Shown piece by piece: positions 1 through 64,000 of a DNA stretch of 64,000 bases. Numbering within the stretch: the stretch's first letter is position 1; every line of letters begins with the position of its first letter. Under the pieces are notes generated by a model. It was not told the DNA's origin. It searched no databases and saw nothing but the letters and a program-made list of their open reading frames with translations. Source of the stretch: Lactarius indigo. Taxonomy: Eukaryota; Basidiomycota; Agaricomycetes; Russulales; Russulaceae. The position numbers and the translations under genes are program-made. The stretch is from the NCBI GenBank assembly GCA_025766275.1, contig JAFKAC010000042.1, positions 1 through 64,000 of the forward strand, written 5' to 3'.

Positions 1-2885
1 TGGAATTTGGAGATACGGAGGTTTTGCATCTGAGTCCCATGATGAGGCCGTCGCGAAGTGCGCCCACCAGTCCTTCTTCGTCGCGTGCACCTTCATTGCA
101 CGGCTCCCCACGACTCTCCAACAGACGGCTCTCCGTTGGCAGCATCACTCCTTCCATGGCCGGTTCATACGACGCGGACAGTATGCGATTATCTGTTCGT
201 CGTTCGAACACCGTGACCCCCCTCACTTTGACGCACTCACGTGTAACCTCGACACAATTCGCTGGGGCCCTCGTAATCGCCCCGGTCCCGGTCCCGGTCC
301 CGGTCACCGTCCTGGTCACCATTGCCATTGCCATTTCCATCTCGATCCCGATCTCCGAGCCCGTCCCGATCTCTATACAACTTTCATCCCCAGTCCAGTA
401 CCCATGATGTGGTACCGAATCCGCAAGATACTTCAGACGGATATCGTCGAGGCGATTTCTTGGGTGAAATCCTGATCTCCCCACCCTCAAGGTCGCAGAC
501 CCTAGAACTTAGTGGTGAACGTACGTACCTCAACTTTCTCTAGTTCCCGCTTCTTTTCAACTGGGGGGTTTGTCAGAACTTTCCCACCACAGCGGTGGAA
601 GTCTACCAGCCGGCCCCCAGCCAGCCTCCTCGGACTCGGACCTGGCGCGATATCGACCCTCTTTTCCCCTGCCATCTACCTCGCAGGTATCTGTCGTAAC
701 CATCCCGGTTGCAGACGCATCAGGGATTTGGTCTGATGGAAAGACGCGTAGTATAAGACTCATGCACTCCGAACAAGTATCTCGTTACGTGAACAAGGGC
801 GATATGTGAGTCTTCTCTGCAATATATTTAAGTACTAGTGGCATTACACATTCTTAGATCACCGGTGAATAGCGAATACACACTACATCCGATGGGCGTT
901 GATCTGCCTCAATAGTAATCGTGTTTTTATATCGCCACGGACAATTTAAAGGCTCACAGAATTCTGCGTTCTAGCTCATTCGCAAAATGTCCGAAGGGTT
1001 GGACACCCGTGACGCATCCAGGGGAGCTGTTTATTTTTATCACGCCAAACAGGTAAATTAGTTTTTCCGCTTCCATCACCTCGCATCTCATTTCAATCTT
1101 GTGAAGAGAATATTTACTGATGTGTATATGTACAACACCATTCTGAGTGCCGAAATCCACGCACTCGTTGCGCATTTGGACGGTGAACGCACACACCTCC
1201 CTGACATCCCTACAGATGACTATGATCTTGTTTTAGACGTCTTCACGACGGGGGACGATGAAACCATCTGGGCTTACTACTACGTTGATCATAATACCAA
1301 ATCGCTGTTCTGGCTGCACGACTATGAATGCGGAGATAGTTTGTTACGCGAGGTGCGTGGGGTACAGGAAGCGAGTCATGTCAGTGCGTATTTTTCAGTT
1401 CATCGATTAACACCGTTTAGCAACGATATGATCTATTACAGAGCTTCGACTCGAGTCACTCTATTGGTGAGACTTTAACATTACTGTTTGCGTTCGTACT
1501 GACAATGTTCATGTTGAATGAAGGGTACATTGGTCACTTTACCCTACTGGTCCCAACTGGCGTAGGTTCCCTGAGAACGCGTCGAATGAACTACTCGGAG
1601 CTCTACTGAGCAGCGGTATTGGTAGGCAGTCGGTTCCTTCACTTTCCTGGTGTGTGCTGAATTCTCATAGACTCCTTAACCTCCAAAGTTTCGACGTCAC
1701 CATTTACCGTAGCCGAAATGGAATCCATGCGGGACTTTATAAAAGAGGCCCAAAGCAAGCTGGTGTTTACTTATGTTATGTACTGCGATAATAAACCCCA
1801 CCATGACGCAGGTCTCGGGACAGAAAATCCTCATGCGATAACCTCAATAGGTAATGAAAGGGTATTTTGATTTACAAACCCTGAAATACTCACTTCTCTT
1901 TCCCAGCACGGTTGCTTTCACTCTATGGTATGCCTTTCTCCTTCCATACCCCCCTTTCCTAAGTAGTCGTATGTCTAGCCCATTGGAGGTTCCTGCACTT
2001 TCACGGGCAAAAAACTTCTCGCCAGGATCGCTACAAAAGTATCTACAAGGGCGGCCACCGAAAGCGCACGATACTTATTCGAACATTCTCCCCAATCCTG
2101 TTCTTCTTCCCGGATGCCTATTTGCGGGAACTACAGAAATTGTGGATGGATAAAATAATTGTGGAGGCCCTCTGGAAGGAGTCCACGCAAAGGCTAGTTT
2201 CTGAATGGTCTGACTTCGTTTTATATGTAGGTCTATGATTAATTCTGCCAGCATGAGCACGGGCGTTTGACAGTGGCGAATCTGACAGTCAACAGTGATG
2301 CTTACCGCAAATGTTGCGTTCCTCGCTATCCCAGGGGTTATTGTTGCCCCTCAGTACCCAATTCCTCCGAATGCGTGGATCAAGCCCTCTCCTGCTCAGA
2401 TTGCTAGTTCCATTTCGTTGGTATTTAGCATTGGGAGCATTATCACGGGTTTACTGCTCATCCGGCGTAGTCGCACGATGATAACAAAGGACCCCAACAG
2501 TGTAGTGAGCAGCATTCCTCTAAATTACATGTTCCGAGTTGATTGGCTTCCAATGGCAGTGGCACTACCTATATGGGATGAAGTGGCCTGTGGTTGGCCT
2601 CGAACCGTTGGCCATCGCTTTCAGTCTAACCTACGCTCTGCTGATGTGGTCGTATGTTATTTTGATTTTGATTTCTAGACCCTGTATATAGTGCTTATTC
2701 ATTCAAACAGCGTCTGGGGCTTCTTCGTTGCTTTGTTGATATTTACTTTCGAAGGTACATCGAGGAAAATTTGGATTGCTGTGGGAATCGCGGCTGGAAT
2801 TGTTATAATTACCATGGTTTGGTGCATTAAGAACACCTGGGATCCGGAAGAACGAGAGAAAATTTGGCCATATGAACTTGAGTAA
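1..2885 (+). CDS. WW-like, multi-span agaricomycete membrane protein (5' partial, multi-exon)
   Basis: Uncharacterised protein of a type often annotated as WW domain-containing in mushroom genomes. The first ~900 bases encode Ser/Pro/Arg-rich, probably disordered sequence, open at the window edge. A WW-like motif follows near 985-1060 (KGWTPVTHP, then GAVYFYH). Next come conserved blocks recognised across about ten exons: AYYYVDHNTKSLFWLH (1270-1320), YWVHWSLYPTGPNWRRFPEN (joined across an intron, 1470-1580), HWRFLHFHGQ (1980-2010) and a DAYLRELQKLW region (2115-2150). The C-terminal part has about four hydrophobic spans (2295-2860) and ends with stop 2883-2885. One intron appears to use a GC donor near 1751. 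The WW motif is out of frame by one base (see findings), so this may be a pseudogene or contain a sequence error. Function unknown; family assignment from remembered conservation. Confidence 0.7.
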
Positions 2886-3480
2886 GTCCGAGTCGGGAAT
2901 GGTGAGACGAGACGAGTAGTAGTAGTGATCACACCTGTAGTAATTCAAAGTATGGCACAAAAGCATATTCATTTTTGCTTTCACGATACGATTTCCCCCA
3001 GAGGCTAATTCCTGTGCGGTGAGTTGGCATTGGAGTGCACACTCCAAGTCCCAAGAACAATACCCATTGTCCTCCGAAAGTGCATATGCCAATGATTGCC
3101 GGCGACCTCAGGTGGATGTGAATTCTCAATTCCGATTCCCAGTCAGAACGCAACAGAGCGGACTTGTCAGAGAGAAACAAATTGACGAGGCACGGTTTGC
3201 ATCGGAAGCTCTGTCGCATAGACATTGCAGAAACGAGAACTTTGAAATATGAGACCGGAGGTTAGAGGGGCCTGAGGGAGCCGAAGTGGCGTGAAGAACT
3301 TGAACCGACTTCGGGATTGTGACAACAAGCTGGGGATGCTGTTTGTGTCATGAGAAGGGTGTCGTGAGGCTAGGCGTCGCACATACAATACTGTACCACG
3401 ACTCTAAAGAGCCAACAACTCAAGCTCAAGCGCTCAAACTAACCACGCTCCGCGTCGCGACACCCTGTGACTGATTTGTG
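2886..3480. other. Intergenic region, no gene seen
   Basis: Spacer between the WW-like gene and COG6. Short open frames occur on both strands but show no recognised domain or consistent splice pattern. It should hold the 3' end of the first gene and the COG6 promoter; no clear TATA box was seen. Confidence 0.5.
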
Positions 3481-6147
3481 ATGCAGAGTCCTGCAGCAGT
3501 TGCAGATATCATCCGACGTTCACAAACCGCTTCACCATCCCCACTCGCACGAAATCCTGTCTCTCTTCGCCTTTACAAAGTTCTAGGAGCAACATTCGAC
3601 GATGAGGCGACAAAGGAAGCGCTCAGCACTCTTTCAGACCTCTACTCTCCCTCGGAATCCACACTCGTCGCGAAAAAGGAGGACGACGTATCACACGACG
3701 AGGCTTATGAGGCAGAAGGGGAGAAGGTAAAGGACGTGCCCAGCTTTTTGCGGGGGGCACTACCTGGCGACACCGCGGCCAAGGCGCGCAAGCACCTTCG
3801 GCGCGACATCGAGAGCAAACTGGAAGAAGGGAGTCTGAGGTTTCTCGCAGCATTCGGTGCTGTCGACCAAGTGCGTGTCGTAGCCTTCCAACTGGGGAAC
3901 CACTCACCTGCCACGATAGAAATTAGATGCATTACAAGCGCATATAACAGCAATGCGCGCACGATGCGAGGAGGCACAGGCGCAGCTACAGTCTACTGAT
4001 GAAGCCTGCAAGTCTCTGCTCGACCGCGCTGGAACTCTACGTGATGAGCAGTATGCCCCCCTGTATCCTGCTTTCGCTGTTTATCCTTAGAACTCATAGA
4101 CAGGAAGTCAAGACCCGTCAATCGATCGTTGATCTTTTCCTCGCACGTTTCACTCTCTCCGACGACGAAGCCAACGCGCTTTCTTCTTCCAACGTCCCCG
4201 TCGGCCCTACTTTCTTTGCTGCGATGGACCGCGCACAAGCGATCCGCGATGACTGCCGTGTTCTAATGGTCGGTGAGGACAGCCCTTCCAAAGCTGGGTG
4301 CGACCTTACTCTTTCCCTCCCACCTCAACTCTGACCCCATGCCAACAGGCTCGATATCATGGCCGTGACCGCTGCCCACCTCGAAAAGGCATACGACAAA
4401 CTCGTCCGATGGTGTAGTTCAGAGTTCCGCGGCATGGGCCGCGATGCGTCTCTCGAAGTTCCCAACGAGCTGACCGAGGCGGCGCGGCGCCTACGCTCGC
4501 GCCCAGAGCTCCTCGCGTGCGCCACCTCCTCCATCACATCGCCTCTCCTTTCATGTTAACCGCCCCCCTACCCACCCAGAGAAGCGCTCACCGTGCTCGC
4601 GCAGACGCGCCAAGCCGCCACCCTCTCATCCTTCATGAGTGCACTGACCACTGGCAGCGCGACAGGTCGCGCCGGCGCGCGGCCAATCGAGCTGCACGCG
4701 CACGACGCGCTGCGCTATATCGGGGACATGCTCGCGTGGGTGCACCAGGCGATCGCGGCGGAACGCGAGTTCCTCGAGGCGCTGCTGGGTATCGACGTGG
4801 GCGCGCGCATGCCCGGCGCCGTGCGTGCCCCCGCGCACGCCGCGGATGAGTGGCTCGGAGAGCTCATGGACGCCGCAGTAGCGGGTCTGTGTGGCCCGCT
4901 GCGCGCACGCGTGCTCCAGACCGTGCGTGCGCAGGAGAGCGCGCTTAGCGCGTACAAAGTCGCGCGTCTATTACAGTTCTACGCGCTCACGATGGCACGC
5001 ACGCTTGGTGCGCGCGCGCTGCTCACCACCACGCTCGGCGAGTGAGTGCGCGATCACGCTCTTTCCATCCCTGCTTACGGTGACCACCATAAGGACGACC
5101 GCGGCGTCATACGCCGTCTTTTTCGACGCCATTGCCGCGCAGGGTCGTGCGCTCCTACGTATCTCGCTCGACACGGCCGACGCGTCGCTCACGCCGCCCC
5201 AGGCATTCCTCGCGCACACACAAGACCTACGCGCGATCCTCGCACTACACACCGCCGAGGCCGACGACGACGCCACGGCCGCCCAAAGTGACAGCAGCAT
5301 TGGAGGCGGAGAGAACGAAAGCGCGACGATCGAGCGCGCGCTCGACGCGCTCGTCGACCCCGCGGTGCAGATGTGCGTCCACGCGGCAGAGGAGAAGGAT
5401 GCGGCGCGCCGCCGGAACCTCCCTGCGTCTGCGACGACGACGGGGTGGGACCGCCCTGTGTTCGTGCTGAACTGCCTGACCTACCTCGCGGACACACTTG
5501 CGCCACATGCGTGCGCAGCGCGTAAGCGGGAAGCGCTGCACGTGCAAGTCGAGGCGCGCGTACGCGAGCTCATCAACGAACACGTGCGTCCCTCAATCTC
5601 CCACTTCATCCACATTCTTGCCGCTCACGCTCAGACGCAGTATGAGAACGTCCTGCACAATTCGGGCCTGTACGATGCCGTTCACGCATGCGAACACACC
5701 GCACTAGACGTACGTCCCCTGCTCTAATGCTACAAACGCTGAAATGATCTTTTCTGCGCACAGGAGCCCCTGTCACTCGTACCGGCCTGCGTGCCAGCCG
5801 CGCTCCGCGGTGCGCTCTCCGCCTTCGCTCACTGGCTCGCCTCGCTTGACGCGGTCCACGCGCCGCGCCTTGCTGCGCTCACAGCGCCCTTCCTGCACGC
5901 ACGCGTGCACCGAGCGGTCCAACGACGTCTGGGGCGGGCATACGCGGCGCTGTGCGCGCGCGTACGTGATCCAAGCTCACGGTATGAGGCCGCAGCAACG
6001 CTACTGGGTGCGGAGCGGCCATTTGGAAGCGTCGCGGCGCTGTGGCAAATTTTTGGCATCAACGAAGAGGGAGCTGAAGAGGATGACGACGACGAGGATG
6101 ATGACGATGACGACGAGGAGGCTAGTGATTCAGCCGAGAGCGGTTGA
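3481..6147 (+). CDS. COG6: Conserved oligomeric Golgi complex subunit 6
   Basis: Subunit of the lobe B part of the COG tether, which acts in retrograde vesicle traffic within the Golgi. Start ATG 3481 gives MQSPAAVADIIRRSQ, then the conserved VSLRLYKVLGATFDDEATKE block. Exon 1 runs 3481-3870 and exon 2 3920-4050. Later exons carry QEVKTRQSIVDLFLARFTL, GLDIMAVTAAHLEKAYDKL, a long Ala/Arg-rich helical part (4580-5040), SYAVFFDAIAAQGRALLRI (5108-5165), and after an intron ending near 5763 a final exon. Six introns, all GT..AG, restore one continuous frame. GC is high and many CpG-rich codons are used in the C-terminal half. The protein ends in a run of Asp/Glu (6064-6120), an unusual acidic tail. 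The gene converges on PDA1 with about 205 bp between stop codons. Confidence 0.92.
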
Positions 6148-6352
6148 TTGCGCTGCACAAGAGTGATACCTTGATTTCGACACAAAATGAAAGTGAACAT
6201 GTTGCAATGGATATCATGCAAGATCATGCAGCAGCAAAACTTGAGCTTGAGCTGTCAGGGAGCCGTGCTACGGCGGTCTACAACTAGCAGCAGAGATGGT
6301 ACTGTAATTATGATAAAAAAAGTCTAGCAAAGGCCTCAAAATCCCGCCTTTT

Positions 6353-7844
6353 TTAGTAAACGTGGACCTGCGAAATGAGCCGATCAGCACGCTACTCGGG
6401 AGAGCTTTCGAATAAGAACACACCTCATCACGCTCACGTCCGCGCATGAGCGGTGGCTCAGTACCCTTGTAGTAGATGTCGGTCCAGAGGTCCTCAGCTC
6501 GTGGCTCGGGTGAAGCCTTAGCTTGCTCAACGGCCTTGTCAACCTCCTCCTTGGCCGCTTTATCGATTGCCTATATGCGCGTTTATTTGTCAGAATTCGG
6601 AAGAAGAGTTTTGGGGTCTACTCGCTTTGAGCTCCGCGTCGGTTGCGACGCCCCATTCTTCAATGTAGCGCTGGAGGCCGCGGATCGGGTCCTGTGTTGA
6701 CCGCATACGCTGCACCTCCTCACGTGTACGGTATGTTGTGCCTGGGTCCGACATGCTATTTTATTTTTCGTCATCAGAACCTCTCATGGTTGAGAACGAT
6801 GAATACGCACGAATGGCCACCATAACGGTAGGTCACGAACTCGAGGAGGAGGGGGCCCTTGCCCGCAATTACCCAATCACGCGCATATTTGACCGCTTGC
6901 GCCGAAGCGATGATGTCCATACCGTTCGCCTGGATGCCGGGGATCTTGTCTCCACGCGTGAAGTACTCGGTGTTGGACGAGCTGCGCTGGGCAGAGGTAC
7001 CCATTCCGTATTTGTTGTTCTCGCACACAAATACGCAGGGGAGGTCCCACAGCTTGGCCATGTTGAATGCCTCGAAGACCTGGCCCTGATTACTCGCACC
7101 GTCACCGTAGAGAGCGAACGTGGCGGAGGGCCGCTCGAGGTATTTCTGCGCAAATGCGATACCGGCGCCGACGGGGACTTGCGCACCCACGATACCGTTC
7201 CCACCAAAGAACCGTGGGGTGAAAATGTGCATTGAGCCACCCTTCCCGTTGGACATGCCGACTTGACGGCCGAGGAGCTCGCCGAGAACACCAGTAATTG
7301 TGCCACCACGAAGAACGGCAAATGGATGACAACGATAGGCGGTGATGACCATATCATCCTTGGTTATAGACGACTCTAGACCGACCGAGACGGCTTCCTA
7401 CAGAAAAAAAGTCAGGACGCGAGTGATACGTCAGAGGCAACCCATCCGCAAAATTACGCACCTGGCCAATGGCAAGATGACAGAACCCACGGATGAGCTT
7501 GCTCTTGTACAATGCATCAGCAGCCTGCTCCATGCGACGCATCGTGACCATAGTTTGGTAATGTTTAAGCAGACTGTCTTTTGTTACTTCGACGTCGAGG
7601 GAAGGGGCGTCTGTGTTGTAAGCCCTAAAAGAGTCTTCGTGTAGTTTCACGGAAAATGGAGTTGAGCCATCCTCTGGTAGTGACTGGCTGAGCAGTGTCG
7701 TGTCTGCGGAGGTTTGTAATGAGCGAGCAAAAGGCTGATACGTAGCGTAAGAATCTAAAAGGCTCTCTCGAATTATAAACTACTCACTGTGAATTGCCGT
7801 GCTGTTGGCAGAACACGAGAACGAAGTCGAGCGAGGGAGGACAT
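6353..7844 (-). CDS. PDA1: Pyruvate dehydrogenase E1 component subunit alpha, mitochondrial
   Basis: Alpha chain of the thiamine diphosphate-dependent E1 enzyme of the mitochondrial pyruvate dehydrogenase complex, which decarboxylates pyruvate and passes the acetyl group to lipoyl-E2. Start ATG (7842-7844) gives an Arg/Ser-rich mitochondrial presequence (MSSLARLRSRVLPTARQFTV). Later exons carry RRMEQAADALYKSKLIRGFC, the AYRCHPFAVLRGG region, the thiamine diphosphate/Mg site GDGASNQGQVFEAFN..ENNKYGMGT, and the YRYGGHSMSDPGTTYRTREE regulatory loop containing the Ser phosphorylated by PDH kinase in homologues. The last exon encodes DEVHVY and stop TAA at 6353-6355. Five exons are needed; all introns are short GT..AG. 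Complete and apparently functional. Confidence 0.95.
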
Positions 7845-8718
7845 GTTGAGGGGGAAAGGGAAAGTTGAAAACGATGAGCAAGAGTAAGGTGAGCTGTCGG
7901 ATCCGAAGCGTTGGGGAACAGTTGGACGCCCTAGCCGGGAACTTCCGCTCTCCGCTACCTCGCGTAAACCCACGACTTCAGCGCTTCAGCGGCGAATCTG
8001 CTCAGGTTGCAGGCAAAGTTGCTCTCTATTCGTGTTCACCAGATCGCATATCGCTGGCTCGTTGCTGCTCGTTCCTGGTTTTAAAGCGGTCTCAGAGTCT
8101 GACCGCCAAGAACTTCCCTACATTGACACCATTGATACGGGAGAACCTGTGCATCACGTCGCGATATATTCAGGCTGTACAAGTTTCATGAGTTCTCTAT
8201 TGTTTCCCACAGGAACTTTTATACTGATAGATTACAGCGGCGCACTCAATGAAACACTCCAAGCTTCAGACCATATCGTTGGTTCTGCCTTTGATACCCT
8301 ACTAGCTTCTCGGTAGCGATATTTTGATCGCATCTACAGCAAGAGAATTACGCGTCCTAGTCCTTAGAGTTTGCGATCTCCTCCGACCACATTGGGCCAT
8401 GGGCTGTTTGTTGTCTACGAAGGAGCGCCTGTGCGAGTGATCCGTAGCTACCGGATAGGTTGCATCCAAATAGCGCTGTACAGCGAAACGTATAGACGGC
8501 GCTCAAGTTCAAAAGAATCATTCTAGGTGCTCTAGCTGAGTGCATGAGCGGGGAGGGATCGATGGACTATTTATTTGTCTTTGAAAGCTAGTATGCCCCA
8601 TTCCTTATCAGTTATGACTATGTAGGCTGGAGCTGAATTGAGAACGTAAGAACGAGGGTCAAGGGTCCCATTACAGGCGGATTCACCTACAGAATGCAGG
8701 AACAATCTGGGTCTCGTT
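7845..8718. other. Intergenic region, no gene seen
   Basis: Spacer between the PDA1 start and the P450 stop. An open frame at 8032-8316 (+) and others have no recognised motif. It should contain the PDA1 promoter. No repeat or RNA gene recognised. Confidence 0.45.
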
Positions 8719-10986
8719 TCACTCTTCTAGAGACTTCACCATAAGGCCCATCCATCCTCCTTTTCGGCCTTCCACCATGGGCTTCATGAGACCAGCTGGT
8801 TTGCGATAGATCCGTGTTTCCTCGGTTTGAGGGGGAAGGGAGAATTCAAAATTCTCGAGGAGTGTGACGATAATGGTCTGCATCTCAAGGACTCTATAGA
8901 GGACGCTCGTGGTTAAGGAACGTTGTCTGAAGAAAGTTTCGACAAAAAAAGGACATACGCGAGTCTCCATCCAATGCACCCACGCGCACCACCCGCTATG
9001 AAGCAAATAGCTCAGGATACAGACGGGCAAATGAAGGGGGGCGGCGCTCACAGAAAGTCAACCTGCATTCAGTTACAGGGCCGTAAGTTGAAACAGCTCG
9101 AAAGGGACCGATCATACTCACGAATTACCAAAGACACCAATATTTAAATGTTTAGATTTGTCAATGTTCATGAAACGCTCCGGGTTGAACTCATTTGCGT
9201 CTGCGCCCCAGATCTCTGGAAGTCTGAGGCCACGGTCGTGAGTGCGACTATAGTCTTGATGCTATGCGTGTCTCACCGATTGTATACGCTGATATTGATG
9301 GTAATTGACGTTCCTTTCCTGACGCGAATCGAAGAGACTTGTTCGCCTGATTTCGTAACTATTGGGGAGGCTAGAGGTATCACGTCGTCTCGACTAGCTT
9401 TCCTAGGAACCACATAAACTATTGGATGTAATCTTAGCGCCTCCTATGTTACAAAGGGACACCTTAGTAAGGAGAACACGCCGTTTATAGCATAAATATA
9501 CCTTGAGAGTTGCCAGAGTGTATGCCATGCCCTCGAGATCCGCCGCTGATAGTGCTTCGCCGCCTTTCTTTGCACGTATGGCTGCAATCTCCGCTCGCAC
9601 GCGCTCTTGAATTTCAGGGTTTCTCGCGATCTCATAGAAATACCACGTTAGGGCGAGAGCGGTTGTGTCATGTCCAGCGAAGAGGATAGTACTAATATGA
9701 ACGGTTAGTAGGTAGACCACCACCCGTTGACTACGTCCAACGTACGAAATCTGGTCAACCATTTCAATGTCGGATAGTCTACCCTTGGGATCTTCCGACG
9801 CATTTGCCCGTAGCAGCACGCTCATGACATCCTTCCCATCGCCTTCGATTACGCTCTTCTCGATAATTCCCCGAGAGAAGTTACGCATGAACGCTGAATA
9901 CCCACGAAGCCCACGGTATCGGGACGTAGGCACGTATCGAATGAGGTCGAGTAGCGGCCCCGGAATGTAGTTCCAAAGCGTCCTGAAGACGAGGTCGTAC
10001 TGTGAGGAAGCGCCCAGGTTCCTGCTGTGGCACAGCGTCAACTCGAAAGTAAACAGGCTCTAACAGTCGTGACTCACGATAAGCTCTCAGTCTGCTTGCG
10101 CAACGGATTTTCGAGGCCATCGAGGGATCGAAACCGAAAGCCAAAGCCAGCTAATACTAATAAGGACTGATACTGCGACTCGGAGCGTGATAACCAGCAT
10201 ACCTTCTCCGATGACGTCGAGCGTCGTACGCGACAGCCACTCAATCACGTTGATAACTGGTTGACCAGAAGGGTCAGCAGCAATTGCCCCTTCCTTCCAT
10301 ATCTGAGCAAGCTAACGATAACATTAGTCCGGGGGCTATTCAGCGCAAGGCACGATAAACCTTAGACGCCGAATTCTCGAACACCGGCAGAAAGGCTCTC
10401 ATTTGCGGCGCTGAGAATGCTGGATTCATGATCCCCCGCTGGCGTCGATGTGTTTCACCTTAAGATCCCCTGTTGGCCGGAGCAAAGTCGTGGTTTTCAA
10501 GTTAAATCACGAACCATTGGCCCAAATGAGACCCCTGCCATGCATCAGTTCTATCGTTTTTTTGCACATTCTTTGGCTTATCGAAGCGATAATCGGGTAC
10601 GTGAAGAATGTATCGCAGTGCTTTTGGGTCAGCTACCGCCAGGATGTCTCTCTGTGATGGCGCCTAGATGAGCGGGAGATGTCATTCAATTGAGTGGTGA
10701 CTCACGCCAAGGCACCCATGCTGTCGCCAGACATTTCCATATTCACGCGCCCATTTGAACTCGCGATCCCCCACTTCCTTCTGGTAGTGAACCTCAATGT
10801 CGTTTCCTGCACTACTAGTGAGCCAGAACTATCACGGAGGAGGGATCCATGTCCACCATATAGAAAGGAGGATGAATCGGGACCTCGAAGTTTTCTCAGG
10901 AAGTCGCTCCGCCGGCGGTAATAAGCATAAGCAAGGAATGCGGGGAAGACGACAAGGGCAAGTAGAGTAGTGATTTGGTTGCCCAT
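8719..10986 (-). CDS. Cytochrome P450 monooxygenase (E-class), with a probable one-base frameshift
   Basis: Membrane-bound haem monooxygenase. Start ATG 10984-10986 gives an N-terminal anchor (MGNQITTLLALVVFPAFLAY), followed by LRGPDSSSFLYGGH. Conserved parts in order: ETHRRQRGIMNPAFSAPQMR (C-helix region, ~10390-10450), LRKQTESL, I-helix LFAGHDTTALALTWYFYEIA (9640-9700), K-helix EALRLHP with ExxR (~9410), EIWGADANEFNPERF (9170-9220), and haem-binding FSGGARGCIGWRLA split over three exons (~8900-9090). C-terminus ends at 8719. About ten exons. In the exon at 10530-10640 an extra A in an A7 run shifts the frame before ELMHGRGLIWANG. Substrate unknown. It resembles the large agaricomycete P450 families; exact CYP family not assigned. 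PDA1 lies downstream on the same strand. Confidence 0.85.
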
Positions 10987-13642
10987 TTGGTGTCCACGGG
11001 ATTTCCGTCGTATGCGTCTCTCTTTATAATTTGACCTCTCAATGGGATGTACATCGGCAGTTACTGGAACGCCCGGCAAGAACGTCACCTGATATAGCCG
11101 CCGCGGAAAGAAGTCCTCAAGAACTGGAGCTTCCGATACAAAGAACACAAGTAGTACCAAAAAGAGGCAGGATTCCCAGGGAGGCAGCGGAGATCTCCTG
11201 TCTGTAAGTTCCCGTTTCTCCTCTGGAATACCTCTAGGGCATCGGTGTTATAAGCCCACCTAATAAGTACGGCCTGATGGAAAGAGTGGCGCAGCGTGCC
11301 CAGCAAGCAAAAGATCAATGGCGAGTGGATACATAAATGTTCCTGCTGAGAGCTGTCAATCAATCACATAGCCCCTGACTTCCTTTCGCTATCTCACCAT
11401 CGATGCGTCTGAGCTAACCACGAAGAGAACGCGTTTCATGTCATCTCGATGGGAGATGATTCGCGAGGTATCAAAGGCTCAGGACGATTTGGTTGTAATT
11501 GAAATCTTGGGATACTGGTAGGGTTTCGGGAGTCCATAACAGGGAATTGACAAAAGCTACAATACACCATATACAGTAATTGGGGCTGGTGCGAAGTTGT
11601 AATTTGAAGAAAGGCCCGGAGGAATCTATTGCGATTTTTCGCCGGCTAGCACGGACTGATCACCAGGTACAGTAGGCATTTACGGAATAGAACGATGCGA
11701 CCTGCGGATCCACGGACTTTTGCATTGCCGTAAAACCTGAACTGGTGTACGGCAAGTTTTCAGTTTTTCCGACCCTTGAAACGAGTGAGAACCTCACTTT
11801 CCTCCCAGAAGACGAAGGAACGGTTCACTGGGAGCGTCGTGCCGCATATAGTTCGCTTCTTGGCCTCCTTTTCCGAGAGGCTGAGGATGGGGAGAACCTT
11901 ATGCAGTACCAATTAGTGTCGTTTACACGGTAGGCAATGGGTGAGAAATATCACTGAATAGACCGCTGAGATGCACGATGGAATTTTTTATGTGCAGGAC
12001 TGGAGTGGACGGGAACGTCGTAGTTCGTTGTGGCCTCCTTTTTCCGCCTGAGTCCCGACAGAAAGCATTTCGCCAAGACTGAGCACAGAGGAACCAAGAA
12101 AACGCGAGAACATCACAGATCATCATTTCAGGAGAGAGAATTCTTGTAAATTGGGGTCATCGCCCATCTTTCGAACCCTGACATCATCAGAAGAGCAAGT
12201 GAGGGTTTATTGGTTTCGAAGTGGACAGTTAAGCAAGGGATACCAGTAGCAGTGGTTATTTTGGCGGCTTGCGAGCGGGTATGACAACAGAGAACGTTCT
12301 GTTAATACTAAGAGAAGAGGAAGTTCTGGGTGCGTCAAACTGTGCTACAGCGTTTCATAGAGTCGGGTTGAACGTCGAACAGCTGGTGCTTGAATCATTG
12401 AATTACGTAATATAAATACATAATCGATACGGTGTCTTATACAAGGTGTTATAGGCAGTTTTACGTGACAAATTTCACTCCTTGCCAGCACTCAGTCCTT
12501 GGATTCTACTCAGCCGCAGACTGACGTGCTTCATCATGATGGCCGTGCCTGCCAAAGTACTATATCGGTAACGCAAGAGGGGAATATGTTGGGAAGCAGT
12601 TCGGTATCAACCGGCTGAGTCCTAGTTAATGATGAAACTCCGACCAAAATATTGTTTGTACACAACACGTCGTGGCTATCATATAGGGGTAGCGCGTCTA
12701 TCCTAAGACACTATCCTTCTCCCTTCCCCATAGCGGGTGTGATACAAATACATTATTACTATAGAATATGGCGTGTGCCCAGTTCTTCTTCCTTACGAGT
12801 CGGTTTATAATAATTATTTTGATTTACTGAAAAATAGTTTTTGGAGGCTATTATATACCATAATCGAATATTGACAATTTTAAGTTATTTTGTAATTCCT
12901 TCAAGTTCCCTCTTGAGTTCCCTACACACACCGGTATACTTCACTACTTCTAACTCGGGGGCATTCTCCTAAGAAATGGATGCTGACACTCACATGGAAG
13001 GCGTGCCCCACGTGGTGAGTCAAGATAACAATAGAAGTTGGAGCGGAGTCGGCGTTCTCGGCGTGCTTTCTCGTTGACACATTGGCACGAGAACCATCAC
13101 TGTGCAGCAGCTTCGGTGGGCTCTCTATGTAATCTATATAATTTTGGTTCTGCAGCAGCGCCTTCTCCTGATCCCGTACCCCGTCTTGGAATAGCGTAGG
13201 ATAGTCAAGATAACCCCCCACGCCATTTCCATGGATCCATGGCGCTTAGGTAGCACTTTACTCACTTCACCTCAAAGGGCGAGCAAATCAGCGCGTCTAC
13301 CAACAGTGCGCTGATCGCACCTATCATGGCGCGGAATCAAGCACATTTATTACTACCGCAACTCCCAACCACGCACGTGGATCTAGAATCAAGGTGCGAT
13401 TGTCCAATCATATTTTTAATTTCTGGCATCAAATTCCCATGCGCCTTCCCTACACCAGATACGTAACTTATTGGGAAAACCGTCGCTCGGGCACCCAATC
13501 ACCCTTTATGATAATCTATTGGTTCCATAACTCAGGCTGTGAAGATGAACGGACGAGCATATATACCGACTTCCAGTTCCGCCTACCCTTGATCCCGTAA
13601 ACTATATTATTCTACTTTGCCTTTCGGTCTTGTCGTGTTGTC
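10987..13642. other. Gene-poor, partly AT-rich region
   Basis: About 2.6 kb without a supportable gene. 11745-11933 (+) is open but unrecognised; part of it (TCGTNNN..AGTTCG..TGGCCTCCTTTTTCCG, 11840-11875) recurs imperfectly at 12018-12052, suggesting an old repeat. 12360-12900 is AT-rich with long A/T runs. The promoter of the P450 at 8.7-11.0 kb should lie at the left end. Possibly decayed mobile DNA; no terminal repeats found. Confidence 0.4.
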
Positions 13643-15310
13643 ATGGCTAACTCATCTTCAATTCCTCCGGATATCGTCAGAGAGTAAGTCAGAGAGTGCT
13701 GCGACCGCATATCTACTGATTGTATTCCTAGAACTGCTCCTATTGTACGAGCAGCTTATTTCTATCAGCCTGCTGATGTACTCAGTAGTGTCACAAGTTA
13801 TTTGGCCCTATGATCAATTGGACGCTGTATGGCGTTCTTTGTGTGCAGACTTGTGAGGTTTCTAATTGTTTTTGTGACGTCTGGATACCCAACCGTGATG
13901 TGTGCAGATGTGTATAGCTACAACTTTCCAGACGATAGACGAGCCATTAAGTTCCTTGGTGAGTATAACAAAGATCTCCTCGAAACGAAACGATCGTCTT
14001 TTCAGCTTACTTATAACCCAATCTTACCAGCCTATTTCGTCTTTCTTTTTGAGACGGTTCAGACGGCCCTCACCGGGGCTGATGTCTACTATTGGTTCAT
14101 AGCTGGGTTCGGCGACTTAAACCGCCTCAGAAACTCCAACTTCTCTGCCATAGATAGTCCGACAATAGACGCATTCATCTCGCTCATCGTCCAAGGATTT
14201 TTCTGCTATCGCATCTGGACCTTGAACAAACGCATGTGGTGGCTCTGTCTGATTATCGCCATCGTACGTACCTCGCTCCTCCTCTCCACTTTATTTCTAA
14301 GCTACACGCTTCTCTCCCGAAGCTTTCCGTTGCACAGGCGGTTGGGGCGGCGTGGGGCGGCATCAAAGTTAGTCACGCCAAATTACGGACGATTTTATCT
14401 AACGCATGGCCCAGTCTGCTACACTTGGAAGATATGCAGTTATCAAGTCAGCTCTATACGTACGTGTTCCGATTTATGACGAGTCGTCCCACAGACTGAT
14501 AGTTTTCTGCATTAGCTATGGTTGGTTACCAGCGCTGTAGTAGACATTATGATTGCGGTGGCGATGACGTTACTGGTATGTGGCTCAACGCCAATATTGT
14601 TGGGTATTGATGGAAACTGTTCCACAGCTACGACAAGTGCGCGGTAATGAAGGCCGGTTCTCAAGTTACGTTTTTCCGCGTGTGGTGAGACTCACTGTCG
14701 AAACAAATTCATTAACCGGTACGTCATGGCTCGAATGACTTGTCGTGACCTGTTGACCTTACGTGCTGCCAAAGCTAGCGTGGCCATTGTTTCACTCATA
14801 CTCTACGTCGCTTTCCCCGTAAGTGCGGAATCGATAACATTTCCTACGGCTGACCCCCGACCACAAACGATCTCCCCAGAACGAAATATACTACACCTGC
14901 CCGTACGTTTTTCTCATTCCATCGCCACACATTTAAGTTTTGTTGATGGCAATCAAAGGACCGGTGTCATCGGGAAGCTGTAAGCGGCATTTCCTGTGTT
15001 GATCACCGCCCCTAGTGATGCTCACCGGAACCGCAGGTATTCCAATTCTCTCTTTGTGACCCTCAACAACCGCATCTACTTCCGCGACCATCCATCTCCT
15101 GGGAGCCTAGGTGACAGCGCAAATGTCGCGTCTCTTGCTAGTGGTGGCAACCGCGGGGGGCGTAGGCTCGTATTCGCTTCCCAACTAAGACCCTCCCAGT
15201 CGACGACCAGCACTCGCACATCGATTAGACTTCACGAACTTCCTCCACCCACGGACCCAGAAAAGGGGAAAAGTGATTTTGTCACCACCACCAGCCCAGT
15301 CACTCTCTGA
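13643..15310 (+). CDS. DUF6534-type seven-helix membrane protein
   Basis: Uncharacterised integral membrane protein of the large agaricomycete DUF6534-like group. Start ATG 13643 gives MANSSSIPPDIVRE. After two short introns comes the first helix (FGPMINWTLYGVLCVQ), then VYSYNFPDDRRAIKFL, AYFVFLFETVQTALTGADVY (14030-14090), SLIVQGFFCYRIWTLNKRMW (14180-14235), AVGAAWGGIK, LWLVTSAVVDIMIAVAMTLL (14520-14580), and KASVAIVSLILYVAFP. A YSNSLFVTLNNRI motif (15040-15070) precedes a polar Ser/Thr-rich cytoplasmic tail ending at stop 15308-15310. About nine exons; every intron has GT..AG ends and keeps the frame. The order of helices and the SN.L...LN.R motif near the end are what identify the family. 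No functional role is established for it. Confidence 0.8.
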
Positions 15311-16264
15311 GTGTGCGTGGTTCCCTTGACGCTACAGCCCCCCGAGCCCCCCGAGAGACGCTAATTTATCGGTATCTAGCCATTAAACTGTTCGCTGCGA
15401 TCAATTTTTTGGGGGCGAGGGAAACGGATGCACGCCGAACAATGGAGGGCGCACGCCAAAGTAGTTGTATCTCCATGGAGTGAGCTGGAACTCTGCATTG
15501 GGCGTGCAAACTAGGTGGCGATGGACACCACGAGTTGATAACTAGGATAAACTCCCGTTGACTGATTCAACGTCTCTAATCAATTGCGCAGAGCCCAGGT
15601 CAGTGCACATCAACTCGAATTAATTTGTTAGGCCTCTCGCTGTATGTACCCGTGGGTGACACCGGGTGCCCCTTTTCCCGACATCTTCTCGACAGGAGCA
15701 CAATACACACCGGAGATAGGTAGCCAACAGAGAGTATGGCAATAATTTGCGCTGGAGCAAGGGTAGCGGACTCACAAGATCCTATTTTTGAGATGCTCTT
15801 CGGCGGTTGGCTGTCAGCTGCTCAGAGCTATGTGAAACGACAGGTGAGGGATTTTTAGAGTAAGAAAGAGGATTACAGACTCCGAGAAGACGTGTATTAC
15901 TCGATGCATTTGGTACTGTAGTGTCAATCCAGAGTCCCGGCCCTCCAAATGCCGTGACTCGAGATATCTTGAAGTCACATACGTGCTGATAGGGTACATC
16001 AGTATAGCCCTACCTAGCCTTGGCCTGCAGGCCGATCCCAACATGTCGAAAGCCATAGACATCCTCCGAGCGAGTCATGGCCGTTCCAGGCAGAGAGTTG
16101 AAGGACCAAAAAAGACGGGCCGAATAGCCGCCTTTCTTACCGGGCCGGGACGGCAATTACGGTTGTGTTCTTGCAGTGCGGATCCCACTGTCACTTCCGA
16201 GTTCGGATTCGGAGGTAATGGCAGATCGACTTGGTACCATTCCTTGCCATGATCTAGCAATGTC
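15311..16264. other. Intergenic region with possible decayed coding sequence at its right end
   Basis: No intact gene. An open frame at 15983-16252 (+) lies in the same frame as the Tup1-like fragment downstream and may be its decayed 5' part, but it shows no recognisable motif. The rest is unremarkable spacer. Confidence 0.4.
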
Positions 16265-16660
16265 TTGGTACAATTGAGGGACTCTAGACCACTCCAACTC
16301 ATCTTCACACCTTCCGATGAGGTGTCTCGCCCTCCAAGTCGCCCTCCCAATAGCATCTTAACTGGTAGTCCAAGCTTACCACCACTTTCTTCCTCCGCGA
16401 CACCTTTCACTGGTGCCAGTGGCCTATCCATTCCTGGAACAGTGCCATAGTCCGCTTCAACTAATGAGCTGCCCGACAATACGAGTTCTCTCACTCTAAT
16501 ATGCGAAGAAAACAGCTTCATGACTGAGCCAGATCTACTTAGCGTTCCTCCTGAGTTCAAAAAAGAAAGTAATAACTGGTTCACCATTTTTAACCCAAAG
16601 ATTGAACGTGCGCTCGACTTAAATCTTGTACACACACTTCGTCACGAGAGGTATGAAGAG
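16265..16660 (+). pseudogene. Tup1-like corepressor gene fragment (broken)
   Basis: A Pro/Ser-rich stretch (16300-16450) followed, in the same frame but after an in-frame stop TAG at 16448-16450, by DLLSVPPEFKKESNNWFTIF and NPKIERALDLNLVHTLRHE (16530-16645). This matches the linker just before the first WD40 repeat of fungal Tup1, where the usual continuation is a VVCCVRFS..GKYLATG blade. Downstream sequence (16660-17150) in all frames lacks any WD40 blade, so the seven-bladed propeller is missing. The stop codon, missing propeller and absence of a plausible N-terminal tetramerisation helix make this a relic, not a working gene. Family recognition is from memory and rests on about 40 residues. 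Confidence 0.6.
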
Positions 16661-17163
16661 CCAGTTCTCTCTCTTTGTATTGCTGACGTTGGAGTTGCGT
16701 GGGATTGCCAGACCCGATTCTGGCGAAATGGCAGATGAACCTCAGTATGACCAGTACCTCCAAAACTCTCAGAAAAAATCCTGGTGCTATGCTGGTGGTA
16801 GCATCTGTGTCCTCTTGAAACAATAGAGAATCCCCACCATGCAGAGCCGTCGTTGGAGTGATCAAACGGACGAAGCATTTGAAGGGCGCTCTCCTGGACT
16901 TCCCAATCTTATCGGTTGAAGAAGTTAAAGGAGGAAAGCGACTAGGAAAAGGCATGGCTGAACCACCTCGTGTCGAGTTTAAAGCATTCAAAGCACAAAA
17001 GCACAACTCCGCCTTGCTTGACGATTGGTTTGCTGCAAGCACAATGCTGCAATGACACCGCAACAGAGGTCTGACATTAACTATTTTAGGTGACATGAGG
17101 AAATACGTCACAACTCCCGCTGATGAAGTAGCAGGCTTATTATGAATAGTGAAACCTCGGAAT

Positions 17164-18277
17164 TTATCCCAGAGCCATCCTAGAGAATGGAAATTGAATA
17201 CCGCGCAAGATCATAAGACGTATGGAGACACCCTACCGTTTCAATCCAGCAGCGTCACCATTGAACTTGTCCTGGTCTCCCGGGTGGGGGCCTGAGTCAG
17301 CATACTGCCAGAACGTGGTGAAGCTGTTAAAACTGTCAGAATCTAGAAACAAAAAATTTCGAATACAGAATGGTTACCTCCAGCCTGCGGGGAGGGTGCC
17401 AATGGAGCTTGCCCAGTGGGCGATCCAAAGCGGGTTGGTCGTGCCGAATGAGGCGCTGTTACCCGTGCACGAAGTCCACCAACTCGTCGTAGTGTATATC
17501 GCTGAGGGGGACAAGAACGTCAGCGACGACAGCGGCGGTCTGAAAGATTTAAAACTCACTTGGGTACCTAATAGCGTTGCGAGCCGCAGCAAAAAGTGTG
17601 GGATGTTACTATGCTAAGTCTAGCGAGGGACGAGAAATAGTGTTTACCTAGTCGTCTTCGAGTGGTACGTGTTGGAAAAGTCCTTGATCCACGTGACCAT
17701 CTGGGCGTGGGTGAGACCGTAGCAACCGGCTTGAAGAGAGACGACGTGTCAGAAAACGTAGAGATAACACGCAGGTGCTAGGAATAAACGTACCTTCAAG
17801 GTCGATGGCGCCAGGGAGGGTTCTCCCGTCGCCAGACCATCCACCTCCGTGGGCAAGGAAGTAGTTGGCCTGCGTCGCCCCACTGGATGAGTCTGGGTGG
17901 GCAAAGTGATACGCGCCGCGTATGAGACCGGCATTAGTCGCGCCGACGTAGTTCGATGAGAAATTGGGGTCGATGAACGCTGTAAGGTATCGTGATAGCG
18001 TCAGTCAATAAAAGTGCGGACGAGATGGGATCGCATAGGAGGAAAGGGTTTGTGCTCAACTTGTGCCCTCGGTCGCCTTGATGTACGCGAACGTGACGCC
18101 CTGAGACTTGATTGTGTTCCAGTTGAGGGCTCCCTGCCAGTGGGAGACATCGATGCCCTCAGGATCTGCGCGCTTCACGAGCGTCGGCCCATCCTCGCTC
18201 TCAGGTGCGGGTGCACCGGCGACGCCGAGCGACAGAGACAGGGTGGATAAGGCGAGTATTTGGAAGAAAGGTCGCAT
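17164..18277 (-). CDS. Secreted GH25 lysozyme (Chalaropsis type), copy A
   Basis: N,O-diacetylmuramidase that cleaves bacterial peptidoglycan outside the cell. Start ATG 18275-18277 gives a signal peptide ([22 protein letters not shown]), then a short propeptide ending LVKR, a likely Kex2 site. The mature part has the family signature [20 protein letters not shown] and AYIKATEG (18060-18170). Exon 2 carries [20 protein letters not shown] and the catalytic DLE of LPGAIDLEG (~17800). Later exons carry [20 protein letters not shown] and [20 protein letters not shown]. The last tiny exon encodes MALG and stop TAA at 17164-17166, joined to GLKR by a ~60 bp intron. About six exons. Both catalytic acids are present (first Asp of DVS, and DxE). 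First of four tandem copies. Confidence 0.92.
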
Positions 18278-20788
18278 GTTTGTAGGATGCTGGGGTGCTG
18301 CATGATATCCGCCCGCAATTTATACAAACCTCAGTCCCCCCCATCCCCCTGTTCCATGTGCTTCATGTGGTCACGGTACAAGTCCTCTGAAGCTGACTGA
18401 CAGCTGTGAGTGTCGAACTTCGAGTTACGCCATTTGTGCACAGATTAGAAGCAAAGGCATGGTACTCGCAGCATGAGGTCTGAGGTCTGTAGTCGGAGTT
18501 CACTTTACCTGGACTCGCTCGCGAGTGCAGTTCAGAGGTCCCACGAGGGTCATCATTACGAGCGCCAAAGTGGTGGTAGCGGCAGCATGAGTCGAGACTA
18601 GGATGACCGTAACGGAACTTCGCAATTTGGGGTGGGTGACCAGTGACCCCGCGGCACGCACGTAATGCCGTTCGCTGCCAAGACCAGCAGCCCTGCGGAG
18701 CCGTCAAATAATTGGTTCATTTCTCGTAGATGATTCAACCCCACTCTCCGATGTCTCGGACTATCATCGCCAAGTGGTATTGAAGTCAGATGGTATGTCA
18801 CCTCTTCATTCTCTTTCGGAGGCGTTAATCAACTCTGGCTCCACTTCGTGGGTACTAGTGGAACACGTGAGGCGAGGATCCCAACCCTCAAAAGCTAGTC
18901 ACAGTACAGCCAACCTTGAATCAAACTCGCTCAGCCTGATCTTGCTGTTTCTGGCGTTCTTCCGTACTTATATCAGTAATACCTTGTACCCTGTCTCTGC
19001 CTGACAGCCTTCATCGTACTGGATATCGTCGCGAGTCATCAGAAATTGTACCAGCAGCTCAGTGCCATTTAGGGGCAGCATACGTGCCAAGAAGTTTGCG
19101 GGAAGGTCCGAGTAAGTTAGTTACGGCACACAGTAGGAATGAAACTGAAACCCCGTGTCTGGACGTGCGGACTAGCAGCATGGGGCGGTGGAATTTTCAG
19201 CTTAAACCCCTCATTGGCGATTCGGATCTCCCCTACGCAGTGCACAGAGCCAGGGCCAGTGTGTTTTATCAATTTGAAGTGACATAACTGTACGCAGAAA
19301 TGAAACCAGAAAACACGCCATCGCAATCGGCACAAGTGAGACAAAATTTCTGAGCACTGAGACCATACGGACGATCAAAAATCCAGAGATGCCAGTTGTT
19401 CCAAGTGACCAAAAACTTGGAATTGACGGGTCTGCGTACAACAAGAACAGGGACGATCTATCCAAGTCCTGTAATAAGAAGTTTCGTCGATTCTATCCAA
19501 GGATCCCATGGCCACATGATCTGTCTGCGTAGTAACAGACAACTTTGAATGACAGAGAAGCGAGGATTACAAGTCGCCAGGTACATTCACGGAATAGAAG
19601 GAAAACACGTGCTCCTTCATGCATATACCAGCGTTCTCGAAAAGAAGGGAGAGTATGGACCGTGAAGTAGAAACACCAGTCACGGCCACGTAATGAGTCC
19701 GAGTTATTCCATGAAATTCACCCTCAAGTAATATGATGTCCGATAAGGGTTATCCCACGCCCCGATGATATGATATAGCAAGTGAGCAATGATGTTGATG
19801 ACCGTGACGTACTGTGAGCTACAGCTACTGCCCTGAGTCGTTCCAATATCGAGGATCTCACTATCTGGCCTATCGTACGACCTCTGCGAAGTGCCAGCGC
19901 GGGCATTTCAAGTAGAGTACAGCCAAAATACACCCAAAGAGCGAGTATCCAACTCGGATTCGACTCGAGACCCGCTCGAGATTGGAAGCCGCGGTCATGC
20001 CCCGTGCGGCATCTAGCGAGGGCCTGGCACTAGATGGTTGACTAGATGTCTTCAGCACTTCTCCGAGTCCTCCCCAAATTTCCGTGCTGGACTTCTTCCC
20101 ATCTGCATTCCTTTTCGTCATCGCAATACCATATAAATCTCAGCCCTTGCACCTTGTGAGACAATCTTACGATCCCTGGTCGCTTCATGACAATGGGGAG
20201 TCCTTCAGTGGGTCGGTTTTGTGATGGCCAAAGGGTACAGGATCCGTATGAGAAAATGCAAGAGAAAATGACGTGCCTCGCATACGTTGGTCAAAAGTGT
20301 CGCAATGTCGCAAACAAGAACAAGAAGAGCATTCAAATTAGTAGACGACGATGGCTGAAACACAATACCATGGTTTTGGACTAGTAAAGCAAGCCGAGTG
20401 AGGTTGTATCCTCTGAATTAGCTTACAGGGTGAGTTCTGAAACCCAATGTGACCGCAGGGAAACGGCTCTTTGACAGACACGGCCCTTGAACCCCTCACA
20501 ATGCGACGTCATCAGGTCATCTTTCACTATGCTTTAGTCAACTGGCTGCACATCACCGCAAGTTCATAGGCCTGACATTGCCAAAGTTGAAGAGGGGGCC
20601 AGTGTTGTTCTGACACTTTCTGCAATACAGTGAAATTCCCTGACCAATCCGAACAATATGAGGAGCAGAGACCGCAAAGGACATATATTATATCGGGCGA
20701 CACCATGACAGAGATGCTTCTCCCTCCCTCCTTCCCCGTCTCCTAGTATGTGGAATAGCAGTCATATATACACGGAAAACCTCTGAGA
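18278..20788. other. Spacer between lysozyme copies A and B
   Basis: About 2.5 kb. The first ~130 bases hold the conserved promoter of copy A. The remainder has no recognisable gene. Its part at 18960-19020 (GTACCCTGTCTCTGCCTGAC) resembles 22590-22620 in the next spacer, so the spacers share ancestry with the duplicated unit. Confidence 0.45.
18316..18410 (-). promoter_or_regulatory. Conserved promoter of lysozyme copy A
   Basis: Minus-strand TATAAATT at 18317-18324, about 40 bp before the start codon. Upstream lie a GTGACCAC-type block (18367-18375) and CAGCTGTCAGTCAGCTTC (18389-18406). The same three blocks in the same order precede copy B and, more diverged, copies C and D, which argues that they are functional or that the duplication unit included the promoter. 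Confidence 0.55.
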
Positions 20789-21882
20789 TTAGCCCAAAGC
20801 CATCCTAGAGATGAACACCATTTAATATTTGTGCGGACATAGGAATATAAGGGCAATGGAACACAGTACCGTTTCAATCCAGCAGCGTCGCCGTTGAACT
20901 TGTCCTGGTCTCCTGGGTGGGAACCAGAATCAGCATATTGCCAGAATGTGGTGAAGCTATGGACGTCATCAGCAACTGAAGTTGCATCAACAATTGTGAA
21001 AATTACCTCCAGCCGGCGGGGAGGGTGCCAATGGAGCTTGCCCAGTGGGCGATCCAGAGCGGGTTGGTCGTGCCGAATGAGGCACTGTTACCCGTGCAAG
21101 ACGTCCACCAGCTCGTCGTAGTGTAAATAACTGAGAGGGGGAGAGCATAAGAAACGAGTGCGACTCCATGAATCAATGTACAGATGAGCAACGCACCAGG
21201 GTACCTAGTCATTTCGGGAGCCGCGATTCAAGGTGGGGCCATTAACCGTGCTGAGTTAAACGAAGGGTGAGGAAATGGTGTTTACCTGGTCGTCTTCGAG
21301 TGGTACGTGTTGGAAAAGTCCTTGATCCACGTAACCATCTGGGCATGGGTGAGACCAGCGCAATCACCTTGAATAAAGAAAGATCCGTCAGAAAATTGGC
21401 ATCTATGTGATCCAGTAAGAATGGGAGTACCTTCGAGATCAACGGCTCCGGGGAGGGTGATTCCGTCGCCGGACCACCCACCTCCGTGGGCAAGGAAGTA
21501 GTTGGCCTGCGTCGCGCCACTGGAGCTGCCCGGGTGGGCAAAGTGGTATGCGCCGCGTATGATACCGTTGTTGGTGGCACCAACATAGTTGTGGTCGAAG
21601 TAGGGGTCAATGTAAGCTGTTCGCGGTCATCGGCATCGGCCAGCACTGGGTAGAAAAGGATTGTGCTCAACTTGTACCCTCTGTCGCCTTGATGTAGGCG
21701 AACTGGACGCCCTGGGACTTGATCGTGGCCCAGTTGAGAGTTCCTTGCCAGTTGGAGACGTCGATTCCCACTGGGTCCGCGCGCTTCACGAGCGTTGGCT
21801 CGCTCTCACTCGCAGGTGCGCCGGAGACGCCAAGAGACAGAGATAGAGTGGCCAAGGCGACGATTTGGAGGAGGGATCGCAT
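20789..21882 (-). CDS. Secreted GH25 lysozyme (Chalaropsis type), copy B
   Basis: Peptidoglycan muramidase, paralogue of copy A. Start ATG 21880-21882: signal peptide [19 protein letters not shown], propeptide ending LVKR, then [20 protein letters not shown] and AYIKATEG. Exon 2 (~21425-21620) includes [20 protein letters not shown] and catalytic LPGAVDLEG. The following exons have [40 protein letters not shown] and [20 protein letters not shown]. The terminal microexon MALG with TAA at 20789-20791 follows a ~60 bp intron starting within the GLKR codons. Catalytic Asp and DxE intact. Closest in sequence to copies A and D. Promoter at 21915-22010. Confidence 0.92.
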
Positions 21883-23985
21883 GCTTGAAAAGATGCTGGG
21901 GAAATACTCGCCATCTGCCCCGCAATTTATGCAAAATCCAAGCCCCCAAAGCCAAGTACCTCGCGTGGTCACAGCCAAAGAACTCTATGAAGCTGACTGA
22001 CAGCTGCACGTGTAGCAGCCCACACTACAGCATGGTAATGCATACAGAAGGCCGACATATGAAAGTCACGGTGCACCTGGCTCAAGGTCAGGAGTCGAAG
22101 TTCTCTTTGACTTCTAAGTGCCTTGGCTCGCACGCGAGCGCAGTTCAGGGTCGCCTAAGTATCATCTAGAAGACCACTTTGCAACAGCCAGCAAGTAGAA
22201 TCAAAGCCTGAGTGTGAGCCGAGACTCGGAGAATCCTGACTTGACTTCGCTCTTTGAAGCGGGCCCGGGATGGCGTGCTCGTCATGTGGTCGTCAAATCT
22301 CGGTCCGTGACCAACAGATTCACGAGACCTGTCAAAGTCACCCGTCATTACCATAACCAAGTCAACCCCGATTGTCAATGTCTTTCCTTCCATGTTACCC
22401 CCCCGTTCTTTTGCTTTCGAAGGCTGTGACCGACTCGGACCCCAACGTTATTGTTGACCGTAGTCGGACTCAGCTACAATCGTATGGGGTGACGACCCCA
22501 ATCCCCTAAAACAAGCCACAGGACGGTCAAAGTAGTCCTCCGTACAATTCCGCCGCTGCAAAGTTGGTAATTCATTGTCCTCGTACAAATATAATGCTTT
22601 GACACCCGTCCCTGCCTGACCGCAAGTACCGCACTGCATGAAAGGTTGTCATGGCTGCGACTTGTCAAAGAAGCTTTGAACAGCTACTATCATATATCAG
22701 TCATCTGATTCCCGAGCCCCACCTTGCCTTCCTATTCCCGATTCTCACTGGAGAACACGCATCCGCACCGTCGCAAGTGTAAAACGCCTATCGCAAATAT
22801 CTGCATCCAAGGCGAGACAGGGTGTCTGAACGCCAGCAGGGGCGACCAGAAACTGAACTCCGATATGGGAGTTTTCCCTAGTGCCGACGAGTACTTCAAC
22901 GAAGTGCCGGACAAAAAACGTCAAGAATGGGAAATACACGTCATGTCCTGCATCAAGAAGTGTTTGATAGTTTTTCTGAGTGGAAACAATACAGACTGCA
23001 TCTAGAGCAAGATCTAGAGCGACAATGGAGGCTACGGAAATTGCCGAACTGTCCACGCATCCATGATTAGTAAGCCGATGGACGACCATCTTTTCCCAAG
23101 AGACATCTTGGGGTCATCTCCGACTCAGCACAGCAGCTCTACCTATTGCCTTCGTCAGCACGTTCGCTAATCCTGTGAGCCGTAATAACATACGATCTGT
23201 GCGGCCATGTGGTGGGACTGGTATTTCCAGGTGGAGCGTACGGCTAAAGGACTAACTGGTGTCCGACATTTTTCCTTGTGCACCACACCGGAAGCCCAAG
23301 TCTGGACAGCACTTCTGAGTCCCCACCCTGGCATTCATTCCGTAATATATTTGCTGTTCTAATCCCAATTGCCATTCATTCATTCAATGAACCGCATGGG
23401 TCATACATTCTGACATGCGGTTTCACGATCCTTATGTCCCCCCGCGACAGGGGGGAGGACCCAGCGATCCCACCACGTTGTCTGCCTGTGTGGATCCGAA
23501 CCAATTGGTACGCGATCCATACTAGAAACCGTAATTATGCTTCGGGGTTCCCAGACACATTGACCTGTGTCGTCCTGACGCAAAAGGTCACACATTGAGC
23601 CGTAAGAGTACGTACCCTAAACTTAGAAGCCTGTGTCACATGTTTAGCTCTCCACTCTCTACCTCCGTAGAGCGAAGCCCGATGTGCTTCGGTATTTTAC
23701 AAAGTGTCCGTCGACTGGCATTCGAACCTTTCGAAAATGCGTCAGCGCCTTTCTCCATAGTAATTAGTTCGCTGCAAGCACATTTTTGCACACTGAAAGA
23801 TCTGACATTCGTTGGAAATAGGTCTAGTACTATCTAACACTTCTCCGGAAACTCCACGACCCACAGGCCTAGATGACCAGCAGAGATGGTAATAGACACA
23901 AGCTCTGTTAATCGATACAGGTAAACCAGCTAGAACCACCCCCCTCCCGGGCTTTTTTTCATGCCCACCGGAAAAAAATTGGAAA
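21883..23985. other. Spacer between lysozyme copies B and C
   Basis: About 2.1 kb holding the copy B promoter at its left end. No gene with recognisable protein features. Sequence around 22255-22300 (GGCGTGCTCGTCATG) resembles 29430-29450 upstream of copy D, evidence that upstream DNA was duplicated with the genes. Confidence 0.45.
21915..22010 (-). promoter_or_regulatory. Conserved promoter of lysozyme copy B
   Basis: Minus-strand TTTTGCATAAATTGCGG about 40 bp upstream of the start codon. Further up are GTGACCACG-like sequence (21962-21973) and the same CAGCTGTCAGTCAGCTTC block (21989-22006) that is identical in copy A over 18 bases. Confidence 0.55.
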
Positions 23986-25171
23986 TTAGCTCGAGGCGAA
24001 CCTAGAGATGAACGCGATTTCAAATTCGTACGAATATTCGAGACACAAAGGGCGGTGACACGATACCTGCTCAAGCCGGCGGCATCGCCGTTGAACCTGT
24101 CTTGGTCGCCCGGGAAGGGACCGGAATCAGCGTACTGCCAGAACGTGGTGAAGCTGTGCAAATCATCAGTGACTGGAACCACACAGGTCTCAGGAAATGG
24201 TGCAATTACCCCCAGGAGGCAGGAAGGGTCCCGATGGTGGTGGCCCAGTGGGCGATCCAAAGCGCATTGGAACTGAAAGCAGCGCTGTTACCCGTGCACG
24301 AGGTCCACCAGCTCGTTGTAGTATATATCGCTGTGTGGAGAAAGAGTGTGAGATGAGATCTATTTGGTGAAAAAAGGCAGTGGAGAAACGCACTAGGGAA
24401 CCTAAAAAGTGAGTTGGTGTCAGAAGTTTGTGAGAGTACCGCGCCCTGTACAGCAGAAGGATGAGAAAGGAGGTTACCTAGCCGTCGCTGAATGATAGGT
24501 GTTGGAAAAGTCCTGGATCCAAGCCACCATCTGCGCCGCAGTGAGGCCGTAGCAGGTACCTTGGATAGAGATGATGAGTCAGAAATTGCAGGGACAACCC
24601 ACAAATGCGTCAAGAATAAGGGGCACCTTCCAAGTCGAGGGCTCCTGGGAGTGTGATACCGTCACCAGACCATCCACCTGCGTTCTAGTGTCAGTCATCA
24701 CCGTCACGTAAAGTGCCATAGTTATCCACTGACCTCCGTGTGCAAGGAAGAAGTTTGCCTGCGCTGCACCGGTGGAAGTGTCCGGGTGGGCAAAGTGATA
24801 GCCCCCGCGTATTACACCGGCGTTCGTCGCGCCGACATAGTTCGATGAGAAGTTAGGGTCAATGAACGCTGGGACAGTCACGACGGCGTCAGTCCACGTC
24901 AACAAAACGAGTCGCGGGGACCACATGGCCCGCGTGGGGAGGAAAGGGCTCGCGCTCAACTTGTGCCCTCGGTCGCCTTGATGTACGCGAACACGACGCC
25001 CTGGGACTTAATCGTGTTCCAGTTTAGGGTCCCCTGAAAGTGGGAGACGTCGATGCCCTGTGGGTCCGCGCGTTTCACAAGCGTCGGCTCGTTCCCGCTC
25101 CCAGGTGCGCCGTAGACGCCGAGTGACAGAGATAGAGTGGACAAGGTGAGTATTTGGAGAAGAGATCGCAT
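23986..25171 (-). CDS. Secreted GH25 lysozyme (Chalaropsis type), copy C
   Basis: Peptidoglycan muramidase, the most diverged copy. Start ATG 25169-25171: [19 protein letters not shown] signal peptide, LVKR processing site, then [20 protein letters not shown] and AYIKATEG. Exon 2 has [20 protein letters not shown] and AQANFFLAHGG. It is then interrupted by a 56 bp intron (24678-24733) that the other three copies lack, before [17 protein letters not shown] with the catalytic DxE. Downstream exons carry [17 protein letters not shown] and [20 protein letters not shown]. The terminal microexon encodes FASS and stop TAA at 23986-23988, unlike MALG in A and B. Intact. Confidence 0.9.
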
Positions 25172-27978
25172 GGCTGTAGGATCCTGGGGTATACTGAAAA
25201 GCTAGTACGACAGCCTATTTAATGCAAATCCCGGCTCCAAAACCATGTGCTTCATGAGGTCATGGAGAATGCAGAGAGTACTGCACAACGGAGTTGATTG
25301 ACAGCTGCGCGTGAAGCACTTGCGGAGGCCAACCTCGGGTTCTCTGCTGCTCCATAGGCTCCGTCTCACGCAACTCCCGTCTTGGGTTGGTTTCCTTGAC
25401 AGGTACAAGCATGACTCGTCGTCCTTGCTGGCGGTGGCGTCCGAAGATCCGAAGGTGGTGGCCCTGAAAGGAATCCTTTACATAGAGTCCTCTTCGTCTT
25501 TGGTTTGGCAGTAAACTTCGTCGCTGGAAGCAGAAAGTCACGCGGCAAACCCCCCCGGCGCTTCCTACATGTTCCCATGCATACTGACAACGTGACCCCC
25601 CGCCCCGATCGCCGTAGCCGATTTCGCTCGGCTTTTCTCTCGTTATCCATGTGGTACCCAGTTGTTCCTTAGTCTTCTGTGGCCCCGCCCTCGCTCATGA
25701 CCCGGGGCCTGGACTTCTCGACTTGGCGTTCGTTCTTGGCAGCCCCACCTTTAGGATGTTTGTTTTCTTTGTCCCCACTGACACTGCTCGGTCCGGTTTT
25801 CTTCCTTTCGTCTACCAGTCCCTCCCATCGCTGCCAAGAAAATCGAAGCAAACCCGCATCCCCTTAGCTTTATACGGGCATAGTCAGGAGGCTTTAGGTG
25901 CTCGAGGTGAAGTGTTGGGGGTTAAAATGTGACGTACTGGCTGGTCGTTCTCCTATCAGCGACCGGCTATAGCCTAGAACAATGCTGCCATATACGAGCG
26001 TATAAAGAAAATACTTGCAGAGGTACCCCCCTTCGGATTCACGCGAGGGAGCAGTTCAACGTTTGTCACAGTGTCGGAAAGCACTATGAAACAGCGGCAC
26101 TGAGCCAAGGTCTGGAACAACACAGTTGGATTTCGCGCTTTGAGGCGGGGCAGTACGCTCATCGTGCGGTCACCGAGAGCAGCAGACTCTCGAAGCCAGT
26201 CCAGTATCATTTGTTCCAATTCCCATCTTTCGCATACCTGACCTGGAACTGGCGGGTCATCTTCTCCCCCTCTCCAATCTCCCTATACTAGGCGACAACA
26301 GTGTCCGACCGTACCGCGCCAGTGGGAAATAAACCGATTGAATCGTGGAAGACACCACTCCGAAAACCTAGATTGAGGTTCGCTCGGTCCGGTCCCAGTC
26401 ACTGCACGACTGTGCAAGGCGTCATGCCAGAGAAGTTCAGACAGATAGCCACGAGAACGACGGATTTACGTTTCTAGCAGGCAAGCGCAGCAGACGGTGA
26501 CAGAAATGGCTTGATCGTGTTGATTTGGTAGCCATCAAGTCATTTGAATCCCCCCCATTTTGCAAAGGTCAGAGCAGGTCCCGTATGACCTATTGGAAGT
26601 GGAGACCAGCGTAGCAGAGCCCCCACTGGCAGGCCCACAAATGTTACGGCCGTCACGGGGTCGCAGATCCACCTTCAACATCCGTTTCTCCCGAATCCGA
26701 TGCCAACTGTCCCGGGAGATACGAGAGACGTCACACAGCTATACTGTAGTCCCGCCCCGGCACAGGACAGACGGCTTGATAAAAGCTGCAAGGTATCTGT
26801 ACCATTGGTGTCTGTAGTGATCACTGGCAGCAGGGGTACACAAAACCCGCACAGATCATGGGTCAGGTATTGCCGGGTACGGGTATGGGCAGCCTTCTTC
26901 AACCTAAGGCAAACCCTTGGGTGTACCGGCACCATGCTACACCAGAGATGCAGAGAAGTGAAGAAGAGACTCCGAGTCCGAGTCACTGTACGGCCCGGGT
27001 GAGGAGAGCTGAGGTCCAATCCCATTATGTAAGATAGACATGAACGTGTAGCATCTCCGAATGAATTACGAGCTCGAGCCTCGAGCCTGGCTGGAACTAC
27101 AACTGAGTTAACAACTCGGTTTGGTTAGCAATGTGGTAGAATCGCGTTACAAGCAATGTGCCGTTGTTACAGCCACACTCATAGGTGATATTTGGCGCTC
27201 ACTCTCTGACAAAAAAGGACCATCTCATTGTTATTCGCAATAACGAAATTCACCCTTTGAGGCAAGGTCTAGCAGGCCACAACTGGTCAAAACTCGAAGC
27301 ACGCAATTTTGAGACATCAAGTCATTTATTCCCGTGTGCTTTTCATGGTCTAGAGCAGGACCAGTGAGCTCTCTGGAACGTGATTACTAACGTCAACGTG
27401 GCAAAATTCCAAGAAGAGACGCGTGGAAATTTCCCCACAAATTCGTATCCTGTACTACAACTGACTTGGAAAGACGATTCCCCCTTCCCCATTTATGGCA
27501 CCAGCAACGAGGGGAACTTCTGGAATCTCCAATCTCCCAGGTGGTCCACATTCGACCCACCATATATACTGTAAGGTGAAGGCGACTGCAGAGAGAGAAT
27601 CCATTGACTAGCACCCAAAACGCGACCTCATGTGATTTGGTCGGATGGATAGGCCGAGGATTGGAACCAATATAGAATTCCAGTACCATCCGGACTGTTG
27701 CCACACGTCATGCGGCCCAGACGACCGGAGAAAGAGGTGAATAATATTGGGCGACAGAGAAACATGCCACAACTCCCGCGTGCACTGCCACAGCTCCAAT
27801 AAGTAGCCACCGTGGCTCACACGACCAGAAATAGCGCAATCAGCCCAATGCTTTGTTGTGAAATTTTTTCGATTTTCGTGCGCCACAGGGGTAAATAGCC
27901 CCGCATAGCACTTTCGCAATGAGTATCAACGAGTATACAACAAGTCGTTTTCTACTCTGAATTCCTAACCCTGTCACT
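25172..27978. other. Spacer between lysozyme copies C and D
   Basis: About 2.8 kb. The left end (25205-25310) holds a diverged version of the lysozyme promoter (TTTGCATTAAATA near 25217, GACCTCATGAAG near 25250, CAGCTGTCAATC near 25295-25307 on the minus strand). Elsewhere no supportable gene; open frames at 25651-25932 and 26675-27025 have no recognised motif. Confidence 0.45.
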
Positions 27979-29085
27979 TTACGAGCCCAGAGCCATCCTA
28001 GAGACGAAGGAGGTTGTTTTAATCTTTGCGCGAACAACAAAAAAAAAACAGTGGGACACGTACCGTTTCAATCCGGCAGCGTCACCGTTGAACAAATCCT
28101 GGTCTCCTGGGTAGGTACCAGAGTCTGCGTACTGCCAGAACGTGGTGTAGCTTGTGAAAATGCCGTCAGCAACTATATAGTTTTCGGGGAAATGGAAGTA
28201 AATTTACCTCCAGCCGGCGGGGAGGGTGCCGATGGAAGCGGCCCAGTGGGCGATCCAGAGCGGGCTGGTCGAGCCGAATGCGGCGCTGTTACCCGTGCAC
28301 GAGGTCCACCAGCTCGTCGTGGTGTAAATCACTGAGGGTGGGGTGTAAGTAAGAGATGACGACCGAGTCTACAAAGAAAAGAAACGCACCTGGGTACCTA
28401 TCCGCGATGCAAGTCGTAGTTTGAAACAAATGTGTGTGAGAATCACGCCAAGCAACAGCAGAAAGATGACTTACCTGGTCGTCGCGGCATGGTACGTGTT
28501 GGCAAAGTCGTGGATCCAGGAGACCATCTGTGCGGCAGTGAGGCCGGCGCAAGAGCCTTGGATACAGAGACGAGTCAGAAAACACATAGTATGCGAAAAG
28601 AAAAAAAAAGGGTAGGCACCTTCGAGGTCGATAGCACCGGGGAGCGTGATCCCGTCGCCAGACCACCCGCCTCCATGAGCGAGGAAGTAGTTAGCCTGCG
28701 CCGCACCGCTAGAGGTATCCGGGTGCGCAAAGTGGTACGCGCCGCGTATGATGCCGTTGTTGGTCGCGCCAACGTAGTTCTGGCTGAAGTACGGGTCGAT
28801 GAATGCTGTTCAGTTTTCGCAGCAGTCAGTAGAAAGAACAAGTGTGGGTGGAGTGGAGGGTGCTCAACTTGTGCCCTCGGTAGCCTTGATGTAGGCGAAC
28901 TGGACGCCCTGGGACTTGATCGTGGCCCAGTTGAGGCTGCCCTGCCAGTTGGAGACGTCGCATCCCTGGGGATCCGCGCGCTTCACGAGCGCCGGCCCAC
29001 TCTCGCTCTCGGGAGTGGGTGCGCCGGCGACGCCGAGCGACAGAGAGAGAGTGGCCAAGGCGATGATTTGGAGGAGAGATCGCAT
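27979..29085 (-). CDS. Secreted GH25 lysozyme (Chalaropsis type), copy D
   Basis: Peptidoglycan muramidase. Start ATG 29083-29085: signal peptide [19 protein letters not shown], propeptide with LVKR, then [20 protein letters not shown]. Note Cys where A, B and C have Ile, directly before the catalytic Asp. Exon 2 (~28615-28805) has [20 protein letters not shown] and catalytic LPGAIDLEG. Later exons carry WIQDFANTYHAATT-like sequence, a [20 protein letters not shown] block and [20 protein letters not shown]. The terminal microexon encodes MALGS, TAA at 27979-27981. Both catalytic acids are present. Promoter-like blocks at 29140-29235. A long inverted repeat begins ~390 bp upstream. Confidence 0.92.
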
Positions 29086-29139
29086 TGTTTGTAGAAAAGA
29101 TGCTTTTGCTGAGGACAACAAATCACTCGAACAACCGCA

Positions 29140-29235
29140 GCGCAATTTATGCAAAAATCCGCGTCTGCACTCCCCATGTGCTTCGTGTGGTCACGATGCA
29201 AAGAACCTCGCGAGCGGGTTGACAGATGCGCGTGT
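29140..29235 (-). promoter_or_regulatory. Conserved promoter of lysozyme copy D
   Basis: Minus-strand TTTTTGCATAAATTGCGC about 60 bp upstream of the start codon, then GTGACCACACGAAGCACATG (29176-29195), matching the same block in copy A. The CAGCTGTCA block is degenerate here (GCGCATCTGTCAACC, 29219-29233). Confidence 0.5.
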
Positions 29236-29477
29236 TACAAGATCGAGTGGGAGTATGGATGCACGAGTCGGATGCTTCGTCTGTCACGAAGCGTCGTGGC
29301 GCATCGCGGTCCAGGGTCTACACTTTGGACATTGTGCACGGCAGTGCAATTCGGAGATACCCCAATAAGATACTGAGAAATGGCAGCGTATGCGACTCGG
29401 AGCAGTATAGAGGTCCGCGTTTTGGAACTGGTGTGGCACGCTCGTCATGAGGCTGTCGAGACCAGACACTCGAAGGT

Positions 29478-30085
29478 GTTGTGAACCGAATGAGTCAGCG
29501 TGACTCATCGTAGTCTTGTGACCTCTCCGTATTATGAAAGCAACGCGCAAGCCTGTATATTGCAGGTATTCCGAGATCGTTTCCTACTGAATGTCTCAGA
29601 TGTATTCTTGTAAGATAGGAGTATGCCGCGTCAGCGCGACGCGCAAGCGTGTAGTCAAAATGTATTCAAATCAGCGAGTTTGCGACAGGAATCACAGAAT
29701 TCTCTCGCCCATCTTTCCCTGCCGTCACAAATCTCTTAGCCAGAAGTCACACGGAAGTGGGCAACATCACAAAGGAGCACCGTCACGTGGCGATTCAAAC
29801 ATGTGATGTCGCCCACCTCCGTGTGACTTCTGATGACTAACGATTTGTGACGGCAGGGAAAATGGGCGAGAGAATTCTGTGATTCCAGTCGCAAACTCGC
29901 TGTTTAAATACATGAGCTACTATGCTTGCGCGTCGCGCTGACGCGGCCCTCTCCTATTCCTACAAGAATATATCTGAGACATGAGAAGGGAGACAATCTC
30001 GGAATACCTGTATTATACAGGCTTGCGCGTCGTCTTAATAATATCCGCGAGTCACAGGTTAACGGATGAGTCATGTGTTCACAAC
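29478..30085. repeat. Long inverted repeat (near-palindrome, ~290 bp arms, ~32 bp loop)
   Basis: Left arm 29478-29770 and right arm 29803-30085 are imperfect reverse complements. Examples: GTTGTGAAC (29478) against GTTCACAAC (30077); CGCGCAAGCCTGTAT against TACAGGCTTGCGCG; GAATTCTCTCGCCCAT (29698 on) against ATGGGCGAGAGAATTC (ending 29876); GTGGGCAACATCAC against GTGATGTCGCCCAC at the centre. No coding sequence recognised. It could be a fold-back or MITE-like element, or an inverted duplication. No clear target-site duplication seen. Confidence 0.85.
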
Positions 30086-30936
30086 AACAATCAGGTGGCA
30101 CGTGGTTCGCTTCGGCATTTTCCTGCGAGGCATCTGGCAAAGCCCGTTGCGGCGTAACAGTTCTTACGTCGCACGACCACAGAAAGCTATTTCGAGCTCA
30201 AACACAAGACCACATCCGTCGCGAACTTCGACGCTCGAACAACGCCGAGTCGGAGACACGATATAAATAGCACAGAGTCAATCAGCTTAAATGATAGAGT
30301 GTGTACCGCATAGGATTTTGTACCCCAAGGTGCATAATTACGGTAAGGGGCGCCAAATCTAGAAAACTTGAACGAGGGTTTTTCTTCTCATGGTGATGGC
30401 ATCAGCTTTGTCGCGTCCTTGTAGATACAACGCAAAAAACGAACGGAACTTGGAGACTCCGATACCCGGTAGTATAAGAGGAGGTAACTTATCGGCCTAT
30501 TGCGGTACTTTCGATGGGACCCTTTTTTTTTCCAACGTTCGTGGTTGCGGTAGGTTGTCGTTTTGCGACGTGCAACTGCTGTTTTCCGTCATCCAATCGA
30601 CAAATTTGGTTACTACTATAGTTTACCAGCGCACAGGCGCATAGCGTATAGGTATTACTCTACTCTGAGCATAACATCCCTGGGCCCGCTTATAGCACAC
30701 ACCCTCACCTCCGGCGCAGATCATGTATCACATCCCCCCTCCCCTCTCCAAAAAAAAAAGGAAAACTCTGAGGTGTTGCTTGGAGGGAGGTGCCCTTCTC
30801 GGGCGACGAAGTGTAGACAGAAACCGGAAAAGGAAGAAAGAAAAAAAAAGGAAGGCCTTGTGATGCCGATGACGAGAGGGAGAGCGAGACGACTTCTTTT
30901 TTTTTTTTTTCGTTGGTTTTGGTGGTATAATAGTGA
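30086..30936. other. Intergenic region, no gene seen
   Basis: Gene-free spacer between the inverted repeat and the G-gamma gene. Contains GATATAAATAG at 30258-30268 with no convincing downstream start, and A-rich and T-rich runs (30750-30910) that probably belong to the 3' region of the G-gamma gene. Confidence 0.4.
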
Positions 30937-31318
30937 TTACTGTAGGTTACAACATCCACCGCCCGTCTGTGGGGCGTATGGGTCTTCGGTTTTACTGACG
31001 GGGCCCCACACGGACGGAACCTGCACGGAAGGAAATGGGGGTATCAGTACGGATATAGCTAAATGCTCGGACACGGGACGCCGCCTGGGTACGAGCAACG
31101 ATGGTGGGGAAGGGAAGGAGGAATGAGCGGAGGGGAGAGAGGTGAGAGAGACTGACAAGATGATCTGTAGTTGTCTTGCAGTATCGTATGATGCTTGCGC
31201 TCGCTTCGCTCACGCGTATGCGTGGGCGACCGAGGTCTTCGCGCAGGCGCTGGTTGTGCTCGAGCAAACGGCGGAGCTTCAACTCGGACATGGATGGCTT
31301 TGGGCGTGAGGAGGACAT
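30937..31318 (-). CDS. Heterotrimeric G-protein gamma subunit
   Basis: Small prenylated subunit that pairs with G-beta at the plasma membrane in pheromone and nutrient signalling. Exon 1 from ATG 31316-31318: [20 protein letters not shown], then [20 protein letters not shown] and the [11 protein letters not shown] end. A GT..AG intron (donor GTCAGT, acceptor CCGTGCAG) joins to [18 protein letters not shown] and the C-terminal GGGCCNLQ, stop TAA 30937-30939. Length about 81 residues, normal for fungal G-gamma. The end is a CaaX box preceded by a Cys suited to palmitoylation. The final Gln is unusual, as fungal homologues commonly end in Met. Confidence 0.93.
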
Positions 31319-32245
31319 GGTGGTGGAGAGGGGATGCGAAGGGGGGGGGTATACTGAAGAGGGGGGGAGGCTGCTCTGCGCTGCAACGCTATTGTGGTGG
31401 GCGTTGCGAGTGAGAAAAGAAGACGTGTGACAGATAAGGCAGGAGAACACGCACCTCAAGGAAGGAGAGGTATGTTTGTGTGTTGGTCAGGCAACGACGG
31501 TGCGATGCACACGGCGATCGGTGGTTATTGGGAGATGTGTCAAAAGGATGGGAGGGATGTAGCGCCTATTGAGAGAGACAAAGGAGAAAAAAAGAAGTGG
31601 CTTACGGAAAGCGAGAGAAGAAGAGAGAAGAAGAAGGAAAAAAAAAGGATGAGGAAGGAGAGTGGATGGGTCGAGTGGATGGAACCCAGAGAGGAGGGGG
31701 AAGTAACACCGGACGAGCACCTACAGGCACCGGCGTCCCTCTGATTACCGCACGTGTAAGTCGTAACCGTACGCCAGCGAGTCGCTTAGGTGCCCAAATG
31801 GGGCCACTCCTCTTGGACCCACCGCTCCCTCCTCCGGTAAAAAGCACAGCATATATACAGTACAGTCATTTTGTCTGATACCACAAGAAACATACAACTA
31901 CAACAAATAACAAGGATCACTACTTTCGTCACTGGATTTATGTCGGGCCCTTTTGGCCCCGCTCGACAAAAACAGAGATAATTCGATGGATGGGATCTCT
32001 CATCTCATCTCAGGCTGCCACGCACACTCCCACGTTCTGTCCATTTGCACCACTCAATAATGAAAAGCACCCTGCCAATTTTTTGTTGTTGTTGTAATCT
32101 CCTTGACTATCAACGCCTTTTTAGGCAGGTGGGGTTATCAGGCGCGCGCTCAGTAGACAGGTATGACAGTATTACAAGCGTAACAGCGCTGAATATTGTA
32201 CCCTATCAGGCCGTTGAAAGTGCGCCCAAGTCTATGCGACACCGT
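31319..32245. other. Intergenic region between G-gamma and thioredoxin genes
   Basis: Both neighbours are on the minus strand, so this holds the G-gamma promoter and the thioredoxin 3' end. Purine-rich runs at 31580-31660 would lie upstream of G-gamma as a CT-rich tract on its coding strand, a common feature of basidiomycete promoters. No gene seen. Confidence 0.45.
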
Positions 32246-32935
32246 CTAAACCTCTTCGAGGAACTTGCGCACGCCGCCCTCAGGCAGCGCCCCAACGAAC
32301 TGCTTCACTGGCTCACCATCGCGGAACGCGACGACCGTCGGGAGCGCGCGGACCTGTCCCACATGCCAAGGATAAATGAACGAACGAAGAATGAAGAGTT
32401 TCATCAATCAGCACTATCATCACGGACACCGTCTGTATTAACGGGGAGCCGCGCACCTGGTACTTCTGCGCGAGCGCACCGTGCACGTCCGTGTCGACGA
32501 TGACGAGATCAACAGGCCGACCCGACCCCGTCTTCGTCTCCAAGTCCCCAGCGAGCTTCTCCAGGACAGGCGAGAGCACTTTGCACGGACCGCACCAGCT
32601 GCGTTTCGTTCCGGGGGCACCCCAGGCAACTCATCAGTAACGAAAAATTGGCAAGGACTCGGAAGAACGCACTCGGCGTAAAAGTCAACGAGCACCACGC
32701 GTTCATTTGTTTTCGTAGCAGAAGTGACCCTGCTGAAGGTCTAGTACGCGTCGTGTCAGAACGGCACAACCCGGGGGGGGGAGGAGAACCGCGAAGCGGC
32801 GAATAAAGAAAAGTCTCGATTTACCGCTTCGTCAGCACCGTGGAACTGCTCGAACCTGCACCTCGAAACTGAGAAGGAACGTGTAGGGACGGAGAACAAA
32901 AGGGAGGGTAGCCTTGTTGCCGCACGGACGTACAT
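32246..32935 (-). CDS. Mitochondrial thioredoxin
   Basis: Small dithiol oxidoreductase that reduces protein disulphides. Start ATG 32933-32935 gives an Arg-rich, acid-free presequence (MYVRAATRLPSLLFSVPTRS) typical of mitochondrial import. Intron 1 (donor GTAAAT, acceptor GTACTAG) leads to TFSRVTSATKTNERVVLVDF. Intron 2 splits the active site, giving YADWCGPCKVLSPVLEKL with the WCGPC redox motif. The next exon encodes LVIVDTDVHGALAQKYQV; the last gives RALPTVVAFRDGEPVKQFVG with the conserved cis-Pro, ending LEEV and TAG at 32246-32248. All joins are frame-consistent. The compact bacterial-like form with a presequence favours the mitochondrial paralogue over cytosolic thioredoxin. Confidence 0.92.
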
Positions 32936-33586
32936 TGTTCCCGAGAAGATCGAGTCTGATGGGCTGCATTCGCGTGGATCACATGTGGTGCTTTTTTCTC
33001 ACGGTTACCATGAGCCAAAATTGCGACGGAATCAACGTTGCCCTCATTTCCGGGGTCCAATTGTCGTGATTTCCCTCTCCTAGTCCTGAAGCTACAATGG
33101 CATCCCTTCCCTCTGGGACTGTAGCGCACCGCCAAAAAGTGGCATTTTCATGCGAACGGATCAATTATCAGTCACAAACTGACCTGTGCATTTTCTGATG
33201 GAGCGAATAGCAGATGCCACATCGCCAATGATGCTATGAAAATGTTGGCGGCTGCCATTGGTTGGCGTAGCAACCAACTGAGGTGAGACCCACTAACTCG
33301 GCCCCAGCGTCATTCACCCTATTTAATCTCTCCCTTCCTGCCTGATTGACCCCCCCATCCCTCCCTCGAGCCAATTTTCCCTCTTTCTTTGTTGTCGTCC
33401 GAGCAGGGTACGTTCTCCCCCCCCTTCCCCTTGTTGGTCCCTCCTTTCTCACTAAATTCCTTCCTCAATAGTTCTCGCAAAGCCCTACTACACTACCACA
33501 AGTTCTCAGTTCTTTTAATCCGGCCTTTGCCCAGTTTTCCTCCGCACGTCCAACAGACACTTCCAACGAAAGAAAAATAAATCAAG
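32936..33586. promoter_or_regulatory. Divergent promoter region, thioredoxin / copper protein
   Basis: 650 bp between divergent start codons. The right half (33310-33540) is pyrimidine-rich with CTATTTAATC at ~33320, which would give a long leader for the copper-protein gene. No other gene seen. Confidence 0.4.
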
Positions 33587-34192
33587 ATGCGTTTCACCCT
33601 CGCCTCCGCTGCTCTTGCCATCGCCGCCGCCACCTCTGCGTCCGCGCAAAACAACATCCAAGTCCAGGTCGGCAGCAACGGGCTCGCCTTCTCCCCAAGC
33701 TCCGTCAACGCCTCGGTCGGCGACACCGTCTCCTTCGTCTTCTACCCGAAGAACCACACGGTCACCCAATCGTCCTTCGCCGCGCCCTGCCAGCCCCTCG
33801 CGAGCGGTATCGACTCGGGCTTCCAGCCCGTCGCCGTCGGCGCGACACAGGCCCCCTCGTTCTCGATCACCGTCAACGCCACCACCCCGCTCTGGTTCTA
33901 CTGCCGCCAGACGAGCCACTGCGAGTCCGGCATGGTCTTCGCCATCAACCCAACGGCCAACAAGTCGTTTGAGGCGTTCCAGGCTACCGCTAAGGCCTCC
34001 TCCGCCGACGGTACCCCGCCCTCGTCGTCGTCGTCCCCCTCCGCCTCCGGCTCCTCGGCGCAGTCCCCCTCGTCCACCGGGTCTGGCACGTCATCGTCCT
34101 CGACGGCGTCACCCAACTCTGCCATCACCACCGGTGCACGCGCAGGCAGCCTCCTCGCGGCACTTGGCTTGGCCGCAGGTATCTTACTATAG
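33587..34192 (+). CDS. Secreted GPI-type blue-copper (cupredoxin) protein
   Basis: Single-exon gene. Signal peptide MRFTLASAALAIAAATSASA is followed by one plastocyanin-like beta-barrel (residues ~21-125). All four type 1 copper ligands are visible: His in PKNHTV, and Cys, His and Met in the C-x4-H-x4-M motif YCRQTSHCESGM. After the barrel comes a Ser/Thr/Pro-rich linker (residues ~135-180) and a hydrophobic end (LLAALGLAAGILL) that fits a GPI-attachment signal, so the protein is probably anchored at the cell surface. Members of this fungal serine-rich cupredoxin group are often expressed during development or host contact; the electron-transfer partner is unknown. Confidence 0.9.
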   Translation: MRFTLASAALAIAAATSASAQNNIQVQVGSNGLAFSPSSVNASVGDTVSFVFYPKNHTVTQSSFAAPCQPLASGIDSGFQPVAVGATQAPSFSITVNATTPLWFYCRQTSHCESGMVFAINPTANKSFEAFQATAKASSADGTPPSSSSSPSASGSSAQSPSSTGSGTSSSSTASPNSAITTGARAGSLLAALGLAAGILL

Positions 34193-35945
34193 AGCTGTTG
34201 CTTTGTGTGCTCCTCTTCTGCGTGGCGATACCTTTCCTGTTACCTACGTATCTTTTTTTTTCTTCCTTTTTCCTTTTTGGTTGTTTGTTTGTTTCTCTTA
34301 CTGTGACGGCATTTGCTGGATCGTTCACATCTTTCCTCCTCTCTTGTCTGGTATTTTATTGATAGCTGGGCTATGTAGTGACTCGCATGAAACGAAGGAC
34401 TTGGCTCAACTATAATTTTCGTGTGCTGGCGCTGTCGCCGATTGAGGGCTCGTATAACTAGTCGTGCCCGCACCCATCAACCATGCCTGCTTCCGACATT
34501 CGACGCGATCACTCATCAATACCACTATGCCAAAACAGTTTGCCGTCCTAAATTTAGAATCCTAGTTTGTTCTGATCATCATCACAAAAAAAAAAAAAGC
34601 CTCAACATCAGTACCTCTCTCCATCATCGGATCACGATGCAATACGACCCCCGGCGGCGTGTCTACAGCCTCCTTCCCTCCCCTCATCTACCTGCCCCTG
34701 AAGCCGGGGGGTCCCGTCCCCCCGGCTCGTGTGTGGGCATCGCAAAATGTGAGCATGATGGCAGCGAGACATATTTGGTACTAAGCCTGAGTGACGGAAG
34801 CGCCCGCAGGCAGGAGGCACTGGCAGTCTTGGATGAAATTGAAACACGATTTTGATGTACAGCCACTTGTCTCGACTTGATATTGTTTATCGGTCTAGGT
34901 CTAATGAAGATCAAGGCACTGAAGAAGAGGATAAAAACATCTTGGAACGAGCAACACTCGATCGGAGGAGAGTCGCAGCCATCTCAGAAAAAATTTGGGA
35001 AGCACAAAGCCGGTCACCTAGAAGGAGTCATCAAAGCAGTCAACTCCGAGGAGGAGGAAGACGAAGAGAGCAGCCGCTTTTTTTTTGCAGTCATTCTACA
35101 TACTTCGTAAACCTTTTGAAATTGGAGGGACGTCCGAAGCTAGCCCATAGTAAAGGCACTCAGAACTGGCAGTACAGCCGAGGAGATAGGCCCACCCGAG
35201 GCAGTCACATGCGTCCAGGTCGAGCTTCGATTCACAGTTCACCCGCTATGCACCACACGCTATCCTAGAACATTATGTTGAGATGCTCACCTCACAAATA
35301 GATCTTCTACGGGCTGGAAAAGGCTTGTGCCTAGCAGTAGCGAAGCTACTATGTGTCTGGTCAATGACTTGTTCCGTGCCGCGTCTACAATATTTCTTCT
35401 CATGGACCAAATATGCCCTTGTCATGGCATTTCCTTTCCTTCCATTCTCCCTGAATCATTTGTTTGAGCATCCTTCTTTCCTTACGCGAGTATTCACACG
35501 CAGGACAACAGCGAGGCACAGTATCCCTCCTTTTGTCTCAACTTCCAATCCCCCTCGTGCTGATAGCTACCTTCGTCGCCTCAAATATTCCCTACCCTTT
35601 CCCATCGTCCAGGGACCCCTTCAAGTGGTACTAAACCTCTTCTCACTCTACACTCATACTCATCGTCCCACGTGGTGCGAGCATTCTCAAGGCCCTTATC
35701 ATACGCATCGGCAAACTGCACGCATCCCAGAGTTTCTGCTGCAGGCGCTGCGACCTGGCTTTCGCTGAAAACTTCAGAGTTAAAAGATATCATACTACTT
35801 ACTGCTCACGACGGAAACAGCCACGCAAACGTGACAATGGCCTCGACCTCATCATTCACTCTCGGTGGCCCGCACCAACGACGCTGCTGCTGCCGAACGC
35901 GGCAGAATATTGCACCGGAATGGCTTCACATACCTATAATACACT
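34193..35945. other. Intergenic region with weak coding candidates
   Basis: About 1.75 kb. An ATG at 34637 opens 72 codons (MQYDPRRRVYSLLPSPHLPA..) after a CT-rich, leader-like stretch; it could be a small orphan gene, but nothing supports it beyond openness. 35283-35768 (+) is also open and unrecognised. The right end (35800-35940) is a 3' flank shared with the P450 paralogue at 53.7-55.8 kb. Confidence 0.35.
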
Positions 35946-37910
35946 TCACATTAGTTTTTTTTTCCTTGTTCTGCGGGACGGGAGTGAAGCGACATACGAT
36001 ATAATGCCCGACGTATACGCTTCCTCAGGTGGCCCGTCCTCGGTAGGGGCAATATCGAATGTGGCCAATATACCCGCAATATTAGACCAGATACTTGCAC
36101 GGGCGAGGAAGCGACCTGGACACTGTCGTACTCCGAAACCAAATGCCTGATTTGGGAAAGCTGGGGCATCTGGGGAAAGCCAGCGTTCGGGATGGAATCG
36201 GTCTGGCTCCGCGAAGATGGTAGGATCATGCATCATTCCCCTGGAAATCGCCGTGATTGGATCACGAAGAAAGGGGCATGTGTAAGAGGCGTACCAAAAT
36301 CGTTTGGAATAATTGTCGTGCCTGCAGGAATGTAATACCCCTCGTAGATGTCGCTTGCCATGACTCTGTGTGGTACACCTGTTAGGATAATCATAATGCC
36401 ATCACCGCGAATATCGTGACATGTGAGAACACACCTAGTGGTGTGACAGAGTGCCAGCGTAATACCTCTTTAAGCACTGCTTGTACATATGGAAGTTCGG
36501 CTTGATCCGAGAAATCTGGGAGGCGTGAACCTCCAATGACCTGATCGATCTCAGCTTGGGCTTTCCGCTGGACTTCAGGGTACAGTGTCATTGCGAGGAT
36601 GAACGTCTCCAGTGCAGAGACGGTCTACGGAATGCCTCAGCGAGCTAGTGGTGGATGCTCAACTTGAACTTACAGTGTCGGCTCCGCCCAGATACATTGA
36701 ACTAGGGACGGCCTTAGCAACCCATATGTCTTCCTCTGTTGAATTCTCGTCAAGTTTAGATATAAGTTTCGCGGCAACAGAGGGAGCAGCCGTGCCCGCA
36801 GCCTGAATGAACATATCATTGATACAATGAGGAAAGAGACACCGAGAACACTCACGAGTTCCCTCTTGACTTTATCGCATGTGGTCTTCACAGCACCAAC
36901 AACAATCGGGTACCATTCGCGTGCATACCTCTTGTAGCGTGCTCCTGGTAACCAGCTTGGCATTTTGATCACTGCGATCGTTTATCAGTCTCCAGACTTC
37001 CAGATACGCATAAGCTGGTGGTAATTACACCAGGGAATTAAATCGAGAAGCAAGGCTTCATTGGTTGTGCTGACTGCGCCGGCACGGAGAACTTTTTCTG
37101 CGTCTGCCACATATGGGTCATTCTCTGGGAGCACGTCGATCCCATAGGCAATCGACAAGATGATTTGTCCCGCCATACTTTTCTTTTGAAATCAACAAAT
37201 ATGTTCGACATAACTAGGGTACTCACTGCCTGAGGTGCTGCGTGAAGTTGTCTGGGGACGAAAGCAGATTGCGAAGAAGACAGTGGACTGCTTGTTGCTC
37301 GAGCGGTTGATGATCGTCGGGACCCAAGTGCGTCTGAAATTCGCGGCGCGAGTGACGCCATGCGGGACCGTATCGTGTAAGGCCAATATTGTAGTCCATC
37401 CCAAAGCTTCCGGGTACCAGTTATCAGGGTATGACCCGAATTCTAGCCCATAAGACATACAGGTCATTTATAACGACCAAAGGTGTTCTTGAAAGTGCAT
37501 TAGAATATTCAATGATAGAACCGTTGCGCTTTCACCTATCGGAATAGTTGGAAGAGCGCCTCTCAAGTAATTCGTTTGCGGCTCTCATCGAGTTGAGTAT
37601 AACAATGTGCGATCCCATCACATCGACATGGATAACATCAGACCCTGACGAAGGCCAATTCAAAGTGAGCGGGGACAAAGTGAAGATGGGGAGAGTACAC
37701 GTGTTCGAGACCTGACTCTTTAGACCAGTTTCTGTATGTGACCCATTCCTCTTGTGATGGCATGCTGAATAGATTGCCGACGACTGGCAGACGCTTGGGT
37801 CCTGGTGGGTAAGGTAGGCTACGCTTGCTGGTACGCCATACGAGTAATGCCAAGCCGCCAAAGCCCGCCGCGATAGCGAGGAGAAAGTCATGTCGAGCGA
37901 GGTCGAGCAT
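35946..37910 (-). CDS. Cytochrome P450 monooxygenase, paralogue 1
   Basis: Haem monooxygenase of the type often labelled O-methylsterigmatocystin oxidoreductase-like in mushrooms. Start ATG 37908-37910: membrane anchor MLDLARHDFLLAIAAGFGGL, then [20 protein letters not shown]. Exons continue with SDVIHVDVMGSHIVILNS, TPLVVINDL, C-helix [51 protein letters not shown]-helix GGADT-TVSALETFILAMTL, K-helix LKEVLRW (ExxR), [19 protein letters not shown], the PERW motif, and haem site AFGFGVRQCPGRFLA. Ends KKKLM, stop 35946. About ten exons, all frame-consistent. Differs from paralogue 2 in the last ~15 residues and in the I-helix (GGADT instead of AGADT). Confidence 0.9.
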
Positions 37911-38699
37911 TATGAGAGGGGGTTCAGAACCAGGGCGCATCGAATCCTTTCTTTTATCGCGCAACGGCCCTCAAGATATTAGTGTTGAAGTGAGTTTATT
38001 AACATAACTTATCTATCGTTTCCTTCGTGTCCGCATGGACTGGGTGCAAACCCGCGCAAGTCCTCATAGGCCTCATTAGGCCTCATTAACTCATTGCTTA
38101 TTATCTCGACTCGTTCTTGGACTCGTTATTTCCTTCGCGTTCGGATGCCGGACCGTATGTCCCGGATCACCTCCCGGTCGTACTCGGCCGCGGATACACT
38201 ATACGGTCGCTCTGCGGAAGCAGAGCATAAAACTTCCAGCTATACAGTTATATTTCTTACAGTTATATAAGTCCCTACGACCTCCCAGTAGTACCTCAAC
38301 CTGTTAGTGTGCCCAATCCCTGGGCTTCTGTCTTATCGTGCAGACACTTTCAAGTTGTTCGAGTTGCAACTTAGCCAAACTTAGCCGAGCCACACAGGCA
38401 TGTGGATGGCCTATGGTTCATAATGAGACCGGAAGGCCATGCAGTCATGTGGCACATGTGAGGTTGGATCTACGTCGTAGCCCTGACTTCTGATTTTGCC
38501 TACAGTAACTTTTACGTCCCACTACTCGAGGTTCACTGGCATACTTTGAGGGGGTATCTCCGCACAGGAAAGGAACTTCTTAGCCCTCGTATTGGTCTCA
38601 TTGCTATCTCCGTTGGTACTAATTTCTGTTGATATCCACGGCAAACAAATATTGACAGTTGGAGGGGGTAACAGCAAACGTGACTTTTAGACGACAGAG
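37911..38699. other. Intergenic region
   Basis: Promoter side of P450 paralogue 1. Contains a short tandem duplication (AGGCCTCATT twice near 38067-38087). No gene seen. Confidence 0.4.
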
Positions 38700-39010
38700 C
38701 AACGCTGTGAGTCAACGACCACAACCGCATCCTTTATTCTACGTGGCCCGCACCCACGACGCAGCTGCTGCCAAACGCGGAAGGACATTTCGCCGGAATG
38801 GCTTTACGTACCCGCAGTCGCTACCATATGAGCTTTCCTTATCTCGTGGAATAGGAGCCGAATCGATACACGCCACGAAACCCGATGAATACGTCTCTTC
38901 ATGCCACCCCTCCTCGCCAAGGTAGGGGTAATATTTAAAGCAGCCAATATTCCCACAATATTCAACCACAAGCTTGTGCGGGCAAGGAGCCGACCTGGAC
39001 ACTATCGTGC
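38700..39010 (-). pseudogene. Cytochrome P450 C-terminal relic (paralogue 3)
   Basis: On the minus strand 38850-39008 reads CPGRLLARTSLWLNIVGILA then ALNITPT, matching the haem-cysteine region and C-terminus of the two P450s at 36 and 54 kb. The frame then shifts (EETYSSGFVACIDSAPIP continues in another frame), and the rest of the gene, including all upstream exons, is absent. The ~100 bp after the stop (38720-38810) also match the 3' flanks of the two intact genes. A truncated duplicate, not functional. Confidence 0.8.
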
Positions 39011-40206
39011 TCCGGAAATGAAACGGGATGTGCGAGGAGTGGTATCACCTTGCACATCTCCTCTAGAGCGGCAGATACGAGAATTAGTTGACGAAATTGA
39101 CGCCCCGGAGGAAGTTCGCAGGTCCTGAGTACTGTGCCAGGTACCGGACCTAGTATACTCAGAAGTCTTTACGTCGAAACTCCAATCATCGAGAAGCAAA
39201 GTGGTGATAAAAAAGGAAGTGGGAAAAGACACGTGAGTCGTATTTCATAGTCACTGATGGCGTTTAAACACCACTGAGCCCGTGCCGTAATAGTACCAAG
39301 TGGCTAACTGTAGCCGCCATTTGCTACCCATCAAATACCATTTACCGTTGGTTGTTTGCCATGATGCACCCGCTATCGGTTTAAGTTCTCGTCAAGGTTC
39401 TCGTTGCACTTTCTCCAGTCAAAATGCTGACATCTGCAGACACCCTTGATCACCCACACCATTCCAGTCGACTTACGTCGTCATCAAGGGTCCCGCCTTG
39501 GAATAGTATGGATACTATTCCCTATCGTTCCCCAACTTGCATGCCTTCATTAACCGACTTTTTCGGAACCCTTTAATATCGTTCATGCCTACATTCTTTT
39601 TTTTTTTTTTTTTTGGATCAATTCATGCCTACATTCCTGGCTGATGATTGGTCCAGAGTTGTACTCGTGATCTTGGACGAAGGTGCGCCCAACTTTCTTC
39701 CATTCTCTCTTTGAATTCTTACCTTTGTTCCTCCTCGTAATGCACTTGTCGATTCCACCTGCGTCGCTTCCTCGATCATATTTCGACTATTCACATTCCT
39801 TTCAACTTGAACCCCCTGCCGGTGCTTGTTTCCATTTCTCTTATTGAATTGTTTCCTTTTGATACTCTCCCATTTCATCTTGACACTTTCTCTAGTACAG
39901 TACTCATTGACAGCGCCGCCTCTGGGGTGGCGTAGTTTACAGTTACCTCACCCCCAATCATCTGCCTTCCATCTTCCATCGAGATCCAGAGGACCCTTTC
40001 GTTTACTTTTCCCCACTTTCGTTATCCTTCCTCACAGTTTTCAACTTAGTGTTTTCAACAACAGCTACCCTTACTTACAGACACACGACGTATATAAGGC
40101 TTGGTCTCACATCCAATAAAATCACCTCTCCTTTCCCCTCCTCTGTTTGATCCCCTGTTCTGTCTTGCCCTACTCACCCGCACGCTTTCAACCACGTACA
40201 CCAGTC
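39011..40206. other. Intergenic region and H-type lectin promoter
   Basis: No gene seen. Contains a T20-type run near 39597-39615 flanked by a direct repeat (TTCATGCCTACATTC at ~39584 and ~39625), and a long pyrimidine-rich leader before the lectin start. Confidence 0.45.
40091..40098 (+). promoter_or_regulatory. TATA box of the H-type lectin gene
   Basis: TATATAAG 116 bp before the ATG, followed by a CT-rich stretch (40108-40190), the usual layout of a strongly expressed basidiomycete promoter. Confidence 0.6.
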
Positions 40207-41001
40207 ATGCCCACCCTCTCCACATTCGACAATTCCCAGAGCACATTGACCTTCCCTCGCCCATTCGTCCACTCCCCCCGCGTAGCCTATGGCCTCCGTA
40301 AACTTGATATGGGAAATAACGCCGACATTCGCGTTAACTCGACGGTCCAGGACGCCACAAAGACTTCGGCCAACTGCAAGATCGCCCCCTGGGCCGATAC
40401 CACACTCTACAGTGCCGTAGTGGATGCGATCGCTCTCGCACCTGCTGATCTGGATTTCCTCACCGGCGAACACACGCGCAACCTCTACAGCAATCCCAAT
40501 GACCCGGCATCTGTGCGCATTGACTTTGAGCGCCCGTTCGTCACTCCTCCCAAGGTCGTCGTATTCTTCAACAACATCAACCTCGGCAAGAATAACAACT
40601 GGCGTGTCAAGACTACTGCCGCAAGCGTCGACGTGAAGGGATTCACGCTCAATATCGAGACCTGGTCAGACACGGTCCTCTACGCCGCGCGGGTTGGCTG
40701 GATTGCTTATCCAGAGGATCGCGAGCGCATTTTTAGCGCATCTGTTAACACCATGGATGTTCGTCCTTGGAACCAACCTCAGCCAAAACAGTGTAACAAA
40801 GTCGGATTCGGCGCTGTCGAGTTCTTCAAGGCGCCCTCGGTCTTTATCGCTTTCAACCAGCTCGACATTGACTACAAGGCCAATTTTCGCGTGAATTCTT
40901 ACGTCGAGAACGTCACCACGACCGGTCTGGAGTGGCACATTGAATCCTGGGCCGACACGACCCTTTATTCTACTGGGGCCACTATCATCGCATTCAACTA
41001 A
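40207..41001 (+). CDS. H-type lectin with three repeats
   Basis: Predicted carbohydrate-binding protein of 264 residues, no introns. Start ATG 40207 follows the TATA box and gives MPTLSTFDNSQSTLTFPRPF. Three H-type lectin (Helix pomatia agglutinin-like) units are visible: residues ~10-82 (FVHSPRVAYGLRKLDMG..WADTTLYSAVVDAIAL), ~95-175 (FVTPPKVVVFFNNINLGKNN..WSDTVLYAARVGWIAY) and ~195-264 (FFKAPSVFIAFNQLDIDYKA..WADTTLYSTGATIIAF). Each ends with the W-[AS]-D-T-x-LY signature. H-type lectins bind N-acetylgalactosamine. There is no signal peptide, so the protein is cytosolic or leaves by a non-classical route, as with many defence lectins of mushrooms. Confidence 0.92.
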   Translation: MPTLSTFDNSQSTLTFPRPFVHSPRVAYGLRKLDMGNNADIRVNSTVQDATKTSANCKIAPWADTTLYSAVVDAIALAPADLDFLTGEHTRNLYSNPNDPASVRIDFERPFVTPPKVVVFFNNINLGKNNNWRVKTTAASVDVKGFTLNIETWSDTVLYAARVGWIAYPEDRERIFSASVNTMDVRPWNQPQPKQCNKVGFGAVEFFKAPSVFIAFNQLDIDYKANFRVNSYVENVTTTGLEWHIESWADTTLYSTGATIIAFN

Positions 41002-42071
41002 CAATTGGCAGCATCAGCCGTAAGTTATTTGTTCTTCCGTTCTGACAGGATAACTAACTTTCTGAATACTACGTCCGTTTACTAGGATGTTGGCGTTGGG
41101 CAATTGTTCTAAGTTTTCTTTCTTTCTTTTTTCCGATGATTAAAGTGTGCCTTCTGTTACGCTTCGCTGAATCGACCGTATGATACTCTTTTCTTTGTGC
41201 TTCCGCAACCTGTTGACTCGACGTACTGTACTGACTCGGAGCATATGACTCGATATCATAACTCGACTGTTACAGTTTTATGGACTGTCTGTAAACCTCC
41301 AGAGCCCTAAGTTCAACCTACTGTATTCAAATGCAGTAGGTTGTATACGCATAAGACCGCAGGCCAAGTCATCGTTAGTTGACAAATGGTGCCAAGAATG
41401 CTGCAGTTGACTCAGATGGGGCACGAAGGGACAACGACGCAGCGGCAGATCGACAAGAGAAGGGCTCTGGAATACCATGAATATTCTGATCGTGAGGACA
41501 TTTCTCTTTCTCTCCTTGCCTTGAGACTCGAATCTAAATATATAGCGTCTGACGCCTCGCCGCCTTAACGGGGTGCCCTCCAGCCTCGGCATATTATCTC
41601 GACTACGTACCTACTCTTCGTCTTGGGGTCACCTTACTATTTTTGGTTCTGGTTTCTGTGTTCCATAAATGTAGCGAGTCACGCTACGACCCGTCTTAGC
41701 TGTATCCGGGAATATAAATGGAGTTTTAAAATCAATAAGTAAAGAATCAAGTTGAAAGGCCACCTTCACCCGTACCGTATAATAGTACCGAGTGGGTATG
41801 CACAGGAGACCAAACAGGAGACGACATATAGAAATATTCAGATTCGCCAAATTGCGTGTAGTACTACTGTACTAGCCAGTAGCATAATATGTGCTTGCAG
41901 CGCGGCTACTATCAACAACCTTATCATACCATGATGTGCCATTCACGGAATACGGCCATGCAGTCGCGCAGGGAAGCATCAAGAGCAAAAGCGATAAATA
42001 TAAGCCGGCGTGCAGCCGATAGACATATGGGGTCTACATCACAGCAGTAGCGAATTAATGCGATATGAGCA
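41002..42071. other. Intergenic region, no gene seen
   Basis: Between the lectin stop and the VPS54 stop (convergent). A small hairpin CCTACTG..CAGTAGG lies at 41318-41341. Several imperfect TGACTCGA repeats occur at 41212-41270. No gene seen. Confidence 0.4.
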
Positions 42072-45000
42072 CTACGTCGCCTCACTCGCACCCTCGGCGA
42101 CAACCACCGACGCAAGCGTCCTACCACCCGTTACCCCTTCATCCTTCGCGGGCGTAGGCGGCGGGCGCTCGGGCGGCTCCCTGTCCCCCTGCGGTACGGT
42201 GTCTGCATGCGCAGATTCCGAAACGTCGTCGCCATGCTCAGGACCGACGGACAAGCCCCCATTCGGCGTCTCATCCACAGATTCCTCCGTCCCTGATACG
42301 GGCACGTCCGACGACGACGACAAACCGTTCACGAGTGCGGTCGTCGTCGGCGGCTCTCCTTCAGCGGGGACCGGCGGAGGCGAGAGGGGCGCGGCGACCT
42401 GCTTGAATCCGCCTGGTTTTTCCTGCATCGGCGGCGGGGACGCGGGATGCGGGACGGGTGGTGCGGTGGTGCTGCGCGAGAGCATGCCCTTGATGCGCTC
42501 GTTCGAGAAGAGCGAGCCTCGCTTCGTCGGTACGGGGACGGGGGCGGTGCGTGCCGCACCGAGCGGAACGTTGCCGGAGGGTAGGGGCAGTGGTGAGGCT
42601 GGTGTGGGGGTCGTTGGCCGCGGAGAGACCGGCGCGGTGGCGACACGCTTGTCTGCGACGAGCGTCTCGAGGAGGGCGGTCGGTGCGCCGGCGGTTTTGA
42701 GAACGGTGAATTTCTCGTGCAGGTAGCGCGCGTCTGTGAGTAAACTACAATGGGTGGGTATCGGTGAGCAAAGAGAGTAGTAGATGTGAGCGGGGCAAGA
42801 AGGCGCACCGCTCTTTCGCCTCGAGAGTTGGGAGGTCGATCTTGGTGTACTCTTCTGAAAGCCTGTGATTGATAGCGGCGAACACTTGCGTCATCACAAA
42901 CTGGCGCACCGGGCGTAGTCAGTCGTTGACGCATCAAGATTGGTGTTTTTGGCGCACCTCTACTACCACGCTAGCAAGGTAGCGCGACAGCACTTTGTGT
43001 AGCGTGACTGTCTCCTTCACCAGCAGTTCCATGTACTCGTTCGCGCCTGCCTTCGCTGGCGGCGCATCCCACTTGATCGCGTTGAGGCTCTTGATGTGCG
43101 CTGAGAGACGGTCACCCATGATGGCGACCAGCTTCGCGTGGATCTCGTTCTGGTGCTCCTGGTAGTCGCGCTTGAGCTTGTCAAACTCAACGAGCATCAC
43201 TGCCTGCTTTGGCGAGAGGTGCCGCCGGAACGTCTCGCGCACGTACGGGACGAGCGCGATTACGATCGAGAGAGACTGCGAGGCGAGCGCAAGGTGCTTC
43301 GCAGTGATATTTTTCAAACCAGCAGAGCGCATCGCGCCCGCACCGAGAACAACTTGGCACGTCCGAGAGTTGAAGGCCTTGAGGAACTCGATGACGCGCG
43401 ACATCGTATCTGTCGTGAGTAGGCTGAGGTTGACAATCACTTTGAGGTAGTCAGTGAGGAGCAGCAGCGTCTCTTGAGTGGCGGGAACTGTAAAGTAGCT
43501 ACGCTCTTCAATACGGAGGTGCTTCCTGACCTGAGGTGTCCCATTTGCTCGCGGGCTCGCACGTGGAGAAGACGGTCGAGGTGAAGAAGGTCGGCTGTCT
43601 TTACCGGGCGCTAATAATGGGGAGGACGGCGGCCGTAATGATGAAGGCACCAGGGGCGACGAGGGCGCAGCAATTGCGGTCTCGATTTTAAGGACAAACT
43701 CACGCGGGTCGTGTACCGCAGCATCCAAGATAAAGTTGACAACCTGTTGTAACGAGGCTGGAACATCGGCCTGCATCCACTGCTCATCTTCAACGAGCTT
43801 GGCTGATTGGCTGATACGAGACTGGTGAAATGCCTGGAGGAATGACTTTGCCTATCCGAGCAAGTCAGACCAATTCTCTTCCAAAGTTCGGGCTCGACCT
43901 GTACCTGACTGACGACTGCACCACGAAGACCGACAATCATTCTCCTGCAGATGACTTCACACCGCACCACGAAGCTCCAGCACTCGTTGAACATCTCAAC
44001 GAACTCGCGTAGGTCTAGCTTTACGTGTTGGTCGGCTCGAGTGGAGATGACTTTGGAAGTTAACACGTTCGCGGCCTCTGCTGAGGAAGACAGCGTGTCG
44101 AACAGGGAATCGTGTATTGCTGTGAGCTCTGATGGTAATGCTGGCGGCCTACTAGAGAGTATGAGTGAGTGGTCAACAGTCCTGCGTGCCTCAGTAACGG
44201 ACCGAGTGCTCTCAATGACTTCAGTGATATTGCTATTGAGAGCTTGAAGCCCTTCCACGCAGTTCAAGAAGCTCTGGAGGATGGAACGGAGGACGCTCTG
44301 GAACTCTTGATGCGTCATCGAGCGTAGCGAACTTATCCAGCTGGAGATTTCAGTGAGCAGGTGTACATGACGCGGGTCTAAATCACCTGCCTCGTGTCAG
44401 CGGACTCCTTCTGTGGGTCCTCTGTAGGGTCAAATGAAGGCACGTGCTATGACACAAAGCTGATTCAGTTCTGCTAGGTCGCGCAACTGTCAATGGCGCA
44501 CCAGTTGTATGATCCCTTGCACTTCTCCCAGAACAACGTCCCTCCAGACTGCGAGGCTATCTCTCAAGTTCTTGGCCCGTACGAGGCCTTGGATCAGAGG
44601 ACGTAGTCTATCAGTCATGTCCGTGTGATCACCCAACGATGAAGGACCCCGGTGTATCCGCTCGCTAAGGCCGATCTTCAACACAGCCACAAGATCCGAA
44701 GTGAGAGATGACGTAATATCTTGCGTGAGCGTCTGCAGCTGGCTCGGTAACGCCGCAAAGGCTTTCAGCTTAGACAACGGTATATCCAATACTGGTGCAG
44801 CAGCCGCAACGTGCCCCTCCTCCCGTATGTCGCCAGGTGGGCCCTCCTCAGCGACAGAGGGAAGTGGCGTACCCCGCCGCGAAGGCACAGAAGGAGGCAT
44901 CGCGGGCGCGCCGTCCCACATTCCGCGCAAGTCGTCAACGCCGTCGAGCGCGGCGCCCCACTCGTGACCATCGACAAGCCCGCGTATGACGCCAACAGTC

Positions 45001-46059
45001 TCAACGACACCGCGGATCGCGCGGACCCCCGCCTGGACCTCCCGCAGATGCGCGAGCCGCACCTCGCGTTGTACCCCACGCAGTCCGCGGCGCGCGCCGT
45101 TCTCCCCGACATCGGTTAGCTGCGCGCGCAGAGCTTGTACGCGCGCGAGACAGCGTGCAGACTCGGCCTGGAGGTCTTGGAGGTTGGAGAGCGCAGCGAA
45201 GAAGGGCGTTGCGCGACGCGCGATCTCGTGTACAAGGTGCTGCTCGAGCGTGTCGGCGTGGTGCGAGAGCTTTTCGAGGAGGGGGAGGGAGTGAGCCAAG
45301 GTGGACGGGTCGTGGGGGGTCGTAGGGGACGTCGAACTGGAGGCGGAGGAAGGATAGGAGGACGAGGACGATGAGGGAGGAACTTCAGCGACGGCGTCGA
45401 AGGTGCGAGGGTCACCGAGGTCAAAGTCCGCCTTGAAGAATATCTCTGGGACAGTGGAGAGTGGTGGGAGCAATTTGGGTGGGCGCGGAGTGCGGAGAGT
45501 ATCAGTCGGGCTGTCGAGGTCGGCCCTCTCTAGCTGTGTAGAAGCTGCACGACCGAGCACGAGATTATGCTGGAGGGCCTCCCACTCTGAACCTACAGCA
45601 GTGAGGTAAGGGTCAAAGTCCTTCCGGCGGACGCGCGGGAGCTCGGCGCGTGGTATAGGCGGAACCGTAGCATGGGCTTTGGGCGGAGCGGATTTCTTGT
45701 GAGGGTTATTGACGACGGTGGAAATGGCTGCACGGCGTGAGATCTGGGTCACACCGGGATGTAGTCTATGGAAAGTGCCACGTACCGTGAAAACCGTGCT
45801 TTGCGCTACTCCACTGCGACGGAACGACGCTCAGTTGTAAGTTGGCTGCAGATGAGGTCGCTCCGTAGATGTCAACCTTCGGTGTCGTGGTAAAGTAGTC
45901 GCCGCGACCCTCCGTTGTTTCCGAAACACTAGCCGGTCCCGGACGCCGTAACGTGGGGTCCCAATTGAATCGATACGCAGAGGGCCTTGCGGTAGGAAGG
46001 TCTGGGAGGGGCCCAACTGGACTGGCCGGGCGTGACGGACTAGAGGTGTAGTCGGACAT
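42072..46059 (-). CDS. VPS54: Vacuolar protein sorting-associated protein 54 (GARP complex)
   Basis: Subunit of the GARP tether, which captures endosome-derived vesicles at the trans-Golgi network. Start ATG 46057-46059 gives MSDYTSSPSRPASPVGPLPD and a disordered N-terminus with a FNWDPTLRRPG motif. A short intron joins KHGFH to AISTVVNNPHKKSAPPKAHA. The large exon 44490-45740 has RVRRKDFDPYLTAVGSEWEA and the DUF2451/coiled-coil helices. After two introns come QSVLRSILQSFLNCVEGLQA (44240-44310) and the Vps54 C-terminal domain (42960-43780), with WDAPPAKAGANEYMELLVKE, TLHKVLSRYL and INHRLSEEYTKIDLP. A Pro/Ser/Thr-rich tail of roughly 200 residues ends at stop 42072-42074 and is longer than in most relatives. 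A transposon end lies 146 bp upstream of the start. Confidence 0.9.
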
Positions 46060-46205
46060 GGCGGCCTGCTTCGGTTAGTTGACCTTTGATTGTAATAGAG
46101 TTGTGTCCAGCCCTTCTTGTGAACGAACCAGCCAACCTTGAAGGTCTCTCTCTTCGTCGTCGTTGTCGTCGTCCGCAGTGGCAATCCAGTTGAGTATTCC
46201 CACTA

Positions 46206-46233
46206 CAGCGGGTTTCATAACGATAGATACCTT
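46206..46233 (+). repeat. Left terminal inverted repeat of the transposon
   Basis: 28 bases, identical to the reverse complement of 50596-50623. A related inner motif, CAGAGCGGGGTTCATAATTA, lies at 46268-46287. Confidence 0.93.
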
Positions 46234-46441
46234 CCATTTTAGATACACAAGCGGACTCCCAAAACCCCAGAGCGGGGTTCATAATTAAGTCCAGGGAAAA
46301 TTCTCCGGCAATTGGGTTATCTTGCCGTATTGGAGTTATGAAATAGTTGTCAGCTTTTGCCGGCGTCGCCACCCCTCCATCACAACCAAGATGACTTCTC
46401 TATTGCGGCTTCCCTCTTCACCTCTTCCTCACTCTTCCTCC

Positions 46442-47523
46442 ATGGTTCGCCGGCACATTTCCAAAGAACTCAAAGAGCAAGCCCTAGCAATGTCCCTTCA
46501 GGGACTGCGTGACTCTGAAGTCTTCGAGTACACTGGGATTAGTGTCCCGACGCTCAAAAGGTGGCGCAGCCAGCACCGCAAGACAGGGAACTCGTATCCC
46601 CCTCCACCACTCGACAATGGTCGCCCGCGCGCACTCACCTCTGTTCAGATTAAGGTATGTACGGAATATCTCAGGCCTAGACATTGTCTCACCCTCATAG
46701 TTCCTCCGCGACACTATTGAGCGTCAGCCTGATATCGCGCTTATGGAGTTGCAGACGGAGCTTCGGGAAACCTGCGACGTTGAGGTTTCACTTCCGACTA
46801 TTATGCGTTCCCTTAAAAGGGAGGGGTACACGATGAAAACGGTATGTGTCCATTCACCGGCTCCATCATTCTCATACTAACATTGAATGATAGGTCACAC
46901 GCCCCGCTCTTGAGCGAAACGAACAAGACCGCGAAGAGTATATGGGGATCATCGCTACGCATTTCCAACCAGAGCAGCTCGTCTTCGCTGACGAGAGTCA
47001 TTTCAACCGACTGACTTTGAGAAGGCCATACGCGTGGTCAATCCGTGGCGAGCGTGCTCGCCGCTTCGAGTTCTTCCTTCGCGGTACGAAGTATTCGATA
47101 CTGCCCGCTCTCTCCCTTGATGGGATACTACACCTCGAGATTGTCGAGAATGTGATAACCGGCGACCACTTTCGACGATTCGTTCAAGGGCTCCTCCTGC
47201 ACATGAACGAGTGGCCGCTGCCAAATTCGGTCCTCGTCATCGACAACGCGTCAATCCACAAGGTGGACGGGATTCGTGAGTTAGTTGAGGGACACGGCGC
47301 ACGCCTCATCTATCTTCCCGCGTATTCGCCAGACCTCAACCCGATCGAACTCGCCTTTTCGTCCATCAAGGCCTGGTTGCGTGCGAACCGTTCTCGCGTC
47401 AATGCGGAACTCAAGTCGGACGATGGCAGTGTCTATAATGCGCTTTGGGAGGCAGTTCATTCTGTCACTCCGGATGATGCGAAGGGCTGGTACGGCCATT
47501 GCGGGTACCAACCTACAGCTTAA
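46442..47523 (+). CDS. Tc1/mariner (IS630-type) DDE transposase
   Basis: Cut-and-paste transposase of 327 residues in three exons: 46442-46654, 46701-46841 and 46894-47523. Introns of 46 and 52 bp have GT..AG ends and keep phase. N-terminus is a helix-turn-helix DNA-binding region (residues ~5-70; SLQGLRDSEVFEYTGISVPT) followed by FLRDTIERQPDIALMELQTE and a second helical unit. The catalytic core has the three acids: VFADESHFN, VLVIDNASIH, and SPDLNPIE. There are 34 residues between the second Asp and the Glu (DD34E). Ends GYQPTA. No stop or frameshift within the exons, so probably active or recently active. The start at MVRRHISKELKEQALAM is favoured because that block begins the typical helix-turn-helix; an upstream in-frame extension is possible. 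Confidence 0.92.
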
Positions 47524-47743
47524 TTTTTTGTATCTACTCTTTTTCATGTACGCGTGCTGGTGGTTGCTCAGAATACTGACGAAAATAAACAACTCGAATT
47601 TGGAGAATTACAGTGCGTATATGATGGCGCGGGTGCGTCAAACCACGTGGGAAAAGCTACCGACCAAGTACGTACATATACGCGCCGGGGGATACGCGTT
47701 GGGGATTGGGGATTGGGGCCGTGGGACAGCTGACAAAGCTTCC

Positions 47744-50050
47744 TCACACCTCCTGCGACGTTGCCATGTCACCATTTTCCTCACCTTCATCCTCCTCGCC
47801 TGACCTCACCCTCATCTCACCTCCCTCGATCTCCTCCGGTGTCTCGACTTCGTCAAGCCATGCTTCAACCACATCAACCATGTTGTCAATGGGTTGGCCC
47901 TCTAAGTTGGGCACTCCCATCTGTTGGGTAAAAGGTGGTGAGTCGTTCAATGCCGTGTGATTGTTACTGACGATCTCCTCCGAGTCTACAAATCCGAGAG
48001 GGATCAAAAATCGATCGCGGCAAAAATCTTGGAGGCGGCGAGCGCTGCTTTGTCGCAGCCACCCGAAAGTCACAAGGAGTTCGACTGGAAGTGAGTACAA
48101 ATCCACGACATCCTCTATCCCCATTTCCTCTAACTCCTCGCATAGACCGACGTGCCGTGGACCAACTGGATAGTGAGTATCCATTAACAGCAGGACGTCC
48201 ATCAGCGATGGCACAGTCAAGGTACCAAGCGCATCAAGAAGAACGAGCAGGAGCGACGGGTGCACAACTTGGATAGGTATTGGCGCAATAGGCCCTGGTG
48301 CGGGCACGACGGGCACTGGAATTGGCACGGTGACAGCCTCTGCAGGCACAATGGGATCCAGTACGGGCACGATGGGCCCTGGTATAGGTATGATATTGTT
48401 GTTGGGTTGAGCGGGTGCTAACGCTGACTGACTTGGGGAGGGCGGTGATGGGCCCAGCATCATGTCCAACGCTTGCACCGTGGACCTCCCTCCTCGTGTA
48501 GGTGTCGCATCGGAACCTGATGCGCTTGGAGCAGGTGACACTGAGCGCGATGGTACGTATGTTGCCTGCACTTTTGACTTTCTTGTTCCCAGCGTAGGTG
48601 TAATATTGACGGACACGTGCACTTCTGGCGGTGCATGTGTGGTCCGAGCCTTTTTGGTTGCTGGGTAATCAAACGCCTTCACATTTGGTCGAGTAAACTT
48701 GTTCGCTTTCTTGAGCGACTGGAACTAGGTGAGCCTTCTGTTGCGCTTGTTCGGAGATTGTCACTCACAATGTACTTCGCCCATAGGCTGATTTCCTTAT
48801 CCGTCAATTCCTTGTGTCCTCCCTTTCTGTTCTCTCCCGACTGCTCAATGACGCAGTATGCCTTCTTTCCGGGTTTGGAGTGCGCCGCACATAAGAGGTG
48901 TTGCCGCAGCTCCAGGATGTGGTCCAGCATATCTGGGGTTGACTCGGGGGGAATGTCGTCTTCATGACGACGTTTCTCCTTCCCCTTTTTGGTGCCGTGC
49001 GCCTTTGACGTTGTGGATGGTTGCTGGAGGTATGAAAGGTCAGTGTATCCTCTGTGTTATAGTGACACGCGATAACTGACCATGTTTTTGATCTCCATCG
49101 ACACAGCACGCGTCTGTGCAGACCGAACCTTTCCCAGCAGCCGTGCAACTGCGTTGTTCCAATCGTTCTCAGACGCAAGGTACGACATCGCACCAGCGTC
49201 CCCGCTGATCCGGAACCCCACACGCACCTCGCTGCGTGGTCTTTCGAAGTGCCGGTATACTTCGTCGAGAAACTCATACCACTTCATGTCGGTATGAGCA
49301 TTGAAGGTATGTCTAATGTTCTCGTCGACCACGTCAACCCGGAATTCCCAAACTTCAACATGATCAGCCGCCAACTTCTTGGGATGACGGTATGTAATAC
49401 TCACCTCCTTTGCTGATCTCTTTATTAGGATAGGACTTCCCTAGCCGGGAAACTGCAGTCGATGACGAAGCAGCACCGTTGGTGCCCACCCCCCCACCAT
49501 TCCCGCGCCCAAGAGCTGGCCCATCCTCTGGCCCATTAGCGACATGACCACGCGTGTCGCGTGCAGGGGGCGAACCTTCCTCGCCAGTCATGGCGTGCAG
49601 GGCAGCCGGCAGATCCATTAGGAAAGGACTCGGTGGAGGAGCCATGGGGTACTGTGCGTAACTCCATGGCTGAAGCGGTGCAGCACTGATGCCGGGACCA
49701 TAGGTATGGTGATACGAGACTGGTGGGTATGCTGGTGGGTAGAAAGTCCCACCATAAGGGTGCGCGTAGGTCGGTGGTGCAGTCGCAGGCAGACCAGCCA
49801 AGAATTGCTGACTATCGTTTGGGATAGGAAGGCCTGCCACTGAAGGCGGCAGATACGGAGGCAAGTGAGGGACCTCAGGCAAGACCTCGGGTGGCGGTGG
49901 TGACATCGGCGGCAGTGAGTCTGGAGTAGATGGCAGCGACGAGTCTGGCTGTGGCAGACGTAGGATGACTTTGCGCACACGAGACTGTGGCTGCTTGGAT
50001 GAGCTATCTCGGGCACGCGCACTCTTTCGATGACGTTGAGTAGGGGACAT
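47744..50050 (-). CDS. Transposon-borne gene of unknown function (PB1-like and SAM-like segments)
   Basis: About 717 residues in four exons: 50050-49405, 49352-49081, 49023-48769 and 48724-47744. Introns are 44-57 bp, GT..AG, in phase. Residues 1-215: basic start (MSPTQRHRKSARARDSSSKQ) then Pro/Tyr-rich disorder. Residues ~216-305: a compact fold, WEFRVDVVDENIRHTFNAHT through YLASENDWNNAVARL to AVSMEIKNM, whose pattern resembles a PB1/ubiquitin-like domain. Then a Lys/Arg-rich stretch (GTKKGKEKRRHEDD), helical DMLDHILELRQHLLCAA, and a Pro/Ile/Val repeat region. Residues ~555-625: a SAM-like helical bundle (ELEEMGIEDVVDLYSLPVEL..RRLQDFCRDRF). Acidic C-terminus. It lies inside the transposon ends, so it is cargo or an accessory transposition factor. 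I do not recognise a named family; the two fold assignments are inference. Confidence 0.8.
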
Positions 50051-50595
50051 GTCTAGGTATGTCAATGATCCTTTCGGTATCATATTTTCAGTAAACGCGC
50101 TCACCTTTTATACATCCCATTTCAGGGTTCACTTGCCTGCGTCGTACGCCCCCTCTTCCCCATCGCTAGACTCGCCAGTCCCCTGTTTCAACTCTCAAAC
50201 ACCACAGCTGCAGCCTATTCTATTTACGAAGGTAACGACGCCTTTCTGTTGACGACGCGAGTTGTGCTGGGGGCTACTTTTCCGACGGCCAATTGAGTCG
50301 TGTTTCTTACCGCGCGCAAGCCATGTGTATGCCATTATTCTCTTGACGACCAGACGTGTAGTAGCTATATTTCATATGACTATGTATCCTATTTCATCGG
50401 ACTGTCCCCCGCGTAAAGCAGCGTCCTCGCGTAGTGCCTATTGTACGACTTCGTCTTGAAAACAGCGTCTCAAAAATGATAAGTGCATTATATGGATTCA
50501 TTTTTTAATTAATATAATTAGTTTTTATGGCAAGAAAACTCGGCATGGTTGCCGAAGCGCCCATTCAAACCCCGCTGTGTGTAAAAAATCGTCCT

Positions 50596-50623
50596 AAGGT
50601 ATCTATCGTTATGAAACCCGCTG
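50596..50623 (-). repeat. Right terminal inverted repeat of the transposon
   Basis: Exact reverse complement of 46206-46233, followed by TA. An inner related motif (minus strand ACAGCGGGGTTTGAATGG) lies at 50561-50578. Confidence 0.93.
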
Positions 50624-50691
50624 TAAGCGTCTAATGATTATGTAACATTACTCCCTGCCTTCAACTCGTTCAGTCCCGTTCAGGTTGGACA

Positions 50692-51709
50692 ATGACGACG
50701 GCGGCGACGACAACAACGACAGCCCTACATTCGCTGTTGAGTGTACCACAACCTCTGGCGAAGCTTTTTTCTTACTTTCCCTTAAAAACATACCCTCCTT
50801 CAAAACCTGTAAAAGCTCCCATAGTGGGCCCCGTGCTCTGGATTCACCCACCATTTCCGTCTGTTCCAGGCAATGAGAGCATCCTGAGCGCAGACGTAGA
50901 ATGTCTCAAATGGCAGGCGCACATTGCGCTCAGAGGGCTCCGGAACGTTTCCGTTAGATGGGACGTCTCGCAAGAGGGTGCACTCGGCGGACGTCTGCCA
51001 AACCTCCAAGTCCCATCGGAGCGTGCGAATGACGTGGACGGCGAGCTTCTTGCAGCGCAAAGTATCCCGGCGTGGATGGACGAAAAAGTGGGACCACTGG
51101 ATGACCTAGAGGGCTACAAGGACGGCGAGTCGAGAGACGAGAGCCACGCCTGGATTGCGTTGCTCGAAGGAGACATCCACGCGGCCCTTGTACGTCCTCT
51201 CGAGCCCACTCTTCTTCCTGTTTTTGTTATCACAGTCCCCGCATAGGCCCTAGCACAACCCCTGCCGTCGTTCTTCTATCACGCCATTCTCCAGCTACCC
51301 CCGTCAACCACCCAACGACCAGTCGAGACCATCCTCTCTCCACCGCCAGCTCCGCTCTCTGGCTTCTCGTCTCTTCTGCCTCCCTACGGAGCGCGTCTCT
51401 CGCCAAACGCCATCACCGCACGATACCGCGACGCAGTCGCTGCGCTCTCCGAGCGCCTTGGGCAGCACGATTGGTTCCTCGGCTCATCGTACGTCACACA
51501 CGACACATTCACGCGCATAGTGCTAACTCGCGGCGTGCAGTGGACCCACGGCACTTGACGCTGCTGCATTTGCGTATCTCCACGTACTTCTGCATGCGGA
51601 GGACGACTTGCGGATAGAGGTAGCGCGTCGGGTCAACCTCGTTCATTGGGAGCGCCGCGTCTACGAACGAGTTCGCGCTGCGTTTGTGCAGTACAAAATC
51701 CCCCAATGA
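50692..51709 (+). CDS. SAM37: Mitochondrial outer-membrane SAM complex subunit, SAM37/metaxin-like
   Basis: GST-fold subunit of the sorting and assembly machinery that inserts beta-barrel proteins into the mitochondrial outer membrane. Start ATG 50692. Exon 1 has VLWIHPPFPSVPGNESILSA, DVECLKWQAHIALRGLRNVS and LPNLQV (thioredoxin-like N-domain), then AWIALLEGDIHAAL. A ~57 bp intron leads to ALAQPLPSFFYHAILQL and AITARYRDAVAALSERLGQH. A ~46 bp intron leads to GPTALDAAAFAYLHVLLHAE, the metaxin-type GST C-terminal signature, ending VHWERRVYERVRAAFVQYKI and stop 51707-51709. No C-terminal anchor. Only 68 bp separate the start codon from the transposon end, so its native promoter is largely displaced. 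Confidence 0.85.
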
Positions 51710-52299
51710 TACTTGTCACTCTTTCCCCACAATTATACCTGGCCATTCTTGAGTGACCCTGAATCGTGCGCTGCATCACCGAACCTTATTTGCCCGTGCT
51801 GGCATTTCGTCCCTGACTAGCTCAGATATGTTTGACCGGTGGCCAAGAATAGGGTCGAAGCTCGCAGCCTAGCTCTTCACCTCGTCACGGATGCCTGCAT
51901 CGCAACTGCCCCTCAAACAGCGCTGCGAATGTTCATAGATCAGGAAGGTACCTCCCCAGTTTACTCACCCAACATGGACAAAGCCCCAACATAGAATGAA
52001 ATACCATGTTTGTAACTTTCGTGCATCCCCTATCGTACGGTACAGCCGGGCTCAATCGCAAGGCAGCGCCTTAAGCTTCATTCTCCATTTTTCTGGGCAC
52101 CACACCCGATCTAAAGCATTGAATGAGCCTGGTGTCTGCGAGCTTCCCATTTCCCCTGCCTCCGCCTCCGCCCACTCCTCTCTCTGCTCTCTTCACACAG
52201 GGCTACAACCACCGCCGCCCTTATCCCCCCAAAAAGCACCCACCGACGCAACACACCAACCTGCGCACATTCGGCCCGCTCAGCACCACCAAAAAATAC
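51710..52299. other. Intergenic region
   Basis: No gene recognised. The right end (52140-52295) is C-rich and pyrimidine-rich and could be the leader of the candidate gene that follows. Confidence 0.4.
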
Positions 52300-52873
52300 A
52301 TGCGATTCGCATGCGGCAGCTTGCTGCCCCTGCTCCTCTTACTCCTTGCCCAGACTAGGTGAGAATCGCGCTTTTGCCCGGCGGTCTTTCCAGCATCACA
52401 ACAACGGCGCTCTTACTCTTGGTCTCAGCATCAGCGGATCCGGCTGTGGCGCAGGGACCGTGACACCCAGTGGACAGCTCAATGACTCCTCAATCATCCT
52501 TTCTGGCGCCCTCTGCCCCCTGCTCTGCCTAGATGGCAATAGCGGCGGGAGAGTGGACAGCAGCAGCAGTGGTTCGCAGCAGGATGGTACTCCCGTATGG
52601 TGTCTGAGCGCGATGATATCTGCGCCCGTGCGCGCGCTCGCTGTCGGCCTGATCGCGCTGCTCTGGGTTTGGGTCCTTGACGGGGCGCCGCTGCCGCGAT
52701 GGGTGCGTGGGCGGGCCGTCGCGGCCCGGAACGGCGCGTGTCGGTGCCGGGTGTGCACGCTGCGGATGCAGGCGCGGGGCCAGCCGCTGCACGACGTCAG
52801 CGCGAGGGGCGCGAGTGCGAAGAACGTGCTCAATGGCTGGTCGTTGCGCGGGTACCCCCAGCAGGCCGTTTGA
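52300..52873 (+). CDS. Hypothetical small secreted or membrane protein
   Basis: Candidate gene with two exons, 52300-52358 and 52429-52873, joined by a 70 bp GT..AG intron (donor GTGAGA, acceptor GTCTCAG) that keeps the frame; about 167 residues. Exon 1 is a clear signal peptide (MRFACGSLLPLLLLLLAQT). Exon 2 is Gly/Ser-rich with Cys, followed by one hydrophobic span (ALAVGLIALLWVWVL) and a Cys/Arg-rich tail (NGACRCRVCTLRM). No family recognised. Support is the signal peptide plus consistent splice; the strong GC bias here makes spurious open frames likely, so confidence is low. Confidence 0.35.
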
Positions 52874-53745
52874 ACTTTGTCTTTCTGTTATTTAGTCTTA
52901 CAATAGCGCAGGGACTTTCTCGATTTACAGTGAGATAGACGCATCATATCGTAGGTAGCGAGATGTGGAGCTCGGGCGTAAGCTTTGTCATACGAAAGTG
53001 CCACTATGATTCAGATGGGCACATCGCGCTCGCTCGCCATGGTGTGTAATGACGGCCGGACCAAGGGCCCCTTGAAGGGCCGGACTCCCAAGGAATCCCA
53101 AGGAGTAAATTAAATCAAATAACGAAAGCTTGAATGAAAGGTCCTGACAAGAGGTGGCACAGTGGGGATAACGCACCTCTGAGTCCGAAAAACAGGCTAG
53201 GGTGTGTAACGGTATCAAGGAGAGACATACAACGAACCCGCATCAACACATCATACACATGTACGCATCGTGGCATTCAAGTTGCTGAATCAAGCGATAA
53301 CGTAACTGACTGAGTCAGGCGAAGACCGTGACCTTGCAGCACATCAAGTCCGTACAGTCACCATTAAGGTAAATTGTGTGTTCCGTGGGACTCCGACTCT
53401 GTATGTCGATGATCTTCTGATTGGCAACTCCACCGTGGAGACGACCTGCCCACTTTCCATGGAGTTTAGAGTGCCTCGGACAAGGTTTGTAGTAATCCTC
53501 AAACCATGTTAAGTGAGCCCTGACCAGCATACCATACCAGGACTTGGGCTACATCTTTCCCACCCGACAGCAGTGAAATTCATGGGCGTCGGCAGCGATA
53601 AGAGCCCAGGGTATGCCATATGCGCTGCTCCAAGTTCCCACGACCCTACAACGGCATATCTGATGACCTGCCGGTGGTACCTCGAAGGCCGCTTCACGAT
53701 AAAAAGAAGTGTTCAATGCACCCTGCTTCTTAACATCCTCTCAAG
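52874..53745. other. Intergenic region, no gene seen
   Basis: Upstream of P450 paralogue 2. Short open frames only. A GGGCC-containing repeat (CCAAGGGCCCCTTGAAGGGCC, 53060 region) and CCAAGGAATCCCAAGGA at 53089-53105 are short local repeats. Confidence 0.4.
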
Positions 53746-55757
53746 ATGCTCAATCTCGTTCGATATGACTTTCTCCTCGCCATCGTGGTGGGCCTCAGCA
53801 GCCTGGCATTGCTGGTGACGCGTGCCAGTAAGCGTCGCCTACCTTACCCACCAGGACCCACGTCTTTCCCGGTTGTCGGAAATCTATTCAGCATGCCATC
53901 ACGGGAGGAGTGGGTAACATACAGGAAGTGGTCTGAAGAGCTGGGTGTGTGCATTCTCGTCGTCTTCACCTTGTCCCTGCTAATTTTGGCCTTCGTCAGG
54001 CTCTGACATTATCCATGCCGATGTCATGGGATCGCATATTATTATCCTCAATTCAATAAAAGCCGCAAGTGAATTGCTTGATAAGCGCTCCTCCATCTAT
54101 TCTGATAGGTAAGATGGAAAAGGGGCAAGTGGTCCAATTGTCGACTAGTCTGATCCACTTTCCAAGACCACCTCTGGTCGCAGTGCAGGAACTGTATGTT
54201 CGGGTCTTATTAGCTAACATCCGGTCGTGCCCTAATAGCCTGTTATCTAAAGCTTTGGAATGGATTACAATATTGCCCTCCTGCAATACGGGACTGCATG
54301 GCGTCACTCGCGCCGCGAATTCCAGGCAAACTTTGGTCCTGCAGACCTCGAGGCGTACCAACCTCTCGAGCAACGAGCAGTTCATCGTCTTCTCCGCAAT
54401 CTGCTTTCATCCCCAGACAACTTCATGCAGCACCTCAGGCAGTGAGTACCCTAGTTGCGTCGAACTTATTTGTGTTTGTTCATTCCGAGGGAAAGCATGG
54501 CTGGTCAGGTCATCCTGTCGATTGCTTATGGTATCGATGTGCTCCCAGAGAATGACCCATATGTAGCGGACGCAGAAAATGTTATGAATGCTTTCGCAGT
54601 CAGCACGACCAAGGAAGCCTTGCTTCTTGATTTAATTCCCTGGTGTATTTACTACTACCGGTTTATTTCATTCTCGGAACCTGATAAATGTTCGCAGTGA
54701 TCAAGATGCCAAGCTGGCTTCCAGGAGCCCGGTACAAGCGGTATGCACGCGAATGGTACCCTATAGTCGTTGGCGCTGTGAAGACCACATACGATAAAGT
54801 CAAGAGCGAACTCGTGAGCACTGTCGGTGCCTCTTTACTCATCATACCAACGATAGATTCATCCAGGCCGCGGGTACAGCCGCTCCATCTGTCGCTGCGA
54901 AACTTATATCAAACCTTGATGAAGATTCAACGGAGGAAGACTTTTGGGTTGCTAGGGCCGTCCCTGGTTCGATGTATTTGGCCGGCGCAGACACTGTGAG
55001 TTTAAGTTTTTGAGTTGAGCGCCCCGGATTTGTCACCTGCAGTCAATGAGCTGATGCATCATCCCTCAGACCGTCTCTGTTTTGCAGACATTCGTCCTCG
55101 CAATGACACTGTACCCAGAAGTCCAGCGGAAGGCACAAGCTGAGATCGATCAGGTCGTCGGAAAATCACGCCTCCCAGATTTCTCAGACCAAGACGCACT
55201 TCCATACGTGCAAGCAGTACTCAAAGAGGTCTTACGCTGGCATCCAGTCGCTCCACTTGGTGTGTTATTGCATGTCACAACATTTGTGGTGGTAAGTTAG
55301 TAATATGGTTACTCTAACAGGCGGGCCACGCAAGGTCGCTGTAAGTGACATCTACGAGGGATATTACATTCCCGCAGGCTCGACAATTATTCCAAATACC
55401 TGGTATGCCTCTTTACGAGCTTCATTTTTCCATGTATCGACCGTGGCAATTCCTAGGGGGATGATGCACGATCCTGCCGTCTTTGCGGAGCCAGACAGGT
55501 TCCATCCCGAGCGCTGGCTCTCCCCAGATGCGCCAGCTTTCCCGCATCAGGCATTCGGTTTCGGATCACGACAGTGTCCAGGTCGCGTCCTCGCGCGCGC
55601 AAGCATCTGGTCGAATATTGTGGGAATATTAGCCACGTTCGATATTACCCCTACCAAGGACGGGCCCCCGCCTGAGGAGGCATATTCATCGGGTCTCGTG
55701 TCGTGCGTCGATTCGGCTCTTGTTCCGATAAATAAGCTAACGTGGAGTGTATTGTAG
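53746..55757 (+). CDS. Cytochrome P450 monooxygenase, paralogue 2
   Basis: Close paralogue of the P450 at 35946-37910, in opposite orientation. Start ATG 53746: anchor [40 protein letters not shown]. Exons continue with [88 protein letters not shown]-helix [21 protein letters not shown]-helix LKEVLRW (ExxR), [39 protein letters not shown] and haem site [15 protein letters not shown]. Ends LTWSVL, stop 55755-55757. About ten exons with intron positions matching paralogue 1. Intact as far as can be read. Substrate unknown. Confidence 0.9.
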
Positions 55758-57557
55758 ATATGTGAAGCCATTCCGGTGTAATATCCTACCGCGTTCGGCA
55801 ACAGCTGCGTCGTTGGTGCTGGCCACCGAGAGTGAGGGATAAGGTTGTGGCCGTTTGACCCACAACACCTCTGTCGTCTAAACGATATCGTCGTCATGTT
55901 TTCCTTGTACCTTCTTTCTTCTTCAAGGGTCAATATTCGTTCACCCTAGATGTCAACTATGACCGTGATTGATGGAAACTCGAGTTCACCTCTACGTTTC
56001 AGCGGAGTTGGCAACGAGATCAATACGAGTGCAAAGAAGTCGCTTTTTCGGGGAAAAGGTAACCTCTGATGAGATGCCAGCGGAAGAACCAGTCAGTTGA
56101 ACGATATTACCTAATGGCTCTAGTCAATGTATCGATGCGGACTGCAAGGCCCGAAGGGAAGGCGATGCTACTCAAATGCTCTGGCTGGTGCACCATGCAC
56201 GGTCCATGGTGGGGTAACGCAGAAGGTACTCCCAATGATAGCGCTTTGAAACACGGCAACCGTGTAGTGATGCTCGCGACAGAAAATTGCAAATAAAATA
56301 AGAGTTTTCGAATTGGAAAAGGAGGAAGAGGAGGACTGCGATCATGATCTCCGGTGCACAGATGGCGATGCCTCTCCGTCAATCCCAAAAAAACGAACAG
56401 CATAAATGGAGCTTCAGATGCGTATTTTTTTTACAACAGTACGGTAGTTATTACCTCTGCTCACAAAGTGGCGGGAGTCTCAAGACATGAGTATACACCC
56501 GGAAGTTATTCTTATTCGACCCTGCGCATGCACGCACGTTTCTGTCTGTCACTGGCGCACCGTACTGGTTTCCTGTACACGTCTGTTCGGGGCTATCACA
56601 CACGGATCGCGAAGCGGTGGCCCTTTAAGCTGCTGTTATGCTCGACTCTGCACACTTGTCGTGCGCCGTGCTCGAGGCGCATCACGGGCTTCACTTTGTG
56701 GCCATTATTTCGACAATTATCGAGTACTGTCCCTTGATACTGTCGATTCGATAGTGTTAATATGCAAAACTTGAAGCCCCTGAGGCACGCGGGGGTGGGT
56801 CGCAAAATGAATAGGTACAAAGGCTTGAAGGGATGGAGGATAATCGATCACAATTGGACGGGCAGTGACGATGGCAACTCGAAATGATAGGGGGCGAGCT
56901 TACTATTTCAAAAGCTACTTTAATCTGTTTTGCGGCTGAACGATCATACGTATATCCGTCTCGTTTTACAAAACAGCATGACCTATGGCGCACACAGGGC
57001 GGCGAGCTCGGCGGCAACGGCGTAGTGGACGTGCTTACCTAATTGAGCTAGGTCCTGATGGCGGTGCTGTTCCAAGATGCAGAATGTAGCCCGCATGCAG
57101 CATCCTTCAATGGTGGTGACTACCAATTTTATTGGCGGATATCGTCTCGACTATGCTGCGTGCAGGTGGAAAGATGGCGGGCTTCGATGATTCGGACATC
57201 CAGAACAATGATACAACCGTCCTATTGAATCGGAGTCAGCAAGTCTTCAATTGTATCAAAGGGCTGTACCCGTATGATGTGAATATGATGCACGCACCTG
57301 ACAGATTCCCATCTGTCAAACAAGCCGATATGCTATGTTCGGACTGTTTGGACGTGATGCAGCTGCATCTTCCACAATCGCGAGTATAAAATCCGTACTC
57401 CAGTAGCCCCTGATTTCCCCAGCCCGGTTGCTCCATTCATCCCACCTTTCTTTACTTTACTTTCCGTACACCTACCCGCTTGCGCTAGGTCGCATTTGGT
57501 GGATCACCGAGCCACACTCACCTTCGTTTTACAAACCAGACCAAACCAAACGACGCG
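55758..57557. other. Intergenic region, no gene seen
   Basis: 1.8 kb. The first ~120 bases are the P450 3' flank shared with the other two P450 loci. An open frame at 57132-57389 (MLRAGGKMAGFDDSDIQNND..) has no recognised family. Pyrimidine-rich leader of the next gene at 57420-57550. Confidence 0.4.
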
Positions 57558-59542
57558 ATGCGTTTCTCAGACATCATTCTCCCTCTCTCTCTCGCCGTCA
57601 CGACGGTCTCGGCTGGAGTCGTGAACCGCCGTGCGGCCTTCACGCTCCAGAACGGGCTCGATGCGCAGGCCCTCAACAAGAAATTCGAGAGCTTGACCCC
57701 GAACTCGTCATGCACGGACGGCGAGACCGCGTGCGTCAATGGCCAGCTCGGGCAGTGTGTCGGCGGCAAGTTCGCCCTTGTCTCGTGTTCTGCCCCGCTG
57801 CAGTGCGTTGTGCTTCCTCTTCTCAACAAGCCCGGAACCAGGTACGTGTGTCGGCGGGATCGTTTGCGAGAACGAGAGGCTGAATGACGATGGTACAGCG
57901 TCACCTGTGACACGCTGCAAGATGCCCAAGATCGTATTGCCGCCACTGGCGCCACCGGTGGTATAGCGGGCAAGCGCACAATTCCAGTTGAACGACGGTG
58001 CGTATATCCATTTTCGACTTGGTCTCGTTTAGGGACTTTGTGTTCACGAGCACGTCCAACAGAGCTAGGGTAGAGAGCCGCGCAGCATTCACGCTCCAGA
58101 ACGGACTCGATGCACAGGCCCTCAACCGCAAATTCGAAGGGTTGACTGCGAGCTCTTCGTGCACGGCTGGTGAGACGGCATGCGTCAATGGCCAACTCGC
58201 GCAGTGCGTCGGCGACAAATTCGCCCTTTCCTCTTGTCCTTCCTCGTTGCAATGCCTTGCGCTTCCTCTTGTCAACAAGGCCGGGACCAGGTACGTGCAG
58301 TGGTAGTGATGGTAGTTTTGCGTGATCATGAAGCTGAATGTGATGCAGTGTCACGTGCGATACGCCGGAAGATGCCGTAGCTCGGATTGATGCCACGGGT
58401 GCCACGGGCGGCCTATTGGGAAAGCGGGCCACGGTAGAGCGCCGTGCTGCGTTCACGCTCCAAAATGGCCTCGATGCACAGGCTCTCAACCGCAAATTCC
58501 AGAGCTTGACTGCCGGATCTGCGTGCAAGGACGGCGAGACCGCGTGCGTCAAGGGCCAACTCGCGCAGTGTGTTGGCGGCAAGTTCGCCATCTCCCCGTG
58601 CGCCGCTACGCTGCAGTGCGTTGCACTTCCTCTTGTCAACAAGCCCGGAACCAGGTGCGTGTATTCTCGTGGTTCAAATTGCGGGTCGTTTGGGGGGCTG
58701 AACGGTGGATGGTTTTGGCGGCAGCGTCACATGTGATACGGCGCAAGATGCCGCGACTCGTATCGGTGCTACCGGCGCAAAAGGCGGTGTGTTGGGCAAA
58801 CGGGAATTCGAGGAGCGCGAGGCTTCTGCAAACCCCACAATCTGGTCACGGTGCGCCAAGAGATCTCCTCCACCTTTCTTCACAGAGAGCGCTGACGGGT
58901 TCCTCTTTAATAGCGCTGAGAAGGCTCCACCCGCCTGCGAGGCAAAGGCGAAGCGTGCGGACACAACAGCGGCAGGCGCGAGCCTCCTTCTGAAGCGGAT
59001 CGCACAGACGGACCTCGCGCAGGTTGCGAAGAGCTGGCAGGATCTGTGCGTGAAGAGCGGTGGCAAGCGGGACGGTGCGGGTGGGGACCCGTGCGTGAAG
59101 CTCGCGGGACAGAACGGGATCGCAGCGCTCCTCGCGAATGCCGACCCGTGCGCGCAGCAGGACAACGCCGACGCGATGGTCGACTTTGCCAAGTCCGCCG
59201 GCGTGAAGAACGAACAGGCACTCATCGCCAACGCCGTCGCATATCGCAAACACCCCCGCAACGCGCTCAACATCGACGGCGTCGTACCATCGACACTGTT
59301 CTGCGAGAAGGCGCCTCGCAACAAGGAGCTTAGCGGCGTCGTCAACGCCCAGCTTCAGGGCGTCGACCCAGGCCTGTTTGGCGCACCCAACACTGGCATC
59401 GTCGCTTTCGGCGCTCGTGAGTTTTACCTTTTTTTTTTCATCGCTTATCTTTCGTGGTGCTCAACGGATTCTCCTCATTTCAATAGCGGGCACTTGCCCC
59501 TTTGGAGAAACTGCCGACGTGGCTACCTGCTCCTGCAACTGA
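57558..59542 (+). CDS. Secreted protein with three CBM19-like modules
   Basis: Start ATG 57558 gives signal peptide MRFSDIILPLSLAVTTVSA. Three similar units follow, each opening RAAFTLQNGLDAQALN and continuing with CxDGETACVxGQLxQCVGxKF..C...LQC.ALPL.NKxGT(R/S)VTCDT, a Cys pattern like the fungal CBM19 chitin-binding module: ~57625-57945, ~58075-58430 and ~58440-58800. Units are separated by GKR/ER-type dibasic sites, suggesting Kex2 processing. An intron interrupts each unit at the same place (GTxS|VTCDT). The C-terminal part (58810-59420) is a separate helical region (DLCVKSGGKRDGAGGDPCVK, ALIANAVAYRKHPRNALNID) also seen in other mushroom secreted proteins. The last exon encodes GTCPFGETADVATCSCN, stop 59540-59542. 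Six exons. Chitin or glucan binding is inference. Confidence 0.85.
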
Positions 59543-61408
59543 CTTATTACCACGGTTCTTTCTCGTGGATACGACATTGAGAGATGCTGGAACACATCAC
59601 CAGGTTTTTTAATACAAAGAAAATAACGCATTACCACATGTATTTATCATATCAATAAACTATTCGTTGTTAGCCCTGCCAGGAATTTAGTGTCTGATTC
59701 TGGGGTAATCCGTCGTGTCGTTCGACACCGAGTGCAAATTAAAAGATAAGCCACCTTCTTCGCTAGATAGGATGGTTCAGTTGCTTCAATCAAACCCCCT
59801 TTCTCTCTTCTGTGTATACGCCGGGCCGACCCGGTCGGTCGGTCGGACATCTGACAGGACCGCGGGTGCAGAAAGCGGGAAGGTTCTGGACTTGCTGCGG
59901 AGAAGAGCATACGGGGCCTTGATATGGGGGAGGTACACGGCTGCTTAATTGGGGTGAGGGTTAGACGGCGGACGGACGGAGAGTGACAGAGTTAGACATG
60001 TACAAGTTGCGCCTATATGTGTTAAGGGACGTCTCGAGATACACTCAAAGGCCGGGGATTCCTTCGATACATCACGCGCAGACGTCGATTCCCAGTTGTC
60101 AAAACGCCGCAACCGACTAATCACAGTAAATGGTTACGGATGGCACACTATTGTGACGAATAAAGAAAGAAGGGGGCGTGGAAAGGCGGGAGATCACAAA
60201 ATAAGACGTGATTCGACGCACATGGGACAGAGGGCTGCGCGTGCGTGGCGTGGTACCAAGCGCAAGGGCTCGTGCGTGGTGTGTGCACCTGACCCTCGCA
60301 TGTGCCCCATCACAAAGCTGTGTAATTAGTTGAACACTGCCGCCGCCGAGAACACGACGAACCACTAAGGTATCGTAATCTAACAGGTGTAGTGATAATT
60401 ATATCCAACGAGGCGAAGGCGAAAGAAGCTCGGAATATTCCAAGATGGATAGCAAAGTCACCGATGCATCCGGCGGTGGAAGAGAGGCGATGACCACTAA
60501 TTGCTATCTAAAACTTATGGCGCTATCCGCGGGTTTTTTGCTAGGATGGCGCCATGCCACCTGGTCGAGGCGAAGAAGATGAGAGACGAAATGGCAGAGA
60601 CGTGTATGTTCGGCGTCGGCGCCGAGCCGGGTCCACGCTTAAACGGTTCGTCATTAAAGGACGACCCGGTGAGACCGGTTCGCAACAGCATCGGGCCGGG
60701 GACCTGGGAGCCGGACGGGATGGGAAGTGGAGTTATAGTTTTTGTAAGCAGGGCTAGCGCCAAGAGAAGCATCAGCAACAAGCTACAAGCTCGGCGGGTC
60801 GCCTCGCCTGCTTCTTGTCATAGATCATGACTAGAGTTTTGTCACGAGGTGAGATACCAAAAAGGAAAAGGTTCGTGTTGAGTCGGAATCGCTGCCCTTA
60901 GCCACAGCCCCCGGCCCAGTGGGCGGATGCAGCGGGGGAGGGCGATGACGCCTTCGAGTTGGGAGTCGTGGTGGAGTGAATAGCGGAGATTCCCGGTCGG
61001 GGAGGAAGGCGGTGGGGCGGTGACAGGTGTGACGATGAATTGCGTGACAGAGTGGGTTGGATTGCGTGGTCTTCAGTGGAAAGTTTGTGTTGTCTCGAAG
61101 GTTACACTGTAGAGGGGCCGAAAAAGAACGCCGAAACCCGAAATGATGTAGAATGGAGACCTCAAAAAAAAAGGGGGGGAAGGGGTATCAAAATAAAACA
61201 TAACATGCATTTTGGGCGTTGCGCCGACTTGAAGACTGAAAACGAGAATTTGGAATGACGAGTCATTAAAAAGAGCGTTGTCATGCGTACTTACCCATTT
61301 AATTATAAAACCCTCGATTGTCCTCCCCGCTCACCCGCCCACCCCTTCCCTTCCATCTTCTCCACTACCCTCTTTCCTCTCCCTCGTCCTCAAAACACAG
61401 TGTACATC
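59543..61408. other. Intergenic region, no gene seen
   Basis: 1.9 kb. 60515-60781 (-) starts with a signal-like MLLMLLLALALLTKTITPLP but has no further support. Contains a short GGTCGGTC repeat (59831-59846). The right end holds the Ecl1-type gene promoter. Confidence 0.4.
61304..61310 (+). promoter_or_regulatory. TATA box of the Ecl1-type gene
   Basis: TATAAAA 99 bp before the ATG, followed by a CT-rich tract (61318-61390). Confidence 0.6.
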
Positions 61409-62506
61409 ATGTTTGACGAGGAGTGCTGTCTCCAATGTGGCAAACCAATGCGTCACGACAAGTAAATATCGGTCCCTGATCCTCCTACTCACATGATCCT
61501 TTGGTCTAACCTCATTACGTCCTCCTCCAGCCGTATATACTGCTCCGACGCATGCCAGGCTCTTGACGACTCCTCTCCCTCCCTCTCTGCCGCCTCTTCT
61601 GCTTGGCCTTCTCCATCTCTGCCTCCCGTCGCAGCAGGGTCCACACACGAGCTACCCTCACTCACTCTTGGCATGTCGCTCTCCTCCACCAAGCCCGCCG
61701 TCTACCCGCCGTCTTACCCAATCTGGTACGATGAGGAGGACGACACCGATCTTCTCTCTGTTCATCCTTCGGATGATACCCTTCTGCGACCATATGATGC
61801 CCTGTCCTATGCCCGCCGCCCGGGGGGCACCAACACCCACTCCACTATCCCACTCCTCCACCGCCACTCATCATCGAGTACTAGCACCGGACACAGTGCA
61901 AACTCCGCGGAAGAAGACTCAGACATATCAGGACCCACTTCTTCTCGCCATCACCGCCGTCGTTCGTATGGCACCCCTCTTCGCCCGACCGCTCCCTTAC
62001 CGGGAACAGAGATCCCGGATGCCGTTGCTACCATCACTTCCAGAAAGCGCAACCGTGCTTCTCTCCCCGCCTACTTCTCTCTTCTCACCCTTGGAGCGCC
62101 ACATGCAAAGTCTTCGGTGACAATGTCACCTCCGCGGTCTTCGGCCGACACGGCCCGTTCGCGACCGTCCCCCACCATCCCCCGTCTTGCTCGGCCAACC
62201 ATCGACCCCACGCATGCCGTGGCCGGAGCGTCTCCGAGTAGCGCACCCCTTCTTGCGTTGGATCCAGAAGAGTACCGTGGCCGCCGCCGTCAACCCGGCT
62301 CTACTTCGCGCCCGCGGCCCCGCTCTCCGTCGCGCTCCCGTTCTCACTCTCGCTCGCGCGAGTGGACCTCTGGAAGGGAGGAACCCCGTGGGCGTCGCAG
62401 GCTGGACGAACTCGATGGCTGGGCTGCAGATCGTGAATACGGGTATGGCCGGGGGCGCAGCGGGTTGCGCGATCGGGCTGAACGTGCGCAATGTGCGCGC
62501 AGATGA
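61409..62506 (+). CDS. Ecl1-type small zinc-binding regulator (life-span regulatory factor family)
   Basis: Two exons, 61409-61461 and 61531-62506; the 69 bp intron keeps the frame. The N-terminus carries the family's short Cys motif, MFDEECCLQCGKPMRHDN then RIYCSDACQ (C-x2-C..C-x3-C), likely a single zinc knuckle. The rest is low-complexity: Ser/Pro-rich (residues 30-150), then Arg/Ser-rich with RS dipeptides (62290-62370), ending AQCARR. Ecl1 proteins of yeasts extend chronological life span and respond to zinc and sulphur starvation. The basidiomycete homologues share only the zinc motif, so function here is inference. About 342 residues, longer than the yeast forms. Confidence 0.8.
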
Positions 62507-64000
62507 CTGTGACCGCCGATCATCATGGATTGGTACCTGTCCGGTCAAGCGCAGCTGACAGGCTTCCCGTCCTCTCACAGCGCCTCATGCATGCCAACTT
62601 CCCCTCATCACTTTCGTCTTATCACCACCCCCATTCTTCCTGGTCTTGCATGCCACCGTCAACCCTTCTCGCATGATGCCACGCAATTTGTCATATATTA
62701 CAGTACATTGCCCCATTCGATCCTCGTCGTCTTCCATTCATTGCAGCATTTTTTCTTTCTTTCCCCACTCCCACAACTCTCAAAATTGACACTTTCCCGC
62801 CTTCCTCCCCCTCTCAGTCAATCTCCTTCATTTCTACTCTTGCCACAAACAAAACAAACACGTTGCACCAAAAGCAATTTCACATTTTCTTCGCAAGCAA
62901 GCACGTAACGACGCAACGCAAGGCTCCCTCGCGTGGATTATCTATGTATCTATTCCCCCTCTGGTGGTATTTATTTCGCAAAAATGAAGGGTATTGGTGT
63001 TTTGGAAGAGGAATAAAAGGACGTTGCGATATAAACGCAGGAACGAATTTACCAAAAAATTGAAAATAGCGCAGATTTCTTTTTTTTTTTTTTTTAGCAA
63101 ATAGCAGAGTACAATAATACAAAATAAAGAGTTATCTGTTTTACTAAAAACGAGAATTCTAGAAAGTGTTCTCCGAAGACTGCTGGGAAACTCAATCCAA
63201 CTTGGTGAGATTCGCAATCGGTGGGCTATGTGGGGGGAGTAATTGATAGCGTGATCTTCCATCCATCCCTCCATTTACCCCCTACATGCATCCTCGGAGA
63301 ACTCTATTGGAACCACATCAGAAGACCCCCCAGATCGACTGCGGTATACACACACTCCCTTCTCACTTTTCACACACGTATGAGTCAAGTGGCGATCGGG
63401 ACGTGCAAGGCATACAGGCAATAAGGCACACGACAGCACCCGTTCACACCACACAAAAAAATGATCGGAAATAAGAGTACCGCCCACCAATCTGTCAGCT
63501 TGCGTGTCGAGACGCGGGTACAGTGAGCAGGAAGCACACCCATGTACGCAACTCGAAAGGGCTTCTGTTCAATCTGTTGTACAGTAACGAAATGCCACGG
63601 GCGCGACTGCACCTCGTCTCGTCTCGGCCGGTCTTTTCGGCGTGGCGCGCCCGGTCGAGCCTCCTACCCCAATAGCCCCGTCGAGTTGCAAACTTGTTCT
63701 CGTGCCATTTCTTGTCTATGTGTCGTGGGGCGTCGTGGGCATGGCGTGTCGTGGCGTGGGTTGTCGTATCTTTTTTTTTTTTAGATACTGTAGTCTGTAT
63801 CATCGAGGCGCTGGCAGCCCGGCGGCATAGCCACAAACCCGCAGTGATGCATGAGGCTTGAGTTGAGTTGGTTATCAATAAGAATCTCCGGGGACATCCA
63901 AGAAGTCACGAAGAGCTTGAGAAAAAAAAAAAGGCAAAAACACGTTGGTGCGACGTTTATGGCAAAACCGGCAAAAAAAAAAAATAAAGAAGAACGTGGA
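62507..64000. other. Intergenic region to window end
   Basis: No gene recognised. 3' region of the Ecl1-type gene, then spacer with homopolymer runs (T18-type near 63079-63096, T11 near 63771, A-rich near 63920 and 63973). Confidence 0.4.

Follow-up and report, generated by a model that had tools for sequence, protein, structure and literature searches.

A two-gene transposon of the IS630-Tc1-mariner superfamily in Lactarius indigo with a probable element-encoded accessory protein

Tc1/mariner elements consist of one enzyme and two ends. Elements of this group with additional open reading frames (ORFs) are described from ciliates. The TBE element of Oxytricha is reported to carry a Tc1/mariner transposase and accessory ORFs within its ends, one of which (22 kD) is reversed, and all its ORFs are stated to be under purifying selection, with dN/dS ratios of 0.1–0.3 (PMC4724952). 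The Tec elements of Euplotes and the Sardine, Thon, and Anchois elements of Paramecium are likewise presented as multi-ORF Tc1/mariner elements (PMC3464196, PMC7325037). In the PIF/Harbinger elements Ping, Pong, and zebrafish Harbinger3, two separate element-encoded proteins are described as being required, and MITEs as being mobilised in trans (PMC2836001). No two-gene Tc1/mariner element of fungi was found in the open-access literature as far as it was covered, which does not prove absence from print.

The genome of the blue milk-cap Lactarius indigo (90.3 Mb in 291 contigs) was analysed starting from a stretch of 64,000 nucleotides (C229:1–64000, hereafter the window). The window contains a 4,418-bp element that extends exactly from position 46206 to 50623 and has two convergent genes inside inverted ends; this copy is referred to as C229a. 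The left terminal inverted repeat (46206–46233, plus strand) and the right one (50596–50623, minus strand) are complementary at 28 of 28 positions, and at 30 of 30 if the flanking TA dinucleotides (46204–46205 and 50624–50625) are included, as the original prediction had proposed. The TAs form a target-site duplication, which is a single TA at empty sites. Short terminal repeats and insertion at TA with duplication of the TA are both features of the IS630-Tc1-mariner superfamily. The 28-nt end pattern, with up to three mismatches allowed, has 71 matches in the 90.3-Mb genome, and the reversed control pattern has none. Inside the left end lies the motif GAGCGGGGTTCATA (46270–46283, plus strand), a candidate protein-binding site, which is also seen, with 0–1 differences by eye and a similar spacing from the end, in subfamilies whose outer ends differ as well as in a MITE of 291 bp. 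A conserved block inside the right end (50532–50555, minus strand), which contains TCGGCAACCATGCCGA, is retained with changes in the MITE. The facing stop codons of the two genes are separated by a spacer of 220 bp (47524–47743). Neither the element nor its second gene, g2, has an Rfam identity over the threshold.

The transposase gene is located on the plus strand and, according to the comparison of copies, is composed of three exons (46442–46654, 46701–46841, and 46894–47523) and two introns, which together encode an intact protein of 327 residues. Position 46442 is most likely the start codon, because the upstream ATG at 46391 is not conserved among the copies: it is lost in C31 and C236, and reading from it puts C229b out of frame. 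The third exon, which includes the stop codon, encodes a DDE_3 catalytic domain (Pfam, E = 6e-32) with residues D151, D235, and E270. By eye, D235 and E270 are separated by 34 residues, in agreement with the anticipated DD34E transposase and with the domain and spacing of the superfamily. D235 is invariant and E270 nearly invariant in an alignment of transposases (A4), all 12 rows of which match the NCBIfam IS630 model at E 0.01 or better; the window transposase scores 174.9 bits against a cut-off of 100. The N-terminus matches helix-turn-helix families of Pfam below their cut-offs (HTH_32, 27 bits versus 33.7) and has a weak PAX paired-domain match (E 0.011). On these weak matches, the transposase seems to have a helix-turn-helix part of its own. 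Related transposases are present in Trametes, Dentipellis, Candolleomyces, and Panaeolus. A scan of viral contigs gave 78 loci, and the best 80 of 517 loci were considered from GTDB contigs. All of these are apparently bacterial IS630-type transposases, with identities of 25–61% in the best segment and the high values in short segments only; the three best GTDB rows are 36–39% identical in the best segment. No fungal context was seen among these viral and GTDB loci, as judged from the listings alone.

The g2 gene, located on the minus strand from 50050 to 47744, has four exons and three introns and encodes 715 residues, with predicted exon ends; the database model of the same copy has 606 residues. 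An intact four-exon gene of about 717 residues had been proposed, of which the four exons and the open reading frame stand, whereas the length is corrected by the use of the splice acceptor at 48718, which keeps g2 open in all seven uninterrupted copies listed below. The acceptor at 48724, which corresponds to 717 residues, results in an in-frame TAG in C31 and C236. Exon 1 (49405–50050) encodes a basic start and a proline-rich disordered region, exon 2 (49081–49352) a PB1-fold domain, exon 3 (48769–49023) a module with invariant C, H, C, and H residues, and exon 4 (47744–48718) a SAM- or HhH-like domain and an acidic tail; the domains are separated by disordered stretches. Residues 217–310 have the PB1 fold and do not match the Pfam PB1 model at E up to 1. 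Residues 558–640 form a candidate SAM or RAD51-N-terminal-like HhH domain. The protein also contains the basic stretch KKGKEKRR. PB1 and SAM-type domains are interaction modules. Comparison with Pfam gave only two rows, each for a single g2 protein and at chance level (E 0.16 and 0.19), and no recombinase, kinase, or zinc finger in the g2 proteins scanned; a Myb domain is absent from all 15 of them at E up to 1. No match was found at E 0.001 among PDB sequences, or by Foldseek with the full-length model. No fold stood out for the C/H/C/H module in the structure search, in which the PB1 part filled the list. No g2 was found in viral contigs, and every named homologue found belongs to Lactarius, including H4582DRAFT_2061704 [Lactarius indigo], which shows no difference from g2 in the aligned part.

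The search with the whole element, in which scores were computed for the best 40 of 191 candidates, identified at least seven uninterrupted full-length copies (C229a, C138, C229b, C31, C236, C29, and C23) and several copies split by insertions, such as C2:1101598–1113683, which is 99% identical and contains a 7.7-kb insert. All seven listed copies are flanked by TA on both sides and hold both genes between matching ends, and thus the two-gene element is real, as predicted. With the start at 46442 and the acceptor at 48718, both genes are open in every one of them, so that the transposase is not the sole gene, as it is in a typical Tc1/mariner element. Same-end copies with a transposase alone, which had been named as evidence against the prediction, do not occur among the uninterrupted full-length copies listed. 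The seven copies share 81–90% DNA identity between lineages, and two close pairs are 98.0 and 99.4% identical. For four pairs with bootstrap intervals, the dN/dS ratios are 0.062, 0.068, 0.062, and 0.087 for the transposase and 0.250, 0.207, 0.189, and 0.214 for g2, and the highest upper bound is 0.324. The 19 distant pairs out of 21 have ratios of 0.05–0.10 for the transposase and 0.18–0.25 for g2; in the two close pairs, which have few changes, the transposase ratios are 0.16 and 1.56 (5 versus 1 changes) and the g2 ratios 0.36 and 0.37. The introns and the spacer of the window copy differ by 5–33% from those of the other copies. The ratios indicate that both the transposase and g2 are under purifying selection.

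Empty insertion sites were searched for in the same genome by joining the flanks (about 110 + 110 bp) of 13 copies at a single TA. The set comprised the seven full-length copies, C282 from another subfamily, one transposase-only copy, and four MITEs. For 12 of the 13, a match extends across the join, and for 10 of the 13 its identity is at least 94%. Matches of 100% identity and equal length, and thus a single TA, were obtained for C138, C23, and two MITEs; that of C138 is located on C215. The expectation that an empty site should read as a single TA was therefore borne out within one assembly. At the window locus, the empty site is C112:889816–890035 (94%). The right flank of the window copy continues at C112:889924–893312 with 95% identity over 3.4 kb, and the coordinates place the end of the left 110 bp and the start of the right flank at one and the same TA. 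C112 is probably allelic to the window region. It lacks the element and also g2 there, contrary to the possibility, raised with the original prediction, that g2 belongs to the locus irrespective of the element. Both nuclei of a dikaryon appear to be represented in the assembly, with the two-gene unit on one side only. The remaining cases are less regular: C236 has no empty-site match in the same genome; C31 and C229b have matches of only 81–87%, which are probably repeats and not alleles; and the matches of C282 and C5 have shorter right flanks, that of C5 being 97% identical with three extra bases in the subject and a joined query two bases short. Since this assembly also contains single-TA empty sites, among them that of the window locus, the transposase and g2 move as one unit. 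Chance nesting of g2 between unrelated ends, or an artefact of annotation, has the uncertain exon ends alone in its favour, and the repeated architecture, the matched ends, the empty sites, and the selection make it a practically negligible explanation.

The genome contains 86 matches to the g2 protein, 145 to the transposase, and 92 to the divergent g2 of locus C226. From these, 66 transposase places were picked by hand, mostly with a single row, that of the catalytic exon, for each locus and including both pieces of some split copies; the g2 rows are a subset. At 44 of the 66 places, divergent subfamilies included, g2 is located downstream and convergent within 5 kb, and none has g2 in another arrangement. 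The 22 places without g2 comprise seven of a deletion family, seven apparent pieces of split copies (two of which, on C1 and C263, were assigned from spacing), and eight fragments or other cases. At a further four transposase places, which are more distant and not counted among the 66 (C245, C237:801475, and two on C201), g2 matches are absent within 5 kb. Seen from the other side, 29 of 41 g2 clusters are within 1.4 kb of a transposase, seven are in split copies, four are separated from an element end by about 0.55 kb, and one (C24:1013239) is alone. In this genome, a transposase paired with g2 is the usual arrangement for the clade.

The protein distances of the two genes are correlated among 13 copies (r = 0.970), among 12 copies without C226B (r = 0.958), and among eight lineages (r = 0.973), and in each case none of 5000 permutations reached the observed value. 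The window subfamily alone (five copies) has r 0.79, with 39 of 1000 permutations as high. The permutation leaves in the shared ancestry of both genes, which is the point at issue. The copy least like that of the window has 61% identity in the transposase and 33% in g2. C226B, the most divergent copy, takes different positions in the transposase and g2 trees, probably owing to a long-branch effect. Judged by these distances, g2 has co-diverged with the transposase. A captured host gene, or a relative of one, of use to the fungus and not to the element, would be consistent with named homologues in Lactarius only, with the solitary C24:1013239, and with C2:644339 and C280:3782, which are 38–39% identical to the divergent g2 and could be one host locus in two haplotypes. 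These three g2-like places have no detectable transposase nearby. However, 40 of the 41 g2 clusters are beside a transposase, in insertion-split copies, or near element ends, and the distances of the two proteins still co-vary at identities as low as 61% (transposase) and 33% (g2), which makes host cargo highly unlikely. Because of the co-divergence and because g2 is in or beside elements almost everywhere, with three unpaired places, we favour an accessory factor over cargo, which settles in one direction the choice that the original prediction had left between the two. g2 is very probably an accessory gene encoded by the element.

Derivatives of the element provide information about the contribution of g2. 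One family with ends other than those of the window element is 1.8 kb long and contains a transposase only; its seven copies are 98–100% identical, and the transposase is open except at the intron (copy C5). The family falls inside the two-gene clade and retains a 31-nt stretch across the g2 stop codon that is 87% identical to the two-gene relative C286 (E 4e-5); it is therefore most likely a derivative from which g2 was deleted. Its spread implies that g2 is not needed in cis. MITE-like relatives of this family, about 0.7 kb long, are found at seven places. MITEs of 291 bp, TAs included, number 16 in the window subfamily by a hand count of end hits paired at a distance of 263 bp; the one inspected by eye retains roughly 170 bp from the left end and 115 bp from the right, with the subterminal blocks included. 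The 1.8-kb family is also the youngest burst. A related subfamily with different ends is thus transposase-only, and, as a counterpoint to a helping role, g2 may even restrain movement.

A self-limiting regulator, that is, a repressor or titrating scaffold that keeps the copy number low and the loss of which triggered the transposase-only burst, would fit the seven near-identical copies of the deletion family, the few and mostly far-diverged two-gene copies of the window subfamily, and the PB1 and SAM-like domains, which suit oligomeric control. We nevertheless consider it unlikely. Such a burst requires no repressor, because short deletion derivatives often outgrow their parents, as the 16 MITEs of the window subfamily also did. 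Furthermore, two-gene elements have also spread recently, namely the C282 type with three copies at 99% and a clade-B set with g2 pieces 89–100% identical.

Taken together, the element is probably an autonomous two-gene cut-and-paste transposon of the IS630-Tc1-mariner superfamily with g2 as its accessory protein. The transposase would bind the ends and move the DNA between TA sites, and g2, not a passing cargo, would be maintained by selection on the element. We expect that g2 may reach the nucleus through its basic KKGKEKRR stretch and may self-assemble through its PB1 and SAM-like domains, whereas the C/H/C/H module may contact DNA or a partner. In this way, g2 could aid the assembly of the transposase on the conserved subterminal blocks, or its access to them. 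A co-factor or scaffold for transposition is thus a plausible role, to which we give slightly less than an even chance, and a role in regulation or chromatin access appears about as likely as direct help. Since transposase-only derivatives amplified, g2 would be supplied in trans, or be helpful rather than essential. A pure DNA-binding adaptor would be less needed, because the transposase seems to own a helix-turn-helix part. More tentatively, a PB1/CHCH/SAM-like scaffold could polymerise on the subterminal blocks and license or time transposition, with the transposase-only and MITE derivatives depending on it in trans. The same blocks, conserved across the inspected subfamilies and retained in the MITE, could also mark the copies on which g2 acts in trans as an anti-silencing factor that counters silencing of the element by the host, a role known from VANC of the plant VANDAL elements. 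The dispensability of g2 in cis and its disordered, interaction-rich composition would suit such a function, but no link in sequence or fold to a known anti-silencing protein was seen, and we regard it as rather doubtful.

The textbook Tc1/mariner element is a minimal transposon, and a fungal clade with a kept partner makes the reason for keeping it testable. An unrelated second protein has stayed beside the enzyme over tens of copies, with transposases down to about 60% identity. One genome provides natural controls in the form of two-gene copies, transposase-only copies, MITEs, and single-TA empty sites. The presence of PB1 and SAM-type domains in a transposon accessory protein points to control based on assembly.

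The ciliate TBE and Tec elements and PIF/Harbinger are, by analogy, the nearest precedents. The likeness to TBE and Tec is one of gene layout as described. As far as its description goes, TBE shares with the window element a Tc1/mariner transposase, an accessory gene inside the ends, and purifying selection, and differs in having three ORFs, telomere-like ends, and a ciliate germline context. Tec, Sardine, and Thon are ciliate elements described with a putative site-specific (tyrosine) recombinase. The DDE transposase of PIF/Harbinger is of a different kind. PIF/Harbinger elements are further described as having a 3-bp target site (TAA in Ping) and a Myb-like ORF1, whereas the window element has the target site TA, a DDE_3/IS630-like transposase, and a g2 without a Myb match, and therefore neither the 3-bp target duplication nor the Myb-like second protein. 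Bacterial IS630 transposases resemble that of the window, which passes the NCBIfam IS630 cut-off, but the element differs from them in its introns, eukaryotic host, and second gene. Multi-ORF Tc1/mariner elements are thus already known from ciliates, and the window element is a fungal two-gene variant.

The flanks of 13 insertions, joined with a single TA, were searched against the same Lactarius indigo assembly (G000; C-numbers denote its contigs), and for 10 of them a near-identical, insertion-free site was found elsewhere. Therefore, the assembly probably holds both haplotypes.

The contig of the window element carries a second full two-gene copy beyond the window, 28 kb rightward (G000:C229:78222-82593; 82% identity by BLAST). 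Two-gene copies are interrupted by inserts of roughly 7-25 kb at four places: G000:C2:904027-938464, C68:776110-796178, C237:1079412-1108928, and C273:211007-223139. Window positions 53678-54000 are a portion of a dispersed repeat, which occurs several times on C229, C112, C234, and C235 with 70-78% identity.

MITEs of the window element's subfamily, short derivatives with its 28-bp terminal repeats, have a length of 291 bp and are present at 16 loci (for example, L022 1503-1789); additionally, in two end pairs, on C181 and C195, the ends are ~1.4 kb from each other. A 1.8-kb transposase-only family (G000:C5:70591-72405 and six other loci) has copies that are 98-100% identical, and its ~0.7-kb MITE-like derivatives are located at seven places.

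The relative of the second gene, g2, at G000:C24:1013239-1014222 has no transposase match within 200 kb on the same contig and is a candidate domesticated or orphaned copy. Two mutually similar g2-like places, G000:C2:644339-644986 and G000:C280:3782-4707, share 38-39% identity with the divergent g2 of locus C226; a search of their neighbourhood gave no transposase match, and they are perhaps a single host locus represented by two haplotypes.
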